A stretch of 35,188 nt of DNA, from NCBI GenBank assembly GCA_016200665.1, contig JACQEG010000151.1, forward strand, positions 1-35,188, written 5' to 3'. The notes under the pieces are model-generated. The model was given only the letters and a program-made list of their open reading frames with translations. It was not told the origin of the DNA and made no database searches. The translations under genes and the position numbers were made by a program. This DNA comes from Chloroflexota bacterium (GTDB lineage: Bacteria > Chloroflexota > Limnocylindria > Limnocylindrales > CSP1-4). Shown in pieces: positions 1-35,188 of this stretch (position 1 is the stretch's first letter; every line of letters starts with the position of its first letter).

Positions 1-372
1 GACCTCGACGGGCTGCTCGACCGGCTCGCGGCTCGCGGCATCCGGGCGGCCGTGGCGACCTCGGACGATCGCGGGCCGACGGAGCGGACCCTGGCCGCGC
101 TCGGGATCGCGGGGCGATTCGAGGCTCTCGCCTGCGCCGACGACGGCCACCCGGTGAAGCCCGCCCCGGATCCGGTCCTCCGGATCGCGGCGCGGCTCGG
201 GTTGTCGACGGATCGGATCCTCGTCGTCGGCGACGCGCCGGTCGACATGCGGATGGGCCGCGCCGCCGGGGCTCGGCGCGTCGTCGGCGTGCTCACCGGC
301 GTGGGCGATGCGGCGACGCTCGGGCCGCTCGCCGATCTGGTCTTGGCCTCGATCGCCGACCTCGCGCCGTAG
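1..372 (+). CDS. HAD-superfamily hydrolase, C-terminal part (5' end outside window)
   Basis: The frame is open from the first base, so the N-terminus with the nucleophile Asp motif lies outside the window; 123 residues remain. What is visible is the second half of a HAD Rossmann-like fold: a motif II-like VATSDD segment, a motif III lysine in HPVKPAPD, and motif IV in ILVVGDAPVDMRMGRAAGA followed by a VVGVLTG strand. This is the phosphoglycolate phosphatase / beta-phosphoglucomutase type (subfamily I). Substrate cannot be told from the fragment. A GTG codon at 52 is inside the fold and is not the real start. The next gene on this strand starts 145 bp downstream. Confidence 0.85.
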   Translation, partial: DLDGLLDRLAARGIRAAVATSDDRGPTERTLAALGIAGRFEALACADDGHPVKPAPDPVLRIAARLGLSTDRILVVGDAPVDMRMGRAAGARRVVGVLTGVGDAATLGPLADLVLASIADLAP

Positions 373-437
373 CCCGCCACCGAAGCGCAGCCCGGGACTG
401 GTACTCCCTTCCTATCGATCGGGCGAGGGACCGGGCC

Positions 438-443
438 TAGGGT
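438..443 (+). promoter_or_regulatory. Possible -10 box for the GAF/GGDEF/EAL gene
   Basis: TAGGGT fits the TANNNT form seen before other genes here, in the 145-bp gap after the HAD gene. It would give a leader of about 65 nt. No good -35 is visible, so this is weak. Confidence 0.3.
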
Positions 444-517
444 GGCGGGAACAGCGGGTGCGCCCAGTCACCGCCCGCCCTTCGGCTCGTCGCGCGACAA
501 GGAGCATCAAGAACCCG

Positions 518-3500
518 ATGGCGCTCGCCGCCCGGTCCGGCACGGGTCCCGCCGCGTCCTTGCCTCCGCAGGTCCCGCCGCGGCCAGCGGCCACCTCACG
601 GAGCCTGCGCGTCGCCCGGCCGCCCGGCCACGCGCTCAACGCCACCGGCCTCGGCGGCCACGCACCCACGGACGGCGCCCTTGTCAACGCACCGGCCGAC
701 GAACACAACCTCCACGGTGGCCACGCTGCCAGCACGGACGCCCTTCGCAGGCTGGCAGCCGATCTGCCGCGTTCGGATGGGCTCGGCGAGGCCCTCGCTG
801 AGATCGTCAGCAACGCGGTTGAGCTCTTCGCGGTCGAGCACGCCGCGATCTGGATCTGGGAGGAAGCGCACGAGACGCCGCTCCGTCTCGCGGCTTCTCA
901 TGACCTCCCGGAGGCCGTGAATCAGTTCGTGTCCGGTGTCCCGGCGGCCACTGCCCGACCGTGGGTCGACATGCTCCAGCGCGACGGCTCGCTGGTGTTC
1001 GCCGACCTCGCGGCCCCGCAGGTCCCGCCGGCGGTTCGGGACGTGTACGGCCGTCACGGGATCACCTCACTGTGCCTCGTGCCCGCGACGTTTCGGGGCG
1101 AGCTCCTGGGCGTGGTGGGCCTCTACCACGCGCAACCGCACGACTGGACGAAGGGCGATCTCGTGCTCGCCCAGAGCTTCGGCGACACGGTCGCGACGGC
1201 CGTCGGCAATGCCCGGCTCATCGCCTCGGTCGAGCAGCTGGCCGCGCGGCTCCGGGCCGTCCAGGAGCTGTCGGCCCGGCTGAGCAGCCTGCAGGACCTG
1301 CGCGGCATCGGCGAGGCCATCGTCGCGGAGTCGAAGGCGCTCATCACCTGCGACACGATCCGGGTCTACCGGGTCGACCACGAGACGCAGTGGTGCGAGC
1401 CGATCGCGTTCCAGGGCGTCTTCCTGGGCACCCCGAACCCATCGCCGGAGCAGCTCCGGGTGAAGATCGGGCAGGGCCTGACCGGCTGGGTCGCCGCGCA
1501 CGGCGAGCCGCTCATCATCGGCGACGCGGCGACCGACGCTCGGAGCGTCATCGTCGGGCCGGCGGCCGGACCGGAATCGATGCTCGTCATCCCGATGAGC
1601 TACGAGGGCAAGGTCCGGGGCATCATCGTCGCCTCGCGGATCGGGCCGGATGGGTTCACGGAGGACGATCGGCTCACGCTGTCGATCTTCGCCGGCACGG
1701 CCGGGCAGGCCCTGGTCAACGCCGAGCGCCTCGATCAGCTCCGGCAGCAGCAGCAGGAGCTCGAGCACCAGCTCATCAGCCAGCGGCGGCTCCTGGCGGT
1801 CAACGAGCGGCTCCTGTCGACCCTCGACCCCTCGGGCGTCCTGGACCTGATCGCCGACTCGTTGAAGACGGTTGTCGCCTACGACTCGCTCACGATCTAT
1901 CGCGTCGACCTCGCCCGCCAGGTCCGGCGGCCGGTCATCGCCAGGGATCGCTTCGCCGAGCTCATCCTCAACTTCGAGGCGCCGCTGGGCATGGGCCTCA
2001 CCGGCTGGGCGGTCGATCACCGCGAACCGGTCCTCGCCAACGACGCCCACCTCGACGCGCGGTCGGTCCAGATCCCGGGCACGCCGTTCGAGCCGGAATC
2101 GATGATCATCGTCCCGCTCATGGCCGAGGGTGAGGTCCTGGGCACCCTGAACATCGGCCGGATGGGCGTGGCCGAAGCCGGGGCGCACTACTCGCAGAAC
2201 GAGTTCGAGCTCACGAAGCTCTTCGCGGCGCAGGCCGCGATCGCCCTGAAGAACGCCGAGACCCACGACGAGGTCAAGGTCCAGGCCGAGCGCGACGCGC
2301 TCACGGGGCTGCGGAACCACGGCTCGTTCCAGCGCGAGCTCCAGGCCCTCGTCGATGCCGACGAGAACCGGCCGCTCGCCGTGCTGATGATGGATCTCGA
2401 CCGGTTCAAGGGCTTCAACGACCGCAACGGCCACCCCCGCGGCGACGACCTGCTCGTCGCGGTGAGCCGCGCGATCGAGGGCTGCATCCGCCAGGCCGAC
2501 CGGGCCTACCGCTACGGCGGCGACGAGTACGCGGTCATCCTGCCGGACTGCGCCCGAACGGCCGCGGAGGAGGTCGCGAACCGGATCCGGACCGCGGTCA
2601 CGGACATTCCCGATGAATCCGGCGGGCCGCACGTCACGATCAGCGTCGGCATCGCCTGCCGGCCTGACGACGCCCGAACCAAGGACGAGCTCGTCGAGAT
2701 CGCCGACCAGGCGCTGTTCCTGGCCAAGGGCTCGCGCTACGGCAACTCCCGCGATCAGTTCGTCCAGGCGCTCGACGAGACCGCCATGGGGCTGCTCGAC
2801 GGGCGGGGTCCCGAGGAGGTCCTCGACGCGATCCTCATCCGGGCGGCCCGGCTGCTCGGGGTCCAGCACGGCTACGTGGACCTCATCGACGATGCCCGCG
2901 AGAACCTCGTCGTCCGGGCCGGCATCGGCTTCATGACCCAGCGCATCGGCACCCGGCTGTCCGTCACGGAGGGCATCGGCGGCGAGGTATTCCGGACCGG
3001 CCAGCCGTTCTCGGTCGACGACTACGACGCATTCGTGGGGCGATCGGCGGACTACACCGCGATGGTCGGGGCGGGCGTCGGCGTCCCGCTCAGCGTCGGC
3101 GGCGAGACCGTCGGCGTCCTGGGGCTCGCCTCGGGCACGACGTCGCGGCTGTTCCGCCAGCCGGAGATCGACGCGCTCGCCCGCTTCGCCCAGCTCGCCT
3201 CCATCGCCCTCGAGCGTGCCCGTCTCCAGGAGCAGGTCCTCTCGCCGCGCGACCCGGTCACGGGCCTGCCCTCGCGCGAGACGCTGATCCAGCGGATCGT
3301 CGAAGCGGTGGCCGCGCCGGCCGCCGGCGAAACGACCGCACCGGTGTCCGTGATCCTGCTCGATCTCGACCGGTTCCAGATCGTCAACGAGAGCCTCGGC
3401 CACGCGATGGGCGATCGGGTGCTCCGAGAGGTCGCCGGCCGACTCGGCTCGACGACGAAGACGGGCGACGTCGTCACCCGTTTCGGCGGCGACACCTACG

Positions 3501-4666
3501 GCGTCCTCCTCCGCTCGACTGACGCCGACGCGGCCCTCGCCACGGCCGACCGCTTCGCGGCCGCCCTCAAGCCGCCACTCGACCTGGACGGCCGGATGTG
3601 GTTCATCAGCGCCAGCATGGGCATCGCCGCCGGGCTGCCCGGCGCGATCGGCGCGGGCGACCTCCTCCAGGAGGCCGAGATCGCGCTCGTCGAGGCCAAG
3701 ACCGACCCGATCCGGCGGGTGGTCCTGTTCGACCCGCTCCGCAGCAAGCACGCGCTCGAGCGGATCGACGTCGAGGCCGAGCTCCGGCTCGCGATCGAGC
3801 GCGACGAGCTCACCGTCCACTACCAGCCGATCCTCGATCTGCGGACCGAGGCCGTCGTCGGCTTCGAGGCGCTCGCCCGATGGCGCCATCCGACGCGCGG
3901 CCTCGTGCTCCCGGTCGACTTCATCGCGCTTGCCGAGGAAACGGATCTCATCGTCGCGCTCGGCGAGACCGTCCTCGAGAAGGCCTGCCGCCAGGCCCAG
4001 GCGTGGCGCCGGCGCTGGCCGGACCAAAACCTGGTCATGAGCGTCAACCTGTCGCCGCGGCAGTTCCTCGACCCCAGCCTCGTGGCCAAGATCTCGAGCG
4101 TCCTGCGCCGGACGAAGCTCGAGCCGCGCGCCCTCGAGCTGGAGATCACCGAGTCCAGCGTCATGGACCGGTCCGAGGCCAGCCTGGGCGTCCTCGAGCA
4201 GCTGCGCGCGATCGGCGTCCGGATGGTGCTCGACGACTTCGGGACGGGCTACTCGTCGCTCGCCTACCTGCGCCACCTGCCGCTCGACACGATCAAGATC
4301 GATCGGTCGTTCGTCACCGACCTCGACGTCCGGGATCCCAACGTCGGCATCGTCCGGGCGGTCGTGTCACTCGCCCACGGCCTCGGCGTGAGCGTCGTCG
4401 CCGAGGGCATCGAGACGGCCGAGCAGGCCCGCCGCCTGCGCGAGCTCGGCTGCGACCTGGGCCAGGGCTACAACTGGGCCCACCCCGCGGATCCGTCGCA
4501 GACGGCAGCCTTCATCGGGCACCGCCTCGCGGCGGCGGCGGGAGATCGCTCGGTCACGCCGTCGTCCACCGCGGCAGCCGCCGACCGCGCGCCGGTGGCG
4601 ACCGCTCAGCGGCGGTTGCCGAAGAGCCGAAGCATGAACAGGAACAGGTTGACGAAGTCGAGGTAG
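518..4666 (+). CDS. Multi-GAF GGDEF/EAL cyclic-di-GMP turnover protein
   Basis: 1382 residues, soluble, no signal peptide or membrane segment. Order: disordered N-terminus (1-75), GAF (about 85-230), GAF (260-405), coiled linker, GAF (430-575), GGDEF (585-745), GAF (755-905), second GGDEF (910-1065), EAL (1085-1340). The first GGDEF has an intact RYGGDEY signature (675-681), with an RxxD inhibitory site (668-671) exactly five residues before it, so it should make c-di-GMP under product control. The second reads RFGGDTY (988-994), has lost the catalytic Glu and has no RxxD, so it is probably regulatory. The EAL domain keeps FEALARW (E1117), NLSPRQF, EITES, DDFGTGYSS (1249-1257), IKID and AEGIET, so hydrolysis is expected. 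The ATG at 518 is chosen because GGAG lies 13 nt upstream; the frame is open further upstream without domain content. The last ~20 codons overlap the convergent Bax1-like gene. Confidence 0.93.
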   Translation: MALAARSGTGPAASLPPQVPPRPAATSRSLRVARPPGHALNATGLGGHAPTDGALVNAPADEHNLHGGHAASTDALRRLAADLPRSDGLGEALAEIVSNAVELFAVEHAAIWIWEEAHETPLRLAASHDLPEAVNQFVSGVPAATARPWVDMLQRDGSLVFADLAAPQVPPAVRDVYGRHGITSLCLVPATFRGELLGVVGLYHAQPHDWTKGDLVLAQSFGDTVATAVGNARLIASVEQLAARLRAVQELSARLSSLQDLRGIGEAIVAESKALITCDTIRVYRVDHETQWCEPIAFQGVFLGTPNPSPEQLRVKIGQGLTGWVAAHGEPLIIGDAATDARSVIVGPAAGPESMLVIPMSYEGKVRGIIVASRIGPDGFTEDDRLTLSIFAGTAGQALVNAERLDQLRQQQQELEHQLISQRRLLAVNERLLSTLDPSGVLDLIADSLKTVVAYDSLTIYRVDLARQVRRPVIARDRFAELILNFEAPLGMGLTGWAVDHREPVLANDAHLDARSVQIPGTPFEPESMIIVPLMAEGEVLGTLNIGRMGVAEAGAHYSQNEFELTKLFAAQAAIALKNAETHDEVKVQAERDALTGLRNHGSFQRELQALVDADENRPLAVLMMDLDRFKGFNDRNGHPRGDDLLVAVSRAIEGCIRQADRAYRYGGDEYAVILPDCARTAAEEVANRIRTAVTDIPDESGGPHVTISVGIACRPDDARTKDELVEIADQALFLAKGSRYGNSRDQFVQALDETAMGLLDGRGPEEVLDAILIRAARLLGVQHGYVDLIDDARENLVVRAGIGFMTQRIGTRLSVTEGIGGEVFRTGQPFSVDDYDAFVGRSADYTAMVGAGVGVPLSVGGETVGVLGLASGTTSRLFRQPEIDALARFAQLASIALERARLQEQVLSPRDPVTGLPSRETLIQRIVEAVAAPAAGETTAPVSVILLDLDRFQIVNESLGHAMGDRVLREVAGRLGSTTKTGDVVTRFGGDTYGVLLRSTDADAALATADRFAAALKPPLDLDGRMWFISASMGIAAGLPGAIGAGDLLQEAEIALVEAKTDPIRRVVLFDPLRSKHALERIDVEAELRLAIERDELTVHYQPILDLRTEAVVGFEALARWRHPTRGLVLPVDFIALAEETDLIVALGETVLEKACRQAQAWRRRWPDQNLVMSVNLSPRQFLDPSLVAKISSVLRRTKLEPRALELEITESSVMDRSEASLGVLEQLRAIGVRMVLDDFGTGYSSLAYLRHLPLDTIKIDRSFVTDLDVRDPNVGIVRAVVSLAHGLGVSVVAEGIETAEQARRLRELGCDLGQGYNWAHPADPSQTAAFIGHRLAAAAGDRSVTPSSTAAAADRAPVATAQRRLPKSRSMNRNRLTKSR

Positions 4667-5340
4667 AGGCGGAGCGCCCCGAGCACCGCGGCCTTCTCGA
4701 CCGAGCCCGTCATCTGGACGAGCTGCCCCACCTGGATTCGCTGGACGTCATAGGCGGTCAGCGCGGTGAACAGCACGACCCCGACGATCGACAGGATCCA
4801 GGCAAACGTCGAGCTCGCCAGGAACAGGTTCACGACGAGCGCCACGACGAGGCCGATGAGCAGCATCGACAGGATCCCGCCCATGCCCGCGAGCGACCGC
4901 TTCGTGGTGGCGCCGTAGAGCGCCGCCCCGCCGAACATCCCGGACGCGGTCAGGAACGCCGAGGCGACGGACGTCTCGGTGTAGCCAAGCACGATCAGAC
5001 CCATGACGAGGCCGAGCGCCGCGGCGTACACGAAGAACAGGCCGAGGGCGAGGGTCGCGCCAAGGCGGTTGATCCCGAAGCCGATGACCATGGGCAACGC
5101 CAGCAACCCCACGATGAGGAGCAGGCCGTAGTCCGTCGCGAACTGCAGCAGCGCGGGGCTGCCCTGGACGAGCAGGGCGACGGCCGCCGTCAGGAGCAGG
5201 CCGACGAACATCCAGACGAAGGCGTGGGTCAGGAAGGACGTCGACGCCGCGACGACGGGCTGGGCCCCGGCCCGGCCGGATCCGTTGTCGGCACCGACCG
5301 GCGTGCCCCAGCCGGTTCGGGGATCGTTCTGGAAGGTCAC
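4606..5340 (-). CDS. Bax inhibitor-1 / YccA-family membrane protein
   Basis: 244 residues. A ~35-residue hydrophilic N-terminus is followed by seven hydrophobic helices, a TAYDVQRI segment and the family-typical C-terminus LRLYLDFVNLFLFMLRLFG with a basic GNRR tail. BI-1/YccA proteins are inner-membrane proteins linked to ion leak and to membrane protease (FtsH) control; the role here is not known. The GTG start at 5340 has a strong AAGGAGG eight bases upstream. It overlaps the TGA of the adenosyltransferase gene as GTGA, so translation is probably coupled. It is the last gene of the DUF59-adenosyltransferase-BI-1 operon. Its 3' end overlaps the convergent GGDEF/EAL gene by 61 bp. Confidence 0.92.
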   Translation of the reverse strand: MTFQNDPRTGWGTPVGADNGSGRAGAQPVVAASTSFLTHAFVWMFVGLLLTAAVALLVQGSPALLQFATDYGLLLIVGLLALPMVIGFGINRLGATLALGLFFVYAAALGLVMGLIVLGYTETSVASAFLTASGMFGGAALYGATTKRSLAGMGGILSMLLIGLVVALVVNLFLASSTFAWILSIVGVVLFTALTAYDVQRIQVGQLVQMTGSVEKAAVLGALRLYLDFVNLFLFMLRLFGNRR

Positions 5341-5981
5341 GCTCGGTTCCTCCTTGAGCGGCCCGGCGTCGTTCGCGCCGGTGTCGCGGACCTGGCCTCG
5401 GCCTGTTCGGCCGCCCTGGCGAGGACCCACAGCAGGTCCGCCAGGCGATTGAGATAGGGCAGCAGCTGATCGCCCGGCACGAGCCCGTCGCGACGCAGCG
5501 CGACGGCCCGCCGCTCCGCCCGGCGCAGGATCGTGCGGGCCAGCTCGAGCGCGGCGCTCGTGGACGTCTCGCCCGGCACGACGAACTCGACCGGCATCGT
5601 GACCGACGCCTCGAGCTCCAGGAGCAGCGCCTCCACGCCGGCGACCATCGGCGCCGAGACGCGGGTGACGCCGTCCTCGAGGCGGCCCCACGCGTCGGGG
5701 TTCGTCGCCAGCTCCGCGCCGACGACGAACAGCTCCCGCTGGAAACGGAGGATCAAGTCGGCCAGGCCGCCCATCGGCAGGCTCAGCGTGCCGGTCCGCC
5801 GCTTGAGGCCCAGCGTCGCCCTTGCCAGGCCCAGTGCGGCGACGGCCTCGTCGATGGTGCCGTAGGCCTCGGCCCGCGGGTCGTCCTTGGCGATGCGGTC
5901 GCCCCCGTAGAGGAGGCCGGTGGTGCCGTCGTCGCCGCGGGTCGTCGCGACCACGGAGTCGATCGGGCTGCGCGCACTCAT
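5337..5981 (-). CDS. PduO-type ATP:cob(I)alamin adenosyltransferase
   Basis: 214 residues. The N-terminal TTRGDDGTTGLLYGG stretch (about 13-27) is the ATP-binding loop of PduO/MmaB-type corrinoid adenosyltransferases, followed by the helical bundle with KDDPRAEAYGTIDEA, FQRELFVVGAELAT and the conserved RRAERRAVAL and LPYLNRLADLLWVLAR segments. The enzyme transfers the adenosyl group of ATP to cob(I)alamin to make coenzyme B12, used by mutases such as methylmalonyl-CoA mutase; no B12-dependent mutase lies in the window. The ATG at 5981 is 37 nt downstream of the DUF59 stop, with an AAGGTGAGG-like ribosome site. The stop is shared with the next start as GTGA. The basic, Arg-rich C-terminal tail is unusual. 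Confidence 0.93.
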   Translation of the reverse strand: MSARSPIDSVVATTRGDDGTTGLLYGGDRIAKDDPRAEAYGTIDEAVAALGLARATLGLKRRTGTLSLPMGGLADLILRFQRELFVVGAELATNPDAWGRLEDGVTRVSAPMVAGVEALLLELEASVTMPVEFVVPGETSTSAALELARTILRRAERRAVALRRDGLVPGDQLLPYLNRLADLLWVLARAAEQAEARSATPARTTPGRSRRNRA

Positions 5982-6018
5982 CGGGGGACGGGCGTCGACC
6001 TCACCTTGCCGCAGCGGG

Positions 6019-6360
6019 TCACCACATGAGCCCGGCGTCGCGGGGGTCCCACCGCTCGGCCAGGATCGTGACCTTGACCGGGTGGTCGACGACCTCCTCG
6101 GCGGCCTCCTTCACCTGCTGGATCATCGACCCGGCATAGGGGCAGAAGGGCGTCGTCAGGATCATCTTGACCTCGGTCTCGTTCGGGCCGAGCAGAACCT
6201 GCTTGATCAGCGCCAGCTCGACGACGTTCATCCCGATCTCGGGATCGACGACGGAGCGCAGCGAGTCGAGGATGGCGAGCTCGGTGGCGCGCCGCTCGGC
6301 GTCGAACAGCGGCGCGGCGCCCGGCTGCGCGGCGGAGGTGGTATCGGCGGCGTCGGTCAC
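6019..6360 (-). CDS. DUF59 / MIP18-family iron-sulfur assembly protein (SufT/PaaD-like)
   Basis: 113 residues with a ~20-residue flexible N-terminus. The body matches the DUF59 (FeS_assembly_P) fold: SLRSVVDPEIGMNVVELALI, then LTTPFCPYAGSMIQQVKEA with the conserved Thr-Thr-x-x-Cys loop (Cys about 73), then VTILAERWDP. Members help mature or carry Fe-S clusters (SufT, the N-terminal part of ApbC/Mrp) or serve in phenylacetate degradation (PaaD); no paa or suf genes are nearby, so a general Fe-S role is likelier. The GTG start at 6360 has no Shine-Dalgarno but a TAGGCT box six bases upstream, suggesting a leaderless mRNA. First gene of a three-gene operon. Confidence 0.88.
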   Translation of the reverse strand: MTDAADTTSAAQPGAAPLFDAERRATELAILDSLRSVVDPEIGMNVVELALIKQVLLGPNETEVKMILTTPFCPYAGSMIQQVKEAAEEVVDHPVKVTILAERWDPRDAGLMW

Positions 6361-6366
6361 GCTCGA

Positions 6367-6372
6367 AGCCTA
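6367..6372 (-). promoter_or_regulatory. -10 box, leaderless promoter of the DUF59 operon
   Basis: TAGGCT on the minus strand, then six bases, then the GTG start at 6360. The 12 bases from the box to the start nearly repeat those before the VKOR gene (26054-26065). No clear -35. Confidence 0.6.
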
Positions 6373-6441
6373 CACCAAGACGCGTTCAAACCCCACCGCC
6401 GAGGTCGGGATTGCCCTGCCACCGGCCAGCCCGGAGCAGGC

Positions 6442-7605
6442 TCACGCCACGGGCAGGGTCACCACGATGCGCGTGCCGTGCGGCGAGGCAGGCGCCGCCC
6501 GAATCGCGCCCCCGTGCGCATCGACGATGCCCCGTGCGATCGCCAGCCCGAGACCGGAACCGGGTGAGTCGGGCGACTTCACGAACCGGTCGAACAGCGT
6601 GTCCCGCAGCTCCGGCGAGAGGCCCGGGCCGTCGTCCGTCACCGCGAGCTCGACCTCCGAGCCGGGCCCAGGGCCGGAGCCCGAGCCGCGGCGGGCCGCC
6701 GAGATGCGGACGGTCCCGTCGCGGGGCGTGTACCGGATCGCGTTGTCCACGAGGTTGCTGAGCACCTGGTGGATCCGGACGGGATCGAGCTCCAGCTCGG
6801 GCAGCGCGGCATCCACCTCCGTCGTCAGGCGAACGCCGGCGACCTCGGCCCGGTGGCCGAGCGCCGCCACGACATCCGCGACCACGTGGCCGAGATCGAC
6901 CGGCTCCCGATGAAGCGGCAACGAGCCGGCCTCGGCCAGCGAGACGGTCCGGAGATCGTCGACCAGCCGCTCGAGGACCCGGGTCTCGTCGAGGATCGGG
7001 TCGAGGTGCTCGCGGTCGCCGGGGTAGACGCCGTCGAGAATGGCCTCGAGGTGGCCCTCGATGACCGCGATCGGCGTTCGCAGCTCGTGGCCCAGGTCGG
7101 CCAGCAGCCGCCGCCGGAGCTCCTCCTCCGCCTCGAGCCGGGCGGCCATCGTGTTGAACGCCCCGGTCAGGGCGCGCAGGTCGCGGGGGGTGCGGGCCGG
7201 CGTCGCGACCCGGGCGCTGTAGTCGCCGGCCTCGATCCGGCCGGCCGCGTCGACGAGCTCGGTGATCGGCCGGACCATCCGGCCGGTGAATCGCAGCCCG
7301 GCGGCGAGACCGATGAACAGGACGGCGAGCAGGACGACCGCCGCGGCTCGCACGAGGCCCCCGAGGCTGCCCTCCGCGGCGATCGCCCCCAGGAGCGTCG
7401 CGATGAGCCACAGCACGAGGACGCCAGTCGAGACGAGCACCGTCGCGACGACGACGAACAGGCAGCCGATCCGCCGGGCGATCGGCCCGTGCCGCCGCGG
7501 CCCGCGCCCGCCCCAGCCCCAGCGCGGCCCGCCCATGGGCGGCCATGGCTCGCTCTCGGGCCACCACGGTGGGCGGTGGCGGGGCGGCCCGGGTCGGCTC
7601 CTCAC
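6442..7605 (-). CDS. Membrane sensor histidine kinase (HAMP, HisKA, HATPase_c)
   Basis: 387 residues. A Pro/Arg/Trp-rich cytoplasmic N-terminus (1-42) leads to two membrane helices (about 47-75 and 84-105) with only a very short external loop, then HAMP (about 105-160), a HisKA H-box LADLGHELRTPI with His173, and an HATPase domain with N-box LVDNAIRYTP, G1 DDGPGLS, F-box DRFVKSP and G2 SGLGLAIARG. All catalytic boxes look intact. The minimal loop means it probably senses the membrane itself or a partner such as the small membrane protein at 8377-8820. The GTG start at 7605 overlaps the regulator's TGA as GTGA, so expression is coupled. Confidence 0.95.
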   Translation of the reverse strand: MRSRPGPPRHRPPWWPESEPWPPMGGPRWGWGGRGPRRHGPIARRIGCLFVVVATVLVSTGVLVLWLIATLLGAIAAEGSLGGLVRAAAVVLLAVLFIGLAAGLRFTGRMVRPITELVDAAGRIEAGDYSARVATPARTPRDLRALTGAFNTMAARLEAEEELRRRLLADLGHELRTPIAVIEGHLEAILDGVYPGDREHLDPILDETRVLERLVDDLRTVSLAEAGSLPLHREPVDLGHVVADVVAALGHRAEVAGVRLTTEVDAALPELELDPVRIHQVLSNLVDNAIRYTPRDGTVRISAARRGSGSGPGPGSEVELAVTDDGPGLSPELRDTLFDRFVKSPDSPGSGLGLAIARGIVDAHGGAIRAAPASPHGTRIVVTLPVA

Positions 7606-8300
7606 CCGGCCGCATCCGCTGGATCGGCGAGGCGGTACCCGACGCCGTGGACGGTCAGCAGGTAGCGCGGCGCGTGCGGGTCCGGCTCGAGCTTGCGCCG
7701 GATGTTCTTGACATGGGCATCGATCGCCCGCTCGTACGACTCGAACGCCACGCCGTGGACGGCGTCGAGGAGCTGGGATCGAGTGAAGACGCGCCCAGGC
7801 TGGGCCGCGAGCTCGGCGAGGATCGCGAACTCGGTTGCGGTCAGGTCGACCGGCCGGCCGGCCACCTCGACCGAGTGGCGGTCCCGGTCGACGACGACGT
7901 CGCCGGCAAGGAGCCGCTCGCCCGGCTGGCTCGCCGGCCGCTCGCTCCGACGCAGGACCGATCGCACCCGGGCGACGAGCTCGCGCGGGCTGAACGGCTT
8001 CGTCATGTAGTCGTCCGCCCCGAGCTCGAGGCCGACGATCCGGTCGATCTCGTCGTCGCGGGCGGTCAGGATGACGATCGGCACGCTGGACTCGGCGCGC
8101 AGCGTCTTCGTCACGTCGAGTCCGTCGACCGACGGCAGGCCAAGGTCGAGGACGATCAGGTCCGGACGCCGGGTCCGGGCGAGCTGCAGGGCGCCCGCAC
8201 CATCGCCGGTGGTGATGACGGCGAACCCGGCGTGCTCGAGGTAATCCCGGGCGAGCTGGACGATCTTCGGTTCGTCATCGACGACGAGGACGGTCTTCAC
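7602..8300 (-). CDS. OmpR/PhoB-family response regulator
   Basis: 232 residues. Receiver domain with acidic pair D8/D9, phospho-acceptor D52 (IVLDLGLP), T79 and K101 (YMTKPF), then a winged-helix DNA-binding domain (about 135-228) with LTATEFAIL, GRVFTRSQLLDAV and YERAIDAHVKNIRRKLE, ending in VHGVGYRL. It is a standard DNA-binding partner of the coupled histidine kinase. The GTG at 8300 is preferred: a TAGAGT box sits seven bases upstream with no Shine-Dalgarno, predicting a leaderless start. A second in-frame GTG at 8309 overlaps that box. Confidence 0.96.
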   Translation of the reverse strand: MKTVLVVDDEPKIVQLARDYLEHAGFAVITTGDGAGALQLARTRRPDLIVLDLGLPSVDGLDVTKTLRAESSVPIVILTARDDEIDRIVGLELGADDYMTKPFSPRELVARVRSVLRRSERPASQPGERLLAGDVVVDRDRHSVEVAGRPVDLTATEFAILAELAAQPGRVFTRSQLLDAVHGVAFESYERAIDAHVKNIRRKLEPDPHAPRYLLTVHGVGYRLADPADAAG

Positions 8301-8307
8301 GGCGGCC

Positions 8308-8313
8308 ACTCTA
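8308..8313 (-). promoter_or_regulatory. -10 box, leaderless promoter of the response regulator
   Basis: TAGAGT on the minus strand, seven bases before the GTG at 8300, inside the 76-bp gap after the small membrane protein gene. It would let the two-component genes be transcribed apart from that gene. Confidence 0.55.
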
Positions 8314-8376
8314 GTGCGTGGGAGACGTCGAACGGCCGGCCCGACAGGGACCGGCCGTTCGCGACGGTGGTGGGCG

Positions 8377-8820
8377 TCAGCGCGGGGCGCCGCCGGCGGC
8401 GTCGGAGCCCCCGGATCCCGCGCCCGCACTCCCGGACCGACCCGGGTCGGTGCCCTCCGCCTCGTGCATCCGGCGGTGGAGGTCCGCCAGGTGACGGTCA
8501 CGCTCGGAGCGCCAGGCGTCCGGCCCGGGGCCCGCCTGCCAGCCGTGGCCCCAGCCGCGGCGGCCGCCGAACATGGCGGCGCGGATGAGGCCGAAGATCA
8601 GGAACAGGAACAGGATCGGGAACAGCAGGCCGAGGAAGCCGAACCCGAGGAACCCGGGGTGGAAGCCCCAGCCGTAGACGTACGGGGCCACGGCGCCACC
8701 CGCGACCGCGCCGGCCTGGGCGAGCCCGGCGCTGACGCCGGCGTTGTAGATGCTGACGCCGATGCCGCCGAGGATCGCCAGGAAGACGAGCCAGAGCACG
8801 ACGCTGATGAATGGACGCAT
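8377..8820 (-). CDS. Small membrane protein linked to the two-component system
   Basis: 147 residues. Hydrophobic helix at 3-24, a Gly/Ala-rich segment, a second strongly hydrophobic helix (about 55-82, rich in Phe/Leu/Gly), then a charged cytoplasmic-type tail with GGRRGWGHGWQAGPGPDAW and an amphipathic stretch (about 103-120), ending in a Gly/Ser-rich tail. I recognise no named family. Small membrane proteins of this build often sit beside OmpR-type systems, as a regulated target or an accessory sensor. It lies upstream of, and in the same direction as, the regulator and kinase. GAAGGAG lies about 13 nt before the ATG. Confidence 0.75.
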   Translation of the reverse strand: MRPFISVVLWLVFLAILGGIGVSIYNAGVSAGLAQAGAVAGGAVAPYVYGWGFHPGFLGFGFLGLLFPILFLFLIFGLIRAAMFGGRRGWGHGWQAGPGPDAWRSERDRHLADLHRRMHEAEGTDPGRSGSAGAGSGGSDAAGGAPR

Positions 8821-8944
8821 GGTGGTGTGCCAACTCCTTCGATGTGCCGCTGCATGCGGCTGACGTCACGAAGGTGGGGGCCGGATGTGAAGGCGCCATG
8901 AAGCCGGGGCGGAGGCGCCGCGGAGGCGAGCGTCGAGGCGAGCG

Positions 8945-9271
8945 TCAGGCCTTCGGGGCCGCCTTGATGACGACGCCGGGCAACCGGTACTGGCTCGGTA
9001 GACCGGCGGCCTCCTCGGCCGTGTAGCCCGGCCCGACGAGCGAGCCGTCGGCCTCAAAGAACTCGGCGTAGCGGGGCTTGTTGGCGGCCGCGTAGGCGAA
9101 GGCCGCCGCGACGCCCATGCGCCGCAGCTCGGGGTGGTCCTTGAGCATGTGGGTCAGCGTGTACCCGGAGCGGCGCAGCTCGAGGATGTTCCGGACCGTG
9201 AGCCGGGTGCCGTAGCAGAAGGGCTCGCCGTTCATGACGAGGGGATCCGCCTGGACCCACTTGATCGTCAT
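8945..9271 (-). CDS. DUF433-domain protein
   Basis: 108 residues. Residues about 12-62 match DUF433: an EPFCYGTRLTVRNILELRRSGYT turn-and-helix followed by MLKDHPEL and a VAAAFAYAA helix, a compact helix-turn-helix-like fold found in antitoxins usually paired with DUF5615/PIN-type toxins. A C-terminal extension (63-108) is not part of the usual short domain. The ATG at 9271 shares one base with the TGA of the upstream unknown gene (TGATG), so the two are made together. No PIN-type toxin is adjacent; the partner is the helical protein upstream. The antitoxin role is inference. Confidence 0.8.
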   Translation of the reverse strand: MTIKWVQADPLVMNGEPFCYGTRLTVRNILELRRSGYTLTHMLKDHPELRRMGVAAAFAYAAANKPRYAEFFEADGSLVGPGYTAEEAAGLPSQYRLPGVVIKAAPKA

Positions 9272-9753
9272 CAGGCGCCCTTGTAGATCGCGTCGAGGAG
9301 CGGGTGACGCTTGCGGGCGTCGCCGGCGATCCGGCGGTGCCACGTGAAGACCGCGATCCCGGCATCGATCGCCGCGTCGACGCTCGCCATCGCGGCCGGC
9401 TCAACGGCGGTGGTCGCAGCCCGGCGGAGGCCCTCGAACAGGAGCGTCAGATCGTCCATCGAGACGGCTTTCTTCCGGAACCGCGGCACGACCATCTCGG
9501 CCCACCGCGCGATGCCATCCGGGTGGTTGGCGGCGACCGCATCGGCGAGGCGATTGACGATGGAGTCCACGTCGAGCCGAAGCTCGTCGAGGCGGGTCCC
9601 CTCGTAGCGGTCGCGGAACGTCGCGTCCTGGTCGGCGACGTAGCCGATGGCCCGCTCGCCGATCCGGCGGCGATCGCGGCGGAGGGCCTCCGCGGAGGCG
9701 GGATCGCCGGCGAAAGCGTCGATCGGCTGGAGACCGAGGGATGGGTGGCTCAC
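9271..9753 (-). CDS. Conserved-looking helical protein of unknown function, coupled to DUF433
   Basis: 160 residues, predicted all alpha-helical, no membrane segment, one Trp in WAEMVVPRF and one in FTWHRR. The build (LDELRLDVDSIVNRLADAVAANHP, an FRKKAVSMDDLTLLFEGLRR loop-helix, then a long alanine-rich helix) loosely recalls the helical N-terminal sensor domains of RsbR-like proteins or globin-like bundles, but I cannot assign it. The GTG start at 9753 has no Shine-Dalgarno and a TAGACT box eight bases upstream. It shares one base with the DUF433 gene and is divergent from the membrane protein gene at 9799. Confidence 0.75.
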   Translation of the reverse strand: MSHPSLGLQPIDAFAGDPASAEALRRDRRRIGERAIGYVADQDATFRDRYEGTRLDELRLDVDSIVNRLADAVAANHPDGIARWAEMVVPRFRKKAVSMDDLTLLFEGLRRAATTAVEPAAMASVDAAIDAGIAVFTWHRRIAGDARKRHPLLDAIYKGA

Positions 9754-9761
9754 GAGCCGGA

Positions 9762-9767
9762 AGTCTA
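9762..9767 (-). promoter_or_regulatory. -10 box, leaderless promoter (minus) of the unknown/DUF433 pair
   Basis: TAGACT on the minus strand, eight bases before the GTG at 9753. It lies about where the -35 of the facing promoter should be. Confidence 0.55.
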
Positions 9768-9785
9768 GCGCCCGGGCCGGCGCCG

Positions 9786-9791
9786 TAGGAT
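9786..9791 (+). promoter_or_regulatory. -10 box, leaderless promoter (plus) of the small membrane protein
   Basis: TAGGAT, then seven bases, then ATG at 9799. It overlaps an earlier ATG at 9790, which argues for the later start. Confidence 0.55.
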
Positions 9792-9798
9792 GGGCCGC

Positions 9799-10173
9799 AT
9801 GACCGTTGGAGCCGAGGCCAGGGCGCTCGTGACGGCCGCCGTCGGGGCCGCGGTCCTCGTGCTCGTCGGCGGGGTGCTCGCCATCACGTCCGGGCAGCTG
9901 TTCCTCGTCGGCGTCACCGCCGCCGCGACGGGCCTCCTCGCGGCCGGCTCGGAGCGCCCGAAGCCATGGCTCCGGCGGTATGCGATCGTCCTGGCGCTCG
10001 TCGTCGTGGCGGTCGGCGCCGTGGGCACCTGGCTGATCGCGCTCGGGCAGGGCGGCAGCCTCGGACTCCTGGACTTCCTGTGGGCGACCAGCGGCCTGCT
10101 CGTGCCGGCCGAGGCCATCGTGGCCGTGCTCGCGGCCGCGTGGGGCGCCAACGCCGGCCCGGTCCGGGGCTGA
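9799..10173 (+). CDS. Small four-helix membrane protein, unknown function
   Basis: 124 residues with four hydrophobic helices (about 7-28, 31-48, 60-85 and 93-118) and short loops; no signal peptide, no charged or metal-binding motif in the helices. No family recognised. The ATG at 9799 is preferred over the in-frame ATG at 9790 because the latter falls in the TAGGAT box and the former sits seven bases behind it. It faces the 9753 gene across 45 bp and converges on the 10187-10528 gene, whose stop is 13 bp away. Confidence 0.75.
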   Translation: MTVGAEARALVTAAVGAAVLVLVGGVLAITSGQLFLVGVTAAATGLLAAGSERPKPWLRRYAIVLALVVVAVGAVGTWLIALGQGGSLGLLDFLWATSGLLVPAEAIVAVLAAAWGANAGPVRG

Positions 10174-10186
10174 GCGACCGCGCCCG

Positions 10187-10528
10187 CTAGCGGCCGGCGG
10201 GATCCCGCGTCTCGCCCACGAACGGCATGCCGTGCCGCTCCACGGAATCGATGCTCATCCGAAGCACCGCGGTCTTGGCCGACGCGACCTCGCGCACGTA
10301 TCCGGCCGTCTCCTCGTCGGTCATCGGGCGGCCGCGGACGATGGCCTTCGGGCGGCCGACCTGGAGCCACGCCAGGTGGTAGCGGTCCATCTGGCCCCAC
10401 GCAGCGGCGAGCAGGTCGTCGGACAGCTGGAGCCAGGTGCGGAGCCCGTCCAGGCTGGGGCTGGCCGTGAGCCGCTCGCCCTCGGCCACGAGCTGGCGGG
10501 TCCGGTCGATGAGCTCCCGCCGAGTCAC
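10187..10528 (-). CDS. Unknown protein translationally coupled to pabC
   Basis: 113 residues, mainly helical: TRRELIDRTRQLVAEGERL, then WLQLSDDLLAAAWGQMDRYHLAWL, a loop VGRPKAIVRGRPMTDEET and a C-terminal VLRMSIDSVERHGMPFVGE. No membrane segment, no known motif. The GTG at 10528 overlaps the pabC TGA as GTGA, so it is the third gene of the pabB-pabC operon and is probably made in proportion to PabC. A role in folate synthesis is possible only by context. Confidence 0.75.
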   Translation of the reverse strand: MTRRELIDRTRQLVAEGERLTASPSLDGLRTWLQLSDDLLAAAWGQMDRYHLAWLQVGRPKAIVRGRPMTDEETAGYVREVASAKTAVLRMSIDSVERHGMPFVGETRDPAGR

Positions 10529-11433
10529 GATTCGCCGCGGATGAACGCCTCGCGGGCGGCGCGGGCCTTCGCGGTCCACGGCCCGGGCGTGCCCTCACCG
10601 ATGGCCTCGCCCTCGAAGCGGGTCACCGGCAGGACGCCGGCCACGCTCGAACACAGGAACGCCTCATCGGCGTCCAGCAGGTCCCGCGTCGTCAGCCAGC
10701 CCTCGGCCGGTCGGAGGCCGACGGTCGAGGCCCAGCCCAGGAGCCAGCTGCGGGTCGTCCCGGGCAGGATCGCGCAGGCGAGCGCCGGGGTCGCCAGCTC
10801 GCCGTCGCGCACGAGGAACAGGTTGGCGCTGGTGGCCTCCGAGAGGTGGCCGTCGAGGGTCAGGAACAGCGCGTCATCCGCGCCGGCGTGGCGGGCCTCG
10901 AGGCGCGCATAGACGTAGTCGGCCCGGCTGGTCGTCTTCAGCGCGGCGATCGGGCTCTCCGGGTCGCGTCGCAAGCGGCTGGCGATCAGGTGCAGCCCCC
11001 GCTCGAGATGATCCGCGGGTGGCGGCATCACGGGCCAGGTCTGGATCGCCATCGAGGGCCGGACGGGCTCGCCGACGGGCAGGAGGCCGCGCCCACGGAA
11101 CGGCCCGCGGCTGACCGTGATGCGCACGGACGCATCGGCGCTCGGGCCATCGAGGCCATTCGCACGGAGGATGCCGGCGATCCCGGCGCGGATCACGGCG
11201 TCCGCATCCGCCGCGAGGGGAATCCCGAGCCCGGCAGCGGAGTGATGGAGGCGAGCGAGATGCTCGTCGAGCTCGGTCACGTGGCCGCCGCGCGCGCGCA
11301 GCGTCTCGAACACGCCGTCGCCGAGCTGGAACCCTCGATCGAACACCGAGAGATGTCGTCCGACGGCCGGCAGCAACTCGCCGTCGAGCCACACCCAGGG
11401 GGCATCCGGCGGCGCGGCGTGGTCGGCCGTCAT
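10525..11433 (-). CDS. pabC: Aminodeoxychorismate lyase (class IV PLP aminotransferase fold)
   Basis: 302 residues. Fold-type IV PLP signatures: FDRGFQLGDGVFETLRA (31-47), PLP lysine K166 in AALKTTSRADYVYA, and LSEATSANLFLV with E199, then the phosphate-binding ILPGTTRSWLL. The fold includes 4-amino-4-deoxychorismate lyase, branched-chain aminotransferase and D-amino acid aminotransferase. The direct ATGA overlap with pabB favours the lyase, which splits aminodeoxychorismate into p-aminobenzoate and pyruvate for folate. The ATG at 11433 overlaps the pabB stop, and this gene's stop overlaps the next gene's start as GTGA. Confidence 0.88.
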   Translation of the reverse strand: MTADHAAPPDAPWVWLDGELLPAVGRHLSVFDRGFQLGDGVFETLRARGGHVTELDEHLARLHHSAAGLGIPLAADADAVIRAGIAGILRANGLDGPSADASVRITVSRGPFRGRGLLPVGEPVRPSMAIQTWPVMPPPADHLERGLHLIASRLRRDPESPIAALKTTSRADYVYARLEARHAGADDALFLTLDGHLSEATSANLFLVRDGELATPALACAILPGTTRSWLLGWASTVGLRPAEGWLTTRDLLDADEAFLCSSVAGVLPVTRFEGEAIGEGTPGPWTAKARAAREAFIRGES

Positions 11434-12869
11434 GTGGCGTCCTCCCGGGCCCCGAGGGCGGTGAGTGGCCCGCGCGCCTTGGCCACGGTCTCGTCCCATT
11501 CCTCCACGGGGTCGCTCCGCCACGTGATCCCGCCCCCGACGTGGAGCGTGAGCCGCTCGCCGTCGGTCACGAACGTCCGGATCAGGATGCTCGTCTGCAT
11601 CGCCCCGTCGGGCCCGATCCAGCCGGCCGCGCCGGTGTACGGCCCGCGCCGGACGGGCTCGAGTTCCTCCAGGATCTGCATCGCCCGGATCTTCGGCGCG
11701 CCGGTGATCGAGCCACCCGGGAACGCGGCGGTCAGCAGGTCGAACGCGTCGCGCCGGGGGCTGAGCCGTCCGGTGACCGTGCTCACGAGGTGCTGGACGG
11801 CCGCCGTCCGCTCGAGCCGGCACAGGCGTGGCACGCGAACGGAGCCCGGCACGCAGACCCGACCGAGGTCGTTGCGGAGGACGTCCACGATCATCACGTT
11901 CTCGGCCCGGTCCTTGGCCGAGGTCAGCAGTTCGCGGGCGAGCCGTCGGTCATCGGCGCGGTCGCGGCCGCGGGGTCGGGTGCCCTTGATCGGATCGGTC
12001 GCGACCCGGCCGTCCGAGGTCACCGCGAGGAACGGCTCCGGCGAGGCCGAGACGATCGCGCGCGGCGCGCCCGTGGCAGGACTGGCGCCGAGGTCGAGGT
12101 ACGCGGCGAACAGGGCAGGATCGCCGGTTCGCAGCTGCCGATAGAGCGGCCATGGATCGCCTCGAAACGGCGTCTCGAGGCGCCGCGTCAGGTTCGCCTG
12201 GTAGATCTCGCCGCGCGCGATCTCGCCTCGAATCGCCTCGACGCCGCCCACGTACGCCCGCTGGTCGAGCCCGGAGCGGAAGGTGAGGTGGCGATCCGGG
12301 GGTCTCTCGGCCGCCCGTCCTCGCCCCGTCGTGGCGTCGAGCAGCTGGTCGCGGACCATCCGCAGCCGCCGCTCGAGGGCGCGGATGCCCTCGTCGACCG
12401 CGCGGCCGCCGAGCCACGCCTGCCCGAGCCGCCGGTCCCACGCCACGACCCAGTCGTGGAGGGCAAGCCGGAGGAGGGGCAGCTCCTGGTCCGCAGCCGC
12501 GATGCTCGGCAGCGTCTCGAGGCGACGCCCGAGGTCGTACGCCAGGTAGCCGACGAGGCCGCCGGCGAACCGCGGCGCATCGGGTCCGGGCAGCGTGCCC
12601 CCGGCCAGCCGCGCCAGCGTGCGGCGGGCCGTCGCGAAGATGTCGCGCCCGGCGGCCGGCGCCTCCAGCACCGCCACGGGGTCGGCGGTCAGGTAGGTCC
12701 AGCGCGCGTTCCGCCCGGGCCGGGCGCTCTCCAGGAGCGCGAGCCCGGGCAGCTCGCGGAGCCGCTCGGCGACGTCCATCGGGGCCCTGGCGTCGAGCTC
12801 CGGCAGGCGTATCCCGAGCACGCCCGGGGAGGCGGCCATCAGCCGAGGGGTCGAAGGCTCCGAGGTCAC
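11430..12869 (-). CDS. pabB: Aminodeoxychorismate synthase component I
   Basis: 479 residues, chorismate-binding (TrpE/PabB) family. Conserved parts: SASPEPFL (275-281), TDPIKGTRPRG with K295, ENVMIVDVLRNDLGRVC, FPGGSITGAPK (383-393) and HVGGGITWRSDP near the C-terminus. The lysine in PIKGT is diagnostic for aminodeoxychorismate synthase; anthranilate synthases have another residue there. The product feeds PabC. No glutamine amidotransferase (PabA) is fused or adjacent, so PabA must be encoded elsewhere or shared with TrpG. The GTG start at 12869 has no Shine-Dalgarno but a TATGAT box six bases before it. Confidence 0.93.
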   Translation of the reverse strand: MTSEPSTPRLMAASPGVLGIRLPELDARAPMDVAERLRELPGLALLESARPGRNARWTYLTADPVAVLEAPAAGRDIFATARRTLARLAGGTLPGPDAPRFAGGLVGYLAYDLGRRLETLPSIAAADQELPLLRLALHDWVVAWDRRLGQAWLGGRAVDEGIRALERRLRMVRDQLLDATTGRGRAAERPPDRHLTFRSGLDQRAYVGGVEAIRGEIARGEIYQANLTRRLETPFRGDPWPLYRQLRTGDPALFAAYLDLGASPATGAPRAIVSASPEPFLAVTSDGRVATDPIKGTRPRGRDRADDRRLARELLTSAKDRAENVMIVDVLRNDLGRVCVPGSVRVPRLCRLERTAAVQHLVSTVTGRLSPRRDAFDLLTAAFPGGSITGAPKIRAMQILEELEPVRRGPYTGAAGWIGPDGAMQTSILIRTFVTDGERLTLHVGGGITWRSDPVEEWDETVAKARGPLTALGAREDAT

Positions 12870-12875
12870 GCGGCG

Positions 12876-12881
12876 ATCATA
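12876..12881 (-). promoter_or_regulatory. -10 box, leaderless promoter of pabB-pabC
   Basis: TATGAT on the minus strand, five of six matches to TATAAT, six bases before the GTG at 12869, in the 34-bp gap after the 12904-13350 gene. The closest consensus match of its kind in the window. Confidence 0.65.
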
Positions 12882-12903
12882 GGAGTGGCCGCGTCGGAGG
12901 CGC

Positions 12904-13350
12904 CTACTCCCCCGTCGGACGGTCGCGGCGGCTGAACTCCAGGAGGGCCTCGCGGCAGGCGCGGAGCTCGCGCTCGGCCTGGCGAACGATCCACGGATCG
13001 ACCCGCGACGAGTCCTCGATGGTCACCGTCGCGGCGCCGCCGGCCTCGTCGACGACGATCCCACTCGTGTTCCGGTAGTCGGCCATCCAGTTCGCCTGCA
13101 GCTGGAGGAGGACGTCGGCCACGACGCGCTCGTCGAAGAGCCAGTCGAGGTGGCTCGCGTTCAGGCGGTCGACGAGGGCCCGGACGGCGACGGGCGTCGC
13201 GCGCGGGATGCGGGCGAGCAGGTCGACGACCCGGAGGGCCGCGAACGGATCGCCGGACTCCGCGACGATCGGCGGCGTGGGTCGCTCGACGGGCATGCCG
13301 TCGGGCGCTCGCCGCAGGGCGCCCAGCCCGTGACCGGCGGGATCGGTCAC
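12904..13350 (-). CDS. Unknown protein coupled to the DUF2157-like membrane protein
   Basis: 148 residues. A ~30-residue polar N-terminus, helices FAALRVVDLLARIP and VAVRALVDRLNASHLDWLFDERVVADVLLQLQANW, then a short beta segment GIVVDEAGGAATVTIEDSSRVD and a C-terminal helix with RQAERELRACREALLEF. No membrane segment and no family recognised. The GTG at 13350 overlaps the upstream stop as GTGA, so it is co-translated with the membrane protein. It ends 34 bp before the pabB start. Confidence 0.72.
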   Translation of the reverse strand: MTDPAGHGLGALRRAPDGMPVERPTPPIVAESGDPFAALRVVDLLARIPRATPVAVRALVDRLNASHLDWLFDERVVADVLLQLQANWMADYRNTSGIVVDEAGGAATVTIEDSSRVDPWIVRQAERELRACREALLEFSRRDRPTGE

Positions 13351-14552
13351 GCCGGCGCCACCTCGGGCGTGGCCCGATCGCGGGCCAGGCGGCGACGCAG
13401 CCGGTCGGCCGCGAACCCGGCGCCGAGCAGGATCACACCTTCCACGAGGAGGGCGATCCCGATGCCGGTCTGCTCCGCGACGTAGACCGTATTGAGGCTC
13501 GTGAGGGCGATGATCACGCCGAGCGCCGCCGGGTACAGGTAGGCCGGCGCCGCCCTCGCCGCGAGAGCCAGCAGCACCGCGCTGACGCCAAGGACCGCGA
13601 GATCTCCGATCCACGGGGCCAGGACGTCGGGGTTGAACCGATCGCCGAATGCGAGCGATGACGCGACGCCACCGACGGCGGTCATGCCGGCCGCAAAGCG
13701 GGTGAGGTCCGCCCGGCGACGCGCGGCCGCTCCTTCACCGGTCTCCCGCAGGTCGGGCGACCGCGCGGGCCATGCGGCGGCTCGGGTCTCGCGCCAGGCG
13801 AGGACCCCGAAGGCGATCGCCCAGCCAAGCCACCACGCCGCGCCCAGGAGCTCATGCAGCAACGGGTCGCCCGGACCGCGCCCATATCGCTCGGCCGGCG
13901 CTCCGAAGATCTGGACCTCGAGCCAGCCGATGGCCGCGGACGCGAGCAGGAGGAGGGCCGAGAGGAGCGTCGCCTGGGTGACGAGTGAGGCGTACCGAAG
14001 GCGGAACACGGCCGCCGCGACCGCGGTGCCGGCCGTTGCCAGGACCATCTGCCATCGGAAATCCACGTCCTGGACCCCCTGCAGGATGGCTCCGTAGACT
14101 TGGATCGTCGCGGCGGCGAAGAGGACGCCGGCCGCGCGGCGCTGTCGGTCGCCGGAACGGGCGAGGACCCAGCCGATCACCCCGAGGACGACGACCGGGA
14201 TGCCCCACTCGAGCGCGATCGCCAGGTAGTCGGGTGTCCGGCTGAACCCATCCGATGCGTAGATCGGTGAGCGCCAGCTCGCGACGAGGACGTGCCACGC
14301 GGCCAGGACGAAGCCGGCTCCGAGATAGGCGAACAGCTCGGACACGGCCGGCGACGGGCCGAAGATGGATCCGATCATCGACGTCACGCCCGCGTTGGCG
14401 CCGCCCGCAGCCAGTCCCGCCTCGGCCGTCCCCATCGCGGCATCGACGGGCACCGACGCCTCGGCGATGCGGAGGCGATCGGCGGTGACGCCGTCGATGA
14501 GCCCGGCGGCCTGCCAGGCGGTGATGCGGTCGAGCACACGCTGGTCCGCCAT
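13347..14552 (-). CDS. Polytopic membrane protein, DUF2157-like
   Basis: 401 residues. The N-terminal cytoplasmic part (RVLDRITAWQAAGLIDGVTADRLR) has the short helical motif that opens DUF2157 proteins, followed after a Gly/Ala linker by about ten membrane helices. Conserved polar sites are not evident and the function is unknown. The ATG at 14552 is chosen because GGAGGAG ends six bases before it; the in-frame GTG at 14570 lies upstream of that ribosome site. A TAGGCT box at 14595-14600 gives a leader of about 36 nt. It is coupled to the next gene by GTGA. Confidence 0.8.
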   Translation of the reverse strand: MADQRVLDRITAWQAAGLIDGVTADRLRIAEASVPVDAAMGTAEAGLAAGGANAGVTSMIGSIFGPSPAVSELFAYLGAGFVLAAWHVLVASWRSPIYASDGFSRTPDYLAIALEWGIPVVVLGVIGWVLARSGDRQRRAAGVLFAAATIQVYGAILQGVQDVDFRWQMVLATAGTAVAAAVFRLRYASLVTQATLLSALLLLASAAIGWLEVQIFGAPAERYGRGPGDPLLHELLGAAWWLGWAIAFGVLAWRETRAAAWPARSPDLRETGEGAAARRRADLTRFAAGMTAVGGVASSLAFGDRFNPDVLAPWIGDLAVLGVSAVLLALAARAAPAYLYPAALGVIIALTSLNTVYVAEQTGIGIALLVEGVILLGAGFAADRLRRRLARDRATPEVAPA

Positions 14553-14594
14553 CGCGGGCTCCTCCCTCACGTCACGCTGCCCCCGAGTTGCCGG

Positions 14595-14600
14595 AGCCTA
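14595..14600 (-). promoter_or_regulatory. -10 box upstream of the DUF2157-like gene
   Basis: TAGGCT on the minus strand in the gap between the kamA stop (14627) and the start at 14552. Here the mRNA would have a short leader with a Shine-Dalgarno, unlike the leaderless cases. Confidence 0.45.
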
Positions 14601-14626
14601 CACCCCGACAGCGGCTTGCCAGAGCG

Positions 14627-16198
14627 CTACAGCAGCTCTCCGTGGGCCGAGCCGGTCGGCTCGCCATCGCGTGGGCGAGGCTCCTCGCCAGGGGCGTACG
14701 CCTTCTTCGGCGACGCCTTGGCCGGGCTCCCGGTGGCCTGGCCGCCGTTCGCCGCCTCGAGGACCTTGAGCGGCGCCCCGGACTGGCCCTCGATCGCCCC
14801 GACCCCGAACGGGACCCACTTCGAGGGGTCCTGGAGCCGGTGGGCCTCGGTGTTGCCCCGCCGGTGGAGCTCCTCGAAGCCCTTCGGCTCGATCCACATG
14901 GCCTCGCCCTCGAGCAGGCCGAGCACGCCGGACTGGCCGGGCTCGGGCCGATCGTGCTGGCAGTAGGTGCACGCGGCCTTGTCGTGGGGCGTGTAGGTCG
15001 TCGGCTCCTCGTAGGTCGTGATGTAGCCCTCGTAGTTCCGGAGGACGACCTTGTGGTCCGAGTAGCTGATGAGGTAGTTCGGCATGACCGGGATCTTGCC
15101 GCCGCCGCCGGGCGCATCGATGACGTAGGTCGGGATGGCGTAGCCGCTGGTGTGGCCGCGCAGGCCCTCCATGATCTCGAGGCCCTTGCCGACCGGCGTC
15201 CGGAAATGGCCGGAGCCCTCCACGAGGTCGCACTGGTACAGGTAGTACGGCCGGATCCGGTTCTCCACGAGCCGGTGGACGAGCGACCGCTGGATGTGGA
15301 CGCAGTCGTTGACGCCCGCGAGCAGGACGCTCTGGTTGCCGACCGGGATGCCGGCCCGAGTGAGCTTGTCGACGGCGCGCGAGACCTCGGGCGTGATCTC
15401 GTTCGGGTGGTTGAAGTGGAGGTTCATCCAGATCGGGTGGTACTTCGCGAGCATGTCGCACAGCTCGTCGTCGACCCGCTGGGGCATGAACACCGGGACC
15501 CGCGAGCCGATCCGGATGATCTCGATGTGAGGGATCTCGCGGATGCCCCGGATGATCTTCTCGAACAGCTTCGGGGCGAGCGTGAGGCCGTCCCCGCCGG
15601 AGATGAGGACGTCACGAACCTGGGGCGTCTTGCGCAGGTACTCGAGCTGGGCCTCGTGCTCCCGCGTGTTGAAGTTCTGGGCCGGGTCGCCAACGATCCG
15701 CGACCGGGTGCAGTAGCGGCAATAGCTCGCGCACTGGGTCGTGACGAGCATGAGGACACGGTCCGGGTAGCGATGGACGAGGCCCGGGACCGGCGAGTGG
15801 CGGTCCTCGGCGAGGCTGTCCTCCATCATCGCGGTGAAGGCCTGCTGCTCCCGCCCGAGGGGGATGACCTGGCGGCGGATCGGGTCATTCGGATCGTCGG
15901 GGTCGATGAGGCTGGCGAAGTAGGGCGTGATGTCGACCCGGAACTTGTCGTCGGCCGACAGGCCGGCCCGCTCCTCGTCGGTCAGGTTGAGGACCGCACC
16001 GACCTCCTCGAGGCTGTTGATCCGGTGGCTGAGCTGCCAGCGCCAGTCGTCCCACTGCTCGTCCGGGACGTCGGCCCAGATCGGCGCGCGGCGGCTGCGG
16101 GCGGGACGGCCGTCGGGTCCGAGCGCCTGGGCCGGATCGCGCGGGTTCAGCCACGCCGGTTCCGCCACCGCGACGCTTCGATGCTGGTCAGTTCCCAC
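14627..16198 (-). CDS. kamA: Lysine 2,3-aminomutase (radical SAM, PLP)
   Basis: 523 residues. Radical-SAM cluster motif CxxxCxxC at C156/C160/C163 (CASYCRYC), GGDGLTL, PLP lysine K368 in DAPGGGGKIPVMPNY, and a C-terminal Cys pair (ACTYC). Two aspartates, D324 (YQCDLVEG) and D361 (VIDAPGG), sit where lysine aminomutases bind the substrate's epsilon-amino group; glutamate aminomutases differ there. So L-lysine to beta-lysine is the likely reaction, either for lysine breakdown or N-acetyl-beta-lysine osmolyte synthesis. No acetyltransferase AblB is adjacent. The GTG at 16198 has GGAGG six bases upstream. The last ~45 residues are a Lys/Pro/Gly-rich tail. Divergent from the methyltransferase gene. 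Confidence 0.93.
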   Translation of the reverse strand: MGTDQHRSVAVAEPAWLNPRDPAQALGPDGRPARSRRAPIWADVPDEQWDDWRWQLSHRINSLEEVGAVLNLTDEERAGLSADDKFRVDITPYFASLIDPDDPNDPIRRQVIPLGREQQAFTAMMEDSLAEDRHSPVPGLVHRYPDRVLMLVTTQCASYCRYCTRSRIVGDPAQNFNTREHEAQLEYLRKTPQVRDVLISGGDGLTLAPKLFEKIIRGIREIPHIEIIRIGSRVPVFMPQRVDDELCDMLAKYHPIWMNLHFNHPNEITPEVSRAVDKLTRAGIPVGNQSVLLAGVNDCVHIQRSLVHRLVENRIRPYYLYQCDLVEGSGHFRTPVGKGLEIMEGLRGHTSGYAIPTYVIDAPGGGGKIPVMPNYLISYSDHKVVLRNYEGYITTYEEPTTYTPHDKAACTYCQHDRPEPGQSGVLGLLEGEAMWIEPKGFEELHRRGNTEAHRLQDPSKWVPFGVGAIEGQSGAPLKVLEAANGGQATGSPAKASPKKAYAPGEEPRPRDGEPTGSAHGELL

Positions 16199-16268
16199 GC
16201 GCGACCTCCGTGCGCTGCGGCCGGCCGCGAATCCGCGGGGTGATGCCGATCGCGGCGCCCGCCGCGAC

Positions 16269-16283
16269 GCATAAAGTCTATGC
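16269..16283 (-). promoter_or_regulatory. kamA -10 box within a palindrome
   Basis: GCATA-AAGTC-TATGC is a perfect 5+5+5 inverted repeat. It contains TAGACT on the minus strand (16275-16280), a likely -10 for kamA, with TTCCCC 17 bases upstream as a weak -35. The palindrome could be a regulator site over the promoter. Confidence 0.45.
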
Positions 16284-16337
16284 ACTCTGGAAGTTCTGGG
16301 GAATACCCCGACGGTACTCCGGCCATCCCGGGCTCCC

Positions 16338-16343
16338 TACAAT
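16338..16343 (+). promoter_or_regulatory. -10 box, leaderless promoter of the methyltransferase operon
   Basis: TACAAT, five of six consensus matches, six bases before the GTG at 16350. No Shine-Dalgarno is present in between, so a leaderless mRNA is expected. Confidence 0.6.
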
Positions 16344-16349
16344 CCGGCG

Positions 16350-17171
16350 GTGGACACGTCCAACACGGCCGATGCGACCGACCTGCCCGAACACGTCGCC
16401 GCGAACCGCGAGGCGTGGGATCGGTACGCGGCGGACATGGCGCCCCGCGGTCACCGGGCCTGGGCGGCAACGGAGGCTCGCTGGGGAATCTGGAATGCCC
16501 CCGAATCCGAGCTTCACCTCCTGCCCGACGACGTCGCCGGGCGTGACGTCATCGAGCTCGGCTGCGGCACGGCCTACGTCTCCGCCTGGCTGGCGCGGCT
16601 GGGCGCCCGGCCCGTCGGGATCGACAACTCGCCCAGGCAGCTCGAGACGGCACGGGCGCTCCAGCGGGAGTTCGGCCTCGACTTCCCGCTCCTGCTCGGC
16701 AATGCCGAGCGGGTCCCCTGCCCGGACGCGAGCTTCGACCTGGCGATCTCCGAGTACGGGGCGTGCCTCTGGGCGGATCCGTACGCCTGGGTTCCGGAGG
16801 CTGCCCGGCTGCTGCGCCCCGGCGGCAGCCTGGTCTTCCTGACCAACCACGTCGTCTTCATGCTCGCCGCGCCCGACATCGAGGGCCCGGCCGGCACGAC
16901 CCTCGTCCGGTCGTACTTCCACGAGCCTCGCTACACCTGGCCGGACGACACCGCGGTCGAGTTCCACCTGCCGCACGGCGAGTGGATCCGGCTCCTTCGC
17001 GAGCACGGCTTCGAGATCGAGCGCCTCGTCGAGATCCAGGCCCCCGAGATCCCGCAGCACGACGGCGGTGGCGGGCTGCCGACCGAGGAGGTCCCGTTCA
17101 ACATGGCGACCCGCGACTGGGCCCGCCAGTGGCCGACCGAGGAAGCCTGGATCGCGCGCAAACGCGACTGA
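16350..17171 (+). CDS. Class I SAM-dependent methyltransferase
   Basis: 273 residues. Motif I VIELGCGTAYVSAWLA (about 67-82), the acidic end of strand 2 in PVGIDNSP, motif for strand 4 FDLAISEYGACLW, and post-motif RLLRPGGSLVFLTN: the methyltransferase_11/25 fold. The C-terminal 100 residues (YFHEPRYTWPDDTAVEFHLPHGEWIRLLREHGFEIERLVEI region) are typical of small-molecule methyltransferases in actinobacteria and Chloroflexota; substrate unknown. The GTG at 16350 is supported by the -10 box just upstream. It is followed after 23 bp by the HNH gene on the same strand. Confidence 0.9.
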   Translation: MDTSNTADATDLPEHVAANREAWDRYAADMAPRGHRAWAATEARWGIWNAPESELHLLPDDVAGRDVIELGCGTAYVSAWLARLGARPVGIDNSPRQLETARALQREFGLDFPLLLGNAERVPCPDASFDLAISEYGACLWADPYAWVPEAARLLRPGGSLVFLTNHVVFMLAAPDIEGPAGTTLVRSYFHEPRYTWPDDTAVEFHLPHGEWIRLLREHGFEIERLVEIQAPEIPQHDGGGGLPTEEVPFNMATRDWARQWPTEEAWIARKRD

Positions 17172-17194
17172 CCTGGACGCGAGGGGACGTGCGC

Positions 17195-18202
17195 ATGACG
17201 GGACGGCGCTGGCTGATCGTCGGGGTCGCGATCGCAATCGCGGTCGTCCTCGCCTTCGCGGCGCTCGGCGCAGGCCGCCCAAGCCCGAGCCCGTCCACCC
17301 TGCCCGGCGGGACGCCGGAGGCGTCGGCGAGCGCCGCGGCGGCCTCTGCGATCTCGAGCCTGAGCGTGCCCTCCGGGGACGCCACGGCCATGCCCGAGGC
17401 GAGCCCGATTGCCGCGGGAACCCTCGAGCCGCTCCCGGCGCTCCTGGCGCTGCTTCGGGTCGCGCCGGAGGACCGGACCGGCTACGACCGGAGCCTGTTC
17501 GTGCACTGGATCGACGCCGACGGCAACGGCTGCGACACCCGCCACGAGGTCCTGATCGCCCAGGCTGTCGTCGCGCCGAGCATCGGGGCCCGGTGCGCCC
17601 TGAGCGGCGGTCGATGGGTCAGCCTCTATGACGGACTGACGATCACGGATCCGGCCGGGCTCCAGATCGATCATGTCGTCGCGCTGGCCGAGGCGTGGGA
17701 CTCGGGCGCATCGGCGTGGAGCCCCGCCCACCGCGAGGCCTATGCGAACGACCTTGGGGTCCCGTTCGCGCTCCTCGCGGTCTCGGCCACGACGAATCAG
17801 AGCAAGTCCGACGACGATCCGGCGGACTGGCTGCCGCCGGCCGCCGCCGCCGAGTGCCCGTTCCTCGGCGACTGGATCGCGGTGAAGGTCCGGTGGGACC
17901 TGGCGGTCGACCCGCGCGAGCACGACGCCCTCGCGGCAGACATCAGGGACTGCCCGGCGACCGAGATGCCGTACGTTCCGGCCGGCTTCGCCGATGACCA
18001 GCCCGGCGAGCCGAGCGCAGGACCTCCTCCGAGCGCCGCGACCTCCGGCGGGTCATGCGATCCCGCGTACCCCACGGTCTGCATCCCGCCGCCGCCGCCC
18101 GACCTCGACTGCGGCGACATCGGCTACCGCAACTTCAAGGTCCTGCCGCCCGATCCGCACCGCTTCGACGGCGACCACGACGGCATCGGCTGCGAGACTT
18201 GA
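17195..18202 (+). CDS. Secreted/anchored HNH nuclease-like protein (DUF1524) with C-terminal excalibur domain
   Basis: 335 residues. Signal anchor or signal peptide (6-25), a Ser/Ala/Pro-rich linker (28-80), then a GmrSD-C/DUF1524 HNH domain: DADGNGCDTRHEVLIAQA, YDGLTITDPAGLQIDHVVALAEAWDSGA with the catalytic Asp159-His160 pair, and ATTNQSKSDDDPADW with Asn201 and Lys204. After a second linker comes an excalibur calcium-binding motif DGDHDGIGCE (325-334) with flanking Cys. Such proteins act outside the membrane, perhaps on extracellular DNA as nutrient or defence. ATG 17195 has GAGGGG eight bases upstream. Its stop is four bases before the phosphatase start. Confidence 0.88.
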   Translation: MTGRRWLIVGVAIAIAVVLAFAALGAGRPSPSPSTLPGGTPEASASAAAASAISSLSVPSGDATAMPEASPIAAGTLEPLPALLALLRVAPEDRTGYDRSLFVHWIDADGNGCDTRHEVLIAQAVVAPSIGARCALSGGRWVSLYDGLTITDPAGLQIDHVVALAEAWDSGASAWSPAHREAYANDLGVPFALLAVSATTNQSKSDDDPADWLPPAAAAECPFLGDWIAVKVRWDLAVDPREHDALAADIRDCPATEMPYVPAGFADDQPGEPSAGPPPSAATSGGSCDPAYPTVCIPPPPPDLDCGDIGYRNFKVLPPDPHRFDGDHDGIGCET

Positions 18203-18206
18203 CGGC

Positions 18207-18809
18207 ATGCCAACCGAGGACGACGCGCCCAGCGCCCGACCGAGCCTGTGGGTCGTCCGCCACGGCGAGACCGAGTGGTCGGCCGATGGCCGCCACACCT
18301 CCACGACCGACGTGCCGCTGACCGCCCGGGGCCGCGAGGAGGCCCGCGCCATCGGGCCGCGGCTCGCCCGCCACCCGTTCGCCGAGGTCTGGTCCAGCCC
18401 CCGGATTCGGGCCCTCGAGACCGGCCGGCTCGCGGGCTTCGCGGACCGGCTGGAGATCGTGGATGACCTCCGGGAGTGGGACTACGGCACGGACGAGGGA
18501 CGGACCACCGCCGAGATCCAGGCCGAGCGGCCGGGCTGGTCGATCTGGCGCGACGGACCGATGGGCGGCGAGACGATCGAGCAGGTCGGCGAGCGGGCCG
18601 ACCGGGTCGTCGCCAGGGCGAGCGCGGCGGCAGGCGACGTCCTGTGCTTCGCCCACGGCCACCTGCTGCGGATCGTCGCGGCGCGCTGGCTCGCGCTGCC
18701 GCCGGACGACGGACGGCTGTTCGCCCTCGCCTCGGCGCGCATGTCGGTGCTGGGCTGGGAACGGGAGACCGCGGTCATCGACCGCTGGAACGAGAGCCGC
18801 CGGGGCTGA
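18207..18809 (+). CDS. Histidine phosphatase family protein (phosphoglycerate mutase-like)
   Basis: 200 residues. Catalytic RHG motif WVVRHGETEW (R18, His19), TARGREEARAIG, SSPRIRALETG, the acidic LREWDYGTDEGRTTAEI segment, and the second histidine in CFAHGHLLRIVAARWL. Members are broad phosphatases or cofactor-dependent mutases; the length and the DDLREWDYG segment fit a small phosphatase such as a SixA/CobC/YhfR-type enzyme. The substrate is not evident. ATG four bases after the HNH stop, so it is part of the same transcript. Confidence 0.92.
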   Translation: MPTEDDAPSARPSLWVVRHGETEWSADGRHTSTTDVPLTARGREEARAIGPRLARHPFAEVWSSPRIRALETGRLAGFADRLEIVDDLREWDYGTDEGRTTAEIQAERPGWSIWRDGPMGGETIEQVGERADRVVARASAAAGDVLCFAHGHLLRIVAARWLALPPDDGRLFALASARMSVLGWERETAVIDRWNESRRG

Positions 18810-18868
18810 CCTGCCCGACTACGAGCGCGCGGCGCGGCGTGCGGAACGGCGCGCGGGTGCGGCGTCGG

Positions 18869-19201
18869 CTACTCGCCGATCACGCTCCAGATGAAGCCCA
18901 TGCAGATGAAGAAGCCGCTGAACAGGGCGATCAGCCCGAGGCCACCATACGGCGAGCTCGCGCCCTCGTGCGGGACGAGCTGGAGGCCCACGCCGAAGAC
19001 CACGGCCCACACCACGAACAGCAGCCCGAAGAACCACTTGCCGTTGGGGCCGGTGATCCGGCGGGTCCAGCTGGACCGGTTCTCGGCCGTCATCGCGGAC
19101 CGCAGGAAGATCACCACGAACAGGACGGCGACGGCTCCCGAGATGAAGATGATCGGGAGGTTGTTCGGGAAGTTCTCGAACCACAGCGTGAAGATCGTCA
19201 C
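18869..19201 (-). CDS. Small three-helix membrane protein, unknown function
   Basis: 110 residues with hydrophobic helices at about 13-35, 55-76 and 84-106. A polar loop with ENRSSWTRRITGPNGKWF joins the first two. No cofactor motif and no family recognised. The GTG at 19201 has no Shine-Dalgarno, with a TAGCAT box nine bases upstream. It is divergent from the MMPL fusion gene; the 65-bp gap holds two facing -10 boxes and an inverted repeat, so the two genes may be co-regulated. Confidence 0.75.
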   Translation of the reverse strand: MTIFTLWFENFPNNLPIIFISGAVAVLFVVIFLRSAMTAENRSSWTRRITGPNGKWFFGLLFVVWAVVFGVGLQLVPHEGASSPYGGLGLIALFSGFFICMGFIWSVIGE

Positions 19202-19210
19202 GGCCGGGCC

Positions 19211-19216
19211 ATGCTA
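19211..19216 (-). promoter_or_regulatory. -10 box, leaderless promoter of the small membrane protein
   Basis: TAGCAT on the minus strand, nine bases before the GTG at 19201. Confidence 0.5.
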
Positions 19217-19226
19217 GCAGAGGCCC

Positions 19227-19245
19227 CGCGGGTCGAGGACCCGCG
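19227..19245. promoter_or_regulatory. Perfect inverted repeat between divergent promoters (operator candidate)
   Basis: CGCGGGTC-GAG-GACCCGCG: 8-bp arms, 3-bp centre, placed between the facing -10 boxes at 19211-19216 and 19251-19256, where a dimeric repressor could control both genes. No regulator gene is adjacent. Confidence 0.5.
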
Positions 19246-19250
19246 ACGGG

Positions 19251-19256
19251 TACGAT
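19251..19256 (+). promoter_or_regulatory. -10 box of the MMPL-fusion gene
   Basis: TACGAT, then ten bases, then ATG at 19267; very short or absent leader, no Shine-Dalgarno. Confidence 0.5.
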
Positions 19257-19266
19257 TCCCGCCCCG

Positions 19267-22200
19267 ATGTCCAGCCCATTCGAGCGCCTCGGCCGCTGGT
19301 CGGCGCGCCACCGGCGACTCGTCGTCGTTGCGTGGGCGCTGCTCCTGCTCGCCGCCGCGCCGCTTGCGCTCCGGACGAGCGACGCCCTTCGGTCGGGCGG
19401 CTTCATCCGCGAGGACCTCGAGTCGGCCCGAGCAAAGCAGCTCCTCGAGACCGAGATCGGCGTCCCCCAGGCCGCGGTCGTCGTCGTCTTCCACTCGGAC
19501 ACCCTGACCGCCGGCCAACCGGCCTTCGAGGGACCGGCGGCGGCGGCCGTCGCGGCCATCCCGAGCGCGCCCTACGTCAGCGGCACGCTGTTGCACCTGC
19601 TCCAGACCCGCCAGGTCTCGGCCGACGGCCACACCGCCTACGACGTCGTGTTCCTCGACCTGCCGGCCGACGATTCGCCGAAGGCCCTGCCGGGCCTGCG
19701 TGCTGCGCTGAAGACCGACGTCGGCGGGCTCGAGGTCGGGCTCGCGGGCGGCCCGGCGTTCTACGGCGACGTCCAGGACGTCTCCGAATCCGACCTGCGC
19801 CGGAGCGAGCTCATCTCGCTGCCGCTGGCGGCCCTCGCACTGCTGCTCGTGTTCGGGTCGGTCGTCGCCGCAGCCCTGCCGCTCGCCGTGGGTGGCGCGG
19901 CGGTCGCCACGGCGCTCGCCGCGATCTTCGTCGTCGCGAGCGTCATCCCGATGAGCATCTTCGTGCTGAACCTCGCGACCCTGCTCGGCCTCGGGCTCGG
20001 CGTCGACTACTCGCTGCTCATGACGAGCCGCTTCCGCGAGGAGCTCGCGGCCCGGGGCGACCGGCGCGAGGCGGTGGAGGATGCGATCGGCGCCACGGTC
20101 GCGACGGCCGGTCGGGCGGTGTTCTTCTCGGGCGTGACCGTGCTGCTCGGCCTGCTGGGCCTGGTGCTGTTCGACTTCATGATCCTGCGCTCGGTCGGGA
20201 TCGCCGGGGCAATCGTCGTCGGGCTGGCCGTCACGGCGGCGCTGACGCTGCTGCCGGCCCTGTTCTCGTTCGTGGGCGTGCGCCTCGACGCCCTCCGGGT
20301 CCGGCGGGTCAGCACCCGACCGCCCGAGGAGGGCCCGTGGGCACGGCTGGCCCAATGGGTCATGGCCCGGCCGGTCGCGGTCCTCGTCCCGACGCTTGCC
20401 GTCCTGCTGCTCCTCGGCGTGCCGTTCCTCCACGTCCAGTTCAACGCGCCGGACTCGCGGATCCTGCCCGAGTCCGTCCCGTCGCGGCAGTGGTTCGATC
20501 GCCTCGAGGCCGCCTTCGGGCCCGGCCCATTTGCGCCGATCGTCCTCGCGATCCGGACCGACGGCCCGGCCACCGCGCCAGCCAACGTGGCCGCCCTCTA
20601 CGACTACTCCCGCCGCCTGGCCGCAGATCCCCGGGTCGAGCGCGTCGACGGCTTCGTCGACGTCGACCCGCGCCTCACCCTGCAGCAGTACCAGCTGCTC
20701 TACGCGAGCCCATCGGGGCCGCCGGACCGCTTCGTCCAGGAGGCGCTCGCGGCCACGACGAACGGGAACCTGACGGACTTCACGATCACGACCTGGTACG
20801 GCCCGAACGACACGCCCGGCCGGACGCTCGTCCGCGACCTGCGCAGCGCCACCGGCGCGCTCGCCCCGCCCGCGGGCAGCCACGTCCTGGTCGGCGGCGG
20901 CGCGGCCGACGTCGAGGACGTCGTGTCGGGGATCGGCGCCGACTTCCCGCGAACCGCCGCGTTCATCCTCGTCACGACCTACGCCGTGCTGTTCCTGCTG
21001 CTGCGCTCGGTGTTCCTGCCGATCAAGGCCGTCGTCATGAACAGCCTCTCGATCCTGGCGTCGTTCGGCGCGCTCGTGTGGATCTTCCAGGACGGCAACC
21101 TGTCGGCGCTCCTCGGCACGCGGCCGCTGGGGTTCGTCGAGACCACCCAGCCGGTGATCCTGTTCTGCGTCCTGTTCGGGCTGTCGATGGACTACGAGGT
21201 CTTCCTGCTCACCCGGATGCGCGAGTCGTGGGACCGCGAACGCGACAACCGGGCCGCCGTGGCCCATGGCCTGGAGCGAAGCGGCCGGATCGTGACCTCG
21301 GCGGCGCTCATCGTCGTCGTCGTCGCCGGGTCGTTCGCGTTCGCCGACATCGTCCTCATCAAGGCCCTCGGCCTTGGCATCGCGATCGCGGTCGCCCTCG
21401 ACGCCACGGTCGTCCGGGCGCTGCTCGTGCCGGCGACGATGCGCCTCCTGGGCAAGTGGAACTGGTGGCTGCCGGAGGCCCTCGCCCGCCGGATGCGCCT
21501 GGTCATCACCGCGGCGCTCAGCCTCGTGATCCTCGCGGGCTGCACTGGCGGCCCCATCCTCGCCAACCCTCCGATCTCGACGCGAGCGCCCGCCGCCACG
21601 CCGGCACCCAGCCCCCGGCCGGAGGACCCGCAGCCCATCGTCTTCCCGCGCGACGACGGGCCCCACGATCGCCTGACCGAGTGGTGGTACTACACCGGTC
21701 ACCTCCTCTCGGACGACGGCCGCCGGTTCGGCTTCGAGGCCGTCGTGTTCCGGGCCGAGCGCGGCTCGGCGCCGGTGACCTGGGCCAGCCACCTCGCCCT
21801 CACCGATGAATCCGGCAAGCGGTTCCTCGTCGGCCAGCGGGCCTCGGTCGGCGGCTCGGTCGATCAGTCCTCCCGCCAAGCCGACGGCAGCCCGACGGGC
21901 TACCGGCTCGCCATGCCCGACCCTGCCGCAGCCGCCGATCCGGCCACGGCATGGCTCATGCGCGGCTTCAACGGCCACGACCACCTCACGGCCGCGATCA
22001 GCCCCGCGGAAGCGGGCGGTTCGACGTCCGCCTTCGGGCTCGACCTGGCCCTCAACTCGACGAAGCCCGCCGTCCTCCACGGTCGCGACGGCTGGGTCGA
22101 CTTCGGGCCGGCCGGCGGCTCGTACTACTACTCGCGGACGCGCATGGACGCCTCCGGCACGCTCACCCTCGACGGGGCCGCGCTGCACGTCAGGGGGACC

Positions 22201-22677
22201 GCATGGTTCGACCACCAGTGGGGCGACTTCATCTCCGTCGGCGGTGGCGGCTGGGACTGGTTTGCGGTGAACCTCGACGACGGGACGGACATCACGCTGT
22301 CGCTCGTTCGCGGGGCCGATGGCACGCCGCCACTCGTCTACGGCACGATCGTCGACCTCGCCGGGTACGCCCGACATCTCACCCGGGACCAGTTCACGGT
22401 CCGCGCGACGGGGTCATGGACCAGCCCCACGACCGGGGCGACGTACCCGGCCGGCTGGCGGATCGAGATCCCGGACGCCAGCCTCGTCATCGACCTGGCC
22501 CCGACGCTCCCGAACCAGGAGCTCGACACGCGACTGACGACCGGAGTCGTGTACTGGGAAGGCTCGCAGCGGGTGACCGTCGACGGCCTCACCGCGGCCA
22601 GCGGCGGCGAGGCGTACGTCGAGCTGACGGGCTACGGCCCGTCGTCCCTGCCGACCTCGGCTCCCACCGCGCCGTGA
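19267..22677 (+). CDS. MMPL-family RND transporter fused to a CrtC/AttH lipocalin-like lipoprotein domain
   Basis: 1136 residues in one frame. Residues 1-740 are an MMPL transporter: helix at 18-36, external domain, five helices (about 182-335), helix 370-390, second external domain, five more helices (about 563-722). Both family signatures are present: GLGVDYSLLMTSRFREE (D247) and GLSMDYEVFLLTRMRES (D642), the latter helices carrying the proton path. At 743 a complete lipoprotein signal peptide begins (MRLVITAALSLVILAGC, lipobox Cys759), then a Pro-rich linker and a ~350-residue lipocalin-type domain with DRLTEWWYYTGHL, RTRMDASG and WFDHQWGDF, as in CrtC/AttH (hydratase or lipid-binding) proteins. 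MMPL proteins export lipids; the fused domain could bind the cargo outside. An internal start at 21493 is possible. Confidence 0.87.
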   Translation: MSSPFERLGRWSARHRRLVVVAWALLLLAAAPLALRTSDALRSGGFIREDLESARAKQLLETEIGVPQAAVVVVFHSDTLTAGQPAFEGPAAAAVAAIPSAPYVSGTLLHLLQTRQVSADGHTAYDVVFLDLPADDSPKALPGLRAALKTDVGGLEVGLAGGPAFYGDVQDVSESDLRRSELISLPLAALALLLVFGSVVAAALPLAVGGAAVATALAAIFVVASVIPMSIFVLNLATLLGLGLGVDYSLLMTSRFREELAARGDRREAVEDAIGATVATAGRAVFFSGVTVLLGLLGLVLFDFMILRSVGIAGAIVVGLAVTAALTLLPALFSFVGVRLDALRVRRVSTRPPEEGPWARLAQWVMARPVAVLVPTLAVLLLLGVPFLHVQFNAPDSRILPESVPSRQWFDRLEAAFGPGPFAPIVLAIRTDGPATAPANVAALYDYSRRLAADPRVERVDGFVDVDPRLTLQQYQLLYASPSGPPDRFVQEALAATTNGNLTDFTITTWYGPNDTPGRTLVRDLRSATGALAPPAGSHVLVGGGAADVEDVVSGIGADFPRTAAFILVTTYAVLFLLLRSVFLPIKAVVMNSLSILASFGALVWIFQDGNLSALLGTRPLGFVETTQPVILFCVLFGLSMDYEVFLLTRMRESWDRERDNRAAVAHGLERSGRIVTSAALIVVVVAGSFAFADIVLIKALGLGIAIAVALDATVVRALLVPATMRLLGKWNWWLPEALARRMRLVITAALSLVILAGCTGGPILANPPISTRAPAATPAPSPRPEDPQPIVFPRDDGPHDRLTEWWYYTGHLLSDDGRRFGFEAVVFRAERGSAPVTWASHLALTDESGKRFLVGQRASVGGSVDQSSRQADGSPTGYRLAMPDPAAAADPATAWLMRGFNGHDHLTAAISPAEAGGSTSAFGLDLALNSTKPAVLHGRDGWVDFGPAGGSYYYSRTRMDASGTLTLDGAALHVRGTAWFDHQWGDFISVGGGGWDWFAVNLDDGTDITLSLVRGADGTPPLVYGTIVDLAGYARHLTRDQFTVRATGSWTSPTTGATYPAGWRIEIPDASLVIDLAPTLPNQELDTRLTTGVVYWEGSQRVTVDGLTAASGGEAYVELTGYGPSSLPTSAPTAP

Positions 22678-22765
22678 GGCAGGGTCCCGAGCACCCGGCG
22701 GGAGGGGGCCGCAGGGCGGTCCATTCGGCACTTTCCCCGTGCGTGTTTCCGAGGACGATGCCCGC

Positions 22766-23203
22766 ATGCGGGTGACCCTCGGCCTCCGCGGCGACTACGC
22801 GGTCCGGGCGATGCTCGCGCTCGCGAGCGCGGAGCCGGATGACCGCCCGATGAGCGTGCGCTGGATCGCCGAGCGGATGGCGATCCCGGTGCGGTTCCTG
22901 CCGCACGTCATGACCGACCTCAGCCGCGCGGGCCTCGTTGTCGGCGCGCCGGGCCGCCGGGGTGGCTACCGGCTCGGGCGGACGGCCGACCTGATCTCCG
23001 TGCTGCAGGTGGTGGACGCGGTCGAGGCCGAGGACGAGATCCCGCGCTGCGTCCTTCGCGGCGGGCCCTGCCGGCCGGACGGCCGCTGCGCGGTCCACGA
23101 CCTGTTCGCGGGCGCGAGCGAGGCGATGCGGCTCGAGCTGTCGCGCCAGAGCCTGGCGGAGCTCGCCGGCACCGACGGCATCGGGGCGCTCACCCGGCGC
23201 TGA
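22766..23203 (+). CDS. Rrf2-family transcriptional regulator (NsrR/IscR-like)
   Basis: 145 residues. Winged helix with GDYAVRAMLALAS, SVRWIAERMAIPVRFLPHVMTDLSRAGLV and GRRGGYRLGR, then the dimer helix, then three cysteines C95, C102 and C108 (spacing x6, x5). This matches the cluster-binding loop of IscR/NsrR apart from one extra residue. Such proteins bind a [2Fe-2S] or [4Fe-4S] cluster and sense NO or redox state. Being directly upstream of nirK in the same direction suggests control of nitrite reductase. The ATG at 22766 (GAGG nine bases upstream, MRVTLGLRGDYAVRA as usual for the family) is preferred to the GTG at 22739. Confidence 0.9.
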   Translation: MRVTLGLRGDYAVRAMLALASAEPDDRPMSVRWIAERMAIPVRFLPHVMTDLSRAGLVVGAPGRRGGYRLGRTADLISVLQVVDAVEAEDEIPRCVLRGGPCRPDGRCAVHDLFAGASEAMRLELSRQSLAELAGTDGIGALTRR

Positions 23204-23266
23204 GGCGCCACATTCCGGGCCGAACCGGCGCGCCGCGGTCCCGCGTGATTCAGGCCGAATGGCATA

Positions 23267-23294
23267 TTGCGACGGTGTGAGTTCGGGTCATATT
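23267..23294 (+). promoter_or_regulatory. Predicted nirK promoter
   Basis: TTGCGA (23267-23272), 16 bases, CATATT (23289-23294). The stretch CATATT also occurs at 23263-23268, each copy followed by a GCGAC or CGCAC sequence, so there may be a 26-bp repeated protein-binding half-site. Confidence 0.5.
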
Positions 23295-23311
23295 CGCACC
23301 GTAGCGGTGCG
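23295..23311. promoter_or_regulatory. Inverted repeat at the predicted nirK transcription start (operator candidate)
   Basis: CGCACCG-TAG-CGGTGCG, perfect 7-bp arms, directly after the -10 element, where a repressor dimer such as the adjacent Rrf2 protein could block initiation. It could instead be a 5' leader hairpin. Confidence 0.5.
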
Positions 23312-23368
23312 CGTTCCAAGAGAGACCGCCAGGAAGGCGGTCGGGACGCCGCCGAGGGAGTGACTCGA

Positions 23369-24748
23369 ATGACTCGGATGAGGGCGAGCCTGCTCATCGC
23401 AGTCGTCTCGCTGGTCGCGGCGGCATGCAGCTCAGCTGGGGCCGCCCCGAAGTGGACCTTCCCCCCGGCGCAGGCCCAGGAAGCCGCAGCCTTCCAGAGC
23501 CCCGCGGCACAGCCCGGCGGCGAGATCCTCGGCCTGATCGAGATCACCGCCGCCGATCTCTCGTTCAGCCCGAGCGCGGTGACCGTCGCCCTCGCCGGCG
23601 CCTACACCGTCAAGCTGACGAACACCGGCGCGATCCAGCACAACATCACCTTCGCCGACGGCACGAGCGCCGTGGCCGATCCCGGCCAGACCGCGAGCGT
23701 GACCGTGCACGTCCCCGGCGGCGGGCTGATGTTCAGCTGCTCCATCCCCGGCCACGCCCAGGCGGGCATGACCGGCTCGATCACCGTCGGCACGATGCCG
23801 ATGGGCTCGACCATGCCCGGCATGCCCGGCGCATCGAGCGCCCCGACGACCGCGACCCCGTCCGCCGACCCGAACGCGCCGGCCTACGTCCTCCGCGACG
23901 CGACCGCGCCGGCGGTCCTGCCCGGAACGGTCCACGACGTCGACCTCCCGATCATCGAGAAGGACATCACGGTCGCGAAGGGCTTCGTCGTCCACGCCTG
24001 GACCTTCGGCGGCACGGTCCCCGGGCCGGTCATCCGCGTCCACCTCGGCGACACGGTCAGGGTCCACCTGACGAACCAGGGGACGATGTCGCACTCGATC
24101 GATTTCCACGCCAGCCAGACGGCGATGAACCACCAGATGGTCGAGATCAAGCCCGGCGAGACCTTCACCTACACCTTCACCGCCGACTACGCCGGCGTCT
24201 GGATGTACCACTGCGGCACGGCGCCGGCCCTCCACCACATCGCCAACGGCATGTTCGGGATGGTCATCGTCGAGCCGAAGGGCGGCCTGCCCGAGGTCGA
24301 CAACGAGTTTGCCTTCGTCCAGAGCGAGTGGTACCTCGGGGCCCAGGGCGAGCCGGCGGATTACTCGAAGGCGTCCTCGGGCGCGCCCGCTCCCGACTTC
24401 GTCGTCTTCAACGGCATCGCCAACCAGTACAAGGACAACCCGATCCAGGTCACCACGAAGGGCCGCGTCCGGGTCTTCGTCCTCGACGCCGGGCCGAGCA
24501 TCGACAGCTCGTACCACGTCGTCGGCACGATCTTCGACCAGGTCATCAAGGAGGGCGTCGCGCTCCTCCGCGGCAATGCCGGTGGCTGGGGCGCCCAGGC
24601 GGTCGATCTCTCGCCCGCGCAGGGGGCGATCATCGAGTTCAGCCCCCGGGAGGACGGGATGTACCCGTTCGTCACCCACGCCTTCAACTTCGTCGTCCGC
24701 GGCGCGATCGGCATCTTCATGGCCGGCGACGGCGACCCGCTGAACTGA
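23369..24748 (+). CDS. nirK: Copper-containing nitrite reductase with fused N-terminal cupredoxin, lipoprotein
   Basis: 459 residues. Lipoprotein signal (lipobox Cys20), then an extra cupredoxin domain (about 52-140) with type-1 copper ligands H91, C124, H129, M134. After a Met/Ser/Pro-rich linker come the two NirK cupredoxin domains: SHSIDFHAS gives H242 (T1), catalytic D245 and H247 (T2); MYHCGTAPALHHIANGM gives H281 (T2), C282, H290 and M295 (T1); FVTHAF gives H437 (T2). H383 in SSYHVVG is probably the second catalytic residue. The enzyme reduces nitrite to NO at the outer membrane face; the fused domain likely passes electrons. ATG 23369 has GAGGGAG eight bases upstream. Chloroflexota and some Hyphomicrobium NirKs have this extra domain. 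Confidence 0.93.
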   Translation: MTRMRASLLIAVVSLVAAACSSAGAAPKWTFPPAQAQEAAAFQSPAAQPGGEILGLIEITAADLSFSPSAVTVALAGAYTVKLTNTGAIQHNITFADGTSAVADPGQTASVTVHVPGGGLMFSCSIPGHAQAGMTGSITVGTMPMGSTMPGMPGASSAPTTATPSADPNAPAYVLRDATAPAVLPGTVHDVDLPIIEKDITVAKGFVVHAWTFGGTVPGPVIRVHLGDTVRVHLTNQGTMSHSIDFHASQTAMNHQMVEIKPGETFTYTFTADYAGVWMYHCGTAPALHHIANGMFGMVIVEPKGGLPEVDNEFAFVQSEWYLGAQGEPADYSKASSGAPAPDFVVFNGIANQYKDNPIQVTTKGRVRVFVLDAGPSIDSSYHVVGTIFDQVIKEGVALLRGNAGGWGAQAVDLSPAQGAIIEFSPREDGMYPFVTHAFNFVVRGAIGIFMAGDGDPLN

Positions 24749-24764
24749 GTTCCGCGCGTCTCCC

Positions 24765-24830
24765 GCGCGCCATCCCCGGGCGCGCCTCCCTGACCCGTCG
24801 GCGCCCGCTCGGCACTCCCCCGAGCGGGCG
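24765..24830 (+). terminator. Tandem GC hairpins after nirK
   Basis: First stem GCGCGCC/GGCGCGC (24765-24771 with 24779-24785, 7-nt loop) starts 17 bases after the stop. Second stem has perfect 11-bp arms (24802-24812 with 24820-24830, CGCCCGCTCGG) and a 7-nt loop. Neither has a T tract, so they would be hairpin-only terminators or mRNA 3' stabilisers. The rest of the gap to 24970 holds a 14-bp direct repeat (24844-24857 and 24864-24877). Confidence 0.55.
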
Positions 24831-24970
24831 TCGCGGCGCCCCGCCCGCGCGGCGGCGACTCCACCCGCGCGGCGGCGCGAGTCGTGCCGGATGGGGGCGA
24901 GGGACGGCGTCCTCCGGCACTTCCCGTGGCGGGGTCGGATGGGCCTCAATCGATCGGGAAGGAGCGAACG

Positions 24971-25252
24971 ATGACGCTGCAGACACCGATTCGAGAAGCT
25001 CCGCGAACCGTTGAGTGGCCCGACGAGGAGTCGGATGACATGCTGGTCAACGGTCGGCCGATCGAGGACCGGAGCTTCGAGACCGTGGAGACGGTCGCGG
25101 CCGCAGCATGCGGCCTGGCCATCGGGGCAGCCCTGGGCGGTCCGATCGGCGCGGCCGTCGGCGTCGTGGTCGGCGGCTCAGCCGGACTTGCCGCCGGCGA
25201 GGCCCTCGAGCGGGCCATGGGTCGCGCTGCCGAGACGACGGACGCGGAATAG
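24971..25252 (+). CDS. Small glycine-zipper protein
   Basis: 93 residues. An acidic, polar N-terminus (1-40) precedes a hydrophobic Gly/Ala stretch (about 42-77: IGAALGGPIGAAVGVVVGGS), a glycine-zipper hairpin as in small membrane-inserting or membrane-associated proteins, then a short charged tail. No signal peptide. The ATG at 24971 has GGAAGGAG seven bases upstream. No family name can be given; it stands alone after the nirK terminator hairpins. Confidence 0.75.
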   Translation: MTLQTPIREAPRTVEWPDEESDDMLVNGRPIEDRSFETVETVAAAACGLAIGAALGGPIGAAVGVVVGGSAGLAAGEALERAMGRAAETTDAE

Positions 25253-25573
25253 TCCGCCGCCGTTCGCCTGAGCGGCCGCGCTGCGGGTGCCGTGCCGTCA
25301 ATCGTCATGCGGCCCCGTGCCGCCACGTTTCTGCCAGGTGCCACTCAGGCGAGTGTTCGTCACGGTCGCTTGCGCAGCTGGCGGCGTTCTCGTGCTCGCG
25401 GTGCGGCGCCGAGGCCGCGAGTACCTGTCATGGAGCCGCCCCAGTGCTCCCTGACAGGAATTGGCTGACCAAGGCTCGCCTGGGTGTTCACTGACAGAAA
25501 CCTGGACGTCGCCGCGGTCCCCGAGGGACGATCCACGCGCGCTCGAGGGCCTCGCGCCGAGAGCGCCACGGCG
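25253..25573. other. Non-coding gap of 321 bp
   Basis: Between the glycine-zipper gene and the 3' end of the VKOR gene. No open frame here has codon use or motifs like its neighbours. It holds one long hairpin (25424-25458) and a second CTGACAG copy at 25491-25497. Nothing else recognised; no tRNA-like fold seen. Confidence 0.6.
25424..25458. terminator. 13-bp hairpin, likely bidirectional terminator
   Basis: CCTGTCATGGAGC pairs with GCTCCCTGACAGG with one mismatch around a 9-nt loop. It lies where transcripts from the glycine-zipper gene (+) and the DsbA-VKOR operon (-) converge. No strong T tract on either side. Confidence 0.5.
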
Positions 25574-26053
25574 TCAGCCCGGAGTGTCCTCGATGACCGT
25601 CGGGTTGCCGCGGAGCCAGACGACGAGCGCGATGACGAACCGCAGGATCAGGGACAGGCCGTAGCTCGTGCACCAGACGCAGACCGCGCCGATGACGAAC
25701 ACCTGCAGGTACAGGAAGTAGATCTCGAAGAGGACCCCCGCCAGCGACAGGCCATAGTGCAGCAGCAGCAGGGCGTAGAGGTTCGTTCGCCACCACGCGA
25801 TCGCGAGCGTCAGCAGGATCAGGGACAGCACGACCCCGAAGACCGCGACAGGGATGCCGTTGATCCGGCTGTAGGAGCTCAGGGCCACCGTCTCGCAGCC
25901 CGCGAGCGGGCCGCCACAGATCGGGATGCCGTTCCCGAGTTCGACGACCGAGAGGTAGCTCGCGATCGCCAGGCCGATGACGTCGAGGACGGCGAGGATC
26001 AGGCCCGGGTGGATCCCGAAGATCGGCTGGACGGCGACCCGCTTGCGAAGCAC
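25574..26053 (-). CDS. Vitamin K epoxide reductase (VKOR) family protein
   Basis: 159 residues, four membrane helices. The loop cysteine pair is in PICGGPLAGCETVALSSYSRINGIPVA, with the conserved Ser and the GIPVAVFG turn, and the quinone-side CxxC is CVWC in the last helices. Bacterial VKORs take electrons from DsbA-like proteins and pass them to quinone, keeping disulfide formation going. It lies nine bases after the DsbA-like gene. The GTG start at 26053 has its own TAGGCT box six bases upstream. Confidence 0.95.
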   Translation of the reverse strand: MLRKRVAVQPIFGIHPGLILAVLDVIGLAIASYLSVVELGNGIPICGGPLAGCETVALSSYSRINGIPVAVFGVVLSLILLTLAIAWWRTNLYALLLLHYGLSLAGVLFEIYFLYLQVFVIGAVCVWCTSYGLSLILRFVIALVVWLRGNPTVIEDTPG

Positions 26054-26059
26054 GTCCGA

Positions 26060-26065
26060 AGCCTA
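26060..26065 (-). promoter_or_regulatory. -10 box of VKOR formed by the DsbA stop codon
   Basis: TAGGCT on the minus strand: the TAG (26063-26065) is the stop codon of the DsbA-like gene, and the GTG of VKOR follows six bases after the box. Suggests an internal leaderless promoter within the operon. Confidence 0.5.
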
Positions 26066-26890
26066 CGAGGCCGCGGGCGACGGCGCCGGCGAGCTCGACG
26101 GGCTCGGGCTGTAGCTCGCGAGGGCCTGGGTGATCAGTGTGTGCAGCTGGTCGTAGGTCGGCACGCCCGAGAGGGCCTTGCCGTTGATCCGGAGCGTCGG
26201 CGTGGAGTTGATGCCCGCCGCCGCGGCCTCCGTCGTTCGTGTCGCGACCTGCTGGGCCAGGTCGGTCCTCGTGATGCACGAGCTCCAGGCCGTCATCTCG
26301 ACCTCGGCCGCGGTCGCGATCCGGGCGATGAACTCGTCGCTGTGGTCGCCGCGGTTCTCGCGACCCTGGTTCCAGAACACGAGATCGTGGAAGTCCCAGT
26401 ACTTGCCCTGCTCGGCCGCGCAGGCCGCCCCGACGGCCAGTCGCAGCGACTCGGTCCCGGAGCCGCGATCGATGATGTCGATGTCCTTGGATTCGATGCG
26501 CACGAGGCCCGGACGGACGAAGTCGGTCAGGAGGCCCGGCAGGTCCGACTGCACGAAGAGCTTGCAGGCCGGGCACTGGAAGTCCGAGAAGATCTCGATG
26601 ACCACCGGCGCATTCGCGGCGCCGGCCGATTCGTCGGTCTGGGTGATTCCGGCATACGAGGTCGGAGGCGTGACCAGGTTCTTGCTGCCGCCGTTGAGGA
26701 TCCCGCTGGCGAACACGACGATCACCGCGCCGATGAGGACCGCCCCGATGGAGGTCAGGAGGACTGGCGACTGCCAGGCCGGCCGCTGGTCCGTCTTGCG
26801 CGTCGGCTTCCGGTGCGGCGTGACCGGACGGTCGTAGCGGGCCTGGGCTCGGCGGTCGCGCCGAGAGGCGGGGGGCGTGGATCGGGACAT
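26063..26890 (-). CDS. Membrane-anchored DsbA-like thiol-disulfide oxidoreductase
   Basis: 275 residues. A basic cytoplasmic N-terminus (1-40), one membrane helix (about 43-65), then a thioredoxin_4/DsbA domain outside the membrane: EIFSDFQCPACKLF with a CPAC active site, a helical insertion with WDFHDLVFWNQGREN, and the cis-Pro loop in INSTPTLRINGKAL, ending in a Ser/Pro tail. It should introduce disulfides into exported proteins and be reoxidised by the VKOR encoded just downstream. A lone Cys occurs in AACAAE and in SSCITRT of the helical region. Divergent from the ECF sigma gene. Confidence 0.93.
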   Translation of the reverse strand: MSRSTPPASRRDRRAQARYDRPVTPHRKPTRKTDQRPAWQSPVLLTSIGAVLIGAVIVVFASGILNGGSKNLVTPPTSYAGITQTDESAGAANAPVVIEIFSDFQCPACKLFVQSDLPGLLTDFVRPGLVRIESKDIDIIDRGSGTESLRLAVGAACAAEQGKYWDFHDLVFWNQGRENRGDHSDEFIARIATAAEVEMTAWSSCITRTDLAQQVATRTTEAAAAGINSTPTLRINGKALSGVPTYDQLHTLITQALASYSPSPSSSPAPSPAAS

Positions 26891-27132
26891 CGGTGGGGAC
26901 CTCGGAGCTGGACGCCCTGGGGGCGTGCGGAACGACGGCCGGGACTTCCCAGCGTCGTCAGCATCGAGCCCGGACCTGACAATCCACAGGGCCGAAGGTC
27001 CCGCCCGACCCGGGTCCCACGGGCCGCGAGCCTCGGGCCGGACCTCTCAGGATGGTGTCTGCAGATGGCGCGCACCATCGGCCGGTCGCGCGCATCGAAT
27101 CAGGTGAAGCCCACCGGAGGCAGGGAGGGCGC

Positions 27133-27675
27133 TTGGAGCGGGAGCTCGTTGAGGCGGCCCGCCGGGGCGATCGGGCGGCGTATGACGTCCTCGTTCGCCG
27201 GAAGGTCGAATCGGTGTACCGAACCGCACGCACGATCCTCGGCAACGAGGCCGACGCCCAGGACGCGACGCAGGAGGCCTTCGTCGCGGCCTGGCGGCAC
27301 CTGCCGCGGCTGCGGGATCCCGAGCGGTTCGATGCCTGGCTCGGTCGGATCGTCGTCAACGCCTGCCGCCAGACCCTGCGTCACCGCGGCGCGGTCCGGG
27401 AGATCGCGATGCCCGAGGACGCCGGCGAGCGGCATTTCACCACGCCGGCGGCAGCCGACCCTGGCTCGAGCGTGATCGACGCGCTGTCGTTCGATCGGGC
27501 CTTCGAGCGGCTCTCGGTCGACGACCGGGTGATCCTCACGCTCCACCACGCCGACGGCCGCGGCCTCGACGAGATCGGAGACATCCTGGGGATCCCGACC
27601 GGCACGGTGAAGTCCCGCCTCCTCCGCGCCCGGCGTGCCCTCGAGCGCTCGCTCGACCGGGAGCGCCCCTCGTGA
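27133..27675 (+). CDS. ECF-type RNA polymerase sigma factor
   Basis: 180 residues from a TTG start. Region 2: ARRGDRAAYDVLVRRKVESVYRTARTILGNEADAQDATQEAFVAAWRHLPRLRDPERFDAWLGRIVVNACR; region 4: FERLSVDDRVILTLHHADGRGLDEIGDILGIPTGTVKSRLLRARRALE. No region 1 or 3, as in ECF factors. TTG 27133 is preceded by AGGGAGGG and puts the start just before region 2; an in-frame ATG at 27052 would add 27 residues without family character and lacks a ribosome site. The TGA overlaps the next start as GTGA, the usual arrangement of an ECF factor with its anti-sigma factor. Confidence 0.92.
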   Translation: MERELVEAARRGDRAAYDVLVRRKVESVYRTARTILGNEADAQDATQEAFVAAWRHLPRLRDPERFDAWLGRIVVNACRQTLRHRGAVREIAMPEDAGERHFTTPAAADPGSSVIDALSFDRAFERLSVDDRVILTLHHADGRGLDEIGDILGIPTGTVKSRLLRARRALERSLDRERPS

Positions 27676-29963
27676 CGCCGCTCGACGACGAAGAACTCAC
27701 CACCCACCTCAGGCACCGATCCGGCGAGCCGCGGACGGCCAGGTCGCTCGCTGACCAGGTCCCCGCGCGAATCGCCGGCGAGCACCAGCTGGCCACTCGC
27801 CCGTGGGACCGCTGGCGATGGCCGTCGACGCCGAGCCGGAGGGCAAGCGGCTGGCGAACCGCCGCGACCGTTGTCAGTGGGGCGCTCATCCTCGTGCTTG
27901 CATCGGCGTTGATCGCCCTCGCCCCGCTGAGCCCACCCGCCGCCAGCCCGGCGCGAACGTGGTTGCTGACGAACGATCAGCTCATCGCGGTCGCCCGCGC
28001 GGCCGCAGGCGACCCGTCGAACGTGGGTCGAGCGGTCGTTGCCGAGGTCAGGCTCGCGCGGGCCGAGGTCGACTGCGCCGAACCCCCCTGCCCGGCGATC
28101 TACAGCCTCGCGATTGGCTACACCGACGCGGGTCCGCGCTCGCTCGTCCGCGTCGACGGTCTCCCCGAATCGCCGTCGTGTCCCCCGCCCGGAAGCGACT
28201 GCACGGTCGCGATCCCGACGACCGGGCGGATGGCAGTGATCATCGGCCGGGGCAGGGTCACGTTCCTCGGCTGGGTCCGTCTCGGCGCGGATGACGGCGC
28301 CTGGAGCCCCGGGTCTCTCAGCTCGGCCGACGCGGATCCGCTATCCCTGCAAGGTCGGCTGGTCGTCGTGGATGGCTGGCTGACGGGGTATGGCGGACCG
28401 ATCCTCTGCCCGGCTGGGATCCCGCCATCGACGGGCGTCGCCGCCCGAGAGCAGGGCTATGCCTGCGGGGATGCCGCGTGGATCACCGCGCAGCGCTACG
28501 TCTCGACAACCGTCTCGTCGGCGGGCGTCGCCGTGCATCCACCCGCGGATGGGGTCCGCGTCCAGAACGGGGCATACGAGGCGTTCGCCCGCGCTCCAAC
28601 CGCGCAGGCCGAGCCGCGCCACGGGCTGTACCTGGTCGATGTGATCGGCGCCGTGGAGGATTGCTTCGATTGCCCGTCGCCCCGCGTCGGGCGCCTCGTG
28701 GCCCGAATCGAACCGATCGAGCTCCCGCTGGAAATGGCACCGGCATCGCCGCCGGTGTCGTCGCAGCCGAGCCCTCCGGACGCAGCGTTCCCCGACTGGA
28801 TGCTCACGCAGGCGCAGCTCATCGCAGCGGTCAGGCAGGCGACGCTCGGCGTCGGTGTTGGCAGGGTCGTCGTGGCGAACGTGATCTTCGCGTCGAGCGG
28901 TGACTGCGGAGGCAGCCCGCCCGCGCCGAGTTGTTACCCGATCGTCGCCGGCTCCGACCCGCCAATCCGGCTCATGAACCCGCCGTCGAGCTCGTGCCCG
29001 GCGGCGTGGCGATGCCTGATGCTGGCGCGGCCCTACCTGCCGGACGGTGGCCCCTTCGCGTTGCGGATCCGCGGCGATGGGGCGGTCGACTGGATCGACT
29101 GGGTCTATACCCAGGGCGACGGCAACGTCACGTGGTCGTTCGACGGGTTCAGGGAGCGGCTGGGCCGCCTCTCGGCCACTGAGCGGGATGCCTACGAGCT
29201 CTACGTCGTGTCCGGCGCGGTGCGCGGGGCGGCGTTCGTGACGGATTGCATCCCTGACCCGACGTCCGACGAGGAGTCCTACGGTTGCATCGGCCAGCCC
29301 GCGTGGCTCACCGCGAGCTCACCGGCCGGGAGTGACTCGCCGTGGTTGGTCATGGCCGAGCCAACGAATCCGATCCGACTCCAGAACGGCTCGCTCGGCA
29401 TCGCGACGGCGACCGACCCCACGATGAAGGGGCTGTCCTCGCCGGAGGGGGTCTACGTCGTTCGGCCGGTGCTGCGGGCACCGGGCGGCGTCTGCCTGTT
29501 CTGCAGCGGGCCACTGGCGAAGCTGGTCGCGCGGCTTGATTGGTTGGTGCCGACATCGCCTGGCACCCCTGGGCCTGCGGCGTCGCTCAGCCCCGCGGCC
29601 GCGGCCGCCCGCTCAGTGGTGGAGCGCTTCGAGTCGTCCCGGGCATCGGGCGATTGGCCGACGGCCTGGGCGATGCTCGGATCGGCAACCCGGGCGGTCT
29701 TCGGATCGCTCGAGCGGTTCGGCCAACAGGAGGCCGACTACAACGCGACCGGAGCGACGGTCTACCAGATTGCCGATCCCGTTCAGGACCCGAGCCTCCT
29801 GAGCGCCGACAACATCGGCACGGCGTGGACTGACATCGTGCCCGCCACCGCCTGGTACGTCGCCGTGAACCATCCCCAGGTCGAGGGCGCGTCGGCCGGC
29901 CTCGAGGGCCTCGTGGTGGCGACAGGCACGGACGGCCACGTGCACGTCTGGATCGTCCACTGA
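27672..29963 (+). CDS. Large anti-sigma-like membrane protein with two eight-cysteine repeat modules
   Basis: 763 residues. A cytoplasmic N-terminus (1-60) with DDEELTTHLRHR, one membrane helix (about 62-86), then an external part of nearly 680 residues. Two tandem copies of one module are visible: A (95-350) and B (374-627), opening with TWLLTNDQLIAVAR / DWMLTQAQLIAAVR and VGRAVVAEV / VGRVVVANV, and ending with GLYLVDV..CFDC..RVGRLVARIE / GVYVVRP..CLFC..PLAKLVARLD. Each has eight Cys (A: 135, 140, 170, 177, 246, 265, 331, 334; B: 412, 421, 442, 448, 526, 539, 608, 611) and the protein has no others. A C-terminal ~120 residues look NTF2-like. The GTGA overlap with the sigma gene suggests an anti-sigma role. 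No zinc-anti-sigma HxxxCxxC motif is present in the cytoplasmic part. Confidence 0.85.
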   Translation: MTPLDDEELTTHLRHRSGEPRTARSLADQVPARIAGEHQLATRPWDRWRWPSTPSRRASGWRTAATVVSGALILVLASALIALAPLSPPAASPARTWLLTNDQLIAVARAAAGDPSNVGRAVVAEVRLARAEVDCAEPPCPAIYSLAIGYTDAGPRSLVRVDGLPESPSCPPPGSDCTVAIPTTGRMAVIIGRGRVTFLGWVRLGADDGAWSPGSLSSADADPLSLQGRLVVVDGWLTGYGGPILCPAGIPPSTGVAAREQGYACGDAAWITAQRYVSTTVSSAGVAVHPPADGVRVQNGAYEAFARAPTAQAEPRHGLYLVDVIGAVEDCFDCPSPRVGRLVARIEPIELPLEMAPASPPVSSQPSPPDAAFPDWMLTQAQLIAAVRQATLGVGVGRVVVANVIFASSGDCGGSPPAPSCYPIVAGSDPPIRLMNPPSSSCPAAWRCLMLARPYLPDGGPFALRIRGDGAVDWIDWVYTQGDGNVTWSFDGFRERLGRLSATERDAYELYVVSGAVRGAAFVTDCIPDPTSDEESYGCIGQPAWLTASSPAGSDSPWLVMAEPTNPIRLQNGSLGIATATDPTMKGLSSPEGVYVVRPVLRAPGGVCLFCSGPLAKLVARLDWLVPTSPGTPGPAASLSPAAAAARSVVERFESSRASGDWPTAWAMLGSATRAVFGSLERFGQQEADYNATGATVYQIADPVQDPSLLSADNIGTAWTDIVPATAWYVAVNHPQVEGASAGLEGLVVATGTDGHVHVWIVH

Positions 29964-30008
29964 CCCCACGTCCGGCAAGTGGACCGGACCAACGAGGGGC
30001 CGCTGACG

Positions 30009-30020
30009 GGACCATGGTCC
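30009..30020. promoter_or_regulatory. Palindrome upstream of the haem membrane protein operon
   Basis: GGACCATGGTCC is a perfect 12-bp palindrome. An outer pair, CCGGACC at 29984-29990 and GGTCCGG at 30016-30022, also forms an inverted repeat. It lies in the 130-bp gap before 30094; operator or terminator of the preceding gene are both possible. Confidence 0.35.
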
Positions 30021-30093
30021 GGCCCACAGGCTGAAACCTCCGCGGCACCCTTCGCCTCTACGGGGTATCGGGGGAGCCACCGCAGGGGTCGCC

Positions 30094-30876
30094 ATGGCAA
30101 TCGTTCCCAACTCGGTCACCGTCCAGCCGCGCTATGGGGCGCCCGCGCCCGCGCCGACGGCCGCGCACGCCCGGGCGGCGATCGTCCCGAAACGCGTGGC
30201 CGCGGGCGGGAGCCGCCTCTCCGGCGGGACGCTCGTCGCGGTCGGGGCGATGGTGGTGCTCGCGATCCTTTTCGCGACCGGCGAGATCCTCCCGGCGACG
30301 TCGGACCACCAGGTCCAGCTTCGCGGCTGGCTGACGGCGCGGGCGACGGGCATCGTCGCCCTGATCCTCCTGACCCTCGAGGTCGCGCTCGGCCTCGTCC
30401 TCAGCCACCCGACGAACAAGTCGACCTGGAAGCTCTCGAAGCGCCTCTTCCCCTGGCACGAGCACCTGTGGGTCTTCACGCTCGCCTTCGTCGCCGTTCA
30501 CGGCGTCATGCTCGCCGTCGATCGGTTCGCGAACGTCGGCTGGCTCGGAGCGCTCGTGCCGGGCATGAGCCAGTACCGGACGCTCCCGGTCGCGATCGGC
30601 ACGATCTCGCTGTACGCGCTGGTCGTCGTCGGCCTGACCGCCCGGATCACGAAGCTGCTGCCGTCGGGCTGGTGGCTGAAGCTCCACCGCCTGAGCCTCG
30701 TGGTCCTGGCGCTCGCGTGGGCCCACGGCATCCTCGCCGGCACCGACACGCCGATGCTCGGCGCGGTGTACGGCGCCACGTTCATGGCCGTCCTGCTGGC
30801 CGCCTTCTACCGCTATTGGGTCGTGCGCCAGGCACGCGTGACGTTCAGCTCATCGCTCCCGGAGGGCCATCGATGA
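30094..30876 (+). CDS. Ferric-reductase-like transmembrane haem protein (YedZ/FRD family)
   Basis: 260 residues. A basic/Pro-Ala N-terminus (1-42), then about six membrane helices. Histidines sit in pairs as in cytochrome-b-type ferric reductase domains: H122/H124 and H136 (FPWHEHLWVFTLAFVAVHG), H198 and H211 (KLHRLSLVVLALAWAHG), enough for one or two b haems across the membrane. No FAD/NAD(P)H domain follows, so it is a membrane electron carrier, not a full reductase. First gene of four overlapping genes ending in apbE; its stop overlaps the next ATG as ATGA. Confidence 0.9.
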   Translation: MAIVPNSVTVQPRYGAPAPAPTAAHARAAIVPKRVAAGGSRLSGGTLVAVGAMVVLAILFATGEILPATSDHQVQLRGWLTARATGIVALILLTLEVALGLVLSHPTNKSTWKLSKRLFPWHEHLWVFTLAFVAVHGVMLAVDRFANVGWLGALVPGMSQYRTLPVAIGTISLYALVVVGLTARITKLLPSGWWLKLHRLSLVVLALAWAHGILAGTDTPMLGAVYGATFMAVLLAAFYRYWVVRQARVTFSSSLPEGHR

Positions 30877-31313
30877 CCGCCAATCCCGCTGTCCGCCGCT
30901 CGATCCTCGTCATCGGCGTCGTGCTGACCCTCGCCGCCGCGGCGGCCACGGTCCAGGCAGCCTCGCTGTGGGTGACCGCCACCGCCTCGCTGTCGACCCC
31001 GCCGATGTCCGTCTCGTCGATCCAGGTGGCGCTCGCCCGCGAGCAGTCCCGCTCCGCCATCCTCCAGGATCAGCTCGCCGCGATGCGCTCCGCCAGCGAC
31101 GACCTGGCCGCGGCGCTTGCGGCCGCCAATGACCAGGTCTCGACCGACCAGCTCACCGCCGATCAGCTCCGCGCCAGCCTGCAGGCGGCCCAGGCCAAGC
31201 TCGCGAAGCTCCAGGCCGCGCTCAAGTCTGCCCCCAGGACCACGACGACCACGACGACGCAGAGCGGTGGCACCGCGCCGACGCAGCCAACGGAGCCGCA
31301 CGACGATGACTGA
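30873..31313 (+). CDS. Membrane-anchored coiled-coil protein
   Basis: 146 residues. One N-terminal membrane helix or signal peptide (10-30), then a long coiled coil (about 50-118: repeated Leu/Ala heptads such as QDQLAAMRSASDDLAAALAA), then a tail with seven Thr in a row and an acidic end. No Cys, no haem or FMN-binding motif. No family recognised. ATGA overlap upstream and an 8-base overlap with the next gene show strict co-translation with the haem membrane protein and ApbE. Confidence 0.8.
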   Translation: MTANPAVRRSILVIGVVLTLAAAAATVQAASLWVTATASLSTPPMSVSSIQVALAREQSRSAILQDQLAAMRSASDDLAAALAAANDQVSTDQLTADQLRASLQAAQAKLAKLQAALKSAPRTTTTTTTQSGGTAPTQPTEPHDDD

Positions 31314-31755
31314 CCCGGCACGGCGCGCGACTCGAGTCGAGCTCCGGCTCCCGCCGCACATCGGGGTCTTCCTCGGCGCGTCGACGGCGGCCTACGCGGT
31401 GACCCTCGCCGGCGTGACCGCGCTCCAGGCCCAGAGCGAGGCCGCGCTGGTCGCCGATCGAGCGCCGGTCGTCGCGGGCGTCGACGCCATCGCCGCTCGG
31501 AACGCGCAGCTCGCGGCGGCGCTGTCGGCGGCCGGGGCCGACTACCAGGCCGCGACGGACGCGTACGTCGCCGACGGCGGGCGCCTGGCCGACCTCGAGC
31601 AGGCGCTCGCGGCCCTGGCGACGAAGGTCGCGACGATCGACGGCGTCAGCCGCAGCCTCCCGACCAGCGTGAACCTCCCGAAGGTTGTTCGACGAGTGAC
31701 CACGTCGACCGCGCCGGCAACGAGCTCCACGACGGGAGCCTCCGGGGTCCCGTGA
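31306..31755 (+). CDS. Second membrane-anchored helical protein, unknown function
   Basis: 149 residues. A basic N-terminus, one membrane helix (about 18-41), a long Ala/Gln/Glu-rich helical segment (42-112), and a Ser/Thr-rich C-terminal tail (131-149) ending in TTGASGVP. Same build as its upstream neighbour, so the pair may be distant paralogues or coil partners. The last residues faintly recall the [S/T]GA[T/S] core of ApbE flavinylation sites, but the usual Asp and following residues are missing. ATG at 31306 lies inside the previous gene (8-base overlap); its stop overlaps the apbE start as GTGA. Confidence 0.8.
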   Translation: MTDPARRATRVELRLPPHIGVFLGASTAAYAVTLAGVTALQAQSEAALVADRAPVVAGVDAIAARNAQLAAALSAAGADYQAATDAYVADGGRLADLEQALAALATKVATIDGVSRSLPTSVNLPKVVRRVTTSTAPATSSTTGASGVP

Positions 31756-32789
31756 TCGCAACCGGCGCAGCGCAGCGCGACGCGTCGGCGCATGCCGCCG
31801 GACAGCCGCCCGCAGTCCACCGGCGCGAGGCCCGGGCCATGGGCTCGCCGCTTCGGCTCCAGGTCCCGCTGTCCATACCGTCGCGGGTGGTCGAGCGCGC
31901 GTGGCGCCAGGCCCTCGACGAGTTCGAGGCGTCCGAGCAGGCGTTGTCCCGCTTCCGCGAGACGAGCGAGATCCACCAGGCCCGAATCGCGGGCGGGCGG
32001 TCGGACACCCCATCGCGACGCCTCGTGGCCGCGATCTCGGCGGCCGATCGGGCGCGGCGCGTGACCGACGGCAGGTTCGAGCCGCGTGTCCTGGGCGACC
32101 TCGAGCGGCTCGGCTCGGCCCCGATCGCGGTCGCCCCGCCGGCGCTCCGCGCCGCGCCGACGGTCGGTCGGCTGGTGCCGACGGTGGGCCGGCTCGTGCG
32201 CCGGGAAGGGCGCACCGGGCCAATCGATCTGCCGGTGCCCATCGACTTCGGCGGCATCGGCAAGGGCCTCGCGCTGCGCTGGGCCGCGCGTCGCCTCGAG
32301 GATGTCCTGGGCGGGTCGGCCTACCTGCTGGAGGCCGGCGGCGACATCGTCGCGGCAGGCTCGCCGGCCCGGCGCGCCGACGATCCGGGCTGGCGGATCG
32401 GCATCGAGGACCCGCGACTGCCGGCGTCGCGCGGCGTCGAGGGCCCGCTCGCCGTCATCGAGCTGCCGGACGGCGGCGGCGCGGTGGCGACGTCCTCCGT
32501 CCGGCGCGCCCGCTGGCAATCCCCCGACGGGCGGGCCGTCCATCACCTCATCGATCCCGCGACCGGCGAGCCGGGTGGCGCCGGCCTGCTGGCAGTGACG
32601 GTTCACGCTCCCGACCCGGCCTGGTCGGAGGTCTGGTCGAAGGCCCTGTTCCTGGAAGGCGCCCGGGGAATCGCGGCCCGCGCGCGATCGCAGGGGCTCG
32701 CCGCCTGGTGGGTCACCGCCGCGGGGATGCTCGAGATGACGGCCGCCGCGCGAGCTCGAACGGTCTGGGTCGCTGGCGAGACGGCCTAG
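31752..32789 (+). CDS. apbE: FAD:protein FMN transferase (ApbE)
   Basis: 345 residues. ApbE features: ARAMGSPLRL near the N-terminus, IDFGGIGKGLALRWA (164-178), YLLEAGGDIVAAG (191-203) and HHLIDPATGEPGGAGL. The enzyme moves FMN from FAD onto a Thr/Ser of a target protein, usually an extracytoplasmic FMN-binding domain in electron-transfer chains. No signal peptide or lipobox is visible, unlike many exported ApbEs. A small internal duplication reads PTVGRLV twice (about 136-149). GTG start inside GTGA. Its TAG stop and that of the convergent DinB gene share one CTAG palindrome at 32786-32789. Confidence 0.93.
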   Translation: MIATGAAQRDASAHAAGQPPAVHRREARAMGSPLRLQVPLSIPSRVVERAWRQALDEFEASEQALSRFRETSEIHQARIAGGRSDTPSRRLVAAISAADRARRVTDGRFEPRVLGDLERLGSAPIAVAPPALRAAPTVGRLVPTVGRLVRREGRTGPIDLPVPIDFGGIGKGLALRWAARRLEDVLGGSAYLLEAGGDIVAAGSPARRADDPGWRIGIEDPRLPASRGVEGPLAVIELPDGGGAVATSSVRRARWQSPDGRAVHHLIDPATGEPGGAGLLAVTVHAPDPAWSEVWSKALFLEGARGIAARARSQGLAAWWVTAAGMLEMTAAARARTVWVAGETA

Positions 32790-33334
32790 CGGGCGGCCTG
32801 GCCGCCGACCTCGACCGGGTGGGCGCCGGGCGGCCAGAGATCGAGCTGCGGCCGGCCATGCATCCCCTGGATGAGCGCGATCTCGCCCGCGTGGTAGGCG
32901 TCGTGGGTGATGCATCGCAGGATCAGTGACCCGCGTGTCAGGTGCTGGCCCGCCGGCGTCGGGAACGCCTCGTCGAGCATCTCCGGCGTCCATCGCCGCA
33001 GGCTCGATTCGACGATCGCCCAGCTCGCGGTCAGCGCGCCCTCGAGCTCTTCGGCGGTCCGGGGCCTGGTGAGGTCGTCCTCCCAGCCTTCCCACGTGCC
33101 GGGCTTGATGAACCCGACCGTCTCGAGGCCCGGCTCACCAAGGAACCCGCACAACCAGTAGACCCGCGTGCCGGCGGTGTGGGCGGCGATCGCCCAGATC
33201 GGCCAGTGCCCGGTGCCGCTCGTGTCGAGCACGGGTGCCGCGAGGGCGAGGTCGGCGTCGGACATCGCGCCGATCGCGTTGGTCAGCAGCTCGTTGTAGC
33301 GGCGCCAGCCGGCGTAGAAAGGCAGGAGGCTCAT
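32786..33334 (-). CDS. DinB-family protein
   Basis: 182 residues, four-helix bundle. The metal-binding triad of the DinB/YfiT fold is present: H52 in WAIAAHTAGTRVYW and H144/H148 in CITHDAYHAGEIALIQGMHG. Members act as thiol-dependent transferases or metal hydrolases (mycothiol- or bacillithiol-dependent in some phyla) and often respond to stress; substrate unknown. The ATG at 33334 has AGGAGG-like GCAGGAGG close upstream. It lies 52 bp after the FabL-like gene on the same strand. Confidence 0.9.
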   Translation of the reverse strand: MSLLPFYAGWRRYNELLTNAIGAMSDADLALAAPVLDTSGTGHWPIWAIAAHTAGTRVYWLCGFLGEPGLETVGFIKPGTWEGWEDDLTRPRTAEELEGALTASWAIVESSLRRWTPEMLDEAFPTPAGQHLTRGSLILRCITHDAYHAGEIALIQGMHGRPQLDLWPPGAHPVEVGGQAAR

Positions 33335-33386
33335 GGGCAGGCGATCCTGGCCGGGCTCGCGATCCGGACGCGGCGGGCGGGCCGGC

Positions 33387-34208
33387 TCATGACCCGGTGA
33401 TGAACTCGCCGCCGTCGACGCTGATGACATCGCCGTTGATGAAGCCGGCACCGGGGCCGGACAGGGCCACGATCGCGTTGGCCACGTCCTGGGGGGTCGT
33501 CATCCGGCCGGTCGGGTTGCGGCGCATCGTGATCTCGATCATCTGCTGCGCCTCGGGGATCTTCCGCAGGGCCGGCGTGTCGGTCACGCCGGCGCGGATC
33601 GCGTTGATCGTGGCGCCGGTGCCGGCCCGGGCCAGCTCCATCGCCAGCTGCCGGACGTGGCTCTCGAGCGCAGCCTTGGCCGACGACACGACGCCATAGC
33701 TGGGGACGACGCGCGTCGAGCCCTCGGAGGTCATGGCGAAGATCCGCGAGCCCTGGCCGAGCATCCCGCGCCGGTACAGGTCCTGGACCCAGTAGACGAG
33801 GCTGTTCGCCATGACGTCCTGGGTCATCTCCATCTTCTTGCGATCGACGCCGTCCTTCGGCTCCTGGGTCAGGAACGGGACGAGGCTGCCGAACGCGAGC
33901 GAGTGCATGACGACGTGGACGAACGGCTCCCGACCGTCGGCCCGCGCGGCCGCGAACCGCTCCCCGAGCTGATCGAGCGCCGCGGCGCGCTTCTCGTCGT
34001 CCGCCGCGTTCATGTTGATGAACAGGACGTCGCGGCCGGCGGCGGCCAGATCGGCCTTGAGCTCCTCGACGTGGGTGAGCGCCGCGCGGAAGTCGAGGTG
34101 GATGCCGCAGATGTTGTCGCCCGCCGCCGCGAGCGCCCGCGACGTGGCCTCGCCCATCCCGGACGAGGCGCCGAGGATCAGCGCCCAGGGCTCTCGCGCG
34201 TTCGACAT
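33387..34208 (-). CDS. Enoyl-ACP-reductase-like short-chain dehydrogenase (FabL type)
   Basis: 273 residues. Rossmann glycine motif LILGASSGMGEA (10-21), VMHSLAFGS, and active site Tyr171-x6-Lys178 in SYGVVSSAKAALES. The Y-x6-K spacing is that of FabI/FabL enoyl reductases, not the Y-x3-K of classical SDRs. The INAIRAGVTDTPALRKIP and ISVDGG segments also match FabL. It probably reduces enoyl-ACP or enoyl-CoA thioesters in fatty acid metabolism. The ATG at 34208 has GGAGGAG four bases upstream. A TAGACT box and an operator-like repeat lie about 70-100 bp upstream. Confidence 0.88.
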   Translation of the reverse strand: MSNAREPWALILGASSGMGEATSRALAAAGDNICGIHLDFRAALTHVEELKADLAAAGRDVLFINMNAADDEKRAAALDQLGERFAAARADGREPFVHVVMHSLAFGSLVPFLTQEPKDGVDRKKMEMTQDVMANSLVYWVQDLYRRGMLGQGSRIFAMTSEGSTRVVPSYGVVSSAKAALESHVRQLAMELARAGTGATINAIRAGVTDTPALRKIPEAQQMIEITMRRNPTGRMTTPQDVANAIVALSGPGAGFINGDVISVDGGEFITGS

Positions 34209-34274
34209 CGATCTCCTCCGAAGCCCGGGCTGTGAGCCCGTCTGCATGCGACGAACGCCTCTCGGGCGGGCCAG

Positions 34275-34280
34275 AGTCTA
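34275..34280 (-). promoter_or_regulatory. -10 box of the FabL-like gene
   Basis: TAGACT on the minus strand, giving a leader of about 60 nt. Its -35 region (17 bases upstream, 34298-34303) falls inside the inverted repeat at 34295-34311. Confidence 0.5.
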
Positions 34281-34294
34281 GCGTCCCTGCCAGA

Positions 34295-34311
34295 TACCAA
34301 GGTCCTTGGTA
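34295..34311. promoter_or_regulatory. Operator candidate 1
   Basis: TACCAAGGTCCTTGGTA, 7-bp perfect arms around GTC, overlapping the -35 region of the FabL-like gene. A second copy of the TACCAA-N5-TTGGT form lies at 34453-34469. Confidence 0.6.
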
Positions 34312-34452
34312 CTCGGCGAGCGCGGGTCACCCGCTGGGTGCCATCCAACCGCGTCGCGGCGCCTCGTCGGGCACGGGCTGAACTCGAATCTCCCGCGAGG
34401 CACGCTCCTGAACGCCACGCAGCGACCGCCGATGGCGCTCGTCCTCGCCTCA

Positions 34453-34469
34453 TACCAACCCTCTTGGTG
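34453..34469. promoter_or_regulatory. Operator candidate 2
   Basis: TACCAA-CCCTC-TTGGTG: same outer sequence and same spacing as the site at 34295, 158 bp away, with an unrelated centre. Placed just after the CoA transferase stop (34502). The 293-bp gap 34209-34501 holds no convincing gene. Confidence 0.5.
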
Positions 34470-34501
34470 AATGGCCGGCCAGCAGAGCCGGCCGCGGCGA
34501 G

Positions 34502-35188
34502 TCATGTGACGCCCTCGGTCGCGAGCCGCTCGATCTCGGCGTCCGAGTAGCCGGCCTCGCGGAGGATCTCGTCGGCATGCTCGCCCGCCAGCGGCGGCGC
34601 GACGCGTACCGCTGACGCCAGGCCCTCGAACCGGATCGGGCTCGCGACCTGGTCGACCGACCCCAGCACAGGGTGTTGGACCGGAACCCGCGAGCCGAGG
34701 GCTCGCGCCTGCGGCGCCTCGAACGCCTCGACGACGTCGAGGATCGGGCCGCACGGGATCCCGACCGCCTCCAGCCGTGCGAGCCACATCGCCGATGTCG
34801 CGCCGGCGAAGGCCGCACCGAGGAGCGAGATGAGCTCCGACCGGTGCTCCACCCGAGCGCCGTTCGTCGCGAACCGCGGGTCGTCCGCGAGCGGCGGCTG
34901 CCCGAGGAGCGTGCACAGCGCAAGCCATTGCTTCTGGCTGCCGACGCCGACCGCGATCTCGCCATCGGCCGCGGCGAACGTCTCGTACGGGACGATGCTC
35001 GGGTGGGCGTTCCCTCGCCGCCGAGGCGACTGCCCGGTCACGAATGCGTTCTGGGCCTGGTTGATCAGGACCGCGAGGCTGCTCTCCAGGAGCGAGACGT
35101 CGATCCGCCGCCCGCCGGCGCCGCGGGCAGCTCCGGCACCGCCGGCGCCGCGGACAGCTCCGGCGCGCTCCCGGCCGAGCAGCGCGGC
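34502..35188 (-). CDS. CoA transferase family III (CaiB/BaiF), 3' part; 5' end outside window
   Basis: 228 residues visible; the frame is open to the window edge, so the N-terminal half with the catalytic Asp is missing. Family segments: RRIDVSLLESSLAVLINQAQNAF, TGQSPRRRGNAHPSIVPYETF, DGEIAVGVGSQKQWLALCTLLG, and WLARLEAVGIPCGPILDVVEAF near the C-terminal domain. Enzymes of this family move CoA between organic acids or act as alpha-methylacyl-CoA racemases; substrate unclear. A 27-bp in-frame tandem duplication sits in the loop before RRIDVS. Same strand as the FabL-like and DinB genes, 293 bp apart. Confidence 0.9.
   Translation of the reverse strand, partial: AALLGRERAGAVRGAGGAGAARGAGGRRIDVSLLESSLAVLINQAQNAFVTGQSPRRRGNAHPSIVPYETFAAADGEIAVGVGSQKQWLALCTLLGQPPLADDPRFATNGARVEHRSELISLLGAAFAGATSAMWLARLEAVGIPCGPILDVVEAFEAPQARALGSRVPVQHPVLGSVDQVASPIRFEGLASAVRVAPPLAGEHADEILREAGYSDAEIERLATEGVT
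35113..35166. repeat. 27-bp tandem duplication inside the CoA transferase gene
   Basis: Two adjacent 27-bp units (35113-35139 and 35140-35166) differ at two positions. Each adds nine residues rich in Gly, Ala and Arg to one loop and keeps the frame. Confidence 0.8.

Follow-up and report, generated by a model that had tools for sequence, protein, structure and literature searches.

An ECF sigma factor and a probable membrane anti-sigma factor with cysteine-paired repeat modules in one family of Chloroflexota

Described sigma/anti-sigma pairs and the locus studied

Extracytoplasmic function (ECF) sigma factors possess only the sigma2 and sigma4 domains, and their genes are coupled to those of the cognate anti-sigma factors. 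The zinc motif Hx3Cx2C is frequent, though not obligatory, in the class I anti-sigma domain; class II anti-sigma factors employ a short two-helix segment that wraps around the sigma factor. AAC in the -35 element, CGT in the -10 element and positive autoregulation are no longer held to be obligatory features of ECF systems (PMC8103513). The two proteins described here would work like the known pairs of an ECF sigma factor and a membrane anti-sigma factor (PMC7406223, PMC8103513). In Mycobacterium tuberculosis, RslA, the anti-sigma factor of SigL, is membrane-associated and redox-sensitive, with a cytosolic anti-sigma domain (PMC2877774). The Cpx regulon of Escherichia coli includes dsbA, and NlpE appears to be a sensor of defective disulfide bonds (PMC6593411).

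The window, as the whole stretch of DNA analysed is called here, is a complete contig of 35,188 bases from a 2.37-Mb genome that is 82% complete. Within it, a dsbA-vkor pair lies directly beside an ECF sigma factor gene and is divergent from it, and the sigma gene is followed by that of a large membrane protein, further referred to as the partner:

25574-26053, minus strand: VKOR-type thiol oxidase that pairs with DsbA, a neighbour outside the sigma unit (Pfam VKOR, PF07884, E 2.7e-20)
26063-26890, minus strand: membrane-anchored DsbA-like oxidoreductase with a CPAC motif, a neighbour outside the sigma unit (Pfam Thioredoxin_4, 3.9e-25; DSBA, 2.8e-11)
27072-27099, plus strand: probable ECF promoter, with -35 GCACC at 27072-27076, a 15-nt spacer and -10 GCATCGAA at 27092-27099
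27133-27675, plus strand: ECF sigma factor with sigma2 and sigma4 regions (Pfam Sigma70_r2, 5e-17; Sigma70_r4_2, 4e-13)
27672-29963, plus strand: membrane partner of 763 amino acids, a probable anti-sigma factor, with a GTG start inside a 4-nt overlap with the sigma stop
27672-27866, plus strand: cytoplasmic N-terminus of the partner, residues 1-65, conserved and without cysteine, probably the sigma-binding segment
27867-27923, plus strand: single membrane-spanning helix of the partner, about residues 66-84 (Kyte-Doolittle 2.47)
27945-28730, plus strand: module 1 of the partner with eight cysteines, beta-rich in an AlphaFold2 model
28782-29558, plus strand: module 2 of the partner with eight cysteines, a homologue of module 1 (profile match 1.3e-76)
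29559-29960, plus strand: C-terminal domain of the partner, without cysteine and without a Pfam match

A first-pass annotation of this DNA had recognised disulfide-making machinery beside the sigma gene, and the domain matches and the CPAC motif listed above bear this out. VKOR has four cysteines, C46, C53 and those of a CVWC motif (125-128), and the loop pair and CxxC of VKOR together with the CxxC of DsbA mark the two proteins as an oxidative folding pair.

In the sigma factor Pfam finds only Sigma70_r2 and Sigma70_r4_2, region 3 being absent, which is the domain composition of an ECF factor. The closest solved sequences are SigE, SigW, SigH and RpoE, and the closest named relatives in a scan with the sigma alignment come from Chloroflexi metagenome-assembled genomes. 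TTG at 27133, the start given in the first-pass annotation as well, is to be preferred to ATG at 27052, because the conserved promoter at 27072-27099 falls inside the longer reading. In its sigma2 plus sigma4 factor, the partner that crosses the membrane once and has a gene overlapping that of the sigma factor, the AAC in the -35 of the congeners and the probable autoregulation, the system is like RpoE/RseA, SigW/RsiW and SigK/RskA. It differs from them in the partner, which has no anti-sigma Pfam match or zinc motif, a short cytoplasmic part and previously undescribed outer modules, as well as in the -10, which is GCATCGAA rather than CGT. To a class II anti-sigma factor the partner is similar only in size and in its two predicted cytoplasmic helices.

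The membrane partner and its modules

All 16 cysteines of the partner lie outside the membrane, eight in each module (135, 140, 170, 177, 246, 265, 331 and 334 in module 1; 412, 421, 442, 448, 526, 539, 608 and 611 in module 2); 135 is the first and 611 the last of them, and the cytoplasmic, membrane and C-terminal parts are cysteine-free. With an identity of 31% and an E value of 6e-18 between the two modules, a chance repeat can be dismissed. Both the distribution of the cysteines and the repeat had been noticed in the first-pass annotation, and its remark that no described anti-sigma factor of such architecture is known also holds for Pfam, NCBIfam, the PDB sequences and the papers searched; the partner itself has no match in Pfam or NCBIfam. 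The single hydrophobic segment is located at about residues 62-91, and the full-length model places the helix at 61-83.

In an alignment of 20 partners the stretch preceding the membrane, of 46-75 amino acids, follows a common pattern and has no cysteine in any of the sequences, i.e., the cytoplasmic cysteines of a zinc motif are absent from all 20. Pfam does not match a class I anti-sigma domain in the partner, although a diverged domain would escape such a search. Helices are predicted at residues 6-17 and 23-41 in the full-length model, whose poor quality (pLDDT 54.6) restricted its use to helix positions. In RslA the cytosolic anti-sigma domain reportedly holds redox-active cysteines, whereas those of the partner are all on the other side of the membrane. 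The C-terminal domain is 39% identical to stand-alone proteins of 209 and 219 residues encoded in two other genomes (G038 and G047) and is missing from the congeneric partners; it can be considered a domain fusion.

The cysteine pattern was analysed in 53 distinct full-length modules, 51 of which contain four, six or eight cysteines and only two an odd number. A coin-toss model gives 1.6e-13 for such a preponderance of even counts, a value to be read with the kinship of the modules in mind, which are hence not independent. The first core pair has one of its cysteines present in 52 of the 53 modules, the second pair one in all 53. A third pair, near the module end, is mostly present or absent as a whole; it takes the form of CxxC in the genus of the window, and most four-cysteine modules, which are often the second in their protein, lack it entirely. 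Eight cysteines per module occur only in the partner from the window, four or six being usual elsewhere; in its module 1 the conserved pairs would be C135/C140, C246/C265 and C331/C334, accompanied by a putative pair of its own, C170/C177. Since the cysteine numbers are even in 51 of the 53 modules, structural disulfides are likely, and a structural role appears to be a simpler reading than a redox-active one.

Each module is predicted to be beta-rich: the AlphaFold2 model of module 1, built with 16 other module sequences, reached a pLDDT of 82.7 and a pTM of 0.82. When this model was compared with the PDB by Foldseek, no match reached significance (the lowest E was 0.06), which leaves the fold of the module uncertain, and a profile search of the PDB sequences yielded only a weak match, HalluTIM3-1 (E 0.07). 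Many of the top Foldseek matches, none of them significant, are OB-fold proteins, S1, Teb1, SSB, PriB and CcmE among them. The OB fold is a five-stranded closed barrel, and a double OB-type module is no more than a lead for the modelled structure.

Conservation of the pair, its promoter and the dsbA-vkor neighbourhood

A search with profile A1, built from eight modules, detected the module in 29 of the 107 genomes of one Chloroflexota family; when 177 genomes of the class were searched, it was confined to that family. One to four modules are carried by the partners. The sigma gene stands directly upstream of the gene for the module protein in most loci, and an overlap of 4 nt between the sigma stop and the start of the latter is seen in 15 loci out of 20, the window included, and likewise in two further loci; the sigma orthologues of the relatives are 56-62% identical to that of the window. 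By these comparisons the sigma factor and the membrane partner form a conserved, mostly overlapping gene pair, and the coupling of the two put forward in the first-pass annotation agrees with this as well as with the conserved N-terminus of the partner.

Some loci depart from the common arrangement. In G042 the sigma frame (L011, 3966-4451) is broken by an in-frame stop codon, reflecting either a sequencing error or decay. In G021 (L010, 2084-7294) two genes come after the sigma gene, the first for a membrane protein of 972 residues whose N-terminus is similar, the second for a module protein whose N-terminus is short; the anti-sigma and module parts may there be on separate proteins, and given the intervening membrane protein the module protein need not be the anti-sigma factor in that genome. 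In three loci (L082, L084 and L085, of the congeners G007, G004 and G008, respectively) the sigma/partner pair adjoins one common conserved downstream gene, whose homologue in the genome of the window lies on another contig, C11, away from the pair; the pair has therefore changed place.

Seven loci, that of the window among them, have GAACC-N15-GCATCGAA or a closely similar form before the sigma gene, always with a spacing of 15 nt; L082 differs in the -35 and L080 in the -10, and the GCACC of the window is one base off, with CAC in place of the AAC of the congeners. G001, G004, G008 and G014 each have a single exact copy in the whole genome, located before the sigma gene, and the more distant sigma genes lack this exact form. 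Since a promoter with this fixed spacing recurs before the sigma genes, the sigma factor is probably autoregulated within the genus. An attempt to delineate a regulon from two-mismatch matches in the window's own genome was abandoned, the pattern being too loose (76 matches versus 12 in the reversed control).

A promoter motif shared by dsbA (upstream of 26890) and the sigma gene (upstream of 27133), looked for at the suggestion of the first-pass annotation, had to be rejected: nothing like the sigma-type promoter is found upstream of dsbA in the window or in six congeners, nor at dsbA in the congeners searched genome-wide with one mismatch allowed. The four-gene neighbourhood, whose conservation the first-pass annotation had named as a check, was encountered in none of about 40 related loci, some of them on short contigs. 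Relatives of DsbA are encoded in 41 of 61 genomes, and vkor adjoins dsbA in 17 of the 20 relatives' loci read; the sigma gene and the module are absent from all dsbA loci read, as are dsbA and vkor from all module loci, with the same proviso of short contigs. The dsbA-vkor pair is also present in congeners without a module match, e.g., G003, G009 and G012.

The gene order in G014 is that of the window minus the sigma/partner cassette, namely MMPL, Rrf2, cupredoxin, vkor, dsbA, the membrane protein located at 30094 in the window, two genes, ApbE and FabI; G003, G012 and G008 agree with most of it. In these congeners dsbA and the 30094 homologue face each other over a gap of a few hundred bases, as compared with 3.2 kb in the window, and in G014, G008 and G004 the sigma/partner pair is located on contigs other than that with the dsbA-vkor cluster. 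As the cassette lies between dsbA and the 30094 gene only in the genome of the window among those searched, its insertion there would be the simplest reading, loss from all other genomes being less likely. The position of the pair beside dsbA-vkor is best read as due to chance and not as a sign of a conserved circuit.

The surrounding cluster, 19267-34247, is conserved in the congeners and comprises genes for MMPL, Rrf2, cupredoxin/multicopper oxidase, VKOR, DsbA, the 30094 membrane protein, ApbE, and DinB-like and FabI-like proteins; it looks like a neighbourhood of extracytoplasmic electron transfer and folding. It is also worth mentioning that its first frame (19267-22677), of 1136 residues, encodes an MMPL transporter fused to CrtC and lipocalin domains, and that its counterparts in several congeners are split over two overlapping frames.

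A probable self-contained switch and its alternatives

The best explanation, with a probability of roughly 0.7, is that in one Chloroflexota family the ECF sigma factor and its partner, acting as a membrane anti-sigma factor, form a self-contained switch with disulfide-stapled sensor modules and without a dedicated dsbA-vkor. The cysteine-free cytoplasmic N-terminus of the partner would hold the sigma factor, and the outer part would act as the sensor, in which an undescribed module of about 250 residues is present in one to four copies, each probably stapled by two to four disulfides. The sigma factor would be released by a signal at the modules, a ligand or envelope stress being most likely, perhaps after proteolysis of the partner, which is possible as the genome also codes for a site-2 protease family. 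Once free, the sigma factor would use the conserved promoter to transcribe its own operon. DsbA-VKOR, as a general house-keeping oxidase, probably introduces the disulfides of the modules but would be no dedicated part of the sigma circuit.

In a simple reading put forward in the first-pass annotation, the disulfide state of the modules controls the release of the sigma factor, which may in turn drive dsbA-vkor; reduction would then be what frees the sigma factor, and dsbA-vkor would restore oxidation. The divergent adjacency in the window and the 16 paired cysteines speak for this, and there is a precedent in NlpE/Cpx of E. coli (PMC6593411), where an envelope protein with disulfide-bonded cysteine pairs likewise reports to a cytoplasmic regulator. 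The likeness is one of working principle only: NlpE, unlike the partner, is a lipoprotein acting on a two-component system, and dsbA is in the Cpx regulon, whereas no such link is found for the sigma factor here, a promoter of its type being absent at dsbA in the window and the congeners. Moreover, the adjacency recurs in no related locus read, and dsbA-vkor exists as a cluster without the cassette, also in module-free congeners such as G003, G009 and G012, which makes this circuit very improbable. A reversible oxidant or metal switch formed by the third (CxxC) or another cysteine pair, with dsbA not being a target, is rather unlikely; variation of the third pair from module to module, next to two almost invariant core pairs, would fit it, but the loss of the third pair as a whole in most four-cysteine modules is what would be expected of a dispensable staple, and no regulon gene points to redox.

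It is quite doubtful that the partner is merely a co-transcribed surface protein under the control of the sigma factor, the true regulator being elsewhere. The arrangement in G021, where the protein encoded next to the sigma factor is another membrane protein of similar N-terminus and that of the module protein is merely short, is in line with such a role, as is the absence of a Pfam anti-sigma domain from the partner; the conservation of the N-terminus and the overlap of the genes in most loci argue against it. A new class of membrane anti-sigma factors, in which the stapled modules are the redox switch and their number and the optional third pair set its threshold, can be imagined as well and is improbable.

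The neighbourhood of dsbA-vkor and the sigma gene shows that a circuit suggested by adjacent genes in a single genome may not survive a comparison with relatives. As for the self-contained switch, its regulatory principle would be a familiar one, and no description of its sensor module turned up in the sources searched. What the locus offers is a probable sigma/anti-sigma pair with a sensor module unmatched in Pfam, NCBIfam and the PDB, in a family known here only from metagenome-assembled genomes; with the module and a probable promoter defined, the module and its signal become testable.
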